Positions 1-64,000 of a stretch of 64,000 nucleotides of DNA are shown piece after piece. The position numbers and the translations under genes were made by a program. The notes under the pieces are model-generated. The model was not told where the DNA came from and did no database searches. It worked only from the letters and a program-made list of their open reading frames with translations. Source of the DNA: Chlorops oryzae (Eukaryota > Arthropoda > Insecta > Diptera > Chloropidae). The stretch spans positions 117,174,500 to 117,238,499 of the forward strand of contig CM035806.1 of the NCBI GenBank assembly GCA_020466095.1, written 5' to 3'. How positions within the stretch are numbered: the stretch's first letter is position 1; each line of letters begins with the position of its first letter.

Positions 1-130
1 GAAGTATAAATACAATATAGCAAATGCTTAATGTGAGATATAGTAGGTATCCGGTATCCGGCCGGATACTCAATTTAAGGCCGTATAGGCCGGATAACCG
101 GATATTGGCCGGATATCGGTTGCAACTCTA
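1..130. mobile_element. decayed hAT-like end, CCGGATA-rich
   Basis: The stretch is dominated by repeats of CCGGATA and its complement. It ends at 117-130 in GTTGCAACTCTA, which as a reverse complement (TAGAGTTGCAAC) looks like the terminus of the hAT-like elements further on (compare TAGAGTTG at 37289). The other end lies outside the window or is lost, so no target duplication can be tested. Classification is by resemblance only. Confidence 0.4.
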
Positions 131-516
131 GTAATAAGTTCCCGATTTTGGGGCTATATTTCGTGTTTTTGATGCTGTTTTCTGGGGCGTTAGGCACCGT
201 ATTTTCAATCAAAACGTCGTAAAGTATTGATTACCCAACGGGAAAAGGTAAGCAAAGTAAGTTAAACGTTCAACATAACTGCCCCTTACGTTAGTAATAA
301 ATTTTTGTACAGCGATGTCCTAGGAAAATCGTGCATTACCATTGTAATTGAAACTCTAAGCACATGTCAATTTAGTTGTTGTTGGTAGAAAATATAACAA
401 AAATCTTCTCCTTATAATTCCGATAACCTGCAAATGCATAGTTCCACTTCTTTGAATTTATATATGAATCAAAGTTCATGTATTACGTATTTTCCCGTTG
501 GGTATTGCATCAAATA
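131..516. other. PAN3 intron, no gene seen
   Basis: AT-rich sequence without a convincing reading frame. A perfect 15-base inverted pair (TACCCAACGGGAAAA at 232-246, its complement at 490-504) encloses about 240 bases and may mark a small inverted-repeat element. The mariner was inserted 12 bases beyond it. Confidence 0.4.
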
Positions 517-1789
517 ACAGGTTGGCTGATAAGTCCCCGGTCTGACACATAGATGGCGTCGATAGTATTAAATGCATATTATTTTTATATAGTGTCAACC
601 TTCAAATGATTCGTGTCAAAATTTGACGTCTGTAAGTCAATTAGTTTGTGAGATAGAGCGTCTTTTGTGAAGCAACTTTTGTTATTGTGAAAAAAATGGA
701 AAAAAAGGAATTTCGTGTTATGATAAAATACTGTTTTCTGAAGGGAAAAAATACAGTGGAAGCAAAAACTTGGCTTGATAATGAGTTTCCGGACTCTGCC
801 CCAGGAAAATCAACAATAATTGATTGGTATGCAAAATTCAAGCGTGGTGAAATGTGCACGGAGGACGGTGAACGCAGTGGACGCCCGAAAGAGGTGGTTA
901 CCGACGAAAACATCAAAAAAATTCACAAAATGATTTTGAATGACCGTAAAATGGAGTTGATCGAGATAGCAGAGGCCTTAAAGATATCAAAGGAACGTGT
1001 TGGTCATATCATTCATCAATATTTGGATATGAAAAAGCTCTGTGCAAAATGGGTGCCGCGCGAGCTCATATTTGACCAAAAACAACAACGTGTTGATGAT
1101 TCTGAGCGGTGTTTGCAGCTGTTAACTCGCAATACACCCGAGTTTTTGCGTCGATATGTGACAATGGATGAAACGTGGCTCTATCACTACACTCCTGAGT
1201 CCAATCGACAGTCGGCTGAGTGGACAGCGATCGGTGAACCGTCTCCGAAGCGTGGAAAGACTCAAAAGTCCGCTGGCAAAGTAATGGCCTCTGTTTTTTG
1301 GGATGGGCATGGAATAATTTTTATCGATTATCTTGAGAAGGGAAAAACCATCATTATTGGAGCGTTTGAAGGTCGAAATCGCGGCAAAACGGCCCCATAT
1401 GAAGAAGAAAAAAGTGTTGTTCCACCAAGACAACGCACCGTGCCACAAGTCATTGAGAACGATGGCAAAAATTCATGAATTAGGCTTCGAATTGCTTCCC
1501 CACCCACCGTATTCTCCAGATCTGGCTCCCAGCGACTTTTTCTTGTTCTCAGACCTCAAAAGGATGCTCGCAGGGAAAAAATTTGGCTGCAATGAAGAGG
1601 TGATCGCCGAAACTGAGGCCTATTTTGAGGCAAAACCGAAGGAGTACTACCAATATGGTATCAAAAAATTGGAAGGTCGTTATAATCGTTGTATCGCTCT
1701 TGAAGGGAACTATGTTGAATAATAAAAACGAATTTTGACAAAAAAATGTGTTTTTCTTTGTTAGACCGGGGACTTATCAGCCAACCTGT
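517..1789 (+). mobile_element. mariner transposon (copy 1), full length but dead
   Basis: Perfect 27-bp terminal inverted repeats at 517-543 and 1763-1789 (starting ACAGGTTGGCTGATAAG) are flanked by TA duplications at 515-516 and 1790-1791, the hallmark of Tc1/mariner insertion. The 1273-bp length suits a complete mariner. It lies in the PAN3 intron upstream of the first visible exon. Confidence 0.93.
687..1722 (+). pseudogene. mariner transposase, frameshifted
   Basis: Cut-and-paste DDD transposase of the mariner group. The first part (687 to about 1350) starts at the ATG after TGAAAAAA and shows the N-terminal helix-turn-helix region, the linker motif WVPREL and the first catalytic Asp in VTMDETW. 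The second part, in another frame, runs from about 1350 to 1722 and carries FHQDNAPCH and YSPDLAPSDFF, with 34 residues between the last two Asp residues. At about 1350 the expected segment between GKGKTI and LLERLK is missing; a deletion of roughly 20 nt would explain both the missing residues and the frame change. All three catalytic Asp codons survive, but no functional protein can be made from this copy. Confidence 0.92.
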
Positions 1790-2536
1790 TAGTTTTGAAT
1801 TTTAAAAATTGGTTTTCTTTTTGACGTGATAACGTCTATTAAATCGATGATAGGACACTCGAATAGCTAGAATCTGACGTCGGCAAACTCAATGTGCGTT
1901 CAACATGTTCATCGTTCCTTTTTCGCGACATTTGTTGTCGCGTTGGTTTGTGGGAGAGGGACGCACATGAAAGATAAAAAAACTCTTCCATACCACATCC
2001 CCGAACATCCCGCACCCACAAATCACTCAAATACACAAAAGTTCAAACCGGTTTAGAGCAGAGAGTTCGCTCTCATGAGGAACCAAATCGTCACAATCGT
2101 CTCTCACAAGCAGACAAGGCGAAAATATGCAAAAGGCACTCCCAGACAAGCGCGGGACTGTCGAAAAAAAATCAGAATGAAAAACACTGCTCAATGTGTT
2201 GATGCGAGAAGTCCGATTGTTTTGTTCTTGCCGTAATCGGCAAATTCTACAAATTCATAGCGTTTGCGTTGTCTTCATATAGAATGTTGTCTTTCTTTCC
2301 TCGATTTCATGCTTTCAGTGTTTGATTTTTGAAAGCAACAAAAGAGTACATTATATCCTGTTTTAGCATTACATACTCTATGGATATGTGACCAAACATA
2401 TTTGAAAAACAAGGACAAATTTCTGAATCCTGTATTTTTTTTTTAAATAACAGAGCAACAAAATATTTTCACTCCCCCTGCATGCTCTATCCAAATTTTT
2501 AAAATTGGCGTGTCGCTGTTCATTTGTATGAGCGTT
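1790..2536. other. intron sequence, nothing recognised
   Basis: No gene, RNA or clear repeat seen. The few open frames are short and lack motifs. Confidence 0.4.
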
Positions 2537-2639
2537 AGGCTGCAACTAGTGTGAAGCTGTCATGTGTTTGATGTATTTCCGCAACAACAAACACATGACA
2601 GCCTACGCTTCAGCTTTAGCTTCATTATAATTGCAGCCT
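2537..2639. mobile_element. small inverted-repeat MITE
   Basis: Ends AGGCTGCAACTA and TAATTGCAGCCT are inverted. Internal sequence is also palindromic (CATGTGTTTG at about 2561, CAAACACATG at about 2588). About 103 bp, non-coding. Flanks are not a clean duplication, so the superfamily is open. Confidence 0.45.
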
Positions 2640-2968
2640 TGGACATCTTTGTAGTTACCATATACACTCTTTGGTTACATTACTTCAACCTACAATTCTC
2701 ATAAGCATTATGCGAACGTAACAAATTTGTCGGAAAATTTTCTTGCAATTTTTCACGCACTCATTAATTGTGTAGATTAATTTATTATTATTATAAAAAA
2801 TTATTTTAAAAAAAATGTGTCAATATTTATTGGATGTCGTTAAGCGTTAATACTGCCATTCTTGACAATAGGAAGCTGCCAACATATTTTTCAATAACAT
2901 AACATTGAATCACATTTTTATGCTCTCAACTATTCTAAATGATCATAAAATAAGTTAAAAAAAGGCAT

Positions 2969-3217
2969 GGGTAGGTAGGTAGGTTGAAGTGGCCGCCACT
3001 TAGGCCGTTAATCGGCCCATTGTAATACCAAGCAGGATTTCTTGTGTTTGTGTTAGTGTATTTTTTATTATGTAGTGTGTCCCTTAACATGCGATTTTAT
3101 GAAAAACCAGTGCTAGGCTTGGAACATTACACTCCGTTTCGCCTGTGCCGGGAATCGAACCTCGGACCCTGGGATCAAGAGCATAGCGCGCATCCCCTAC
3201 GCTATCCCAGAGCCACA
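2969..3217 (-). mobile_element. tRNA-derived SINE
   Basis: Read on the - strand it begins TGGCTCTGGGATAGCGTAG, with an A-box-like stretch near 3194-3204 and a good Pol III B box (GGTTCGATTCC, 3151-3161). It ends in a short ACCT/CTAC repeat. A direct repeat AAAAAAAGGCAT flanks it at 2957-2968 and 3218-3229, a proper LINE-type target duplication. It is a retroposed SINE in a PAN3 intron, not a functional tRNA: no cloverleaf continues 3' of the B box. Confidence 0.78.
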
Positions 3218-3661
3218 AAAAAAAGGCATAAATAAGTACAAAAAAGTGATAGATTTTGACCTAGCGTGGTGGAAGTGGTAGAAAGTGAAAATAGTGGTAG
3301 ATCTACCATCAAAGTAGTAGAAGTCCGAGCTCTAACAGGGATCGAAAATATTTATGAAATTGATTTTGAAAACTTTAATATGCAATTTTAATTCAAAAAT
3401 TGAATAATTATTATTATTTTCTATTTTATACTTATATTAAAAATCGCCACAAAAAAAAATACAAAACAAGACTTATTTTCTAACTTTTAAATTAATAGGT
3501 CTAATGGGAGGGAGTTTCAAAAATCGCCAAAAATAGCGTACGTGATACTTGAATGCTCCCTTTTATGTACATAATGAGTGTTTTCTGATGACGTTATCAC
3601 GTAAAACTATCGTCCGTAAATTAACTTTACAAACACCAATTTTTTCTTTTTGTATTTCCAG

Positions 3662-3798
3662 GAAGATCTTACCGCTCTTGGACGCTTAGTATTAGCATTA
3701 GCATGTCGTTGTCTTCAATCCGTGCAACGAGAAAATGTACAATCCAGCATCGAAATGGTTTCTCGCAGTTATTCCTCAGATTTAAGGAATTTTATTGT
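3662..3798 (+). CDS. PAN3: PAN3 exon (pseudokinase end / coiled-coil linker)
   Basis: The acceptor follows a strong pyrimidine tract (TTTTTCTTTTTGTATTTCCAG). The donor is GTAAGT at 3799. Reads EDLTALGRLVLALACR, then QRENVQ and SYSSDLRNFI, matching the PAN3 region just before the C-terminal knob. Ends in phase 2 (GT, completed to Val by the first base of the next exon). Confidence 0.95.
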
Positions 3799-6700
3799 GT
3801 AAGTCTTAATCAAGATCCCTTCGTTCTGAAAACGGTTTCCTTCCATAGATCCTCTCTCAACCTCTCCGTCTTTCGGTTTTGTCTGTGGTTCTCTAGACAC
3901 AATTCTTCATTTATTCAAGCGGATCCATTGGAATCGAACATTTTAAACGTGTGTGTGTGTATGTTTTATTTTTTTTTTACGGGGACTCATAAGCATCGAA
4001 AGCCTAAAATAGTGTGGGAATTCAATCCACTAAAAACATGTCCTCGCGTCCGGACGGAAAGCTCCTTATGCAACTACCATGAGGTATTACGTCAGAAGGC
4101 GTCCTAAGCATTAGCTCAAATCATTGGTGTGGTCGTACGGGTTCGCGACTGCTCGATTTGTTGAGAGGGAAACCTCTCTTGCTGCTGTTCGCGGGAACGT
4201 TGTCATTCAAAAACACTTAACAGAGTCATGATTCTCGCTGCAGCATTCGATATTGCTCGCCATGCGTCCGGCGAACTTATCATTTTCAACACGAGGTTAT
4301 GCGCGGTTATGCGATCGCCAATGGACTCGTTCATTTCTTCCCTTTCTTCGTTGAATCGAGGACAAGAAAAAAGAACGTGGTTGACGTAGTCCAGTATTCC
4401 TTAGCAGCTTGGACAAATCGTGTCATCTTCATGCTTGAAACGATGTAGTAGCTCTTTGAATGCTCCATATGCGCTTAAGATCTGTGTAAGGTAGAAGTTC
4501 ACATCTCCATGTTTCCTGTGAACCCACACATCAAAGTTTTTGATCAGAGTATGAGTCATCTCCCTTTCCACGACTCATCCCACCGCTGTTGCCACTTTCG
4601 CATAGTGGAGCGGCGAGCCTCCTCCTTCGGAACTTTTCTGTTCCGTATATCATGCAGTTCGTTGGCCAGCAAATTCAAGCGACGGCATACTAGCTATAAC
4701 GCCTGTAGCATCATCCGAAACAGTGTGGTAACCACTGATAACGCGTAGTGAGCTTATCCGGTATGTGCTTCTAGCGCCTGCAGCATATCGTTACCTTAAT
4801 GTAGAAAGGCTCCCAACTAACATTTTTTTCAAAATTCACTTTCTTGCATACTTCGATATACCACCCCCAAATATACCATGATAAAAAAAATTAAGGTTCT
4901 GAGATCAAAAATAACGGATATACAATCATTTAAAAAAGAAGCCCTAACTGACTTCAAACACTTCTTTAAACAAAAAGTCTTAACTCACTTCTATTGTGGT
5001 AGCTAAATTTCACAATTATAAGCCCCCTGAAAATCGTATGAAAATTCAAAAACACAAAACAAACAAAAAAAACCGGCCCAGCCTTACCAAAGAAAAAAAT
5101 GTGAGAACAAAAACACTCAAATTCTTCGTATGAAATTACATCAATCTCATCCGGTTTGATACGAAGATATACGTGCATTTTGGTAAATTTTCGCTGTTAT
5201 TACCTTACGCGCCCTTTGATATGACTCTTCGCAATTCATCTATTACAAAACCAACATAAATACCGAATATGAGTTATTTCCTCAAAGATCGAAACATTGT
5301 ATGGAATGCTTGTATTAAAGGAAAAAAATTCTGATCACAAAAAAACATTGGATAATTTACAACATTTAAAAAAATTGATGCCTCCTAACTGCGTTCATTT
5401 CTATGATACTTTACCCTATGCAATTTTTTTTGTAGTTATAATTATTCTGCGATAAACGTGCAACCTTTCACTTTATCCAAAAAGCCCTAACTTACAATTA
5501 CTTTTAAGAAATTCACACTCAAAAAGCCCTATATGACAGCTTTATAAAAAAAAATACAATTTGGTTTGAGTACTCCATTTTTCTTTGGTTTTAAACTTAA
5601 ACTGCATCAAAAGAAATTTCATTTCCTTATTTTTTTTTTTTTGGTTTTAATTAAGTTTTTTCTCTCTCCTGTAAAATTCTAAATTTTTTAGTTAGGGCTT
5701 TCTACATTAAGGTAACAATATGCGCTTTTTACTATCGCTGGGTCCTAGATGGGAGCTGCGTATAATATTACAGAGGTGATGACACTCGCAAGGAGTTTAT
5801 TTTTTTTGGCCTTCTTGCGGCCTTCTCATTTACCACCTTCAAGTGGTCTCTAAAAGTTATCCTGGTGTCAATGAGGACACGAAGATACCGCAGATGGGCG
5901 TGTGTGTGTGTGTGTGTTTACTGTTTACTGTTAAACTTTTTTCAGATTAATTCAAAAAGTTCTTTCTTTGAAATTTCGTTAAAGGCTTCGCCTCAGTTTG
6001 GTAAGAAATACCCGCGGAAATTCCTACACTATTTCGCCGAGGAAAAAAGGTATCATAAAAATATCCTAAGCATTTTTAGGCAAAAAAAGCACTAAAATAT
6101 TATGATACTTTTTTTACTGAATTGCGGTCAGCCGTCAGAAATGCCTGTTAGAGATTTTCTGAAGCTTGATTTCTTCATATGGAGTTTTTCGTTCCCAGCC
6201 GAACTGAGGCCTTAGCTTGAGATGGGATATTATCCCAGAATTTATACTCGTATATCGATAGCTTCGGATGAAAATGGCGTAACTCATGTTTTTCAAAAAA
6301 CGAGATTTTTTACTTTTCTGATGGTCGACTCTCAAATACACCCCTCCAAAAAAAAAAATGGACGAGATTTGATTGAAAATACCGAAGTTGTAGTTACTTT
6401 AAAAAAAGGACTATCTCATAGCGAACATTTTTGCGAAAGAAAAAGCCCTAACTCAGAAAAAGACGTTCAATTACGCCAACCAGCAAATATTTATATATAA
6501 AAATGCACGTTTTGTAAGCGTTCAAATGTAAGCAAAACGATTAGAAACCGCTGCTATGACATATAGAAAACGCGTCAAAGAAAGCGTTTAATAATCGAAA
6601 CGAACCCATCAAGCTTTTAAAAGAGGATTACAAAACATTTCATATAAGACTCGAATTTAAGCGTTTTGCGACAACATTTAGAAATCGATTGCACTTCAAA

Positions 6701-9700
6701 GCGAAATGAAAGTAAGTTCTAGCTTCGATAAAAATAATTTTTCGGTTTTTTGGATAATTTTCTGATTTCACATATTTTTTTTAATTTTTATTTCTCGCTC
6801 ATAATTCCCGCTGTTGTGGGATTTGAACCTCGGAACTCTCGCTTGGTTAGCAAAAACCTTCTTCATGCAAGCGTTTTTTAAGCTTAGTTTGCAAAACGCT
6901 TGTTAAAATACTTGCTGGGACTGATTTGTATTAACGAAAGTTTTGTACACACACGAACGCAACCGACCGTTGTTCGCACGAATTCGTATACGCTCTGCGT
7001 GTGCGACTTCTGCGTCGGCAGAATTTTGTCTCCCTTGCACAAGAGCGAAATTTGGCCTACACTGAATTACGCTGATCATCCTTTCTGTTTCTAATGGGTT
7101 TTTTTTAAGTTCCGCTTTTTGTTCTGTTGCGTGCCTTCGCGCTGGTGCCAGGAGCAATGGCTGCGAGCTTTGGGATATGACCCTTCAGACTTAATTTATT
7201 TCAAAACCAATATAAAAGAAGATTATGTTGCATTACCACAGAAGTCTAAGGCTGTTATGCAGAGTAAAAATCCTGCTCCTTTACATAAAAAAAATTGAAT
7301 TTCTAAAAAAATAAATAAAATAAAAAATGGGACCACTTGCAGAACTCAAGTTTTCTTATTATTTCTGTAAATAATATGAATATTTTTCTAAGCACATATA
7401 ATATATTCTTAAATGCTGGATGGTATCCTAAAATTGTATTTATGTTTTAAACTTTGCGTAAAAAGACCTAACTCACGTGTTTTAAACGAAAGGTGATATC
7501 TAAAAGCCCCAACCAAAGAGTATACTATTAGTAAAGAGATTACATTTCTCTCATTTTCAAAATGTAAACAAAGCACATTAGGGTAACGCGATGGGCTAAC
7601 GCAAGCTGAACATGTTCAGATTATCAAAACAAGTGTCGCTTTCTTGTTTGCTTGCTTATGTGCATGAACGAGTGCCTGAACGAAAAATCAGTGCGAACGA
7701 ATTGTCGTTTAGGCCGCATTTTGTCATAGTTATATTTTACTTTTAAAATTATTTATTGCATGCGCTTATTTTCAACTCTTTTATTTTTAGTTTTATATTG
7801 CATATTCTAAATTTAAGAAATATGTTTTTATTAACCCCTTTCACCAGTGGTCCATTTCCCAGTAAAAAATAATCAATTTCTTCAACTTTGAAATAAGTAC
7901 AATACAGTACCCTCGGGATAACGTCAACTAATTAAAACCGCGAGTGTTGACGTTTACCAGATTGTTGACGTTTATGATTGTCCTCATTTTAGATCAAAAC
8001 ATAGTCGGGACTATAGTTTTACACGATTTTTTAGTATAAACTAAAACAAACCAATAATCTGATCCAAACGAATGTTTATGTATTTGTAAAAAATGAACAA
8101 ATATTTGATGAGTTTTTTAGAGCTCAATTTATACGCGCAACATCAAAAATTTCGAAACACAACTGAACAAAGAGAGCAAAAACTACATTGTTCGCACAAA
8201 AGGAGGTTCCCGAAATTCTGAGAATTTGTATTCTATACGTAATTCCAGCTAAAATTTTGTATTATGCAGAGTTTACCTTTTAGAGCTTTTAGGTTTTGTT
8301 GACGTTTTAGAATAGTCAATGTAATTAAAAGGGTGTTGACGTTTTGGGGTTTTGACGGAACAGGGGGTTCTCGTTATCCCGAGTGTACTGTATGTGAATT
8401 CAATTTTTATACCCGACACACTCTGTGTCGAAGGTATATTGCGTTTGTGTGTAACACCCCGAACCAGTCGAGATAGACCATACAAAATATATAAAGAAAT
8501 GATCAGCGTCACCAGGAGATTCGATTTAGACATGTCCATCTGTCTGTCTGTCTCGCCGTCTGTCTGTATACAGTTATCTTATCAAAGGAGTTGACTTATC
8601 TTGACAAAATTTGGTATGCGTGCTCACGGCGACATGAGTAAGAATAAGTTCGAGAATGGATCCGATCGGACCATTTTTAGGGGTACCTACAGTACTGGGG
8701 TCTGTTACGAAAATCACAAAAACTGCTCTAAAATCGAAGTATTTCAACATATTTTGATGAAATTTTATATTTGAACATGTTTCAAGGCAAGTAATACGAT
8801 TTCCTAAAATTTAAAAAGTGGGCGTGGCAGAAGGGCATTTTTAGAAAATTGTCCCCTACACCCGAAATTTAAATGGGACTTGAACGAAATTTGGCACTTA
8901 TGCTTCCTTTGTAGCCATAAACATCCTGCAAAAAAATTTTCTTGATCGGTCCATTATTAAGGGTACCTCCAGTACTAGGGCCTGTCACAAAAATCCCAAA
9001 ACTGCCTCAAAATCGGACTCGAAATATTTCAATGAAACTTAGCATTTTTCCGTATATTTAGCCTCCGATTAGAATTGCAAAAAAAAAAATTGGAAAAGTG
9101 GGCGTGGAAAAGGGGCGATTTTCATAAAGAAAATTAACAAAAGTCGGTATGTGGGGCCCCTAATGACCTTAAAAACCTCTTGAATATTCTTACTTAGTGG
9201 TCCTGTTTTTTGAGCGTTGTTCAAAAATTATTTAAACATGTGTGTCTGTGTCGGGTATTTTATTGTCAGGCTCGCAGAAATAAATTTTTTTATGAACGAT
9301 TTTTTCTTTAGAAAAACATTCGGAAAAGGTCCCTTTTTGTCATTAAATTTATTTTTATAAAAATTAATTTCCAATCAAAAAATGAAACGAATTTATATTT
9401 TAAGAACTTCAAAATAACTATTCCGAAAAGAAAATTACATGTAAAATAGTTTTCAATAATTAAAAAATTTTAATTTTCTGTACGAAAAAACTTACAGTGG
9501 TCCAAAATGGGTTAAAGGCACATATTCCTACGTAATAATGTGAAATCTACCTGGTCCATATTGAATTCATATTTTGATGGAATAACAATTATACTTCATA
9601 AATCCATGATATGGACATTTTCTGTGGTATTTTTATACCCAGCGTAAGCAGGGTATATAAATTTTTTTGCGAAACTTGGAACTAAGCTCCGGCGATATAG

Positions 9701-12700
9701 ACAAATATAAATCTTGATCAGGATTAAAAACTGAATCGATTTAGACATGTCCGTCTGTCTGTCCGTCCGCCCGATATGGCCCGCGGATTGTCGCCTCTAT
9801 ATTTGATTTGTGAAAACTTCTGTACAGAAAGTAAAAATATAATCCGCCAATATTGTCTAGGCGCTGGATATTTAGCTTTCTTGATTGTTTAAAGTCAACT
9901 TTACTTATTCTGCATGAGCTTAAACCGTTGGTACAATTGCGCTTTTATTGCGCTTATGTGCAGCAAATAAAGTATTCTATTATCATACTATACCATATTT
10001 GATTTTTGATTATGAAAAATTTAGCATCATAAGCATTGGGATAAAAAGCAGGTACATATTTCTTTTTTTTATTAAATCAACATACCGGGCAAATGATAAC
10101 AACGCATTTAATTACAAGAAAAATAATTAATAATAAAAACGAACACTAAATATTTACTTATTACAAAATGCGGCCTAGGCATCAATTCGTTCGCACTGAT
10201 TTTTCGTTCATGCACATAAGCAAGCAAGCAAGAAAGCGAAACTTGTTTTGATAATCTGAACATGTTCAGCTTGCATCGCTCACACAAATCGTCGTTGTGC
10301 GATGGGCTAACATCAAAAAATGAGAGAAATGCAATCCCTTTACTAATAGTATACTCTTTGTCCCAACTCAAAAAACTGCTCGAAACAGAAAAAATAGAAA
10401 CCCAAGCCTAAAACAAACTCTGTGTGTAGTATTTAATTGACTTTGCGTTTAGATTTTTTTAAATATCTAACGTTTGCGATTTTATGAAGTTTTTTCCTTC
10501 TCCTGTAAAGTAAAAATAATAATGAGTTACGCCCTTTCTATCCAAAGCTATCGATATGTTAATTTAATGCGTGTTTCACCCCATCAAATTTATCGAAATT
10601 TCAAAAAATCACTCACAAAGCCGTACGATTCGGGTTTATCACGAGGTGTATTTAAAAAGGTGTATGCAATACGGCAACAACTGCAACTGGAACAAAAACA
10701 ACATAGAATCGGCATTGTCAAACAAAACGGGAATGTCAAAATCGGCTTAGTTATAATTCAACAAAAAATTTGAATTTCAAAAATCGGCTTAGTTATAAGT
10801 GAACAAAAATTTGAAAAATGTAAACAAACAAATTTTGAGAAGTGTTTTTTTTATACTCGTTTTTTCGATAGTTGGTTTCTTAAAAGAAAATAAGCCTTCT
10901 GGTACTTACATTCAACGACATTCGTACAGTGAAATATCCAACCGGCTGATTGAATTGTGATCCATTCAAATAAAAATTATCAATTGACTAAAATCTTTGA
11001 ATCCTACCAATATAAAATAAAACAAGGTGTTTTTACGGTGGAAAATCAAATTAAAAACCACTCTTTTTATTTGTGGTTTTCTTGGGTCGAGTGAATTCGT
11101 CACTAATGTGCTATAATAAAATATAATTAGCTTATAAAAAGAAATATGGAAAGATATAATGCATTATTCAAAATATTTTGCAAAATAATAAGAGTTTCAG
11201 AATTAAAAGTAACGTCAATGAAAAATCGAAGCAAACACTAAAGTTTCGAAAAATTTTATTTGTCAAAAATGAATAAGAACAAGCATGAATATCTATTGCA
11301 TACACCTTTTTAAATACACCTTAGGTTTATCATATGTGTATTTATGTTTTTAATTCTCGTTAAAATTTTGTCGCCATAAAATTCATTTTCGTCGAAATAT
11401 TTGTTTTGAATTTTAATCCATTAATTTTTTTTTTTAATTTTTGTTTTTTTTCGATTTTTTTTTCTAATGCAATCCGATAACGGAAAACATGGCTTCACGT
11501 GCGAACACGATTCCGAATTTAAAAAATACGTCGACGCTGGCACATTCGAAAAAAAATTCGTTACGTAATGAATATCCGGACGCTCAAAATCCACGATTGC
11601 TCCCTCATAATGTCGATAACCCGCGGAAATGCTTGAATGCCTTTGCTGGCGACGAAATTCCATCGACATCCGAATCACTACGAAATGGCAAATCATCGAA
11701 TGGCCGACAATATCGGTCTATATCTCCCGACGTACCACGAACCAAAACTCCTCGTCTTCATGCCCTCAAAAAATCCTGTGCCACAACGCAACTTCATAAA
11801 CTTGCACAATCGCAATTTGCTGCATCGCAATCCAATGCGAAATCAAAATCCGATGACGATGAAACATCCCAACCCAAATCGCAAACGCAATCTAATTCCT
11901 CCCATGCTAATCCTCATGCCCGTCCCGAATGCAATGAATGTGCGACACCGAAAAATGCTTCGGCGAAATGCAGTTACCTTTTCAGCACTTCCCAACGCCG
12001 TTCGGTCACTGATTTGATGCCAATGATCGGCGCTCGATTTTACACTCAATTGGAAGCACTGCAGTCCCAATGTGATATGCAGGAGGATGAACTCTCAAAG
12101 GAAATGGAAAACGGGCGATTGTATAGGATTTTGGTCAAGTTGAACTGCATTAATGAGAGACCCGAGTAAGTATTTTTTGGTCCCCAAAAGTGTTCTTTTT
12201 TCTTGTTTTTTTTGCTGTGTTTCAAAATGTTCTTCTCCTTGTCTTCAGCTTAAATTTAGATTGTACTTGGTCTGAAACTGGTGATAGATACATGTTAAAA
12301 TTGTTTCGTGATTATTTGTTCCATTCCGTCACTGATGATGGCCGACCGTGGTTGGATCACGCACATATTGTACAAAACTTGAACAAGCTAGATGCTGGCT
12401 CACTGGAAAAGGTAAATGATTCATTCTTTGTGAGTGTGCTTACACAAATGTGTCTCTGTAAAAATCTCATTGTGCTCGTTTACAAAACTAAGAACGGAAA
12501 ATCAAGCAAAAAAAACAATTTCAAGTTTTGGTGAAAATCTTTTTACAAGTGTTCGTTATTGCATGTTTCCACTTAGAATTTACTTAGTGGATTGTCTCTA
12601 TGGATTAGAGCATGCCAAATATCTGCATTAAATCTAATTAATGTAGTTAATTCACAATCATCCTATTATAAAGTACGGCAAAACAAACAGGATTTCGTTA

Positions 12701-14278
12701 TACGACATTTCATAAGGTAAGTGCACCACGTAAGGCCCACCAACACCTTTCCCAATACAGTGCACAAAGTATTGATGATACAAACCCGATTGTTTTTGTG
12801 TTGTTTTATTTGGTCAATTTTCTATAGAAAAACAAAAAATTCTACCAAAAAACAGTATCGGAAACGGTCCTAAAAATCGATTTAAAAAAACGCCTTTTTG
12901 GGCCTTACGGGGAACATGTGTACCTTGAAAGGCCCACTTACTCCTTGTTTGAGATAATGAACCCAAACCTGAATTAATTATTTTTGAAAGCTTTATAGGT
13001 TAATTTACATTGTAAAAGCTAGTAAAAAAAAATTAAATTAACAGAAAAAATCCGTTTATTAAAAAAAAACTAATTAAATGTTACTAAGCTTTTTTAAATT
13101 AAGAATAAAAGATTAAACGCTATTTAAGGATAAAAAAGGTATAGTTGCCTTTCGTCCTACTCTTTTGACCTCAGATCAAGTCAAAATATGGTTTCTGAAT
13201 GTCCGTCGTTGCATTTTTTATGTATGGGCCTTCAAAGGCTTTCCAAGAAAAAAAATTTCCATTTGAATTTTTTACCATAAACATATCTCTGTATCTTCAC
13301 AATACAACAAACTTTGTTATTTAAAGAAAGCAACCCACAATTTCACTATAGATTATTATTTTTTAGGCGTCGCCCGCTATAAAAATGCCATTTTTACGTC
13401 TGTTATTTTCAATTGACTGTGGTCGCCACAAATATTGTGCGATTGTCTTAATTTTTTATTTCTATTAACTTGTAGACATGTTTCAACATGTGCAAGTGCA
13501 AGAACATTTGGTAGTTAGAAGTTGGTGAAAATGGAAGTGGGCCTTACGAGGAGCCGGGCCTTACGTGGTGCACTTACCTTAGTTTACTAACTGAGTTTGA
13601 CGACCTCCTAAAGGGTCTTATAATAGAAATTATTTTAGGCCATTATAATTATAACAGATAATGTTCGTGTTCCATGTCCATTTAACTATGAGAGTGTTAG
13701 TGGGAGCTGTGAAGTCGTATTGAAAATGATTTTGTAATACTCGTAATGTCGCCAAGTGCTCAACTTATCTACATATTTACAATATATATACCGGAATTTT
13801 CTGCATATTTTTAATACGCGATAGCTTATTTCAAGAGCTGTAATATTTGTTTTTGTACAGATAGTCTAAAAGGTCTTGTTATTGAGTTATAGCACTTTCA
13901 AGTAGGATGATTTTTGTATGTATTTTTAAATATTATAAAAAAAATACTCAGATATTTTTTAAAAAATCCTCTATTTTCTATACAAAATATGTCCTCTATC
14001 AAAGTGCTATAATTCAACAACGGTACCTTTTAGACTAGTTGTCTAAAAAGAAAAAAATATAGCTGTTGACATAAGCTATCGCGTATTAAAATAATGCAGA
14101 AAATTCCGTGGACGCACTGTATATCAATATGTTTTTTAAAATGGTTTTTAATCGTACGCAGGTCCAACTGATGTCACGCGACGAGCAATCGGTTTTGATT
14201 GTCACTTATGCTGAACTTAAAAATTGTCTGGAAAACTCATTTGCCGAATTGACCGAAAATGCTGCTAATCCCCAATAA
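3662..14278 (+). CDS. PAN3: PAN3, C-terminal part (four coding exons)
   Basis: PAN3 is the regulatory pseudokinase subunit of the cytoplasmic PAN2-PAN3 deadenylase; it tethers the PAN2 nuclease to poly(A)-bound PABP and to miRNA effectors. Exons by splice signals and phase: 3662-3798, 11974-12165, 12249-12411 and 14162-14278, together 609 nt or 202 codons plus TAA. The peptide follows the family order: DLTALGRLVLALAC (end of pseudokinase and coiled-coil linker), then RSVTDLMPMIGARFY, TWSETGDRYMLKLFRD, LNKLDAG and SRDEQSVLIVTYAELK (C-terminal knob that binds PAN2). Phases 2/2/0 join without frame loss. Upstream exons lie outside the window. The first intron here is 8175 nt and loaded with transposons. 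Identification rests on memory of animal PAN3 but is very specific. Confidence 0.95.
4203..4788 (-). pseudogene. R1-like LINE ORF2, C-terminal remnant (part 2)
   Basis: On the - strand this reads as the post-reverse-transcriptase tail of an R1-clade non-LTR retrotransposon: an RVISGYHTVSDDA segment, then KWQQRWDESWKGR, DVNFYLTQILS, a C-x2-C zinc-knuckle start (TICPSC), VNHVLFSCPRFNEER and WRAIS, ending at a TGA at 4203-4205. There are in-frame stops and at least one indel near 4545, so it is dead. It continues upstream at 5718 beyond an inserted element. The clade call is by motif memory. Confidence 0.8.
4789..5717. mobile_element. TIR element inserted in the R1-like LINE
   Basis: Termini CGTTACCTTAATGTAGAAAG and, inverted, TGTTACCTTAATGTAGAAAG bound 929 bp. 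The flanks repeat ATAT (4785-4788, 5718-5721) and the LINE reading (AGC GCA TAT GCT) resumes across the duplication, proving insertion. Non-coding. The interior repeats words like AAAAGCCCTAACT (near 4940, 4976, 5482, 5521, 5692). Superfamily not assigned; a 4-bp duplication is unusual for the common groups. Confidence 0.75.
5718..5883 (-). pseudogene. R1-like LINE ORF2, C-terminal remnant (part 1)
   Basis: On the - strand: LRYLRVLIDTRITFRDH, then KVVNEKAARRP and, after a shift, LLASVITSVILYAAP. This is the R1-type segment that precedes the part at 4788. It begins next to a GT-microsatellite (5899-5917), where the LINE similarity is lost. Stops and shifts show decay. Confidence 0.75.
5884..6799. 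other. intron, repeat-derived, no gene
   Basis: Contains a GT-microsatellite at 5899-5917, another AAAAGCCCTAACTC word at 6441-6454, and several AAGCGTTT words. I see no coding sequence. Confidence 0.4.
6800..6870 (-). repeat. tRNA-like unit (SINE fragment)
   Basis: On the - strand a canonical B box (GGTTCAAATCCC, 6818-6829) follows CTAACCAAGCGAGAGTTCC. It has no convincing full cloverleaf and is probably a decayed tRNA-derived SINE. Confidence 0.35.
8403..9275 (+). repeat. mini-me-like repeat, copy A
   Basis: Starts TATACCCGACACACTCTG and ends GTGTCGGGTATTTTATTG. Contains a TATATAAAGAAATGATCAG core, a GTCTGTCTGTC proto-microsatellite (8533-8570) and repeated GGGCGTGG words, the layout described for dipteran mini-me repeats. 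Another copy lies inverted at 32432-33245. Non-coding. Confidence 0.7.
9631..9870 (+). repeat. mini-me-like repeat, GCGTAAGC type
   Basis: TTTTATACCCAGCGTAAGCAG, then ATATAGACAAATATAAATC, TTGATCAGGAT and CATGTCCGTCTGTCTGTCC at about 9746. Same organisation as 33311. The 3' limit is uncertain. Confidence 0.6.
10361..11324. other. PAN3 intron, nothing recognised
   Basis: AT-rich. There is a short open frame near 10474-10773 without motifs. The sequence CATACACCTTTTTAAATACACC before 11324 faces a related inverted word near 10637-10665. No gene supported. Confidence 0.4.
11325..11973 (+). promoter_or_regulatory. 647-nt AG-exclusion zone before PAN3 acceptor
   Basis: From 11325 to 11971 there is no AG dinucleotide on the + strand; the first AG after the one at 11323-11324 is the CAG that closes the intron (11971-11973). 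The bases just before that CAG are not a pyrimidine tract (CTTCGGCGAAATG). The strong tract is at about 11429-11464, immediately followed by CTAAT (11464-11468), a good branch-point match. The simplest reading is splicing from a branch point about 505 nt upstream, with scanning to the first AG. A long + strand frame also runs through the zone (see 11489). Confidence 0.8.
11489..11973 (+). other. open frame in phase with PAN3 exon (alternative start?)
   Basis: An ATG in good context (AACATGG) opens a frame that runs without a stop for 485 nt straight into the PAN3 exon at 11974, in the correct phase. The 161 residues are polar and low in complexity (rich in Ser, Asn, Lys), with no domain I know. 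The absence of AG removes TAG stops, which makes long frames likelier by chance; a second + frame is open over 11637-12017. It could be the start of a short PAN3 isoform or an accident of the AG-free composition. I favour accident, weakly. Confidence 0.3.
11974..12165 (+). CDS. PAN3: PAN3 exon (start of C-terminal knob)
   Basis: Reads YLFSTSQRRSVTDLMPMIG, then ARFYTQLEA and ENGRLYRILVKLNCINERP, a PAN3 knob segment. Acceptor CAG at 11971-11973, donor GTAAGT at 12166. Starts with one base completing Val and ends in phase 2 (GA). Confidence 0.95.
12249..12411 (+). CDS. PAN3: PAN3 exon (TWSETGDRY segment)
   Basis: Preceded by TTCTTCTCCTTGTCTTCAG. Reads LNLDCTWSETGDRYMLKLFR, then FHSVTDDGRPWLDHAHI and LNKLDAGSLEK. 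Donor GTAAAT at 12412, phase 0. This is the most conserved part of the PAN3 knob. Confidence 0.96.
12715..13579. mobile_element. non-autonomous TA-target TIR element in PAN3 last intron
   Basis: Perfect 24-bp inverted ends (starting AGGTAAGTGCACCACG) at 12715-12738 and 13556-13579, flanked by TA at 12713-12714 and 13580-13581. 865 bp, non-coding, with further internal copies of GGGCCTTACG in both orientations. TA duplication points to the Tc1/mariner/pogo group. Confidence 0.8.
13792..14108. mobile_element. foldback element just before PAN3 last exon
   Basis: Long imperfect inverted arms: CGGAATTTTCTGCAT at 13792 faces ATGCAGAAAATTCCG ending 14108, and TAATACGCGATAGCTTAT faces ATAAGCTATCGCGTATTA. 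Similarity continues through CTAAAAGGT and its complement to a loop near 13950. It ends 53 nt before the acceptor, so the RNA hairpin would sit beside the branch-site region. Confidence 0.7.
14162..14278 (+). CDS. PAN3: PAN3 last coding exon
   Basis: Follows TTTTAATCGTACGCAG. Reads VQLMSRDEQSVLIVTYAELK, then ENSFAELTENAANPQ and TAA at 14276-14278, the typical PAN3 C terminus. Confidence 0.96.
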   Translation, partial: VQLMSRDEQSVLIVTYAELKNCLENSFAELTENAANPQ

Positions 14279-14892
14279 AATGCTGAGAATTAATTCGGTT
14301 GTCAGCATTACCAAATATTACTACCCAAAAAACAAAAAAAAAAAAAACAAAGAGGAACACTTGACCCAACCGGCGGACGATAGAAAGAAACAAGGCAGGA
14401 TAAATCAACGATAAAGACAGAGTTGAACATAAACAACAACAACAAACCAACCTATATAAAAAGAAGAGAAAAAAAAAGAAAAACAAAACGGAAAATAAGG
14501 AACGCGCCATTTAGTTTTTGAAATGGACAGACTTTGTGCGCCAACATAGAGGAAACAACAAAAGCAACAATACCAACATAACATTCTGCGACGTTACGAA
14601 AGTTACGAAGGGGAAGTAGCACAAAACAAAAAACTGTTATACAGCAAAATTTTAATATTAATAGCAAACCCAAAACGAACCTTAATAAAAAATAAGAGAA
14701 AATATAAAAAAATTTCCAAAAATATCACAAATTATATTTTGGGACAAATGTCAGATAAATCACCGTAATCAACGGTAAGGCGGAAGGCTCTGTTGAATTT
14801 ATATCTGTGAAAGTAAAATACATAACTACAACAACATACAGGTCCAGGGAGACACGACTATATTCACACTACTTAAATTCTTTAAAACAGGG
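14279..14892 (+). other. probable PAN3 3' UTR and downstream DNA
   Basis: A-rich sequence after the stop. AATAAA overlaps the stop (14274-14279) and another AATAAA lies at 14683-14688, a plausible poly(A) signal. No other gene. The true transcript end cannot be read from sequence alone. Confidence 0.4.
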
Positions 14893-15091
14893 CAGTGCCG
14901 TAGCAATTCTGTTTTGCGTGGGGGTAAAATTATTTTTTCAATTTTAACGTCTATTATAATTAAAACCATATTACATGCACGCTTTCAATGCAAGCGTTTA
15001 ACGGACCTTAAGGAATCGTATCGAATGAATACATTTTTAAAGCATGTTCGAAATAATCAGCTGTTCTTCTTAGAGCTATTATACACGAGAC
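14893..15091. repeat. 200-bp direct repeat, copy 1
   Basis: Nearly identical to 19469-19669 (CAGTGCCGTAGCAATTCTG to ATACACGAGAC). Its right edge is broken by the element beginning near 15096. Identity unknown; non-coding. Confidence 0.7.
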
Positions 15092-15637
15092 GATATAATA
15101 GCATTGACAGACATATGGTGTAAAGTCTATAGACTTCACACTACAATGAAAGAAGTCTATGTTGGGGTGACACACTACAATTGATTGTGGATTTCTATTG
15201 TGGACTTCGTTAAAACAGCTGATAATTTAAAATTAAAACAACAACAAAAACAGTTTGGTAGCATTTAGCCTCGATTTTATCTCAAAAGAATCTATGAAAA
15301 TATCGTTTGTTTGTTATATAAATCCATACGATAGAATTAATTTCATGCATTTCGCATAAACAACTTGAAATTAGAGGCCGTTTGCACTATAGCCGCATCT
15401 TGCTTTCGCATCTTCAAGATGCGATTTTTTGCGATTGGTGTTTCCACTTGGCATTTCGCAGCTTGCATCTTTCAAATCAGCTGATTTTTGTTTACAATTG
15501 ATATTTTTACTAGTGATGCCACGTATATTCGGCCACTATACGGACGAATATTTTAACTATTATATAGAAATAAGTTATTTAAAAAATCAGTAGTAACTAC
15601 AAATTAAATTTTTCTAATAATAATGTACATATATGTA

Positions 15638-16925
15638 TTAGGTGTAGTAAAAAGAAATCCATTATTTTTGCATTAAATTGAGGGCTTTATTTAAGATAGT
15701 TAGAATGACCCGATTTAGGTCAAATATGCGCCGTTTTGTTCGATAACTTGTTGCCATTTTAAAGGTAATTTCATTATGCCTCTCTCATAGAAGCCCTCGT
15801 TCCTATTAGCAAAAAATTGAGACAGTCGAATTTCATAAGCCTCTCTTGAAGCGAATGTTTCACCAGCAAAATTGTTCGCCATGGACAGGAACAGATGGTA
15901 ATCACTTGGTGCCAGGTCCGGACTATAAGGTGGATGCAGAAGAACCTCCCAACCAAACTCCCGGAGCTTCTGGCGAGTCACTATCGATGTGTGTGGCCTG
16001 GCGTTGTCCTGATGGAACACAATTCCTCTCCTATTGGCCAAAGCTGGCCGCTTATGGGCGATTGCTTCCTTCAGACGGTCCAATTGTTGACAGTAGAGTT
16101 CCAAGTTAAGAGTTTTGCCGTATGGGAGCAGCTCATAGTAGATAATTCCCTGCCAATCCCACCAAACACACAGCAAAACCTTCCTGGCCGTCAATCCTGG
16201 CTTGGCCACCGTTTCCGTTGGTTCACCGTGTTTCGACCACGACCGTTTTCGCTTGACGTTGTCGTAAGTGACCCACTTTTCATCACCAGTCACCAACCGC
16301 TTCAGAAATGGGTCGATTTTGTTGCGGTTCAGCAGCGATTCGCAGATGGAAATTCGGTCTATGAAGTTTTTTTGCGTTAACTCGTGTGGCACCCATACAT
16401 CGAGCTTCTTTGTGTATCCAGCCTTATTCAAATGGTTCCAAACGGTTTTTTGTGCAATCTTTAGCTCTTTTGCAATCGAAACAGTGCTAACATGACGGTC
16501 GGACTCGATAATTTCCATGATTTTATCGACATTTTCGACAATTGGCCTTCCAGTGCGTGGTGCATCCTTGACATCGAAGTTACCGGAACGGAATCAACGA
16601 AACCAAAATTGCGCATGATTGGCTGTTACAGTATTAGGTCCATAAACGCTATTCACATTTTCAGCCGCCTGGCTTGCGTTTTCTCCCTTATCGAAGAAAA
16701 ACTGTAAAATGTAGCGAATTTTCTCTTTGCTGATGTCCATCTTTGACAAGCTCTCAAACAAAACTGAATCCATCAATCAAAAAAGTGTCAAAAAAGCTTT
16801 TTTAGTAGGAACTGTCATCTTTCTAATGCCTCCTAGCGGAACACGATCGGACTTATACAACGCGAGATGCAGATAAATAACGCCATCTATTGGAAAAATA
16901 ATGGATTTCTTTTTACTACACCTAA
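15638..16925 (-). mobile_element. mariner transposon (copy 2), nearly intact
   Basis: Perfect 32-bp inverted ends (TTAGGTGTAGTAAAAAG...) at 15638-15669 and 16894-16925, flanked by TA at 15636-15637 and 16926-16927. 1288 bp, inserted into the Harbinger-like MITE. It belongs to a different mariner lineage from copy 1. Confidence 0.95.
15715..16776 (-). pseudogene. mariner transposase with one premature stop
   Basis: A single - strand frame of 354 codons from the ATG at 16776 to the stop at 15715, interrupted only by TGA at 16594-16596 directly after NHAQFWFR, where the family normally has Arg. It shows helix-turn-helix repeats, WVPHEL, VTGDEKWV (Asp 1), FHQDNARPH (Asp 2) and YSPDLAPSDYHLF (Asp 3). 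Length is normal for mariner. A CGA-to-TGA transition is the likely lesion (inference). Otherwise undamaged, so a recent arrival. Confidence 0.93.
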
Positions 16926-17511
16926 TATATCTCATAATAATGTTACATTTTTTCTTGGTTTCCCGTTATTTGTGCTGCTGACAATTCCTGAAATGCTGGT
17001 CATTAACATATGTTTTACTAGACATGTGAAGTTAAAATCGATAGATAATCGGAAACAATCGCATTTTCTTCGCATCTTTTAAAGATGCGCAGAAGATGCG
17101 GTTCAGGATACAACAACAATTGCATGTAAATTCAAACCGCATCTTGCCAAAATGCTGAAAGATGCAAGATGCGGCTATAGTGGAAACGGCCTCTTAGAAA
17201 TTTAAACATCTGGTTTCCGATAAAATATTCGATATTTTGTTTAATTTTATGCTGTGTTGCCATATCAATCTAAGAAGTCTACAATAAATCCTCCCTTTCT
17301 ATGTAGGGTGAAGTCTATAAGAAGTCTATGATGGCTATAGTAGACTTTTGAGAAATACCTATGTGTGTCACCTAGACTTCACACCATCATGGTGTAAAAT
17401 ACCTATGTCTGTCAGTGCTATTACATTGGTCAGTTATTGACAGTCAACTCTCATTTTCAGTACAAAACGATAACATATCGTTATCGAAAAATTGAGCGTT
17501 TTGAGGCCATT

Positions 17512-17664
17512 TACACGTAAAGACATTTTGATAATGAAACAGACATTTTGTTGGCTAGGGACGCACGGGGATGTGGTATAGTAGCGTTTTTCTCTCTTCC
17601 CCCTGCCTCCCTTGCCACCAAAAATTTATTTCAATATCGAAATGTCTTAACGTGTAAATAGCGT
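17512..17664. mobile_element. short MITE with ACACGTTAAGACATTT ends
   Basis: GCCATTTACACGTAAAGACATTTTG faces, inverted, CTATTTACACGTTAAGACATTTCG. About 150 bp, non-coding. A fragment of the same end recurs at 51053-51082. Confidence 0.45.
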
Positions 17665-17829
17665 ATTTCTGGTTGCACGTACTCGCTCAATCCGCCTTGC
17701 TCTCTTTCGTTAACGAACTTATCGATGCCTGGGAGCAAATTCCTGACATTTATTTTATTCGTTTTCGTTGTTCCGTCATATATAACTATATATGTCACTC
17801 AGGAGCCGTTTCTATTTTGGCTCTTTTCA

Positions 17830-18449
17830 ACACGGTCTTGGGTACCCACCACGGTCTTGGGTACCCATCAGCGTTGCCGTTTTGGATACAATTGTATCAA
17901 ATTGGATACTTTTAAATTTAAATGATACAATGATACGCTGCCTCTCAAATGGATACATTTTTTTGAGACATCGATATGTCGATATATTAAAAGATGACTG
18001 TCAGCATCAATTAGTAAATTTTTTATGGCATATCGATTTACACTGTAAGAGATTTCAATCCCTAACCCACAAAACAATGTTTAACTATCGAAATGCCTCG
18101 TCGTGTGTAGAATGAATACCTATTTATCGAAGTAAAATTTCGATATCTTTGATGCATCAATTCCCAAATTTGGAAATTGGGCAACTATTAAAAAATAAAA
18201 CTTTGTACAATTTGTAAAACTGAAAAAACAGAAATTTTATTCAATGAGTAAACGAAGAACACCTACCATATAACTAGTAAGTATGGCTGTACACATATCG
18301 ATAACCATTATAATCGATAATTACGTTTAAAAAAATGTGATAATTTTGGATACGCTTTGAAACTTATTTGGATACGAAAAAAATAAAGTGAGTGGCAACG
18401 CTGGTACCCATCACGGTCTTGAGTACCCACCACGGTCTTGGGTACCCAC
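17830..18449 (+). repeat. 20-bp tandem repeat split by a hAT element
   Basis: Units CACGGTCTTGGGTACCCAYC occur twice at 17830-17868 and twice at 18404-18449. Removing the hAT element and one target copy joins them into a continuous array of about four units. A further single unit leads the duplicate at 21068. Confidence 0.75.
17869..18403. mobile_element. non-autonomous hAT element 1
   Basis: Ends CAGCGTTGCC and inverted GGCAACGCTG. Exact 8-bp duplication GTACCCAT at 17861-17868 and 18404-18411. 535 bp, no transposase; interior repeats TTGGATAC/ATGATAC and ATCGATAT words. Confidence 0.88.
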
Positions 18450-18589
18450 CAAAATGAGCATTTTTCACTTAGGTACTCACCAAAAGTATTTCTCTCGCTC
18501 TTTTTTTGCCTGCCGAGTAACATCTATTTCTTACTTGCGCGAAATGTCCCGCCCAAAATCTATGAGAGTGACATATATAGTAATATATG
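18434..18589. repeat. 160-bp direct repeat, copy 1
   Basis: Nearly identical to 21068-21225 (GGTCTTGGGTACCCACC to ACATATATAGTAATATATG). Function unknown. Confidence 0.8.
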
Positions 18590-18711
18590 GTTCCGTAGAG
18601 ACAGCATGCTATTATATGTAATTACTTATTTTTCTTGAACAATATTTTAGGATCTTACATTCTTGTATGGACCGTAAACTATAAATCGAAGACTAATTTT
18701 TATGTTATAAG

Positions 18712-19230
18712 TAGGGTTGCCAGTTCTTCGGGCCTCGCCCGAAGTCTTCGGGCCTAGAAGCCAATCTTCGGATCTTCGGGCGATGCATGAATTTCTCCGG
18801 CTCAGATAATCTGACAGCAAGAAATATTGATTTTTTGGATTTTTTCAATACTAAAAGAACTTTGACAATTCTTTGTGTACGACAAGAGCGTGTGTACGAC
18901 ATATAATTTATGGAGAATACTTCTAGGATTGGAACAATTGCGAAAATCGACATCACTAGCTATCAGCTGATTTTATAGCCAATGAAAAAAGAAAAACATC
19001 TTATTTTCCATTATATTCTTGTTGTTTTCTAAATCAACTTGTTGCCTTTACAGGTAGCGCTGGGCCGATGAAGCTGTATCTAAATTCCCTTTTTTTTAAT
19101 TTATTTTTAAGTTGAAGTGCGGGAAATGAAATAAATTCGCTATTTCTACAATATTCTGTTTGATTAGAACCCCCCTCCCCGGTCCTCCAAAAATCTCCGG
19201 GCCAGGAAGCCGTCAGAACTGGCAACCCTA
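18712..19230. mobile_element. non-autonomous hAT element 2
   Basis: Perfect 16-bp ends TAGGGTTGCCAGTTCT and exact 8-bp duplication GTTATAAG at 18704-18711 and 19231-19238. 519 bp. Left interior is a chain of CTTCGGGC/GCCCGAAG words. No coding. Confidence 0.93.
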
Positions 19231-20256
19231 GTTATAAGATATGAAGAAAAATGTGATACATATAATTTAAATTAAAGGCGAAACTCCATAAAGGACGGAA
19301 AGGACGGTTGTTACGGTATTCGCGGCAAAGGTGGAAATATTTGTGCTGCTTCCATTGAGTCAATGTATTGAAATGTATTTAAATGGAAGAAGCTACATTT
19401 CTTCCTAAACGCCTAAAACGGCTGCAATGAAGTTCATCCGATGGCTTTTTTTGGGGCTTTGTTCAGCACAGTGCCGTAGCAATTCTGTTTTGCGTGGGGG
19501 GTAAAATTTTTTTTTTAATTTTAACGTCTATTTTAATTAAAACCATATTACATGCACGCTTTCAATGCAAGCGTTTAACGGACCTTAAGGAATCGTATCG
19601 AATAAATACTTTTTTTAAAGCGTGTTCGAAATAATCAGCTGTTCTTCTTAGAGCTATTATACACGAGACTATATAAGCGGGGTATGCAAACAGCTAAGAG
19701 TATAGATATAGAAGAGGCGGCATTTCGCAATTTTCTCACTTCCCTCTTTCTGAGTTTCATGCATATCATAAGAGAATATACCACGTACACGATAGTGGAA
19801 AATAACCAAAACAAAGAAATGGAAAGAAATACAGAAGGCAAATGAAAACGTAAACAACCAATGTCTTTCAGGCGCGGAGTTAAAATTTTTTTTCAAGGGT
19901 CTGCGTAAAAACTTCTTATGAAAGTCATATAATACATATTTAATTGAGTTTGATTTCAATACAAAATATGAGGTAGCCTTTTTTATTTATTCAATAAAAG
20001 TTAAATTTTTCAAAACTTATTCCTATATAAAAACTTTTTAGAGAGCCCTATGTTTATTTCGAGGGCTCCCCTTCGGTTGCGCTATTGCTGACTTTATGCA
20101 CGCCTGCGTTGACGAATTACTTTCGCATGTCTTTGGACACAAACCGGACCCAGTTGACCAAAACATTCGCTTGCGATTCGAAACCGAACGTTAACCCGAA
20201 CTTTAAGCGAACAAAACGTTCGCTTTCGAATTCGAGAATAGTTCGCTGGCACACAC
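19231..20256. repeat. intergenic with 200-bp repeat copy 2
   Basis: Holds the second copy of the 200-bp repeat (19469-19669). The stretch 19685-19830 is related, inverted and diverged, to 25010-25165 (sharing GAAGAGGCGGCATTTCGC). No gene seen. Confidence 0.5.
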
Positions 20257-20868
20257 TAGTGGTATTCAAGCAACAGTGCAAACGCAGTGTGAAATAGTGA
20301 TGTTGCGAATATTCGCATTCGCATTCGTATTCGCGAATATTCGCATATTTCTGGACATTCGTATTCGCAAAATTTTGTGCGAATATTTGGCGAATATTAT
20401 CGTCCGAAAAATATACATATCCTATGGATGTTATAGTTTTCTTTTGTGTAGATTGACTTGATATGTATATTGATTTGTAGATTTCAAAACAATATTTAAA
20501 AGTTATTCAAAACAGGCTTGGAGAACAAATTTGAATTCATTTTCTTTACGAAATCAGATTAATTAAATAACTTATTTTTCTGAATCATTGGGCAGCACTC
20601 TAACAAAAAATATGTGGGGCTTACACGGCACTTCAGCTCTCAATAACAAATCATAGATAAGTGGCGCTTAATTTAAAACTGAACATTCGCATTCGTATTC
20701 GCGAATATCGGCGACAAATATTCGCATTTGCATTCGCATTCGCGAATGTTTAAAAAACCACATTCGTAACATCACTAGTGTGCAATATTTGCACTTGTCA
20801 AATTGCGTACAAAAAAAGCAGTGCAAATATTGCACACTGCGATTTGCACTGTTGCTTGAATACCACTA
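20257..20868. mobile_element. foldback element hosting hAT element 3
   Basis: 26-bp perfect inverted ends (TAGTGGTATTCAAGCAACAG...) at 20257-20282 and 20843-20868. Without the inner hAT the remaining roughly 120 bp is almost one hairpin of GTGCAAAT/ATTTGCAC words. The same terminal word AGTGGTATTCAAGCA opens a related block at 39548 and 45443. Confidence 0.7.
20295..20777. mobile_element. non-autonomous hAT element 3 (ATTCGCGAAT array)
   Basis: Ends TAGTGATGTTGCGAAT and inverted ATTCGTAACATCACTA. 8-bp flanks GTGTGAAA/GTGTGCAA differ at one base. 483 bp; both arms are arrays of CATTCG/CGAATA words. Non-coding. Confidence 0.82.
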
Positions 20869-21324
20869 CTTTGTCGCTCAGTTATTGGCACCAAATTGTT
20901 CGTTTACGAATTCGCGCTGACCTTCGCTTTCGATTCGCTTTCGGATGATTTTGCGAAGATTGGGCGGGTTTCGTTTTCAAGTTGTTCCTATAGGCAAAAT
21001 GAGTTGACTACATTTATGTTTTGATTTATTTTTTAATTCATTGAAAATTTATGAAGGACCAAGTGCCGGTCTTGGGTACCCACCAAAATGAGCATTTTTC
21101 ACTTAGGTACTCACCAAAAGTGTTTCTCTCTCGCTCTTTTTTTGCCTGCCGAGTAACATCTATTTCTAACTGGCGCGAAATGTCCCGCCCAAAATCTATG
21201 AGAGTGACATATATAGTAATATATGCCATATGCCTTAGACTTCTTTCCATACTGACGCGCACATTCTGCAAATTTCTAAACATCGGTTTTTTCGAACACT
21301 TTTCAATCGGGTAGAGGCACAAAC

Positions 21325-21326
<2 letters not shown>
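20869..21326. repeat. intergenic with second 160-bp repeat
   Basis: Copy 2 of the 160-bp repeat is at 21068-21225. Nothing else recognised. Confidence 0.6.

Positions 21327-21393
<67 letters not shown>
21327..21393 (+). repeat. (GA)n microsatellite
   Basis: About 33 uninterrupted GA units, with a shorter run near 21438-21454. Confidence 0.98.
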
Positions 21394-21398
<5 letters not shown>

Positions 21399-21790
21399 AT
21401 GAAAAACTACATGAATACGGAAAATGGCACAACAAATGAGAGAGAGAGAGAGAGATTATTCGAATAACAACTTTTCATATGTGTGCGTGTGTGTTAGAAG
21501 GATTTTAGTTGTCATGCATGTGAGGGGACAATGTGTAAAATATGAATTCGTACAGATAATTTTTTGGGCAAAATAATTTTTTTTGACATTTTACAAATTT
21601 TCCAAGATGTTCAAATTAAATTCACACAGAAATATATTTCAATTTATGTTTGAAGTAAAATGGATATGGGATTTTATTAGTTATTTGAGAGTAAAGCCTT
21701 TAAAACTTGAAAATACTTTTCTTCAAAACTTACGAGTAAAATTTTGAATTTTCATCACTGTGAAAGCTAGAAAGTTGTTGTTGCTAAGAG

Positions 21791-21926
21791 CGGTTCTACA
21801 TTAAGAGGCAAAACACGACTCACTGAAGGAACTCATAAGAGGGACGGAGATGTAATGTCGTCCGTGTCTACCACTCTCATGTGTTTAATTCCAGTGAGTC
21901 GTGTTTTGCCTTATAATGCAGAACCG
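21791..21926. mobile_element. 136-bp MITE
   Basis: CGGTTCTACATTAAGAGGC and, inverted, CGGTTCTGCATTATAAGGC continue into shared AAAACACGACTCACTG. Non-coding. No clear target duplication. Confidence 0.65.
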
Positions 21927-22476
21927 TACTTATATGTTGCTTAATGATAATTACGGGGGAACGTAGGAGAGAAGTAAAAAGTAAGAAGGCGCTAAAAATT
22001 TCGACTGGGATTAATTCTTTTTGCTAGTGCGCCGAGGGAATTTATATATATATGTATATGTTTCCGAATATAATTATTTATTTATGTTTCTAAAAATTTG
22101 TTTATATAAAATGTGTTTTTTCTGCCGGTCGGCAGAAAAGGGTTAAAAAAGGGTTAGCCCTTTACGTTTTTACATGTGAGAATTATGGATAATGGGTACG
22201 TTTCATTACAGAAAATATTATTATTTTCTAGGGAATGTAAAGACTGATTGGCAAAAACGCATAAAAATATTGTTTTAACTACCTTTTTTAACGGCCCTAC
22301 ACGTTAAAAATAAAATTCAGAGCTAACCAATTACTTGTATAACAACTTTCAAAAGAACATATATTTTCAAACAAGCACCTTAAAGCCGACAAGACCTCCA
22401 CTTTTCCGTAAATCGCTTGTTGGAAAGCACACTACAAAACTGAACGGCGGCTTCGCTGCGTTGCACGGGTAGCAAC
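21927..22476. other. intergenic, nothing recognised
   Basis: AT-rich, no motif-bearing frame. Confidence 0.4.
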
Positions 22477-23770
22477 TAGGGTGATTGATTCGGTTAACCG
22501 CCCGGTTTTTTTCGCGCTTTGCGAGGCGGTTTTTTCTCAAAACTGATTTTTCGAATATCGAATAAATCGGTTTTTTTAAGCGAATACCCGGTTTTTTCTC
22601 CAACAGATTATTTTAACCTTCAGATAGTAATTTTCTTTCGAACGTCATACAAACTGAATATAAAAATTGCCATGAAATTACCTCTATTGACGACTTTTAC
22701 ACTAAGCAATTATATTTGTGAAACTCTTAGCGAATTCTCTTTTAGAGTTGCATTTGTGTCTACATTGAAAGTATATATAATATGTATTATCATTAGCTAC
22801 CCTGCAGGAAGTACGAGCAGTTAAACTCTAGCGTTTTACTACTTCTAATTCCACCAGTACTGGTTCTTCTTTATACCTCTGCTTATGTCTTGTTCTGTAG
22901 AAAATTAACATTGTGCGTGAGCTAAAAATCACCACTTGTACACTCGAACTAACACTTTACTAGTGCTTTGGGAAGCAATTGGGTAAATTGGATATAGTAA
23001 AACAATAGTTCTTTTTGAAAGATTTTTCACTGTGGTTTTTAAAGGTAGAATTTTTTTGGATTTCGGTGTATCAACGCTTTTTGCAATAACAATATAATGG
23101 CAATCCTTATTATTAACACGAAAAACAATTTTTCCATACAATACAAATCAGAGATCTATACGAAACTCCACCCCGTCAAACGATAAGCCCACATTTTTTA
23201 GCTCAGTTCTATTTAAATAAACCTTAAACGTGAATTTCCAACACATTAGGGGTATTCACAAAGGCGTCGGAAAATAGGAAAGTCGGAAAATTGGAAAATT
23301 TTAACTGCTTAAAAAGCTGTGCAAGATAAAAAAAGCTTAAAATTTTTTAAGAAGTCGCAATTTTCCGATTTTCCGACTTTCCAACGTTTTAAACACGCCT
23401 TTGTGAATACCCCTATTGTATTTCTTCATATACAACAAAATATTTTACGAACGATGATATATATTTTTAACTTATGGTATATCAAATGAAAATATGGCTG
23501 TTTTTAATTTATTTTATACGCTGAATGTGCAATTTTTTGTTTGGGTTTTTTTTTTTAATGTTGTAAGTTTTTTTCAAAATGGCTTTTAAATAAAACAGTC
23601 ACAAACAAATAACACCTGCCCCGAAATTTCTTTTTATTTGGATTTTTAACATAACCGGTTAGCCGGTTTTTAGTTAAATTTTATTTGCTCAATCGGTTTT
23701 TTTAATATCCTTAAATATCGGGTTATTCGAAAACCGGTTACAGGAAAATGTCGAATAATCAATCACCCTA
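22477..23770. mobile_element. non-autonomous hAT element 4
   Basis: Ends TAGGGTGATTGATT and inverted AATCAATCACCCTA; exact 8-bp duplication GTAGCAAC at 22469-22476 and 23771-23778. 1294 bp, including a nested 167-bp MITE. Both subterminal zones repeat CCGGTTTTT/CGAATA words. No intact transposase frame. Confidence 0.9.
23248..23414. mobile_element. AGGGGTATTCAC MITE, copy 1
   Basis: Ends AGGGGTATTCACAAAGGCGT and its inverse; ATT on both sides (23245-23247, 23415-23417). Nearly the same element is inserted in the Gypsy gag at 58853-59014. A left-end fragment is at 52882-52927. A 3-bp duplication suggests the Harbinger group. Confidence 0.85.
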
Positions 23771-24167
23771 GTAGCAACAGATAAACAACATAAGCGACAG
23801 ACTCGAAAAATGATTTTTCAATTTGCAATCAGCCAAAAATGTTCGAAGCACACAACGTCCAAGTACAAACGTAGGCTAAGTGTACGCGAACGTAAAGTGT
23901 ACGTGAACGCACACTCTCACGTTCTCATATTCCCCTGTAGTAAACGAGCGGTCAGTTTGCAAAATAGGACCCACCTTAGGTGAGACTGTTAGCAACTAGA
24001 CCATAAAAACTATGGAGCACGTCTAACCTAAGGTCGACCTCTATAGGTCTCACCGCTGACTGTTCCGTAAGATATCGAGGGGCGGTGAGTTCATTTTTTT
24101 TGTGTACTCTTGCTGTGCGCTTGTTGTTGTCTGCTTTAAGTTCGCATTCTGATCGACGTACCGTCAA

Positions 24168-24244
24168 GAGTTGATTAGCGTAAAGGATAAGACTCTCGCT
24201 CAGCAACCACGCAGGTCGAGGTTCGATCCCTGGCTCGGTTGGAC
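24168..24244 (+). repeat. tRNA-like unit 1
   Basis: TTAGCGTAAAGGATAAGAC, then GGTTCGATCCC (B box, 24220-24230) and a T run after 24246 that could stop Pol III. It does not fold into a full cloverleaf by eye, so a SINE head or decayed tRNA gene is likelier than a working tRNA. Confidence 0.4.
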
Positions 24245-24490
24245 ATTTTTTTTCTTCTCTATTGCCTAGAGTTTTTTTATGCTCATATTTTAATTAATTT
24301 TTTTATTAGTTAATTTTGATATATAAAAAATTTTTCTTTAATATGTAAGTATTTTCTCATATTAAAATTTTTTTTTTAAGTATTTATTTTTCACTTGAAA
24401 ATTTTTTGATATGAAAAATTCTATTTTATTTCACAACAACTTGAGCACCCAAAAACTCAAGTCAGCATTTTGATCAACATATTAAATTTC

Positions 24491-24563
24491 CTTGTTTAGC
24501 GTAATGGTTAAGACGCAGACTTACCAACCCAGAGATCAGCGGTTCGAGGTTCGTTCGAGACGA
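24491..24563 (+). repeat. tRNA-like unit 2
   Basis: TTTAGCGTAATGGTTAAGACG (A-box like) with GGTTCGAGGTTCG about 50 bases on. Same layout as unit 1, 320 bases away. Probably a SINE head. Confidence 0.4.
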
Positions 24564-25675
24564 GAAAATTAAAAAAACATAACTAATGTTTAAACAAAAA
24601 GATTTAAAAAATAAAAACAAAAAATAAACAAAATGAAAAGAAGAAAAAAAAAATAAAACAAAAATTAAAACTTTTTCCCATAAATTAACAAAATCGTCGA
24701 TTGACCTCCAACTCACACAAAACGTCTCACCATGGGTGAGTCTTATATGCACTACTCTCTTTCTAATGTAGGCCCCATGTTAAAGAGGTGAGTTGAATGC
24801 ATGTAAGAGTAAATTATGTCGGGACTAGTTGTAGTCTTTTAGAGGTTAACCATAGGTGAGTAGGGGGTGAGTCTCAATTACTGCAGGGTCCGTTAAATAG
24901 AAACGACAAAAAAATGAACACACAACGTGAGCTACGGCAACTCCCGAAATGCTAATGAGTGAAAGAGAAAGGAGATCCAGAACTGGTTTTGGTTGCAAAG
25001 TCATTTTTCGCATATTCTCTTTCCTTTCTCATCTTTGTTTTGTTTATGTTCTGTTGTGAAAAAGGTTCATATTCTTTCGATATGTGTGAAAAACGAATGA
25101 GTGAAAAGCGTAGAGCGCGTAACGCGAAATGCCGCCTCTTCTAAATCTATACTCTTTGCAAACAGTTCAATTCAAAAAGTGCTGCCACACGCACGATTTT
25201 TCTCTCTTATAGCTTACATTTTTCCTACTCTCCTCGAAAATTCCCTTTTTTAAAACAAGTATGGTCGATTCTGTAGCTGAGTGAATAGTAGTCTTCCAAC
25301 CAAGTCTACAGAAGTGAAAACAACGTGCTTGCTCCAATTTTGCGTGAGAAGAAGATCAATGTTTTTCTAAAAGTTGTTGATAATTTTGTAGTCTTGATGC
25401 CCATACCAAAAGTCGGACTTTATTCAAATTAAAAAGGATGGAAAAAACCCCTGGCATTGCTGTATTCCGAATACAACGTAAAATTATATTGAGTGGTTTT
25501 AATAAGGAATACAATAGTCACCTTGCAACTGGTTCTTTAGAAACAAAATTTGTGGAGGCCCTAAATGGACCTTAATATACCAAGCAGTTAAAAGCAATGA
25601 GAAAGAAGGCCTTTCACTGCAATGGGCAGCAAGTTAACAAAATTATTATCGATAACACTAGCTTACAAAAAAAAA
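24564..25675. other. intergenic, no gene
   Basis: Contains A-rich DNA and, at 25010-25165, an inverted diverged relative of 19685-19830. No coding sequence supported. Confidence 0.4.
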
Positions 25676-25920
25676 AGAGCAGAAACGAAATGATGGTTTT
25701 TAGACTAAATCGGAGTCGCTGATTACGAAAATGGAATCCGTTTTTTTTCCCAAAAAATAGTTTTTGAGATATGGGCAAAAACGTGTTTTTTGGATACTTT
25801 ACGAGATTTTGCCAAATAACTCCAAAACGGCTCGTCTAAATAAAATAAAATTTTATCAGCATGAAGCAAAAAACTTTCCTCTTTGCAACGATATATCATT
25901 TGTTACAATCGGTGTCTTAT
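25676..25920 (+). repeat. inverted repeat arm, left
   Basis: Inverted, roughly 85-90% similar to 31853-32097 (for example CCAAATAACTCCAAAACGG and ACGAAATGATGGTTTT). The 5.9 kb between them holds the Mag-like element, a satellite scrap and a MADF-like frame. Confidence 0.7.
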
Positions 25921-26114
25921 ACCCAAAACAGATTACAGCCGAAATACGAAATTAAAAACCGCTAATGCAAATCACAAAAACAGGTCTCCAGACTGTAAAT
26001 GCGCATTACCTTCTTGCAGTTTGCTGAAAGCACGGTTGCCATTTAAAAAATATAAGGGTAATTGAAAAAAGAGCCAATTTGACTTAAAAAAAAGCCAAAA
26101 TTTGTTGTATGTAT

Positions 26115-26291
26115 TGTACCAACCCGCAATTCTAAACACGAGATGATGTTTTTATATCAAACTCTGAAACCAGACTGACTTTTATTTTCTTTCGTGTTTC
26201 ATATCTACAAATCCTTTTTCTTTTCATTAGCCTACTATATATTTGTATTTATTTATAATTCTCTTCAACTGTCGCCTACTACATTACTACA
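26115..26291 (-). repeat. 3' LTR of Mag-like element
   Basis: 177 bp, starting TGTAGTAATGTAGTAGG on the - strand and ending GGTTGGTACA; matches 30271-30447. Confidence 0.92.
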
Positions 26292-26314
26292 TCCCTTCCT
26301 TATTTTCAACTCCT

Positions 26315-27133
26315 TTATTTCTCATCCGGAAGAATCCGTTTACAATGGCTGACATGTCTTCGGAAACTCCTACCGTCTCTCTTCACTTCCACTTCCGTCC
26401 CGCTCCTTTCTACGACTTCGTATTCTTCTTTGTCAAAAACTGGTACCAATTTGTGTGGAAGTACCATGTTTTTCAATAGGACTTTATCTCCTATCTCGAT
26501 TTTAGATTCTTTTGCACCTCTTCTCTTGTCTGCCCTTTCCTTCCCTTTTTGCTTATTTATCCAATCCAAATCTCTGGCTGAATTTTCGATTGGGTCATCT
26601 GATAAATCTCGAACGTCGGGGATTTTGTCCCGAATCAGCCAATTAAACATCAGTTCTGTTGGTGGTGTTCCTGTAGTTCCGTGCGGGGTAACATTATAAG
26701 TAAAAATGAATCTCTGGATTTCTTGTTTCAAATCTCGTCCGTTTGCACTTGCAATCTTAAGGCGTTTCAGTAGCGACCTATTCATGTTTTCTACTTCCCC
26801 ATTTGCTTGAGGCCAGTATGGAGGAGTTGTTATAAGACTGATACTGTTGTCCTTGCAGAAATTTTTGAATTCGCGGCTTGTAAACTGCCTCCCGTTATCA
26901 GATCGAATCGACTTTGGAAGTCCGAGTCTACAAAAGATTTCCTGCATTATCTTTATAATATTTTCCGATGAAATACTCCTGAGGAATTTAACTTCTTGGT
27001 AGCGTGAAAAATAATCAATTAATACCAGAATATATTCGTTTGTCGGTAGCGGCCCCAGAAGATCGGTCGCCACGCATTGCCACGGACCGTTCGGAAAAAC
27101 ATGCCGACGCATAGGAGGGGGAGCCGACGTATG
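26315..27133 (-). pseudogene. Mag-like integrase fragment
   Basis: Integrase catalytic core and C-terminal region: SAPPPMRRHVFPNGPWQCV, Asp in VATDLLGP, Asp in IRSDNGRQF, Glu in QANGEVENMNRS, then a basic tail with KIEIGDKVLL and a C-terminal HVSHCKRILP. It joins the upstream pol in another frame near 27133, and the H-H-C-C zinc-binding domain that should precede it is absent. It would not be translated from pol as it stands. Confidence 0.85.
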
Positions 27134-28940
27134 CACTTTTAATGTCCAAAACCGACGATCCATCCTTCAAATGGGAGATTACATTAATTATCTCTTCATC
27201 CTTTGCACTTTCCTTTGCCAACTCCGATATAGGAACCGAAGGTGGTATGCCATCTCGGACTATTTGGTTTATGTTTTCCTCTCCATCCGCATCAAAAGAA
27301 CTCGTTTCTCCCACTTTGCAGAGCCTAGAAATAGAATCGGCAATGTTCTCCTTACCAGATCGGTAAATTACCTTAAATTTAAAAGCCTGTAAACGAAGCA
27401 ACCAACGTTCTATTCTTGCGGGTGGCCTTGACGTCGGCTTGAAAATTGCTTCTAAGGGTTTGTGGTCGGTAACAAGTTCAAATTCCAGACCCGCTAAATA
27501 ATAGTAAAACTTTTCGACAGCCCAAACTAGACCCAAACTCTCCTTTTCCGTTTGAGAATATCGCTTCTCCACTTCTGAAAGGCTTTTGCTGGCGAATGAA
27601 ATCACCCTTGGATCATTATTTCTATCAAATTGAATCAGGACTGCACCTAGAGCAACTGGACTGGCATCCGCAACAACTCGTGTCCTATTTCTTTGATCAA
27701 AAAATGATAAACCTGGAACTTTTGATAAAACATCCTTGAGTTTTTGAAAAGAGTTTTCATGATTTGAATTCCAGGAAAACTTACTGTCATGTTTGAGCAG
27801 AGACCTTAACGCGTCAGTTGCATCAGAAAGGTCAGGTACGAATTTCCCAACATATGTTACCAATCCCAAAAAACTCCTTAATTCTTCTTTGCTTTGTGGT
27901 GCTCGAAAATCTAGAATTTCTTTCATCTTCTCAGGATCCACGGATATTCCCTTGTCGGAAAGAATGTGTCCCAAAAATTTGAGTTCTGTAACCTTCTTCA
28001 AACACTTTTCGTGATTTAACGATACATCCCTTTTTCTAAGCGTGTCTAGAACTTGTTCGAGAGTTTTGTCGTGCCCGATTTCTGTACTTCCAAACACAAT
28101 AATGTCATCCAAGTAATTTAACGTATTTTGGCAAGAGGCCAATACTTCTTCCAAAACTCGTTGGAAGATTTCGGGTGCTGTATTAATCCCAAACATTAGA
28201 CGTTTATACCTAAACAATCCCTTGTGTGTTATGAATGTTGTAATTTCGCGACTGTCTTCCTCCAGTTCTAGTTGGTGATATGCATCCTTCAAATCCAACC
28301 TTGAAAAGAATTTTGCACCCCTCAGCTTAGTCATGAACGAGTCGAAAATCGGTAGCGGATAATTTTCGCGCCGAATTGCTATATTGGCTCTTCGCATATC
28401 AACACAAAGCCGAATGTCGCCATTCCCTTTCACCACAACTACAACTGGTGATATCCAATCGCTTGGTTCATGGACCGGCTCAATTATACCCTTGTTCAAA
28501 AGTTCATCTAATCTTGCTGAAACCTTTTCTTCTAATGCTACAGGTATACGACGTAACGGCTGCTGAACTGGCCTTACCTTTTCGTCAATGAAAAGTTTGA
28601 CGGTTACACCACTAATTTTTGGAAACGGAGGCATGGTTTCGATACTACATATGCCGCTTCCCAATCGAAGAACGTCCAACTTCATTGCCGTATCTCGTCC
28701 CAATAGCGATTGACTTCCCTTTTCGACAACGTAGAATGATGCTACTACTTCTCTACCGCTTCCAATTCCAATCGGCGCATCAAATACCTGAATAATTTTC
28801 AAGGGCTGATTTGAGGCGTAAGCTTTAAAATGGTTAGCCGACCGTGACCGAAGACCCCAAACCACCGCCTTCTGCTCCTGTAGCCTTTCCCAATCTTTTT
28901 CGCATAACAGATTTGCACGGGATCCTGAATCAATCACCAT
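27130..28940 (-). pseudogene. Mag-like pol: protease, reverse transcriptase, RNase H
   Basis: Begins MVIDSGSRANLL (aspartic protease, DSG). Reverse transcriptase follows with LDLKDAYHQLEL and the YLDD box (about residue 276), then RNase H with VADASPVALGAVL and TDHKPLEAIF and a chromatin-side ENIADSISRL. The frame stays open but after about 27130 reads junk, because a deletion fused it out of frame to the integrase core. It is in the same frame as gag, separated by one TGA (28941-28943). Confidence 0.9.
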
Positions 28941-29879
28941 TCAAATATCCTGGCCCCCAACTTTCGCCATTATCATTTCCGCGGACATCAAATCGCCGTC
29001 TACTTTCAAACAGCCGGTCTCGAAACACTCTGATTTCGGACTACCGTCTTTTTCTTCCACGCTCCTTACTTCCGACGTCGTTGTCCGTCGCCGTTTACTT
29101 TCCCAAAACTTATTTCCTTTCCAGCTTTTTTGAGACTTCGAGTTGCATTTGCGTGCGAAGTGACCAATTAATGAGCACCTTTTACACTTGGCGTTCCTGG
29201 CCGGACATTCTGGGCTATTGGCTGCATGATCCTTATACCCACACCTACCACATCCATCATTTCCCACAAATCTTCCTCGTTTCACTGACACCTTGCTTAC
29301 CGATTCCGTCTCCTTGCTACCAAGCATTTCCAAAGAGCCCTTATTAACCTGCTCAAATATCTTACAGCGTTCCACAACTTCATCCAAGCTTTGTTCTCTT
29401 TCCAACAATTGCTTCCTTAGGTCGATTGGTGCCCAGGAGTCTATAATCCGATCCTTTAGGCAAATCTCTAGGACTTCGTCCTTAGTAGACCCGAAGAAAC
29501 ACTTAGACGCTTGTTGTCTTAAGCGTAAGAGAAACTTATTTAAAGTTTCTCCTTCCGAAGGCATTAACTTCCAGAACAAATGCCTCTCCAAAATTGAATT
29601 TCGTTTAGGTGAAAAATATTCATCCAATTTCTTCACCAAAACTTCAAACACATCATTCTCCTTTTCCCCATCATATTCGACAAGAGCCCCTGGAATACTA
29701 AACATGACTCCTTGTAATTGAGATCCTCCCAAATGTAGTAACTTGTTCTTCTTCTTGATCACCGACGTAATTTCTTCCGATTGAAGATAAAGACTAAATG
29801 ACCGGAACCAAATTTTCCACTCTTCGCCCAACATCGTCTTATCGATGATATCACATAAAAATGGCTTAACCTCTGCCAT
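28941..29879 (-). CDS. Mag-like Gag
   Basis: 312 residues from the ATG at 29879. The capsid-like region has YFSPKRNSILERHLFWKL and LLRLRQQASKC, typical of Mag-clade Gag, then two zinc knuckles (CGRCGYKDHAANSPEC and CKRCSLIGHFARKC, about residues 210-250). It packages the element RNA. Ends ...KVGGQDI then TGA, with the protease frame following directly. Confidence 0.88.
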   Translation of the reverse strand: MAEVKPFLCDIIDKTMLGEEWKIWFRSFSLYLQSEEITSVIKKKNKLLHLGGSQLQGVMFSIPGALVEYDGEKENDVFEVLVKKLDEYFSPKRNSILERHLFWKLMPSEGETLNKFLLRLRQQASKCFFGSTKDEVLEICLKDRIIDSWAPIDLRKQLLEREQSLDEVVERCKIFEQVNKGSLEMLGSKETESVSKVSVKRGRFVGNDGCGRCGYKDHAANSPECPARNAKCKRCSLIGHFARKCNSKSQKSWKGNKFWESKRRRTTTSEVRSVEEKDGSPKSECFETGCLKVDGDLMSAEMIMAKVGGQDI

Positions 29880-30020
29880 TCCAAAAGCCCAACTACTGAA
29901 TCTGTTGAAGCAGAGAGAAGAAAGGAAAAAAAAAATTTAAATCCATTATAGCTCATGTCGTTCCGCCAATTTCCAGGTACACTATAGTGTTTAATTCCTT
30001 TCAAAAATTAATGAGCCTTA

Positions 30021-30160
30021 CAGCCATACCAATGGCCTCAACCATTTGCACAATTTAACGCGCACCACAGCCATACGATTGGCCTAAATCATTTGCACAA
30101 TTTAACGCGCACCACAGCCATACCAATGGCCTAAATCATTTGCACAATTTAATGCGCACC
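30021..30160 (-). repeat. three 47-bp tandem units in Mag-like leader
   Basis: Unit starts at 30021, 30068 and 30115 (CAGCCATACCAATGGCC...), about 95% alike, in the untranslated leader between the 5' LTR and gag. Confidence 0.9.
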
Positions 30161-30270
30161 CTCCACTCCTCGAGGAGCCTTACCCGTATCCTTTAGGCGT
30201 AAAAACTTATATTCTTATGGAAATCCTTCCTTAGAGAAAAACAAAGGTCCTTATCCGCCTTCGTCGCCAA

Positions 30271-30447
30271 TGTACCAACCCGCAATTCTAAACACGAGAT
30301 GATGTTTTTATATCAAACTCTGAAACCAGACTGACTTTTATTTTCTTTCGTGTTTCATATCTACAAATCCTTTTTCTTTTCATTAGCCTACTATATATTT
30401 GTATTTATTTATAATTCTCTTCAACTGTCGCCTACTACATTACTACA
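30271..30447 (-). repeat. 5' LTR of Mag-like element
   Basis: 177 bp, same as 26115-26291. The leader and primer-site-like sequence follow on the - strand at 30270. Confidence 0.92.
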
Positions 30448-31122
30448 TGTAAAAATCCAAATATTGTGATGTAAATTAGGTCCGCCAAATCTTAAAGCTG
30501 CAATTTTACCTTTTAATTATTAGTGACTTCAATTATTTGATATGTTCGCACGCTTTGAACTGGTTGTTGAGTAAATTTTCTCTTGGCGAAAGAAACCCAA
30601 AAAAGAGCCATATAAAATAAAAAAGGGTCACAGCGCGAAACATCAACTGTGGCAGCCGTGACTGACAGTAAACTTGCCATATGTTGCCAATAAATAGCAA
30701 AAATACCATAACTTTCGGTAGCTTTTTCTTAGAGCTGCCAGACAAAAATCGGCTAATTCACGCTTAGAGTTGTGCATTTATTTAATCAAATTCAAGTCAA
30801 ATGCACGACATAATGCAAAATTAAGCCGTTGATTTGCATTAATGGTGTAATCTGTTTAGGGTATTATGCCGCCTTTACATCTGTTGGCAATTATACAAAT
30901 TCAAAAAGCAACTCTGCCAACTGTAATGTAAGGGGCAAAGCAACCCATTCAACCAACGAGTTGGCTGTATTGCCACTGACAGAAATTTTTCATTGGCAAC
31001 TATTGTCTAAACAAGTGTAAAGGCTCTTTCAACGCAAGTTGAAAATTTTTCAACGACGTTGCCAGTGAGTTTTCCGTTGACTGCTCGTTCGTAAATTGAA
31101 ATAAGTTGGTGATGTTGAAGAA

Positions 31123-31326
31123 ATGGAAACTACCTCAGAACCAACTACACCATTGCCAAAAAAACGAGGCCGTACAAGTAATTTTAAATTTACTGACGAG
31201 CAGTGCTATCAAATAATAGCAGAAGTGGAAAAAACCCCTTGCCGATGGGACATAACCTCTCCTTTATATAAAAATAGGAACGAAAACCAACTTAAACTAC
31301 CGATGCTCTCCCCAGTTGCTAAATAA
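31123..31326 (+). pseudogene. MADF-like DNA-binding fragment
   Basis: 67-codon frame with KFTDEQCYQIIAEVEKTPC and WDITSPLYKNR, resembling the first half of a MADF (Myb/SANT-like) domain. The Trp-containing second half is missing, and 101-bp satellite follows from 31396. Such proteins accompany Harbinger transposons as well as host genes. It is a truncated copy, not a supported gene. Confidence 0.35.
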
Positions 31327-31395
31327 CGCAATGTTGCCACGAGCCGCTCTGCTGGTGAGATTGCCTTCCGAAAATAAGTGTCTCTTTTCTGAATC

Positions 31396-31645
31396 AACGG
31401 TTAAAATCTGACCAAGACCATCATCTGCGAAATTCGCAAAAATGTGATTATCACTATTTTGAATTGAGTATTTCGCAGCTAGACATAATGTCCTCTAACG
31501 CTTAAAATTTTACCATGACCACCATTCGAGAAATTCGCAAAAGTTTGATTTTCACTATTTCGCATTGAGTATTTCGCAGCTAGACATAATGTCCTCTAAC
31601 GGTTAAAACTTGACCATGCTCACCATCCGCGTAAATTTTGTGCTT
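31396..31645 (+). repeat. 101-bp satellite, short array
   Basis: About 2.4 units of the same satellite as 35040-36025 (GAAATTCGCAAAA, GAGTATTTCGCAGCTAGACA, TGTCCTCTAAC). Confidence 0.85.
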
Positions 31646-31852
31646 AATAATAATCTCGAGTTTTAGAAGCTAAATCGAAGTACAGATAAGGTATAAATAG
31701 ATATCCAAGCTAGAACAACGAAAACGGCAGAAATTTTTGTTAAGGTAATGTTTTAACATATTTCAGGCTGAGGAAAAGGTATGTGTGCAATCGGCTTAGC
31801 CGATGTAAACTTCTTTACTTGTTTCAAGTTCAAATGCTTATAGCTCAAAAAC

Positions 31853-32097
31853 TAAGACACCGATTGAAACAAATGATATATCTTTGCAAAGGAGAAAGTT
31901 TTCTGCTTCATGGTGATAAAATTTTATTTTATTTAGACGAGCCGTTTTGGAGTTATTTGGAAAAATCTCGTAAAGTATCCAAAAAACACGTTTTTTGCCC
32001 ATATATCAAAAACTATTCTTTGGGGAAAAAAGGGATGCCATGTTCGTGATCAGCGACCCCAATTTAGTCTTAAAACCATCATTTCGTCTCTGCTCTC
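31853..32097 (-). repeat. inverted repeat arm, right
   Basis: Partner of 25676-25920. Confidence 0.7.
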
Positions 32098-32230
32098 GCG
32101 AAAGTTTTAAATTCTGTAAACTAGTGTAATGCATTGTACCTGTACTTGAATATACAACTTTGAGTTTTAAAAATATTATTTTTCATAAGAAGAGCTGGGA
32201 AGAGTATTTATTTAAATTTTTGATCTCAAC

Positions 32231-32431
32231 TAGAGCTGGGCGCGTGAGTGATATTTCACGCACGCTCACGCACGCTCTTATTGCAAATCACGCACAATCA
32301 GTGATGCCAACTCTTTAAAAACGCAATGCGTAACTGTTTCGTCAAAAAGGGCTAAAAAAGGGGCTAAACCGCGGTAAGCTAAAAAGGGCTAAATTAAACC
32401 AAAAAAAAACAAGTAAGGGTGTTATAGTCAG
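32231..32431. mobile_element. two fused hAT-like fragments
   Basis: TAGAGCTGGGCGCGTGAG (32231) with CACGCACGCTC repeats is cut at 32299 by CAGTGATGCCAACT and GGGCTAAA words. The same two types meet in the same order at 53179-53883. Confidence 0.45.
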
Positions 32432-33245
32432 GCGAGCCTGACAATAGAATACCCGACACAGACACACGTGTTCAAATAACTTTTAATATCAAGAGGTGTT
32501 TAAGGCCATAAGGGGCCCCATATACCGACTTTTCTTAGATTTCTTTATGAAAACTGCCCCTTTACCACGCCCACTTTTCCAATTTTTGTTGAACTATAAT
32601 CGGAGGCTTAAATATACGCTAAAATTTTAAATTTCATTAAAATATTTCGAAAAAGTCTGATTTTAAGGCAGTTTTGGGATTTTCGTGACAGACCCTAGTA
32701 CTGGAGGTACCCTTAAAAATGGCCCGATCAAGGAATTTTTTTGGGAGGATGTTAAAGGCTACAAAGGAAGCATAAGTGCCAAATTTCGTTCAAGTCCCAT
32801 TTGAATTTCGGGTGTAGGAGACAATTTTCGAAAACCGCCCTTCTGCCACGCCCACTTTTTTAATTTTTTGAAATAATATTACTGGCCTTTAAATATGATC
32901 AAATATCCAATTTCATCAAAATATGTTGAAAAACTTCGCTTTTAGAGCAGTTTTTGTGATTTTCGTAACATACCCTAGTACTGGAGGTACCCCTAAAAAT
33001 GGTCCGATCCGGTCCATTCTCGAACTTGTTCTTACTCATGTCGCAGATAACTGTATACAAACAGACGGACAGACGGACAGACAGACAGACGGACGGACGG
33101 ACGGACATGTCTAAATCGAATCTCCTGGTGACACTGATCATTTCTATATACATTTCGTATAGTCTATCTCGACCGATTCTGGGTGTTACACACAACCACA
33201 CAAACGCAATATACCCTCGACACAGAGTGTGTCGGGTATAAAAAC
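32432..33245 (-). repeat. mini-me-like repeat, copy B
   Basis: Inverted relative of 8403-9275, with GGACAGAC repeats at about 33066-33108 and GTGTCGGGTATA at its end. Confidence 0.7.
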
Positions 33246-33310
33246 CAAAAAGGGATATCAAAAGTATTTTGTTTGTTCAACCTCAAGTGGGCGCAGATGA
33301 AATTGTACAT

Positions 33311-34037
33311 TTTTATACCCAGCGTAAGCGGGGTATATTAGTTTTGTGCGAATCTTGTAACAGGGAGAACTAAGCTCCGGAGATATAGACATATATATAT
33401 AGAAATGATCAGGATCAAAAACTGAATCAATTTAGACATGTCCGTCTGTCCGTCCGTCCGTGGTCGGATCTCCTCCGAAACGGCTGGACCAATCAAGTCG
33501 AAATTTGGCACACAGGTATATCGGGATCCGAGTATGATCCTAAGTAAAAATGGGAGACATGCGCCCACTGCCACGCCCACAAATGAATATAATGTGTTTT
33601 CAGTAAAATGCTTGTAACTTGCGAACCACTCAACACATTCCATTGATATTTGGTGTACTGGTAAACCACGAAAAGGAACAAATCCTGGAAAAAAATGGAC
33701 GCCGCCCACCGTGAGCCACGCCCACAAATAAGCCCACAAATAAGGGCTTATCGTAACTTGTGAAGTAAAAGGCGTAGAAGCTTCAAATTCGCAACATAGG
33801 TTGACCAAGACGAATGAAAGGTGTAGGAAAAAATTTTATTTGGCCCGCCCACTGCCACGCCCACAAATGAAGATTTTTCGTAACTTCCGAAGTAAAAGGC
33901 GTAGAAGCTTCAAATTCGCAACAAAGGTTGACAAAGGCAAATGAAAGGTGAAGGAATAAAAATTTATGTAGCCCGCCCACTGCCACGCCCACAAATGGAG
34001 AATTTTCGTTACTTCCGAAGTAAAAGGCGTAGAAGCT
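33311..34037 (+). repeat. mini-me-like repeat with 126-bp tandem units
   Basis: TTTTATACCCAGCGTAAGCG, an ATATATATATAG core, CCGTCTGTCCGTCC at about 33441, then roughly 2.5 units of about 126 bp containing CTGCCACGCCCACAAATG and AGGCGTAGAAGCTTC. It ends abruptly at an LTR fragment at 34038. Units match, inverted, those at 54231-54567. Confidence 0.65.
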
Positions 34038-34471
34038 TGTTATGGTATTCTATCGTTAACCAAAGGAAATGATGTCGGGTGAGGGTTAATTCATATGCGG
34101 TCCCGTGTGCACTGGCAGTATCCGGCTGCTTCAGTCTCGTGGGCTCGAATTGGACTACATATGAACGGCCAAGATTACAATGGATAGATACCGTAACGGA
34201 AAATTTGCACACGTAGATATGGAGAAAGAAAACTTCCAAATTATTCTGACGGAAACTAAACAAAAAAAAATTGGAAGGAGATTTGGTTTAACTTCGATCA
34301 ATTGAAAACATGGCAACGTCGGTGATTTTTAGCTGCCCCTTGCCCTACCCTTTCCATGGGCTCATGAGATATTTAGCATAGCCCCCAAAATGATAATACG
34401 CACGCGATTCTAATTTTCAGATCATACTAAGGTATTTAATAAATCGACATTTTTGATAACTTCGGTTTTTT
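34038..34471 (-). mobile_element. fragment of the Gypsy LTR (terminal 434 bp)
   Basis: Reverse complement of the last 434 bases of the 5' LTR (56489-56922), starting TGTTATGGTATTC and nearly identical. It joins the minisatellite exactly at GAAGCT, the site where the full Gypsy element at 54568 also starts. The other side runs into a mini-me-like repeat. Confidence 0.9.
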
Positions 34472-34599
34472 ATACCTTTTCCGAAGGAAAGGGTATATTA
34501 AGTTTGGCACGGTGTATGTAACATACCAAAGGAGTCGCGGTAGATATAGACATATATATATATTCTTGATCAGGGTGACAAGAGGAATCGATCTAGCCA

Positions 34600-34655
<56 letters not shown>

Positions 34656-34870
34656 GGTCACACTTTAGTTTTTCGTAATTTACTCCTAAGCCATGAAAGA
34701 TATCATATTGAAATTTGGCATGGACTTCAACCAGGTAAATGTCCGAAAAACTGCATACAAATTTTTTTCGTAGTCCCTTCTTGGGTCGTGGGAAGTGGTT
34801 CAGAAGTTTCAAAAATCACGATTTTTAACGTTTTTCCTGAATAACTTTTTTACTATACATCCCAGCTTAT
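34472..34870 (+). repeat. mini-me-like repeat with (GTCT)13
   Basis: ATACCTTTTCCGAAGGAAAGG, an ATATATATATTCTTGATCAG core, then GTCT repeated about 13.5 times at 34601-34654. Non-coding. Confidence 0.75.
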
Positions 34871-35039
34871 TGAAATTTGGTGAGTGTATAGCTACTATGT
34901 AGACTTAAGCTTGCGACATCGCTATAACTATGGTCATCATCCTACACAATAGAAAAAAAACACTCTTTCTCTTATTCTCATATCTGAATACAAAAATTAT
35001 TTTTTTGCTTCTTCTGATTGTGTATTTTGCCGCCAAATA

Positions 35040-36025
35040 AAGTCGTCCATTATGGGTAAATTTTGACCATGACCACATTTCGCGAAATTCGCAAAAATTG
35101 ATTTTCACTATTTTGAATTGAGTATTTCGCAGCTAAACAAAATGTCCTCTAAGGGTTAAAATTTGATCAAGACCACCATCCGCGAAATTCGCGAAAATTT
35201 GATTTTCACTATTTTGAATTGAGTATTTCGCAGCTAAACGAAATGACCGCTAAGGGTTAAAATTTGACCATGACCACCATTCTTGAAATTCGCAAAAATT
35301 GATTTTCACTTTTTTGAATTGAGTATTTCGCAGCTAAACAAAATGTCCTCTAAGGGTTAAAATTTGATCAAGACCACCATCCGCGAAATTCGCGAAAATT
35401 TGATTTTCACTATTTTGAAGTGAGTATTTCGCAGCTAAACTAAATTTCCTCTAAGGGTTAAAATTTGATCAAGACCACCATCCGCGAAATTCGCGAAAAT
35501 TTGATTTTCACTAGTTTGAATTGAGTATTTCGCAGCTAAACTAAATTTCCTCTAAGGGTTAAAATTTGATCAAGACCACCATCCGCGAAATTCGCGAAAA
35601 TTTGATTTTCACTAGTTTGAATTGAGTATTTCGCAGCTAAACAAAATGTCCTCTAAGGGTTAAAATTTGATCAAGACCACCATCCGCGAAATTCGCAAAA
35701 ATTTTATTTTCACTATTTTGAATTGAGGTTTTCGCAGCTAGACAAAATGTCCTGTAACGGTTAAATTTTGACCATGACCACCATTCGCGAAATTCGCAAA
35801 AATTTAATTTTCACTATTTTGAATTGAGGTTTTCGCAGCTAGAAAAAATGTCCTCTTACGGTTAAATTTTGACCATGACCACCATTCGCGAAATTCGCAA
35901 AAAATTTATTTTCACTATTTTGAATTGAGTATTTCGCAGCTAGACAAAATGTCCTCTAACGGTTAAAATTTGACCATGACCACCATTCGCGAAATTCGCA
36001 AAAATTTTATTTTCACTATTTTGAA
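35040..36025 (+). repeat. 101-bp satellite array, cut by assembly gap
   Basis: Nearly ten head-to-tail units of about 101 bp (AAAATTTGATCAAGACCACC, GCGAAATTCGC, GAGTATTTCGCAGC). It runs directly into the gap at 36026-36125, so the real length is unknown. Confidence 0.95.
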
Positions 36026-36125
36026 NNNNNNNNNNNNNNNNNNNNNNNNNNNNNNNNNNNNNNNNNNNNNNNNNNNNNNNNNNNNNNNNNNNNNNNNNNN
36101 NNNNNNNNNNNNNNNNNNNNNNNNN
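36026..36125. other. assembly gap (100 N)
   Basis: One hundred N, probably a placeholder of arbitrary size inside or at the end of satellite. Confidence 0.99.
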
Positions 36126-36272
36126 TTGAATTTTGAACGGTTTGCTACCTATGGACCTGAACACGGGAAAAAAGGTTTAAAAAAATCGAAATTTTTTAAG
36201 TTTTTTGCGATTTTGACCTGGAAGGTGAAGTTTTTTGGATTTTATATGTTGGCAATTTTTGTTCCTTATGAC

Positions 36273-37152
36273 TAATGCTACCAACTCCTTTTTGCGAAAA
36301 TATAGTATATTGGCATCAAAAATATAGGATATAATAGGATGTAAATGGGAAAAAGATAGGATTTGAATATAAACACATTTTCGCGTGACAAATGCAGTTT
36401 ATTTATAAATAAACATTTAGAATATCAGTATAGATGTATGCCAATGCTCTTATTCTTCCGAAATAGCATCAATAGACATAGCACCCGGACTGCTATCAGG
36501 AATTGCTCTTGTTTTAAAATCATATTTTTCTTGACTTAAAATTTGTTTCAAAAGATTTGGCTGGCCCTTCAAAAATTTGTAAAACTCGCTGCAATCGTAG
36601 TCCATATTAATTTTCACAATTAGAATTGATTTTAGCGTTGATGTGTGGAGAGCGGACTTCTCTAATGTCCAAATCTTTTTTGCTTTTGCGAACACACGTT
36701 CAACCGAAGCAGATGTGCCCGGAAAGCATAAAATGAACTCGATGATGCACGAAAATTCTTCAAACGGAACTTGATGTTGGCTCATATGTTTGAATAGTTC
36801 AACCCAGCGGCTCTCTGTAGATTCTTTATTTGTATTCCATTCAGATATCTTTTCATCTGAGCAATAATTCTTTATGAAACCGAATTGTTAAAAAATTGTG
36901 CACATATTCTTTGACATCAATGTGTGTAAATCGACAAATCAGAGCATTCAATGACGCGGCAGTGCGAATTTAACTTTGGCTTCGTACAATGGACAGCAAA
37001 TTGAATAATTTTAAAACAAAAAAAATATTCTTTTCCAAAATCGGAAAAAATATAGGATAAAATATAGGATATTAAAACACATAGGATCCATATAGGATCG
37101 GGGTCAAAAATATAGGATGATCCTATTAAATATAGTACAGTTGGTAGCATTA
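36273..37152 (-). mobile_element. hAT element 5 with transposase remnant
   Basis: Ends TAATGCTACCAACT and inverted AGTTGGTAGCATTA; exact 8-bp duplication CTTATGAC at 36265-36272 and 37153-37160. 880 bp. ATATAGGAT words fill both subterminal regions. Contains the C-terminal end of a hAT transposase on the - strand. Confidence 0.92.
36450..36785 (-). pseudogene. hAT transposase dimerisation domain (fragment)
   Basis: 111 residues with FPGTSASVERVFAKAKKIW, SALHTSTLKSILIVKINMD and a Tyr-Phe tail, the classic hATC dimerisation block (normal motif: TSASVERVFS). The RNase-H core and BED finger are missing, so the element has no transposase of its own. Reads to the stop at 36450. Confidence 0.85.
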
Positions 37153-37288
37153 CTTATGACAAGAGCTACAACTTTGCCTCAGAGAGTAAATCGAAATTCT
37201 GAACGGTTTACAAGATATGAGCCTGAGAAAATGATCACATTTTTACGAAAATGATACCGAGGCCCCAAATCTTTGGGGGCCCATAAAA

Positions 37289-37837
37289 TAGAGTTGGCAA
37301 TTCTAGTTCGTTTGACTGACCGCTCTTTTTAGTTCGTTCGTTCCTCGCGAACTAGTTCGTTCTTTTAGTTCTTTTAGTTCGCGAACTATTACGAACTAGT
37401 TCATTCTTATAGTTCGCGAAATACTTCGATCTATTTAGGTCTTTTAGTTCGCGAACTATTATGAACTATTGAACTATTGAACTAGAAGAACTATTGAACT
37501 AGAAGAGCTATTGAACTGTTGCGAGCTACCGAACTGTTTTTGATCTCACTCGAATTGTGCGTTTTCTGAATAAAAAGTAATGAAGACAATTTGGTAGTTT
37601 TGTTCAAATAGGACGAGTTCTCGAAATGGCAGCGCAAAATTTTGAATAAAAGAGAAAACTTATCTCTTCAACCCAACGTACATGAAGAAAGAACGAGAAG
37701 AGTAAAATGAGCAAGTTGGGCGAAACGAACTACTGAACTAAAAGAACTACTGAACTAAATTATTGCGAACTAGATCTCTAGTTCATTTGAGTGAATAGTT
37801 CAATTGAACTAGTTCGTTCGCGAACTACACAACTCTA
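37289..37837. mobile_element. non-autonomous hAT element 6 (AGTTCGCGAACT array)
   Basis: Ends TAGAGTTG and inverted CAACTCTA; exact 8-bp duplication CCATAAAA at 37281-37288 and 37838-37845. 549 bp, made largely of GAACTA/TAGTTC/GTTCGCGAAC words. Non-coding. Confidence 0.9.
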
Positions 37838-38088
37838 CCATAAAACAAAAAGTGCATGACTTTGGGGAAAATTGGGAGACACGGGTCTTTTTTTTTTAGT
37901 CTTTTGTCACGTAGTGGTGTCCGTATATGGTTATTTTGCCGTGACTTAAAAAATTACACACAGTGTAAGAAAGACATAAGCTCCACGGGCTTTAAGTCCG
38001 TTTGAAGAAAAAAAGATTTTTTTAATGTTATTTTTAATTTTTTTTAAATTTTTTATTTTTGTATTATTTTATATTTTTTATTCCATAT

Positions 38089-39179
38089 TTAACAAAATAT
38101 TTCAATTGAATTTTCGATCGCAGTGCGGCAAAATGGACACAACGTTAGTGTTCCGTCTTCCGAATGCTTTTGCTCCAACTTGTGGAAGCACTCCAGACAA
38201 GCTTTGGCATTTGGTTGGAATAATACGTTTTTTTCGTTCTTGTAACATATTGGACACAACATACTGCCATTTGACATATGATTTTCTTCGTCTTGGGATT
38301 CTTCAGAGCTATCTAGTTCGGTTTGATAGTCACATATTTTCTCATGGAAGATAGAATTTTTTCCGAATGTTATTGCCATTAGAAATGATTTCGACCCCAT
38401 TTTACTTGATTTGAGGTCGTTTGTTAAGCATTTGATTTGATAACTGCGGTCCTTAAAACGTTTTTTCTGTTTCGGAAGACTATTGATGGCACCATCTAAA
38501 GCCTCATGAAACTTTTGGTTTTCGTCCTGTTTAATTATTTTTAAAAACTCTCAAAAAGATCCACGTTTCGGTAAGAGCGTACTAAGGTAGCTGTTGTATC
38601 CTTCTAGAGCACTAGTGGTTCTAACATTACATCCGAATACTGTAAAAGATTCTGGAGTTTCCTGTAATTCATAGAAGTTTGCGTAAAATTATTATTATTT
38701 TATTTTATTAGTACATTTTATGTTGTGACAATATTTTTTACCTTTTTCAACCATTGCTTTTCGAAGTAATCAAAAAATTGTTCGAACACATTTTCTCCTC
38801 TTTTGTTCATGAGCTTTGTATTTGAATTTGCTTCAAGTTTGCATATACCAAACGCCTCATTTATATCCGCAGGACATAGTAATGGGAGTGCCAATATTTT
38901 TTTGAAAATTCGGTTTGCATCTTCATTCTTTCGCAACATCAAAGCCAGCTCTCTCAGTTTCGAAGCCTTTCGTCAGAGAGCCTGACACTAGTGGAACCAG
39001 CATCCTTTCAGTGACGCTGCTGGAAACACTTTTTTCAGTGCCTTTCGGACGGATTGTTCGTAATCCGTTAGGAACGATTGTGGCTTTAAATCGAGTATAT
39101 TACTCTTAATGAAAAGAAAAATGTGTTCGTAGGCTTCAGTGTTTTTATTCGTCATCAGAACAAACGCGAAAGGGAAAAC
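38089..39179 (-). pseudogene. MULE transposase with C-terminal RING-like finger
   Basis: Mutator-like transposase relic in two exons on the - strand: 39179-38742 (acceptor TTATCTTAG, donor GTAAAA) and 38661-38089 (acceptor ATTACAG), joined in phase 0. Exon 1 has VFPFAFVLMTNKNTEAYEHI and LTDYEQSVRKALKKVFP, then GCWFH, the MULE core. Exon 2 has NVRTTSALEGYNSYL and, after a spacer, LCPICYKNEKN, ACLECFHKL and LCPFCRTAIE, a RING-like tail in which the usual C-x-H pair is lost. Premature stops: TAG at 38988-38990 (after GCWFH) and TGA at 38551-38553. A likely N-terminal part lies at 47900-48343. Confidence 0.8.
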
Positions 39180-39374
39180 CTAAGATAAATTATAATTTGA
39201 ATAAAATAATAACTTTCATGAATTTCCTAATCACTTTTAAAATGAAGAGCAAATACTTATATACAAATCGCAAAAATAAATGTAAGATTTTATATAAGTA
39301 AGTATATGAAGAAAGTTTTTTCTTGCATTTAAAAATGAAAACTAACTTTTATTTGTTAATCTTTCTTTATTTAT

Positions 39375-39806
39375 TATTTGTTTTGAGGGCCGGCTTAGCA
39401 GCCCCGGATCTAGGGGGTTCCGTGCCCCGGGCGGCAAGTTCAGAGGGCGGAAAATTCAGAAGACGGCCTTCACATACGTGTTTAAGGAGGCTTTCATGTT
39501 TTATGGCCTTAAATACCATATTTCACCCAAAATAATTTTTAACATAAAATTATGAGTGGTATTCAAGCAGGTACGCAAAATTTGCGCCCTCAGAAATTTT
39601 GCGAGCTCGCAAATTATTTTGTATGAAAAAAGTTTTCGTAGCCTCGCAAATTTTGCGCACCTATTGTGATGCGCAAAATATGCGCGATATTGTGTGGAAA
39701 TGAAAGTTAAGCGGGACTTACACTGTCGAAAGGGTATTTGTCGCGGGGCACAGTATAAATGGGGAATTAATATATAATCAACGTGTGCAACGATCATCGA
39801 ACTAAT
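39375..39806. repeat. 432-bp direct repeat, left copy (LINE flank)
   Basis: Same length and, by eye, same sequence as 45270-45701. The left flank is ...TTTATT, and the LINE begins straight after at 39807. Contains AGTGGTATTCAAGCAGG and GCGCAAAATATGCGC inverted words. Confidence 0.92.
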
Positions 39807-39840
39807 TGGCAACTCTGCTCTCTAACATCAAAGTTTGTTT

Positions 39841-40595
39841 CATGTAGGACTGTAGGTCTAACTGTCGACGTCGAAAAGCCTCTGCCGCGATGGGGATATA
39901 CACCATTAGGCAGGCATAGGAAATTCAACAAATTGGGGATATTCACCAAAAAGCTACCAACAAAAACCTTAGGCAGGAATAGGAAATTCAACAAATTCGA
40001 GAAATTCACCAGAAAGCTACCAACAACAATACGGGTAGACGCAAAGTGGCACTATGATGCCACTTGCAAGAAAATTATCAAAGAAACACGGCGTCAGCTC
40101 GGTTTTTTATATAGCTTTAAAAGTTATAATTGAAGCTTTAATAAATATATTACGATATACTTTTGCTTAATGTGCACGAATGTTTTCATTTTGTAATAAA
40201 TTGACACACATTTTTGACTACTGCTACGATTTTGATTGTATATAGAATTTAGTATTTTTGCTGAAAAAGTGTGATCAAAAAGTTATGTAGACAGGGTAGG
40301 ACTAAAAAAACAATATCTATTTCTCCTTGATATTGAGTTTCCTTGATTATTTTTATGTTGTCCAGGCTTTTCATATCATTTTATGAGTTTGGTAGATTTT
40401 TACATGTAATGTACTCGAAAATCGCCCAAAATTAAAAATAAAAGTGGCAATGCATTTCACCACAGCAGAGCTAAAGATTTCGCTGCCATTGCATGCTTCT
40501 CTTTTCCTCATGCTATATGCCTATGTTGAAGCAGCGTAGCTCTAACACATTGCAGGGATTAGGAAGAAGAAGAGTTAGACCTATAGTCCTATATG
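39841..40595. mobile_element. TIR element in LINE 5' UTR
   Basis: Ends CATGTAGGACTGTAGGTC and, inverted, CATATAGGACTATAGGTC; exact 7-bp duplication TTTGTTT at 39834-39840 and 40596-40602. Its frame at about 39880-40133 (RNRKFNKFEKFTRKLPTT) and the following 450 bp match 51640-52250, where the frame is fused to a Myb/SANT-like domain. Contains two imperfect 60-bp units near 39905-40025. Confidence 0.8.
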
Positions 40596-40789
40596 TTTGT
40601 TTTCTTTCTGCTGCGTAATTATTAAATTACGTTTTATACATTTTTCAAATGCTAAGTGACAAATAATTGATTTACAAAGCATATTATTGTGGTCAAATGC
40701 TTTAAAAATAACTACAAGTGTGTTTGATACGCTATTTCATATAAAATCAAGTATTATTTTCTGCAACAAAAACATAACCTAACTTTTGC

Positions 40790-41866
40790 ATGGATGTAAA
40801 CAAAAAGCGATCTCTAGAGCAAATTTCGCCGGAAAGTTGCATATTAAATAGCGCGAAAAAATATTCATCGGTTCCAGGTAATCCTCTGCCGTCGTCGGTG
40901 CGACCAGCTACTGCTCTCCATTTTGGAAGACTATCGCCAGCACAAACAGCTGTGCTGAACTCCGTGGAGCTTTCGCCGCCTAAACTACAATCAACTTGCC
41001 AACTCTCTGTTATCTCTCCTTCGATTGCATTAAGTACCGATATGGCTGATACCTTCTCCTGGTCTATGTTTGATGCTAAACTGAACTCCGCACTGGACGT
41101 TAAACTGCAAGAAGTTGCCAAAAAATCGGATCTTCAGTCTATTTGTGTTGAGATCCAGCAATTACGTGAGGAGAATGTCCATCTAAAGGAGAATTTAAAA
41201 ATGTTGAAAACCCGGCTTGAACACGTAGAACAATTCTCAAAACGCTCCAATATTGTTGTAACGGGACTTAACGCCAACCTAGTGAAACCCGCTATTGATG
41301 AATTTTCGCAGCTTAATTCGACTCTTCTCAAAACGTCAATAAATGTCACCGATGTACGTAAATTGCCTAATGGTAAGGGTTTTATCTTCGCTTTGAATTC
41401 AGCACTTGAAGCTGATGCTGTTATTGCCGCAAGAGCCAAATTGAAAGGATCAAGAATCTTTATCCAAAAGGACGCTACCGCTAATGAACGCCATATAATG
41501 TTCAATCTGCGTCAATTGGGTAAAAATGTGCGCAAAATTGATGACAGTTTGAAAATCAGAAATGGCCACTCACGCATTTATATAAATGATAAAATGTTTA
41601 CATGGGCTAACGGAAATGTGGTCACTTCTAAAGCTACTGATGCTGAATTCCTTCGCCAGCTCACTGCCAAAGCTAACTACAATTGTAATGTGATAGTTAG
41701 ATCCAACTCTTCCACTGCTAATACGTCTACTGCCTATAACTCAACTCTTACTTCATCATCGGCTATTACATCGTCCGCGGGCTCCTCGTCTGCAACTACA
41801 CTATCCTCCTCTGCTCTTCGTCATTCATCATCTTCACCGCACCACCACACAAATAACTCAAATTAG
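40790..41866 (+). CDS. LINE ORF1 protein
   Basis: 358 residues from the ATG at 40790. Layout resembles L1-type nucleic-acid chaperones: a polar N terminus, a coiled coil at about 115-150 (LQSICVEIQQLREENVHLK, ENLKMLKTRLEHVEQF), then an RRM-like part (RSNIVVTGLN) and a C-terminal region (SRIFIQKDATANERHIMF, HSRIYINDKMF), and a Ser/Thr-rich tail ending HHHTNNSN. No CCHC knuckles. Ends at TAG (41864-41866), followed in the same frame by ORF2. Clade not assigned. Confidence 0.85.
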   Translation: MDVNKKRSLEQISPESCILNSAKKYSSVPGNPLPSSVRPATALHFGRLSPAQTAVLNSVELSPPKLQSTCQLSVISPSIALSTDMADTFSWSMFDAKLNSALDVKLQEVAKKSDLQSICVEIQQLREENVHLKENLKMLKTRLEHVEQFSKRSNIVVTGLNANLVKPAIDEFSQLNSTLLKTSINVTDVRKLPNGKGFIFALNSALEADAVIAARAKLKGSRIFIQKDATANERHIMFNLRQLGKNVRKIDDSLKIRNGHSRIYINDKMFTWANGNVVTSKATDAEFLRQLTAKANYNCNVIVRSNSSTANTSTAYNSTLTSSSAITSSAGSSSATTLSSSALRHSSSSPHHHTNNSN

Positions 41867-41872
41867 CAATCA
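41864..41872 (+). promoter_or_regulatory. candidate stop-codon readthrough site (TAG CAA TCA)
   Basis: The stop between ORF1 and ORF2 is followed by CAATCA, fitting the TAG-CARYYA context known for tobamovirus-type readthrough. ORF2 is in the same frame and has no ATG before its endonuclease core. Function inferred. Confidence 0.55.
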
Positions 41873-44800
41873 GAAGTGTGTCAATTGGTAGCCTATAATG
41901 TAGCTAATCTAAATAGCAAGCTTAATTTCAATAGTTTTTTCTCATATATAAATAAGTTTGATATTTTCTTTTTATTCGAAACTCATGTTATTGCTGATAA
42001 ACGCAAACATTTTGCAACTTATTTTAAAGACTATATATTACACTGGATAGATGCAAAAAAAGTACATAATGCTGGACGTGCAAGCGGTGCTTGTCTGTAT
42101 GGATTTAGAAAAACTATACAGCCAAAATACGCATTAAAATTTCAAATTTTCTCTGACAATGTTCTGTTGTCAGCTAAGTTCGGTGATATTGTCTTTCAGC
42201 TTATCCCACGTTATTTGAATTGTACGTCTTGGAAAAGTGATTTTGACAGGTTTGAAGAGTTCCTGGTTAGCTTAGGGTTAACATCTTACTGTATTATTGG
42301 CGATCTAAATGCGCGGATTGGTGAAAGTCAGGTAGTTGATAAGAATTTGTTGCAATATTATCCATCAGTCTCGCAAAACAGAAAATCAAAAGATAAAATT
42401 ATTGATGGAAAAGGGAAAAAATTAATCGACCTTGTTGAAAACTTAGGTGGTATTTTTATAAATGGTAGGGTGCCTGGGGACAATATTGGCAATTACACAT
42501 TCTGTGGTGTAATGGGTAAATCGGTGATTGACTATTGCATATGCTCATTTGATTTTTTACAAACGTTAAGTAATTTCACGGTTCCTAGCAAAGTTTATTC
42601 TGACCACATGCCACTCTCTCTTTCCATATCTTCTGGGATCAACTTGAACACTAAATGTTGTACACTGCCTCAGAAAATTAACTGGAACCCAAAAAATTCC
42701 TTAAAATATTCTGCGTCTTTAAGTTTGACTTCTAATTGCGATTATATTCAATCAGACTTACCGATAGATAACAAGGTTTCTATTCTTATGGATAAAATTT
42801 ACTCAGCAATGGGTAAAATCAAAAGTAATAAATATTTTGAACCAAAAAATAAATGGTTTAACTCCCAATGTGAATCGGCGCGCGTGCAAATGCTCGTAAA
42901 ACTGAATCTTTACCGCAAGTATAATTCTCCATTGTTTAAAAACTTGTATCTTGAAAGTAAAGCTAAATATCGTGAAGTATGCAAATTAAGAAAACGCAAA
43001 TTTGAAGTCGAAAACATTGAAAAGCTAAATAACGTTAAAAATGCCAGTGATTGGTGGAAATTGGCTAACTCTATGAAAAACAGCTCCCCGCAGATAGGTA
43101 ACGCCCTTGATGTTTCCGCTTTTTATAATCACTTTAAGAAACTGTTTTCATATTTGCAATGTGATGGTCTTATATCTTGGGCTGTACCCTACAAAGTTGA
43201 CCCCTTTCTCGACTCCCCTTTTGAGATGCGTGAACTGAATATAGTTCTAAAAAATGCTAAACTTAACAAAGCTCCTGGCCAAGACAGAGTTATTTACGAG
43301 TTCTACAAATTTGCTCCACAAGATTTTCTTCACGAAACACTGTCTTTGATGAACAAAATTTTTCTTTCTCAAGATATACCCTCATCCTTTCGCCGCTCTA
43401 TTATCATCCCATTGTACAAAAAGGGTGATGCGAATGAAGTTTCAAATTATAGAGGCTTATCACTTCTTGATACGCTTTATAAAATTTTTACTGGCCTTAT
43501 CCTTAATAGAATTAATAGTTGGATCGTTTGCAATGATGTTCTAAGTGAATTTCAGGCAGGTTTTCGTAGAGGCTACTCTACGGTTGACAATATTTTCAAT
43601 TTAAACAGCATTGTTCACCTAAACTTGGAAAATAAAAATAAAACGTATGCATTTTTTGTGGACTTTTCCTGTGCCTTTGACTCAATACCAAGAAATTCCT
43701 TATTTTACAAACTGTCCACTATGGGCATGTCTACAAAAATGATAACTATTTTGCAAATGATATATTTTGATACTTCCAGTCAAGTGTGGGATGGTAATTT
43801 ATTATCAGAATCGTTTCCGGTTGTAAAAGGTGTTAAACAGGGCTGTTTGTTGAGCCCAGTTCTATTCGCATTATACTTGAACGACCTGCACAATATTCTA
43901 CCTGGTGGTATTAGATTTGGTGATTTAGTTGTTAAAGTACTTCTCTATGCTGATGACTTAGTTATTCTTGCTAGCTCGGAAAGGGAACTGCAATTAATGA
44001 TAAATTCGTTGCATAATTATTGTAGTCAATGGTGTCTTAACATTAATTTATCCAAGTCCAAGATTCTTATTTTTGGAAATGGCCCTCGCATATCAAACAA
44101 TCTAGCTTGGTATTATGGCAATGATAAAATTGAAATTGTAAACGAGTACAAATATCTGGGAGTAATTTTAACCTTTAACTTGTCATACAACAAGCATCTC
44201 GATGCTAAGCTTACATCTTCAAAAACAGCAATTAACGCTTCTTGGTTAAGTTACATTCATAACCGCAAAATTAAATTATGCAACAAACTCAAAATTTTCG
44301 ACTCAGCCGCGAAGTCAATCATGTTTTATGGTGCACAAGTGTGGGGATTTGATCGTTTTGAGCAGGTGGAAAAATTGTTCCGGTTTTTCATGAAAAAAAT
44401 ATTTTATTTGCCAAATAACACACCAAACTATATGCTACATTTGGAAACCAGGCTCACAACGATGTTTATACAAACTCTCGCGTTACACTTTGGCTATATC
44501 CAAAAAGTCTTCAGATATTCACATGCAAGGCTTCCTCGTTTACTCGCTGAAATAATTATAACTAAAAACGTTTCTTGGGTTCGTAAATGGCACTTGCTAT
44601 GAGATGAGCTTCAAGTAGACTTTGATTTCGACTTTGGAGGTCCAAATTTGAAATCCCAACTAGACCACTTTTTGCGACAATTAATTGATCTTGACCATAG
44701 AAGGCACTTAGAGGGCGCAAGGAATTCACAACTACATGATGCCTACCACCACCTACAGTATGATGTTCCCCCCTATATAACCGACAAAAACTCTACAAAT

Positions 44801-45100
44801 TTAGTCAATCTCATTTTTCGTGCAAGGGGAGGTCTCTTAAATTTAAATGGATGTTGTTTTAGTAATCAAAATAGACCTGGCTTTTGTACACTATGTAATC
44901 TGAGGGAAATTGAAAGTACTTATCATTTTGTAGGTAGGTGCCCTATCTTTAACTATGAAAGGCTTAGTCGCTTCGGAAAGAGTTCTCTTACTGAGGTTGA
45001 ATTTTATGAAATTTTGAATGGCAGAAGCTATGCTAGTCTCTATATGTATTTAAAAAGTTGTTTAAAATATCGAGATTTAATTGTGAATGAATTTAGCTAA
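41867..45100 (+). pseudogene. LINE ORF2: endonuclease and reverse transcriptase, one stop
   Basis: APE-type endonuclease first (VAYNVANLNSK at about residue 8, GDLNARIGES at about 145, SDHMPLSL at about 245), then reverse transcriptase (KAPGQDRVIYEF, FQAGFRRGYST, FFVDFSCAFDS, KQGCLLSPVLFALYLND, LLYADDLVILA at about 692). A C-terminal knuckle (CTLCNLREIESTYHFVGRC, about 1006-1024) follows. No in-frame ATG precedes the endonuclease motifs. A TGA at 44600-44602 (after RKWHLL) interrupts an otherwise open frame that continues in phase to 45100; probably a recent nonsense change. No RNase H domain. Confidence 0.88.
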
Positions 45101-45269
45101 AAGAAACTAAAACTTTATTCATTTGTTCCCCAATAGTTAATATATAATATGCCAATCTGACACACAACACGTAATGTTATGTCATATTTAAGATTTTTTT
45201 TAATAATGTAAGCTTAGAAATAATGAATTATTCATGAATAAAATCTTTCTTAATAATAAATAAAAATAA

Positions 45270-45701
45270 TATTTGTTTTGAGGGCCGGCTTAGCAGCCCC
45301 GGATCTAGGGGGTTCCGTGCCCCGGGCGGCAAGTTCAGAGGGCGGAAAATTCAGAAGACGGCCTTCACATACGTGTTTAAGGAGGCTTTCATGTTTTATG
45401 GCCTTAAATACCATATTTCACCCAAAATAATTTTTAACATAAAATTATGAGTGGTATTCAAGCAGGTACGCAAAATTTGCGCCCTCAGAAATTTTGCGAG
45501 CTCGCAAATTATTTTGTATGAAAAAAGTTTTCGTAGCCTCGCAAATTTTGCGCACCTATTGTGATGCGCAAAATATGCGCGATATTGTGTGGAAATGAAA
45601 GTTAAGCGGGACTTACACTGTCGAAAGGGTATTTGTCGCGGGGCACAGTATAAATGGGGAATTAATATATAATCAACGTGTGCAACGATCATCGAACTAA
45701 T
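45270..45701. repeat. 432-bp direct repeat, right copy (LINE flank)
   Basis: Starts TATTTGTTTTGAGGGCC directly after the LINE tail and ends CATCGAACTAAT. Pairs with 39375-39806. Confidence 0.92.
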
Positions 45702-46133
45702 CAGTCGCACCGTGTAATCGCCGGCTTTCGCCCACAAAATCTATCGGATGTATCGATTTCGCTACAACTTCGATAGCATGGGAAAGGATTATTCAATGAC
45801 CAGGAACAGAGGCGAAAGCTTATAGAATATATATAATATATGGGCGAAAGACTGCGAATTTTAATCAGAATTTATCTTCATCTTTTTTACATCATAAATT
45901 GTTATTATTCGAGTATTTGATACCATTGTCGTTAAAATTTTTTAAAGTGTAATTAGAGTTCTCGTTTTTGAATTTTTTATTGTTTAATGGCACCCTGCCA
46001 AGTAATTTTAAAATCGTTGTTGCAGCACGATTTTAAAACCGAAATCTTATTGTAATATTCATTCTCAATAAACTAATTAACCGCAAGCCTCGTCCTCCTT
46101 CACTCATTGGGAAGTCGCCGTGATAGTTTGAAT
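45702..46133. other. intergenic, no gene
   Basis: Original right flank of the LINE target. Contains a GGCGAAAG inverted word pair (about 45720 and 45830); nothing coding. Confidence 0.4.
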
Positions 46134-46706
46134 GAGGCCTTTTAGACTAGGGCAATTATCGCCGGCAATTTTTTCTCAAATTCTCTTTTGGAGTTGCCTT
46201 TGCTTTCACACGTCTAAAAAGATTGCCGAGCAATTTTTATTTTCTTGCCTGTTTTTGACGTTTGCCCCGGTCATGCAGGGTTGATTTTCGAAATAAATTA
46301 GAATAACACAATTATGTATCCCTGATTTAGGGTTGATTTTAAGACTAAAAAGACGCGTCCTGGCATATTCCGGCGATTTCATATAATAAATGCAAGGATT
46401 TTGTTGCATTAGCACAATTAGCTTTTCCATGGATTCGCGCGGCCATTTCCCCGACATTTGAAATTTTAAATTTTATATTTCCCGAAAAATCTCAGTTGTT
46501 AACACCTCGAAAGTAGAAAGCGAATGAAGCAAACGTCAAAAACCAGCTCGCAGCCAACTTCACGTTTGACAAAACGAAAGAGAGCAAAACGGAATTGCCG
46601 AGTACGGGCAATTCTGAAACGAGCAATTTTTATCTACCCCCCGCTCTGCGTCTCGCCAACAAACGAAAAAAATTGCCGGCGATAATTGCCTAGTGTAAAA
46701 GGCCTC
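46134..46706. mobile_element. Harbinger-like MITE, GAGGCCTTTTA type
   Basis: Ends GAGGCCTTTTAGACTAGGGC and a near-inverse, about 40 bp long in total (sharing AATTATCGCCGGCAATTTTT); AAT on both sides (46131-46133, 46707-46709). 573 bp, non-coding. The terminal plan resembles 15374-17193. Confidence 0.75.
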
Positions 46707-46824
46707 AATGTGTGATGAAATGAAAAAATTTGATTTTTATGGCACACTAAATAAAATTGAAGTAAAATTTTTTAATCTTAGGGCCAATATTACCAAACAT
46801 ATTTAAAAAAATATTCGGGTATAA

Positions 46825-46889
46825 TTAATAGCACTGACAGACATAGGTATTTTACACCATGATGGTGTGAAGTCTAGGTGACACACATA
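46825..46889. mobile_element. single end of the GACAGACAT element
   Basis: TAATAGCACTGACAGACATAG to GTGACACACATA, matching the right end at 17360-17423. Followed at once by CAGTGGCGAGCAGAAGTGAG, which looks like a Tc1-type terminus, though no partner end was found. Confidence 0.55.
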
Positions 46890-47569
46890 CAGTGGCGAGC
46901 AGAAGTGAGCAAATGTTGGGTTCTCCAATTGTTTTCTCTTTATATCTCCGGTGTTAATAAAGATATCCTCATGAAATTTTCGGTATATGTACATTAATTA
47001 TTTTGGGATATAAATAGTGAGATGAAAACGAAGTTAAGGTTGTAGGAAAAGAGAGAACAGCAAAACATGTTACCAGACCCACATGTGCTCAGTTTTGCTC
47101 GTTTGGAAAAATTTACTAACGATTTAGATTAAATAGGTGGCAAACGGGAAAAATTATAAATGTTAGTAGATGTCGCATTGGGAGAATAGTCAAGGACTCC
47201 AAAACATAGATCTCAAGGTCTTTGATAACCTTATGGCTGTAGAGGCATCGTTTAATGGCGGGTTGGGACATGTTATAAAAAATAATTTCAAAAAAATAGA
47301 TATCTATAAAAATAAAACAATTTTTGTATGTTTCTCAGTTAATACTAATTCCATCGATCATTTGGAAAATTTTCACACTTACCGGTTACTTAGTTTGTTC
47401 AAAAAGTACGTGCAATCTACGAAACATATAACAATTTATTGCTTTCTTCTAAGGAAAATGCCAACAAAAACTACTACAACAACAAAATATTAAAAAATTT
47501 GGCTATTTAAGAAAAAAGGATACCTTTCCCAATCTAAAGTTTTAAAATTGACCTCGATCGGTCTACTAG

Positions 47570-47708
47570 TTTTCAAACGATCACATGTTGAAGTACAGCG
47601 AAAAGGCTGTTGGGAGTTTTGTATGAGATTCTATGAAAACTCCCTTATACTTCTGTGCTTTACGTTTTTCAATTTTTCGCTACACTTCAACATGTCATCG
47701 TTTGAAAA
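47570..47708. mobile_element. 139-bp inverted-repeat MITE
   Basis: TTTTCAAACGATCACATGTT faces a 25-bp inverse with one mismatch; AAAACTCCC/GGGAGTTTT also face each other inside. Non-coding. Confidence 0.6.
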
Positions 47709-47899
47709 TAAATAATCAGCAGCTGCTTGTACTCCGATCAAGGCACAACGCAAAATGTTGCATCCATTAAATAATGCCGTTCCGATGGCTCCACTTTTTC
47801 CACAATAAGACGAGTGATTGTTACAGATAAAAAGAGCGTATAAGAGAATTTTTCCTCAATTACAGTGGTTTGATAAATATATTATTTTTCATTGCTCTG

Positions 47900-48343
47900 G
47901 CCCATTCCAAATTCCGCCATCAAATCAGCTTGGCTAAATATCTCAAAACTTGCTTTGGCATTGATTGTGTCTTCAATCGGCGAAGATGTCGCTGCATTTT
48001 GGCGAAATCAACTAATTTTGCTCCATCTGGCACTCTTCGTTGAAAGCCAAGCGAACTCGATTTTGTTGCGAAGCATATGAAACTTTTTTACCCTTTCTTC
48101 CTGATCTCCGTGAATGCTGTGGAGCTGGCTCGTCCAATTATGGAAACATTTTCCGTTGCTTTCGTGATATGAGAGTGATGCCCTGCAACCACTCTCATAA
48201 CACACAAAGCGCTTAATATGAACTCTTGTACTTTTGTTCATATACTGGGACTTATATTTATATAACTGCCTCTCGTCTGGAGTATAAATTAAAACACTTT
48301 TGGAACGCGCGCCATTTACAAAGACAAAATTTGTGCACTCCAT
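47900..48343 (-). pseudogene. FLYWCH-like N terminus of a MULE transposase
   Basis: On the - strand: SVLIYTPDERQLYKYKSQYM, then FVCYESGCRASLSYHE and FHNWTSQLHSIHGDQEE, a WRC/C...H-x-H arrangement like the FLYWCH-type finger that starts many MULE transposases. The frame then decays through shifts and stops (LRRLKTQSMPKQ near 47970). Orientation and family agree with the core at 38089-39179. Probably one gene split by later insertions. Confidence 0.55.
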
Positions 48344-48625
48344 TTTAGTTAATTACTGTCTACAAAATGAAACCGCCCAGCTATAAACCGAATATTTAAA
48401 AACTAATTGAGAAATAAACACTATTTTTAAATATAAAAAAATGCAAAAATTGCCTACTTTTTAACTTAGCCAACAAGTTAACTTTGCATAAAGTTTTGGA
48501 CATTTTTTTCATATGTCTGAAAGCAAACCGGTCGTGACGCCATAGAAATTTTTTGTGGTGCTATGACCGTTTCTCTGACGGACATTACGCCCAAATAATA
48601 TTGGTCTTATGTCCGAGAAAATTGT

Positions 48626-48725
48626 NNNNNNNNNNNNNNNNNNNNNNNNNNNNNNNNNNNNNNNNNNNNNNNNNNNNNNNNNNNNNNNNNNNNNNNNNNN
48701 NNNNNNNNNNNNNNNNNNNNNNNNN
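48626..48725. other. assembly gap (100 N)
   Basis: One hundred N; the flanks are unique-looking AT-rich DNA. Confidence 0.99.
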
Positions 48726-48927
48726 GGAAACAATAAACTACAAAAATGTACCTATGAGCTCAATAAACAAATTTCTGAAACATATAAACTTCCTAGAGAT
48801 GATTCTTAACACCGTTTTTTAATTTCATTTGTTTTTTATTTACTTCAACATTGAGTTACTATGCTATCTATTACAAAAATATTTAAAAAAAATATTCGTA
48901 TTATAATAATTATGTTAAAATGTTATG

Positions 48928-50494
48928 TTATAATGTTGATGGCCCTGGACTTGCAAATCGCGCTCTCTTAAGTTGTGGATCCAAATCGTCCGAATCTGAC
49001 TCTGATTCAGAAATTATGGTGTCCACAAGCACGTTGCTTCCAGACTGCCCTCCATCATCAGCTCTTTCTTCTTCAACTACTTCATTAACATCATACAGGG
49101 TGATCTTGTGACTCCACCAACATACCTCTGCAAGCAATCCGTCCAGATTTTTGCCTTTGAACCGTTTTTCCATGGGCATTGTGGTTTGGTGAAACCGTTC
49201 TCCTTGCTCATCGGATTCGGTAGGGAGTTGTTTGATGAAATCGTCAAAATGAAAATGAAGAAAATGCAGCTTTAAGGCTTGTTCAGACGCTACGTGTTTC
49301 AGCTCTCATTCGTGTTTCGGGGCCGAAACAAGAACCAAACACTTGTTTCGCCATACAAATCTTGACATCCGAAACACTTTGAAACTACGTGTTTCAGATC
49401 GAAACAAGTAGCGAAACAAGTAAAAATTGCTATCATCCCTAATTTAATCGATTGTTATCGGGAAAAGAAGTAAAGAGCAAAAGAAAAATTACTATACATG
49501 CGATCTAAATTCATTCACATTTCTTTTCCACTTTCAAAGCGGGCAAGAATGACTATTTCCAAACATTTTGAAAAACAAATAAGACGAAGAAGAGGAAAAC
49601 GAAACACGAATGACTACGTCTGAACGAGTAGTTTCGCATTCGTGTTTCACGAAACGAAACGCATGTTTCGGAGCTCCGTCTGAACAAGCCTTTAATGTCA
49701 TCGATGCGCCGATTATCTCAAAATAATACAGCATTGCTTTCACCCATTCTCTTGCTTCCGGTTCCGCGTCTCGATCCACTCCCAAGACTCTGGTGCATAC
49801 ACGCTGAAGGTAAATCCATGCCATTGAATGATTTTCATCAAGCGATGAAGCAAAGTTGCTCTTGAATAGCTTTCTAATGTCAGGGCCATTAAGTACGCCT
49901 GTTAAATGAAAACAAAAAATAAAGACAGAAAAGAAAACATTAACATAGTGTAAATAGCTATATATATAGTACAATTAGGTGAACAAAAATCCGTTTTAAA
50001 TTTACTACAATACCTTTTTTAATTTTGTCATCGCTACGCTTTGGGAAAACGCTTTTCAAATAGTCGAATGCGTTTGGACAATTTACAACGGCCACTTCGA
50101 TGAATTTTTTAACAATTCCCAATTTTATGTGGAGCGGTGGCAGCAAGATGTCTTGAGTATTGTCAATTAAAGGTGCATTCTTCAGTCTATGTTGTTGTAT
50201 TTGTTCATCCACACTTCCTCTTGGCCTCAACGAATTACATTGGAATTGATTCAGAGGTGAGCGTGAATCCCAATTACAAAGAAAACAAAAGAATTTTGGG
50301 AAGCCGCCCTTATCGATGATCCCTTGCATAATGTTGATGACCTTCAAATCACAGCAAATCTTCCATTTATTTTCGTAATATTTGATTTTTTCCATTATAT
50401 CTTTCAATGTTTCATAGCTTTCTTTCATGTTGATACCCATTGCTAGCGGAATGGAAGGTTTTCGGTTCGACACATGCAACAACACTGCTTTCAA
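48928..50494 (-). pseudogene. orphan arthropod repeat protein (LPPLHIKLG family), MITE-broken
   Basis: Three pieces on the - strand. Exon 50494-50014 has LKAVLLHVSNRKPSIPLAMG, CCDLKVINIMQG, CFLCNWDS and ILLPPLHIKLGIVKKF. The intron has donor GTATTG and acceptor ATTTAACAG. The exon from 49898 has GPDIRKLF, is interrupted at 49691-49275 by a MITE, and resumes with LHFLHFHFDDF, DEQGERFHQ and MPMEKRFKG, ending at 48928 in an acidic tail. I know this as a multicopy insect protein family of undefined function, probably transposon-borne. The N terminus is missing. Confidence 0.65.
49275..49691. mobile_element. Harbinger-like MITE inside the orphan gene
   Basis: Ends AGGCTTGTTCAGACG and inverse; TTA target copies at 49272-49274 and 49692-49694. 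417 bp full of GAAACAAG/CGTGTTTC words. Omitting it and one TTA restores a continuous reading of the host frame. Confidence 0.9.
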
Positions 50495-50708
50495 GCTTGA
50501 AACAGAACCATGGGCCTTAAGTCCATGGGCGTTATGTCACGGCACCATTAACTTACACTTTATCTCCATTCCGCAACAACCAAAGTTTTTGCTCACAATA
50601 ATAAACAAAAACCAACAGTCAAAACAAAGCAATGCTGCCAACTGTTAGCAACAGATGTGAAAAAATATCTATGTTGGTATCACTGGAACGAAGCAAGATT
50701 GCACCGTA
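50495..50708. other. unassigned DNA
   Basis: The frame of the orphan protein continues a few codons upstream of 50494 and then is lost. Nothing else seen. Confidence 0.4.
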
Positions 50709-51033
50709 AAGGTAGAAACACTCACGCACTGCGCCGCAGTACCATCTGTCACATAGAAATCAAAATGTATGAAAATGTATGAAAGCAGACACTCAAAATA
50801 TTAGCATGGCATAGCATGGCATAGCGTTCTAAAGATTTTAGATTTCTATGCTAATTTGACAGCTGTAGTGCTGCCATTGTTTGGAGACTTGCACTGAGAC
50901 TTGCATTGTTTGGAGAGCTGCCCATTCTAGTTCATTTCCATATTATTTTACTGTGCGTCACTGATTACTACAAATTTTCTCTATGCCATGCCATGCTATG
51001 CCATGCGCCGCAATTCGTGAGTGTTTCTACCTT
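50709..51033. mobile_element. MITE with AAGGTAGAAACACTCACG ends
   Basis: AAGGTAGAAACACTCACG at 50709 faces CGTGAGTGTTTCTACCTT ending 51033; GCATGGCATAGCATGG faces CCATGCTATGCC. 325 bp, non-coding. No clear duplication. Confidence 0.75.
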
Positions 51034-51393
51034 CGCAAATACCATCGCAACTTTATCGAAATGTCTTAACGTGTAAATGGCATCTATGCAACTATGATCA
51101 GCAGTTAAAAACTTGAACGTTAAATTGAAACAGATACTACGTTTATGCATCACGTTAACCCAGGTATATTCAACCCAGGTCAAGTCAACCCCCTCGCATA
51201 AACGCTATTTATAACCGAGTTAGAGAATTTAATCGGGTTGAATAAACACATTTATTTAAACTGGGTAGAAAATTGAACTCGAGTTGAAGTTTGTGCATAA
51301 GCACGAGGGCTTAGGCAAATCTGAAGTCAGCTGTTAATATAAATTTGAAACAATTGTTGCGAAAACGTTATTTAAAGTGACATTGATCAAAAA

Positions 51394-51795
51394 ATGGAGA
51401 AAAAGAAAAGAATTGTGTGGCAGGAAGTAAAAATTTTAATAGAAATAATTAAAGAAAAGAAAATAATGGGTTTTCTTGATGGAAAAATCAAACGGAACAA
51501 AAGTGTTTTTGAAATTGTAGACAAAGAAATGCAACAGAAGGGTTACCAAAAGAATGTTGGGCAAATTCGGGAAAAATTTAAAAATTTGAAAAAGGATTAT
51601 TTCAAAAATAAGCGCTGCAACAATAAAAGCAGCAACCAACGTAATAGGAAATTCAACAAATTCGAGAAATTCACCAGAAAGCTACCAACAACAATACGGG
51701 TAGACACAAAGTGGCGCTATGATACCACTTGGAAGAAAATTATCAAAGAAACACGGCGTCGACTCGGTTTTTTATATTGCTTGAAAAGTTCATAA
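51394..51795 (+). pseudogene. Myb/SANT-like fragment fused to repeat
   Basis: The first 80 codons (EKKKRIVWQEVKILIEIIKE, GQIREKFKNLKKDYFKNK) look like a Myb/SANT trihelix DNA-binding domain of the type encoded by Harbinger transposons. From about 51640 the frame and the next 600 bp match the TIR element at 39841-40595. Either this is a longer relative of that element or a chimera. The left end of the element is not found. Confidence 0.45.
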
Positions 51796-52250
51796 TTGAA
51801 GCTTTAATAAATATATTACGATATGCTTTTGCTTAATGTGCACGAATGTTTTCATTTTGTAATAAATTGATATACATTTTTGACTACTGCTACGAATTTG
51901 ATTGTACATAGAATTTAGTATTTTTGCTGAAACAGTTTGATCAAAAAGTTATGTGGACGGGGTAGGACTAAAAAAACAATTTATATTTCTCCTTGATATT
52001 GAGTTTCCTTGATTATTTTTATGTTTTTCAAGCTTTTCATGGAATTTTATGAGTTTGGTAGATATTTTATATGTAATGTACTCGAAAATCTCCCAAAATT
52101 AAAAATAAAAGTGGCAATGCATTTCACCAGAGAAGAGCTAAATATGCCATAGCATGCTTCTCTTTTCCTCATGCTATATGCCTATTTTGAAGCAGCGTAG
52201 CTCTAACACATTGCAGGGATTAGGAAGAAGAAGAGTTAGAACTACACTCC
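51640..52250. repeat. second copy of the 39.9-40.6 kb element
   Basis: About 90% similar by eye over 600 bp (TTTTGCTTAATGTGCACGAA, GTTATGTGGACGGGGTAGG), ending GAGTTAGAACTACACTCC. Confidence 0.8.
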
Positions 52251-53178
52251 TACATGCTACATGGTGCTAAATGCCTTTTTGATGAAAAAGCAGCAAAAGC
52301 AATTTTGTTGGTCATTGTTAAAAAGAAATTTAACTTTTAAAATAAAAAAATTTAACCCGTTTTATTTCGTTATACATTTTCATCATCAATGCTACTAACG
52401 TCCCAATTGTATGGGAACTCGTTTTTGCCGGTGAATAGTGCCATATGTAACAAATAAGACTGGGGTTCCTCAAAAATTTTTACGTCTTTCAAGGGCTCCG
52501 CGTCCGAAAAAGTTTGGGAACCCCTGTTTTAGTGCCGTAGCAACCATAGGGGAAAGAGAGGGCTTTTCCCCCCACGAATTTTTGTTTTTGCCCATGAAAA
52601 AAATTAAAAAAGGAGAAAAAATAAATGAAAATCGAAAAAAACAATGATGTTCAATCATACTTAATATAATTGCACTTTGCGATTTTTTAGTTTATTGAAT
52701 CTTAAAAGAATGGTTTCCACGTTTTGCTCGTCATTTGTCTTTTCACGCACTATATTTTTTATTTCTTTGTCAATTCGTATCGGAAAAACGGTTTCATCAA
52801 TTAAAGTGCTGCTAGATAATGGAAATTTCTCCTTTTTTGGGGATAAGGCAAAAAGGGGAAAATGTGAATTTTTAAAACTATAGGGGTATTCACAAAGGCG
52901 TGTTAAAGACGTTGGAAAGTCGGAAATTGGTTAAACTTAGAGAGAGTTTGGATCTTAATCACATTTATTTAACCATCTTTAGCCGAACATGTAAAAAAAA
53001 AAATACAAAAAGTGTTTAAAAATATTCAGTTGAGCCATTTTATAAATTGTCCTTTTTTGCCATATTAGGAACCCCATGTCGTAATAAGGCCCAATTCTGA
53101 TTGCTCTCAAAAACGTGCGAACAATTAAAGAAAAAGATAAAATTTTTATCTGATTTCATTGTAAATATTGGTTGAGAT
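52251..53178. other. intergenic, repeat scraps
   Basis: Includes a left-end fragment of the AGGGGTATTCAC MITE (52882-52927). No gene. Confidence 0.45.
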
Positions 53179-53882
53179 TAGAGCTGGGCGCGTGACGTGA
53201 ATTTTGCAGTGTCACGATGTGTCACTGCTACTCACTGCGTGACGTGAATTTAAAATCACGTCACGTCCGTGAATGTGCGTGAGTTCAAATATCGTGATTT
53301 TCGCCGTGAGTGAGTGAAAAATTACGCACGCACGGGCTACTCACGGAAAAACATTAATTCATAAAACCAAAGTAGGCATTGAGTAGAAAATATCTCCAAA
53401 GAAAAAATTTTAAACTATTTGAGTTTGAAGCAAACTGATCTTAACGCAAAATGAATGTACCGAACATAAAACATAGACAATTAAACAGGTGTACACACAA
53501 AATCTTCTTGCATTGGATGCATCGTGCGAAGTTTTCGATAGCGCCCTCGAATTTGACTACTTCAAATCCTGTCCAAACTTCACTTTTATGCTTCGGAGGC
53601 GTGAAAAATGAATACCGAGGATCTAATGGATCATTTTTTAAATCATTTTCGATTACTTGTTATCTGTTCGGTACATTCATTTTGCGTTAAGATCAGTTTG
53701 CTTCAAACTCAAATAGTTTAAAATTTTTTCTTTGGAGATATTTTCTACTCAATGCCTACTTTGGTTTTATGAATTAATGTTTTTCCGTGAGTAGCCCGTG
53801 CGTGCGTAATTTTTCACTCACTCACGGCGAAAATCACGATATTTGAACTCACGCACATTCACGGACGTGACGTGATTGTGCG
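53179..53882. mobile_element. foldback hAT with 211-bp arms and BED-finger loop
   Basis: TAGAGCTGGGCGCGTGAC at 53179 opens a CACGTGACG-rich zone. Arms 53256-53466 and 53665-53875 are inverted and look identical over 211 bp. The 198-bp loop reads on the - strand SEVWTGFEVVKFEGAI, then ARCIQCKKIL, resembling the start of a BED zinc finger of hAT transposases. The right terminus is lost where CAGTGATGCCAACT begins at 53883. Confidence 0.75.
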
Positions 53883-54567
53883 CAGTGATGCCAACTTAGC
53901 CCCTTTTCGGGCTATTTTAGCCCTAATTGGTATGCCCAGAACGCAAAAAATTTTTTTTAGCCCGAAACTAAAATACGCGCAATTTTAGCCCTTTTCCGAC
54001 AAAAAAATTAGCCCTCTTTTGCGTTTTTGAAATTTTTAATTTTTATATACATGTTATGTTAATAAAACGTACCTAGTTATATATAAAAAAATGTTTTGAA
54101 CGGTTTTATTGATTTTGTTAGCCAACTTAATAAAAAACAAGTAAGAAAGCTAAAGTCGGTCAAGCCCGACTTTGAAATACCCAGCGTCCCGACGTTATGA
54201 GTGCACTATGTTTTGCTTCTCTATTTATCGGCGTGGCAGTGGGAGGGCCACATAAATTATTTCCCTACACCTTTCATTCGCCTTGGTGGACCTATGTTGC
54301 GAATTTGAAGCTTCTACGCCTTTTACTTCGGAAGTAACGAAAATTCTCCATTTGTGGGCGTGGCAGTGGGCGGGCTACATAAATTTTTATTCCTACACCT
54401 TTCATTTGCCTTTGTCAACCTTTGTTGCGAATTTGAAGCTTCTACGCTTTTTACTTCGGAAGTTACGAAAAATCTTCATTTGTGGGCGTGGCAGTGGGCG
54501 GGCCAAATAAAAATTTTTCCTACACCTTTCATTCGCCTTGGTCAACCTATGTTGCGAATTTGAAGCT
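53883..54567. repeat. GGGCTAAA element and mini-me minisatellite
   Basis: CAGTGATGCCAACTTAGCCCC with GGGCTA words, then from about 54124 AACAAGTAAGAAAGCTAAAG and three 126-bp units (GAATTTGAAGCTTCTACGCC...) that match, inverted, those before 34038. It ends at GAAGCT where the Gypsy LTR starts. Confidence 0.6.
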
Positions 54568-56922
54568 TGTGCTGGGTCGATGAAGGGTTAAAGATTTCAA
54601 ATGCAAAATGTTAAACGAACATATGTCTACCTAATACTCACTGCATACACCTGTTACATACAGACACGCACGCATGCAAATCGGCTTTTCTAAGCCTTCC
54701 ATACAAATATATTTGTGAATATATTTATGTAGGTGGATATACATACATATATTGATCACGCCACCTTCGCTTTCTTACTTCTTAGTACCTGCAAGTGAAA
54801 CGTGTCCCAGGCTTTGGGTACAGCTTGCTATTGAGAAAAGAAAAAAAACTATTAAAACAAAGGAACTTAGAAAAGAAGAGAAAGAAAAAACCCTGTTGCA
54901 CTGCTCTTCTGCATTTATTCTAATTGCTGAATGGTAAAGAGAGCTTTTGAAGATGCAGCTATAAAACTCCGTTTCGATCTTTGCTCAATCATTCTTTCGA
55001 TAGCCGTTTAAAATGTTAGTTGTATTTGACCAAAGTGGAAAACAAATATATTATTAAATTTTGCTAATTTGGAAAAAAAAAAGACAAGAAAGTGTTTCAA
55101 GTTAATAATAAATTTCAACCGATTTTTGTTTCAATTGTGAAACGAATTTACTGGTAAATTCATCTACGTACATCTAATAGTACACTCGAGCGATTCCTCG
55201 CTGAAATTGTTGTGTCCAAAATCCTGGAAAAGATTACGTAAGTAGTCACATGGTTTTTAGGGCTGATAATTCTCAAGGCTATTATAGGACTTTTCTAATC
55301 GGACGTCATCCTACTGGTCAATTGATTTTGCGCCTCATTTTGGCTATTTTTCTTCGCCTGGGTACTAACGGAAGCACCCAGGCTTATATTTTTTGTCTCA
55401 TCAAACACGTGAGTGTTTGTTAATCCTCCAGAAGTCCCGTGTTATTGTATCGTTCCGACTTTTGCATAACCTTTGGGGAGTCTCGCTAAATCATCGTTCT
55501 TAGTATCAAAAGAAGTGGAATACCGGAAGCTTTGTTTGAAAGTCAAGGAAGTCAAACGTCAGTTAGACGCTGGTTCATCGAAAACATCGTTTAAATCTTC
55601 CAATGGGATCTGTTCGGCATTGCTGTTACTTCGACTCTCTGGTATAAGAACAGATGAGACTCCTTGCTAAGAAATTATGTCAAAAAACGTCATACTCAGG
55701 GTATTTTAAGTATATTTGAATGTGTGTAAGTATTCATCATCCGATCAAATTAACTCAGTAGTTTTGGGTAAAATACGAACCGTTTTCCACAAGTAATGAA
55801 ATTTGCAATTCCTCACCTTTAGCTCTTCGACAAATTAAAGTTTTAATTCGATATCAGCTGTTAACTACGGCAAAAAAAAAAGCAAAGAGGTTTACAAATT
55901 TGGTTATTCGTCGCTGCTGCTGCACTAGCTGAAGGCCTTCAACATAAGTTGCAACAACAACCACGAAAGTACAATGTAAATTCAAATGTAAGTCGAAACC
56001 ATTCCATATTTTTATATCTTGTGGGAAATTGCTATAAGCTAGTTTTTTTTGAAACCAGAGGAAAAAAAAAAATTAAAGCAAGAGAAAAAAATAAACCATA
56101 AGAAAAAGAAATCAAAAAGAAATTAAAAAGAAACAAAAAGAAATTAAAAAGAAAAATACCAAAAATAGATACAAGAAAGGGATTTCAAATATTTTGGATC
56201 TAATTGATTCTAAGTGCAGGCTGATCTGTACATTTTGTTGTTTTTTTTGCCTTACGGATTCGGAAGTATATCGTGATTGAATTAACTAATTTTTTTATAT
56301 TGTTGAGCTCGTTTTAATATACTCGATAAGCTCGTTAATGTTTGATTAGAGTTTTTTTTTCTACGCAAGTGATGATGAATACCTTTAATTGTAATTGAAA
56401 TTTGTTTAATCCTAACGGAATTCATTGGGTACTAGTAAGAAAGAAAATAATATGACTGAATTTATGTTTAATTGTTGAAAAAAAGAAAAAAAAACCGAAG
56501 TTATCAAAAATGTCGATTTATTAAATACCTTAGTATGATCTGAAAATTAGAATCGCGTGCGTATTATCATTTTGGGGGCTATACTAAATATCTCATGAGC
56601 CCATGGAAAGGGTAGGGCAAGGGGCAGCTAAAAATCACCGACGTTGCCATGTTTTCAATTGATCGAAGTTAAACCAAATCTCCTTCCAATTTTTTTTTGT
56701 TTAGTTTCCGTCAGAATAATTTGGAAGTTTTCTTTCTCCATATCTACGTGTGCAAATTTTCCGTTACGGTATCTATCCATTGTAATCTTGGCCGTTCATA
56801 TGTAGTCCAATTCGAGCCCACGAGACTGAAGCAGCCGGATACTGCCAGTGCACACGGGACCGCATATGAATTAACCCTCACCCGACATCATTTCCTTTGG
56901 TTAACGATAGAATACCATAACA
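54568..56922 (+). repeat. 5' LTR, 2355 bp
   Basis: TGTGCTGGGTCG...ACCATAACA, bounded on the left by minisatellite and on the right by the primer site. A TATA box (TATAAAAC, 54960-54967) sits about 390 bp in, with a likely start around 54985-54995, so U3 is short and R-U5 very long. Small open frames (for example 55473-55670, also in the 3' LTR) have no motif. Confidence 0.9.
54960..54967 (+). promoter_or_regulatory. LTR TATA box
   Basis: TATAAAAC with TTTGCTCAATCATTC 25-35 nt downstream. The same sequence occurs in the 3' LTR near 63023. Confidence 0.6.
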
Positions 56923-56925
56923 GAA

Positions 56926-56946
56926 TGGCGCCCAACAACGTGGAGC
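56926..56946 (+). promoter_or_regulatory. primer-binding site (tRNA-Lys-like, interrupted)
   Basis: TGGCGCCCAAC (56926-56936) complements the 3' end of tRNA-Lys as I recall it. The match resumes as GTGG-GC after an extra AAC (56937-56939). Confidence 0.65.
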
Positions 56947-57592
56947 CCGACCGAGGGGTTCTCTTACAAATTTTGATTTAATAATATCAGGTGGCTCGTA
57001 CAAAACTTTCAAGTTATTCGAGTTAGATAAAACTGTATACATACAAATCGCAAAAATCATTTATATTTATTCGTAGCTGCAAATTGGTGGACTTGCAGAT
57101 TTTTCGGTTCAATACCATAAATCTGACCCCATTTTAAAGCTAACTTAACGTAATCTTTGAAAAAAAAAAGAAAAAAAAAATAAATAAATAAAACAAAATT
57201 AAAATAACAGCTTAATCATTGGAAACTAGGTATTGGAATCAGCATAGATAAGGCTTGATGCTATTTTACGCTACCGACCTAGATTTCTTATGCCATGCTT
57301 TTAAAATTTCATTTTTTTTTCGATATATGGATAGTGGAATACTCTAACTTTCGGCTTTAATAGCCTGGTTAATGCCGTATTCATATTGAAGAGGAAAGTA
57401 CCCGTAAATATCAACCTTTAATTATCCTGGTTTAACTTTTTGATCAATTTCGAAATTCGTTTGATACACGCATTAGTAATTCTAAGGAGTAAGATCATAC
57501 CTCGCATACAATTAAATCTCTTTAAACTTTTATTGAAAATATTTCCTTTTTTTTTGGTGGACAAATACGTAAATATATAAATATAACTAGCC

Positions 57593-59299
57593 ATGTCAGT
57601 CCAACACAGCGGTGACAATTTGCCTCAAGCCTGTTTTGTTTGCAGCTCACCCATCCTTGATACGCATGAAATTGCGATAACTCCTTGTCAACATCAATTT
57701 CACAAGTTATGTATTGTTACGTGGTTAAAACGCAACTCTGCATGTCCTCAATGCAAGCAGCCTTGTAACAGTAGGGACTCCTCTGCTAAACCATCAGTAA
57801 ATCGACCACAGACTAGATCTGCTTCAGCCTCCCAGCAAGTTATTGCTACCCAAATCCCTTCTACCAGCCTTAACGCAGCAAATGTTCAAGCCGACCAACC
57901 GTCAGGTTCAGCAAACGTCCAAGCGGACCAACCGCCAGTTGCATCAAATGCTGAGGTGCCTCAACAAAATTCCTCTACTCAGCAAAACAATAGTACCGAA
58001 GAAACTAGAATTAAAAATATTGTAACTGACCTCTTAGCAACACAACAATCCACTTTTTTCGGGAATTTCGAAGCTCGAGTTGAGCAACTAATTTCAAACA
58101 ATATTGAAACCTCTTTAAGCTCCATTATGGCCCGAATCAATAATCGAAACAATTTTCAACAGCCTTCTAGAAGTCAATATCCAGGCAATGCAACCATTAA
58201 CTTGCCCGAAGAGTTTATGAACTTACCTACTCATACAAACACTCCTAATTTTAACCGAGAATTTAGAAGCCCTATTAGTCATCTCACACATTCAGCTCAG
58301 GCGGCTAAAAATGCTCAACTAATCTCAAGTTGGAACGTTCGATTTGATGGCTCTCCTAGTCTAACAGTCGAAAATTTTATTATGAGGATCGAATATCAAG
58401 TGCTTGATACACTAGGAAATGACTTTTCTCTTTTGTGTGAACACATACATAGCCTTTTTGCAAAAGAAGCTCGCGATTGGTACTGGCGATATCGACGTAC
58501 GGTTGATCGTGTACAGTGGCCAGCTCTATGCGATGCTTTAAGGGAAAATTTTGGCGAGCACCGATCCGACACAGACATTAAGGAGAATATGCGTTCTAGG
58601 AAACAAGGTTCAAACGAAACGTTTGACGATTATAAAAATGCCATACTAAAAATTGCCGAAAGTTTATCTTCTCCTATGTCTGATGCTGAACTAGTGGAAA
58701 TTTTGAAGCGCGGATTAAAGCCAAGAATTCGGCAACAGATTTTATATTTTCCTATCAACTCGTTAGCAGAACTGCGCACATTTTGCCTAAAAGGAGAGAG
58801 CTTTCTACTAGAACTTAATAAAACTAATATCAATTCCAATTTTTCAAATAATAGGGGTATTCACAAAGGCGTCGGAAAGTAGGAAAGTCGGAAAATCGGA
58901 AAATTTTAAATGCTTAAAAAGTTGTGCAAAATACAAAAAAAGTTTAAAAAGTTTTTAAGGAGTCGCAATTTTCCGACTTTCCAACGTTTTTAACACGCCT
59001 TTGTGAATACCCCTAATATGAATCGTGTTCAAATGCCACGCAGGCAAATTTCCGAGATTTCCGAAGATTTATCACCTGTCGAAATTGAGGGGGATTCTAT
59101 AGAAATTTCTGAAATGACTCATCGTTCTGGTTCGAATAATAAATTGATGTGCTGGAATTGCAGAAGCGAGGGACATAGATATTATGATTGCATTGAACCA
59201 CGAACTGTCTTTTGCTATGGTTGCGGTGCTTTGAACACCTATAAACCACATTGCACCAAGTGTTCGGGAAACGGGAAGACGAGCGAAGGCTTACAGTAA
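57593..59299 (+). pseudogene. Gag with N-terminal RING-H2 finger, broken by a MITE
   Basis: From the ATG at 57593 (in-frame TAA just upstream). Residues 14-54 form a complete RING-H2: Cys14, Cys17, Cys32, His34, His37, Cys40, Cys51, Cys54 (CFVC, PCQHQFHKLC, CPQC). A Gln/Asn/Ser linker follows, then a retrotransposon Gag core (WNVRFDGSPSLTVENFIMRI, LKRGLKPRIRQQILY). A 162-bp MITE at 58853-59014 adds an early TAG at 58880-58882. Beyond it, in the same frame, are zinc knuckles (CWNCRSEGHRYYDC, CYGCGALNTYKPHC) and the stop at 59297-59299. RING-H2 domains usually act as ubiquitin ligases; that role here is inference. Confidence 0.88.
58853..59014. mobile_element. AGGGGTATTCAC MITE, copy 2, in gag
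   Basis: 162 bp, ends AGGGGTATTCACAAAGGCGT and inverse, AAT on both sides (58850-58852, 59015-59017). With the duplication it adds 165 nt, a multiple of three, so the frame is kept but stops are introduced. Confidence 0.9.
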
Positions 59300-62200
59300 A
59301 ACCTTCGCTAAGACAAAATCTCGCAGAACCGTCCCTCACCTTAAGCTCCGAAATACCAGCGTTTCATAAAATAATTCCCTATAGAGAGCGATTAAAATTG
59401 TATATGGAAAAACGAAATGAAATTTTTGGTAGAGATAAAAATTTAACAAAAAAATCTATTCGAAATTCAGTGCGTATGAAGCAGTTTTGGCTAAACGTAG
59501 CTACAGTAAAAAAGAATGTCAAGAACCTTGTCTGTTCAGTTCAACATAAACCAGCTGACTTACGCCCGTATGCTTCAATTTTACTTGACAATCAAAAGTA
59601 TCTTGGCTTACTTGACAGCGGTGCTCAAGTGTCGTGCATTGGTGGTAGTCTAGCGGAAGAAATTGTGAAGAGCTCTCATTTTAAAAAGCTCTCTACAGCT
59701 ATTCGTACTGCTGACGGTAACCAACAGATCGTTTTTGGAAAAGCTGATTTGCCCATAACGTTTCAAAATCAAACTGAAATCATTAGTTTTTTTGTTGTCC
59801 CGACCATTTTAAATAAAATTATTCTCGGTATCGATTTTTGGCTAAAATTCAAAATAGCCCCTAACTTAGTTGCTTCGTTGGAGTTCGATTTAGAGAGTGA
59901 CAATAACTTCGTTAACTTGACTTGTGAACAAAAACAGCGCTTGGAAGTTGTTAAAAATCTTTTTCCGTCCTTTGAAAAGGAAGGTTTAGGAAAGACACAC
60001 CTTCTAGAATATAAAATTGAATTGGAACCAAATTCAAAACCCTTGAAGCAAAGATATTACCCTATTTCGCCTGCTATTGAAAAGCTAGTTCATTCAGAGA
60101 TTGACGATATGCTTGGCCTAGGTGTTATAGAAGAAGCTCCTAATAGCCCCTGGTCGAGTCCAGTAGTACTGATTAAAAAGCCAAATAAACTCCGATTATG
60201 CTTAGACTCTCGAGCTGTCAATAAAATGAGCATTAAGGATGCATATCCATTGCCACATATTGATGGCATACTTAGTCGTCTACCAAGAGCCTCATATATT
60301 ACCTCATTAGATCTGCGTAAAGCTTTTTGGCAAATACCTTTGGATATTAATTCTCGCGATCTTACTTGCTTCACTGTGCCAAACAGGCCACTTTACAGAT
60401 ACCGCGTAATGCCATTTGGGCTATGCAATGCTCCGCAAGCATTATGTAGATTAATGGACAGAGTAATCAAAGCTAACCTTAAAACAGAAGTTTTCGTTTA
60501 TTTAGACGATTTGCTTATCGTCTCTCCAACCTTTAGTAGGCACATGGAAGTCTTAGCTGACGTTGCACTCCAATTACGAAAGGCGGGGTTGACAATTAAC
60601 GTAAAAAAGAGCAAGTTTTGTTTAAAAGAGGTCCGTTACTTAGGTTTTATTGTGGGAAATGGAACATTGAAAACTGACCCTGATAAAATTGCCGCCGTTG
60701 AACACTATCCAGTGCCAAAAACAGTCAAACAACTGCGCAGGTTTTTGGGAATGGCTGGATGGTATCGTCGATTTATTGACAACTTTTCAACCATCACTTC
60801 TCCTCTAACGGACCTTATCAAAAAAGGCAAATCTTTTCAGTGGACAGAGGCTGCTCAAATAGCTTTTGATGCGCTTAAAAAGTGTTTAACAACCGCCCCA
60901 GTGCTAGTTAGTCCAGACTACCATAAAGAGTTTATTATTCAGTGCGACGCCAGCAAACTTGGGATAGGAGCCGTGTTAGCTCAGAAGAATGAGGATGGAG
61001 TCGAAGCCCCTATAGCTTACTATTCGAAAAAATTAAACAAAGCCCAAAGTAACTATAGTGTTACTGAGCTAGAATGCCTCGCGGCGATATTCAGTTTAAA
61101 AAAATTTCGAGCCTATGTTGAAGGTCAGGATTTTAAGATAATAACTGATCATGCAAGCCTTCAATGGCTAATGCGACAGCCTGATCTAAGTGGGAGATTA
61201 GCTAGATGGTCACTGAAACTGCAAGGATTCAAGTTCAAAATAGAACACCGCAAAGGTAGTCAAAATATTGTTCCTGATGTTCTTTCTCGGCAAAATTTCG
61301 ATGAAATAGCAGAACTAAATTTCACGCCCCTTATTGATTTGGATTCTGATGAATTTAATTCCGAAGAATATGAAAAATTAAAAAAACACATAACCGATAA
61401 TCCCAGTAACGTACCTGATTTGCATATTTTAGATAATCATGTCTACAAACGCGTTGAACACCCAGATGGCAACCTTTCGCGAGAAGCAACTAATTGGAAA
61501 TTGTGGGTACCAAAAACGTTAGTCACTACTGTCATTGAAAATGCCCACATGCCCCCAAATAAATGTCATGGCGGTATAGGCAAGACGCTTGAAAGGTTAC
61601 GAAGAAATTTATACTGGCCACAAATGGCCCTTGCCGTAAAAGAATTCGTTGATAAATGCGATGTTTGCCATCAAAATATAGCCCCTAACGCATACCTTAG
61701 ACCACCAATGCAGGGTAAATTTTCAGTACAACGTCCTTTTCAAAAGATATATATGGATTTTTTAGGTCCTTATCCGAGAACTAAAACAGGCAACATCGGT
61801 ATTTTCATTCTTCTTGATGCTCTCACAAAATTTCCGCTATTAAAAGCTGTTAAAAAGTTTTCTGCTAAAGTGGTTGTTGATTTCCTCAAAGAACATGTTT
61901 TTCCTATCTTTGGCACGCCTGAGATTGTTATCACTGACAATGGTAAGCAATTCAAATCGTTACTGCTTCAAACATTTCTTAGTAACAGTGGCACAAAGCA
62001 TGTCTTCACAGCTCTCTATAGTCCACAAGCGAATGCCAGTGAGCGGGTGAACCGTTCCATTATAGCCGGCATACGTTCCTACCTGTTAAAGGATCAATCT
62101 CTCTGGGACAAGCACTTGTCGGATATAGGTGAAGCATTGCGTAGCTCGTACCATCAAGCAATCGCTTGCACTCCATATTATGCATTATTTGGCCAATCTA

Positions 62201-62577
62201 TGGTTTCTCATGCAAAAGAGTACGAGTTGTTTAAATCCCTGAACTTTTTCGATGTTGATTGTCTTGCGAAAAAGGATAAATTGGACCTAATACGTCAGTC
62301 GCTACGAGATAACATAGCTTCAGCCTTTGAAACTTCTGCTAATAGATATAACCTAAGAAGCTCTAGCCAAACTTTTAAAATAGGGGATTTAGTGTACCGA
62401 CGGAATTTCATTCTAAGTGACGCTTCAAAAAAATTTTGTTCGAAACTGGCACCAAAGTTCGTTAAAGCGAAAATTTTAGGTATTAAAGGTAATTGTATCT
62501 ACCAGTTAGAAGACGAAGATACTAAGCGGCAAGAGTTCTACCATCAAAAAGACATAAAGCCTCGAAAAACTAATTGA
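59251..62577 (+). CDS. Gypsy Pol polyprotein, intact
   Basis: Frame open for 1108 codons with no defects seen. Protease LLDSGAQVSCIG (about residue 120), reverse transcriptase with LDLRKAFWQIPL and FVYLDDLLIVS (about 417), RNase H with IQCDASKLGIGAVL (about 563) and TDHASLQWL. Integrase has an H-H-C-C finger (HGGIGKTLERL...CDVCH, about 773), Asp in YMDFLGP, Asp in VITDNGKQF and Glu in NASERVNRS, then a C-terminal region ending KPRKTN. Frame is -1 relative to gag with 49 nt overlap; no ATG is needed because it is reached by frameshifting. Confidence 0.93.
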   Translation: MHQVFGKREDERRLTVKPSLRQNLAEPSLTLSSEIPAFHKIIPYRERLKLYMEKRNEIFGRDKNLTKKSIRNSVRMKQFWLNVATVKKNVKNLVCSVQHKPADLRPYASILLDNQKYLGLLDSGAQVSCIGGSLAEEIVKSSHFKKLSTAIRTADGNQQIVFGKADLPITFQNQTEIISFFVVPTILNKIILGIDFWLKFKIAPNLVASLEFDLESDNNFVNLTCEQKQRLEVVKNLFPSFEKEGLGKTHLLEYKIELEPNSKPLKQRYYPISPAIEKLVHSEIDDMLGLGVIEEAPNSPWSSPVVLIKKPNKLRLCLDSRAVNKMSIKDAYPLPHIDGILSRLPRASYITSLDLRKAFWQIPLDINSRDLTCFTVPNRPLYRYRVMPFGLCNAPQALCRLMDRVIKANLKTEVFVYLDDLLIVSPTFSRHMEVLADVALQLRKAGLTINVKKSKFCLKEVRYLGFIVGNGTLKTDPDKIAAVEHYPVPKTVKQLRRFLGMAGWYRRFIDNFSTITSPLTDLIKKGKSFQWTEAAQIAFDALKKCLTTAPVLVSPDYHKEFIIQCDASKLGIGAVLAQKNEDGVEAPIAYYSKKLNKAQSNYSVTELECLAAIFSLKKFRAYVEGQDFKIITDHASLQWLMRQPDLSGRLARWSLKLQGFKFKIEHRKGSQNIVPDVLSRQNFDEIAELNFTPLIDLDSDEFNSEEYEKLKKHITDNPSNVPDLHILDNHVYKRVEHPDGNLSREATNWKLWVPKTLVTTVIENAHMPPNKCHGGIGKTLERLRRNLYWPQMALAVKEFVDKCDVCHQNIAPNAYLRPPMQGKFSVQRPFQKIYMDFLGPYPRTKTGNIGIFILLDALTKFPLLKAVKKFSAKVVVDFLKEHVFPIFGTPEIVITDNGKQFKSLLLQTFLSNSGTKHVFTALYSPQANASERVNRSIIAGIRSYLLKDQSLWDKHLSDIGEALRSSYHQAIACTPYYALFGQSMVSHAKEYELFKSLNFFDVDCLAKKDKLDLIRQSLRDNIASAFETSANRYNLRSSSQTFKIGDLVYRRNFILSDASKKFCSKLAPKFVKAKILGIKGNCIYQLEDEDTKRQEFYHQKDIKPRKTN
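59266..59309 (+). promoter_or_regulatory. -1 ribosomal frameshift signal (gag/pol)
   Basis: Heptamer GGGAAAC at 59266-59272 is in the gag phase as G GGA AAC. After a 9-nt spacer comes a perfect 8-bp stem AGCGAAGG (59282-59289) / CCTTCGCT (59302-59309) with a 12-nt loop that contains the gag stop. Shifting by -1 there enters pol. Confidence 0.85.
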
Positions 62578-62631
62578 ATGCAACATCCCGCCCCTTTTTC
62601 AAGTTTTTTGTAAACGCCTCAAAACTTGTGG

Positions 62632-64000
62632 TGTGCTGGGTCGATGAAGGGTTAAAGATTTCAAATGCAAAATGTTAAACGAACATATGTCTACCTAATA
62701 CTCACTGCATACACCTGTTACATACAGACACGCACGCATGCAAATCGGCTTTTCTAAGCCTTCCATACAAATATATTTGTGAATATATTTATGTAGGTGG
62801 ATATACATACATATATTGATCACGCCACCTTCGCTTTCTTACTTCTTAGTACCTGCAAGTGAAACGTGTCCCAGGCTTTGGGTACAGGTTGCTATTGAGA
62901 AAAGAAAAAAAACTATTAAAACAAAGGAACTTAGAAAAGAAGAGAAAGAAAAAACCCTGTTGCACTGCTCTTCTGCATTTATTCTAATTGCTGAATGGTA
63001 AAGAGAGCTTTTGAAGATGCAGCTATAAAACTCCGTTTCGATCTTTGCTCAATCATTCTTTCGATAGCCGTTTAAAATGTTAGTTGTATTTGACCAAAGT
63101 GGAAAACAATTATATTATTAAATTTTGCTAATTTGGAAAAAAAAAGACAAGAAAGTGTTTCAAGTTAATAATAAATTTCAACCGATTTTTGTTTCAATTG
63201 TGAAACGAATTTACTGGTAAATTCATCTACGTACATCTAATAGTACACTCGAGCGATTCCTCGCTGAAATTGTTGTGTCCAAAATCCTGGAAAAGATTAC
63301 GTAAGTAGTCACATGGTTTTTAGGGCTGATAATTCTCAAGGCTATTATAGGACTTTTCTAATCGGACGTCATCCTACTGGTCAATTGATTTTGCGCCTCA
63401 TTTTGGCTATTTTTCTTCGCCTGGGTACTAACGGAAGCACCCAGGCTTATATTTTTTGTCTCATCAAACACGTGGGTGTTTGTTAATCCTCCAGAAGTCC
63501 CGTGTTATTGTATCGTTCCGACTTTTGCATAACCTTTGGGGAGTCTCGCTAAATCATCGTTCTTAGTATCAAAAGAAGTGGAATACCGGAAGCTTTGTTT
63601 GAAAGTCAAGGAAGTCAAACGTCAGTTAGACGCTGGTTCATCGAAAACATCGTTTAAATCTTCCAATGGGATCTGTTCGGCATTGCTGTTACTTCGACTC
63701 TCTGGTATAAGAACAGATGAGACTCCTTGCTAAGAAATTATGTCAAAAAACGTCATACTCAGGGTATTTTAAGTATATTTGAATGTGTGTAAGTATTCAT
63801 CATCCGATCAAATTAACTCAGTAGTTTTGGGTAAAATACGAACCGTTTTCCACAAGTAATGAAATTTGCAATTCCTCACCTTTAGCTCTTCGACAAATTA
63901 AAGTTTTAATTCGATATCAGCTGTTAACTACGGCAAAAAAAAAAGCAAAGAGGTTTACAAATTTGGTTATTCGTCGCTGCTGCTGCACTAGCTGAAGGCC
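62632..64000 (+). repeat. 3' LTR (truncated by window end)
   Basis: First 1369 bp of the LTR, beginning TGTGCTGGGTCG. By comparison about 985 bp more should follow. The sequence just before it (CAAAACTTGTGG) is a poor polypurine tract, unlike most Gypsy elements. Confidence 0.9.

Follow-up and report, generated by a model that had tools for sequence, protein, structure and literature searches.

An exon of PAN3 probably serves two transcripts. Positions 11489-11971 would be the end of an intron in a long transcript and the coding start of a short one, and the dinucleotide AG would have been purged from it for the sake of the long form. The evidence tips modestly toward a specific cause, namely that this segment of 161 codons is free of AG because it is the other transcript's path from branch point to acceptor, about 500-560 nt, with splicing dictating which Lys, Gln, Glu, Ser and Arg codons are used.

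Results

The PAN3 intron and its acceptor

Splice sites and exons were assigned by homology within the window, the whole 64,000-nt stretch of DNA analyzed, which lies at C1:117174500-117238499, and are listed in Table 1 with the other features. When the PAN3 query was searched against its own genome (442 Mb), 9/9 matches fell in one region, C1:117157028-117188756. The PAN3 exons align well with Glossina and other PAN3 proteins. The upstream exon ends ...SSDLRNFI-GT and the exon at 11974 begins T-TAC-CTT, giving the junction V/YLF. Joined at 3798/11974, the two exons translate as FIVYLFSTSQRRSVTDLMPM, whose counterparts are VYLFTTNNRRSVTDLMPM in PDB 4bwp_A, a chain that we take to be from Drosophila, and IVYLFTTTQRRSV in Glossina. 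Homology to these two proteins confirms the PAN3 acceptor that the initial annotation had placed at 11971-11973. Because the two exons join by homology, the intron between them must be removed to make full-length PAN3, and in the canonical V/YLF join the exon at 11974 would be used as an internal exon. A second AG at 11984-11985 (TTTTCAG), 12 nt past the acceptor, could be an alternative acceptor; its use would cost YLFS, four residues kept in relatives.

Table 1. Features of the PAN3 region. All are on the forward (+) strand; coordinates are those of the window.
Feature	Position	Strand	Basis
Upstream canonical PAN3 exon	3662..3798	+	tblastn with protein P0002, 86% identity; in-frame join to 11974
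Donor GT/GTAAGT	3798/3799	+	Homology
Canonical PAN3 intron, 8175 nt	3799..11973	+	Both splice sites fixed by homology
AG-free zone, 647 nt	11325..11971	+	Dinucleotide scan
Candidate distant branch region with two TTAAT motifs (11413, 11421), a T-rich tract and CTAAT 11464-11468	11413..11468	+	Motif positions and pyrimidine content; branch use inferred
161-codon AG-free open frame, ATG 11489, in phase with the PAN3 exon	11489..11971	+	Open frame, periodicity, codon-level absence of AG
Two CTAAT motifs (11892 and 11907), rival near branch points	11892..11911	+	Motif search; 78 and 63 nt from the acceptor
PAN3 exon, 192 nt, after acceptor CAG 11971-11973; opens the PF18101 domain	11974..12165	+	Homology
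PAN3 exon	12249..12411	+	Homology
Last PAN3 coding exon, with stop codon	14162..14278	+	Homology

Other frames were seen in the window. Near PAN3 are a mariner-type transposase frame (PF01359) at 15718-16593 on the minus strand and a reverse-transcriptase frame (PF00078) at 41867-44599 on the plus strand. An open frame at 57587-58879 (+) encodes both a RING finger (PF13639) at residues 15-57 and a retrotransposon gag domain (PF03732) at residues 287-379, and downstream of this frame lies a long frame at 59245-62577 that was judged pol-like by eye.

Extent and rarity of the AG-free zone

A base-by-base check placed the AGs that flank the zone at 11323-11324 and 11972-11973, so the earlier claim that no AG occurs from 11324 to the acceptor holds. 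The first AG beyond this long gap is the very acceptor that homology demands. Measured from AG start to AG start, the gap is 649 nt and is the longest in the window, the runner-up being 231. The largest of 10,449 plus-strand AG gaps in a 200 kb genome sample (20 stretches of 10 kb) is 255. 3/3840 windows of 483 nt from both strands of this sample are free of AG, and 3/3 come from one GA/CT-rich low-complexity repeat; the fraction of distinct 6-mers is 0.16-0.23 in these repeat windows compared with 0.84 in 11489-11971. The repeat itself is a GA-rich low-complexity region at about 2981-4480 of sample stretch L010 that lacks TC across a 1491-nt gap, and its other strand is the source of the sample's only AG-free windows.

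Mononucleotide shuffling of 11489-11971 gave an expectation of 26 AGs, and 0/4000 shuffles had none. Chance loss of AG was ruled out by the shuffles, by the codon resampling described below and by the sampled genome gaps. GC content climbs from 0.23-0.28 to 0.45-0.47 at the start of the open frame, in agreement with the earlier observation that the zone is less AT-rich than the surrounding intron.

An open frame runs through the end of the intron

An open frame spans 11468 to 12169 and so crosses the supposed end of the intron. That the zone holds a frame in phase with PAN3 is a feature absent from the initial annotation. ATG 11489, the only ATG of the frame ahead of the PAN3 exon and the source of the one Met among 161 residues, has the context AAAACATGG, presumably a good start context in flies. 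Just above the open frame is an in-frame stop, TAA 11465-11467, which lies inside CTAAT 11464-11468 and is overlapped by an out-of-frame ATG at 11467. Inclusion as an internal exon from AG 11323-11324 was ruled out, as an in-frame stop comes 17 further codons on. Given these two stops, translation of the frame would require a start of its own.

The frame has the signature of coding DNA. It was kept open in 7/5000 shuffles that preserved dinucleotides and were free of AG. Three-base periodicity was 4.2, a value reached in 0/5000 AG-free shuffles, whose maximum was 3.3. Among 141 equally long windows of the PAN3 intron, none had such periodicity (maximum 1.7) and none an open frame. Both properties were found together in 17/3840 windows of the genome sample, in which genes and repeats had been left.

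The predicted product is 318 aa long, made of 161 novel residues followed by the exons from 11974, 12249-12411 and 14162-14278. It matches PF18101, which one source names the Pan3 C-terminal knob domain, at profile positions 1-138/138, i.e. the complete C-terminal domain. No other Pfam family was found in the 318 aa at E up to 1, and the kinase-like PF00069, found in longer PAN3 proteins, had no match there. A complete PF18101 without PF00069 suggests that the predicted short product is a truncated form and not full PAN3. S, A, N, K and P are abundant among the 161 novel residues, and from this composition we would guess that the segment is disordered. Positions 11633-11662 encode LNAFAGDEIP (residues 49-58), which resembles the PAM2 pattern LNxxAxxFxP and lacks its aromatic residue; this likeness carries no weight in our interpretation.

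Relatives and origin of the 161 residues

A protein search with the predicted product returned 595 proteins at E ≤ 0.001, and among the 120 listed none covers more than 56% of the query. 14 of these 120 were read, and the longer matches carry PF00069. The search for relatives of residues 1-166 gave 26 candidates, none at E ≤ 10; because the database was reached through shared 5-residue words, the missing relative is weak evidence in the case of a fast-evolving segment.

The shared exon is present in 88 proteins, the closest named one being from Glossina morsitans (95%). A rough sorting by pattern divided them into 35 with continuous PAN3, 29 that start at the exon or within it, 8 in which PAN3 sequence gives way to other residues, and 16 with other N-termini; 12 proteins were read whole. 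Inspection by eye of the ≤45 residues ahead of the exon in the 24 proteins of the last two groups revealed no sequence like that of the zone. P0121, P0123 and P0124 have PAN3, then two to three dozen unrelated residues, then the next exon. The unrelated residues appear to be translated introns, which would make the intron short in these relatives. Since the 161 residues have no relative among the proteins searched and some relatives appear to have a short intron at this place, the dual-use device may be a lineage-specific addition.

DNA and protein searches of its own genome found the zone to be unique, minor matches aside. These were three short DNA matches, all within T-rich 11392-11467, and one weak protein match (E = 0.58). 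A transposon or duplicated origin was ruled out, as beyond these matches the searches return the zone itself alone. No Rfam match was found in 10500-12500.

The initial annotation had read the zone as purely intronic. Its tie between splicing and selection on AG stands; its view of the zone as merely intronic does not, as 483/647 bases look protein-coding, and exonic use had entered that annotation solely as a counter-case. An exon with two modes of use allows an intronic AG exclusion zone and a coding stretch to hold together. We also weighed the account in which the AG exclusion zone is intronic and nothing more, the branch point is distant, and the open frame is an accident and is never translated. 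It agrees with the AG-free zone, the tract and the CTAAT, with the AG poverty of noncoding 11325-11488, which is itself mild (4.3 expected, P(none) 0.0065), and with the lack of any relative of the peptide in the protein searches; furthermore, the absence of AG also removes TAG stops. Against it, shuffles equally free of AG seldom keep the frame open and never reach its periodicity, GC climbs exactly where the frame starts, and the phase of the frame fits the PAN3 exon. We regard an accidental frame as unlikely.

Candidate branch points

A strong branch motif and a pyrimidine tract are present near the upstream end of the zone. The initial annotation had described a strong tract followed by CTAAT 11464-11468, and the tract is indeed there, at 11427-11464, with 87% pyrimidine and a TTAAT at 11434 inside it. 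It had also noted that the acceptor has no nearby pyrimidine tract, and the 38 bases preceding it are 37% pyrimidine. Its branch point at about 505 nt agrees with CTAAT 11464, whose candidate adenosine is 506 nt from 11973, but is not the only choice, since TTAAT 11413, 11421 and 11434 offer candidate adenosines at 557, 549 and 536 nt, respectively. One observation runs against our preferred reading: the strongest tract sits before CTAAT 11464 and not between CTAAT and AG.

Folding was examined for an RNA structure that would shorten the path, and none was found (z = 0.81). 80/100 shuffles fold equally well or better, which rules out a hairpin that shortens the path from branch point to AG.

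The near CTAAT motifs in Table 1 were not mentioned in the initial annotation. They raise the possibility that the exon is dual-use and the long transcript branches near the acceptor, at 11895 or 11910, the upstream absence of AG having another cause or protecting several alternative branch points. Both motifs lie at short distances from the acceptor and match CUAAY, the fly branch consensus used in the portions of PMC8797185 considered here. Such a branch offers no explanation for the lack of AG over about 400 nt, and the bases before the acceptor have the low pyrimidine content given above. In addition, at human PTB exon 11 a good-looking site at -51 is without effect and the one at -351 is essential, according to the covered parts of PMC1431707. 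We hold a dual-use exon with a near branch point to be improbable as a whole, but either CTAAT could serve as a branch point and rivals the distant candidates at 11413-11468.

AG is avoided codon by codon and on one strand

PAN3's own codon usage was tabulated from 526 codons in nine stretches whose exon ends are approximate. On this basis the 161 codons should contain 20.7 AGs, and they contain 0 (P(none) 1.6e-11). Alternative usage tables raise the expectation to 23-29, with P(none) of 1e-14 and 5e-17 for the two computed. In the zone 14/14 Lys codons are AAA, 9/9 Gln are CAA, 6/6 Glu are GAA, 23/23 Ser are TCN and 10/10 Arg are CGN. Codons for these five residues that bear AG number 0/62 in the zone and 37/143 in canonical PAN3 (p = 5e-7). 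At the borders between codons, of the codons that could end in A, 0/13 do so before G and 52/109 before other bases (p = 6e-4). Canonical PAN3 has the same tendency in weaker form (29/111 before G and 116/269 before others), and the direct comparison of zone and canonical PAN3 before G gives p = 0.04, which weakens the border effect.

AG is the outlier among the 16 dinucleotides, with 0 occurrences versus 24 expected, a deviation of -6.2 SD; AT (+4.8), CG (+3.4) and AA (+2.9) are in excess. CT, which is AG on the other strand, occurs 24 times versus 30 expected (-1.5 SD), and its depletion is not significant. The AG depletion thus resembles a constraint that acts on the sense strand of the RNA. 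A strand-blind mutational bias was ruled out, CT being near expectation. The selection against AG proposed in the initial annotation is well supported, the depletion being tied to splicing, strand-specific and ending exactly at the acceptor fixed by homology. It is very improbable that 11489-11971 is an ordinary coding first exon or the relict of a small gene, with AG lost by chance, codon bias or mutational bias unrelated to splicing, a view which has the coding signature alone in its favor and is opposed by a chance of ~2e-11 or less, by CT near expectation, contrary to strand-blind bias, by the 66 AGs in the 526 codons of PAN3's own coding exons, and by a zone that stops exactly at the acceptor.

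Discussion

The sequence is consistent with the following model. In the long PAN3 transcript, 11489-11971 would be the 3' end of the 8.2-kb intron. The spliceosome would assemble on a branch point and the T-rich tract within 11413-11468, and the first downstream AG, at 11972-11973, would then be taken after a path of ~500-560 nt. Spliceosomes commonly choose whichever suitable AG comes first after the branch point. A second transcript would start inside the intron, from a putative internal promoter, and the same bases would begin its first coding exon. Its translation would yield a short protein in which 161 novel residues precede the whole C-terminal domain of PAN3 and the kinase-like PF00069 part is missing. 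Because any AG within the coding stretch could be chosen too early as acceptor when the long transcript is spliced, selection would have removed every AG by synonymous choice. The C-terminal part of PAN3 presumably contacts PAN2. The short product might be regulatory, perhaps dominant-negative, toward the PAN2-PAN3 deadenylase, and as a guess it could compete with full PAN3.

If this model is true, nature has provided at this locus a clean test of the distance that the spliceosome can cover between branch point and first AG. It would also show a splicing rule overriding codon choice in coding sequence. Furthermore, the model predicts a short form of PAN3 in which the C-terminal domain is complete and the kinase-like part is missing.

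Several elements of the model have counterparts in well-described systems, which are compared here as they appear in the covered parts of each source. Human introns contain almost no AG from 8 nt past the branch point onward (PMC10655562). Human exons with distant branch points include PTB exon 11, GABA receptor exon 23 and alpha-tropomyosin exon 3, which have AG-free zones of 185-381 nt and branch points at -160 to -351 (PMC1431707). They share with PAN3 an AG-free zone that runs to the acceptor and a strong branch motif and T-rich tract near its upstream end. In such exons a near branch site may look good and still play no part. The PAN3 zone of 647 nt and its candidates at 506-557 nt exceed these lengths and distances. 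Furthermore, the PAN3 zone looks coding, whereas the covered parts of PMC1431707 mention no coding role for the human zones.

OGDH intron 4a has distant branch points and an AG exclusion zone of ~280 nt that was kept over evolution (PMC7969005). It resembles the PAN3 intron in its long AG exclusion zone, within which AGs act as spoilers. In contrast, it serves mutually exclusive exons and is not described as coding in those parts of the source. Fly neuronal microexons show that long AG exclusion together with CUAAY motifs occurs in flies (PMC8797185). These microexons are regulated by the eMIC domain, whereas the PAN3 exon has 192 nt and a coding upstream extension. Hybrid first-internal exons likewise are internal in one transcript and first in another (PMC10256964). 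The use of the PAN3 exon as a first exon is only predicted, and a long coding extension under an AG ban is not described for hybrid exons in the covered parts of that source.

In the open-licence literature searched, as far as its covered parts go, no coding sequence this long under an AG ban was found, and no paper there combines PAN3, an intron and AG exclusion. Extended zones of AG exclusion, remote branch points and hybrid first-internal exons have all been described before, in the parts of these sources considered here. What PAN3 would add to them is the distance from branch point to acceptor and the dual use of one segment, both of which are predicted.
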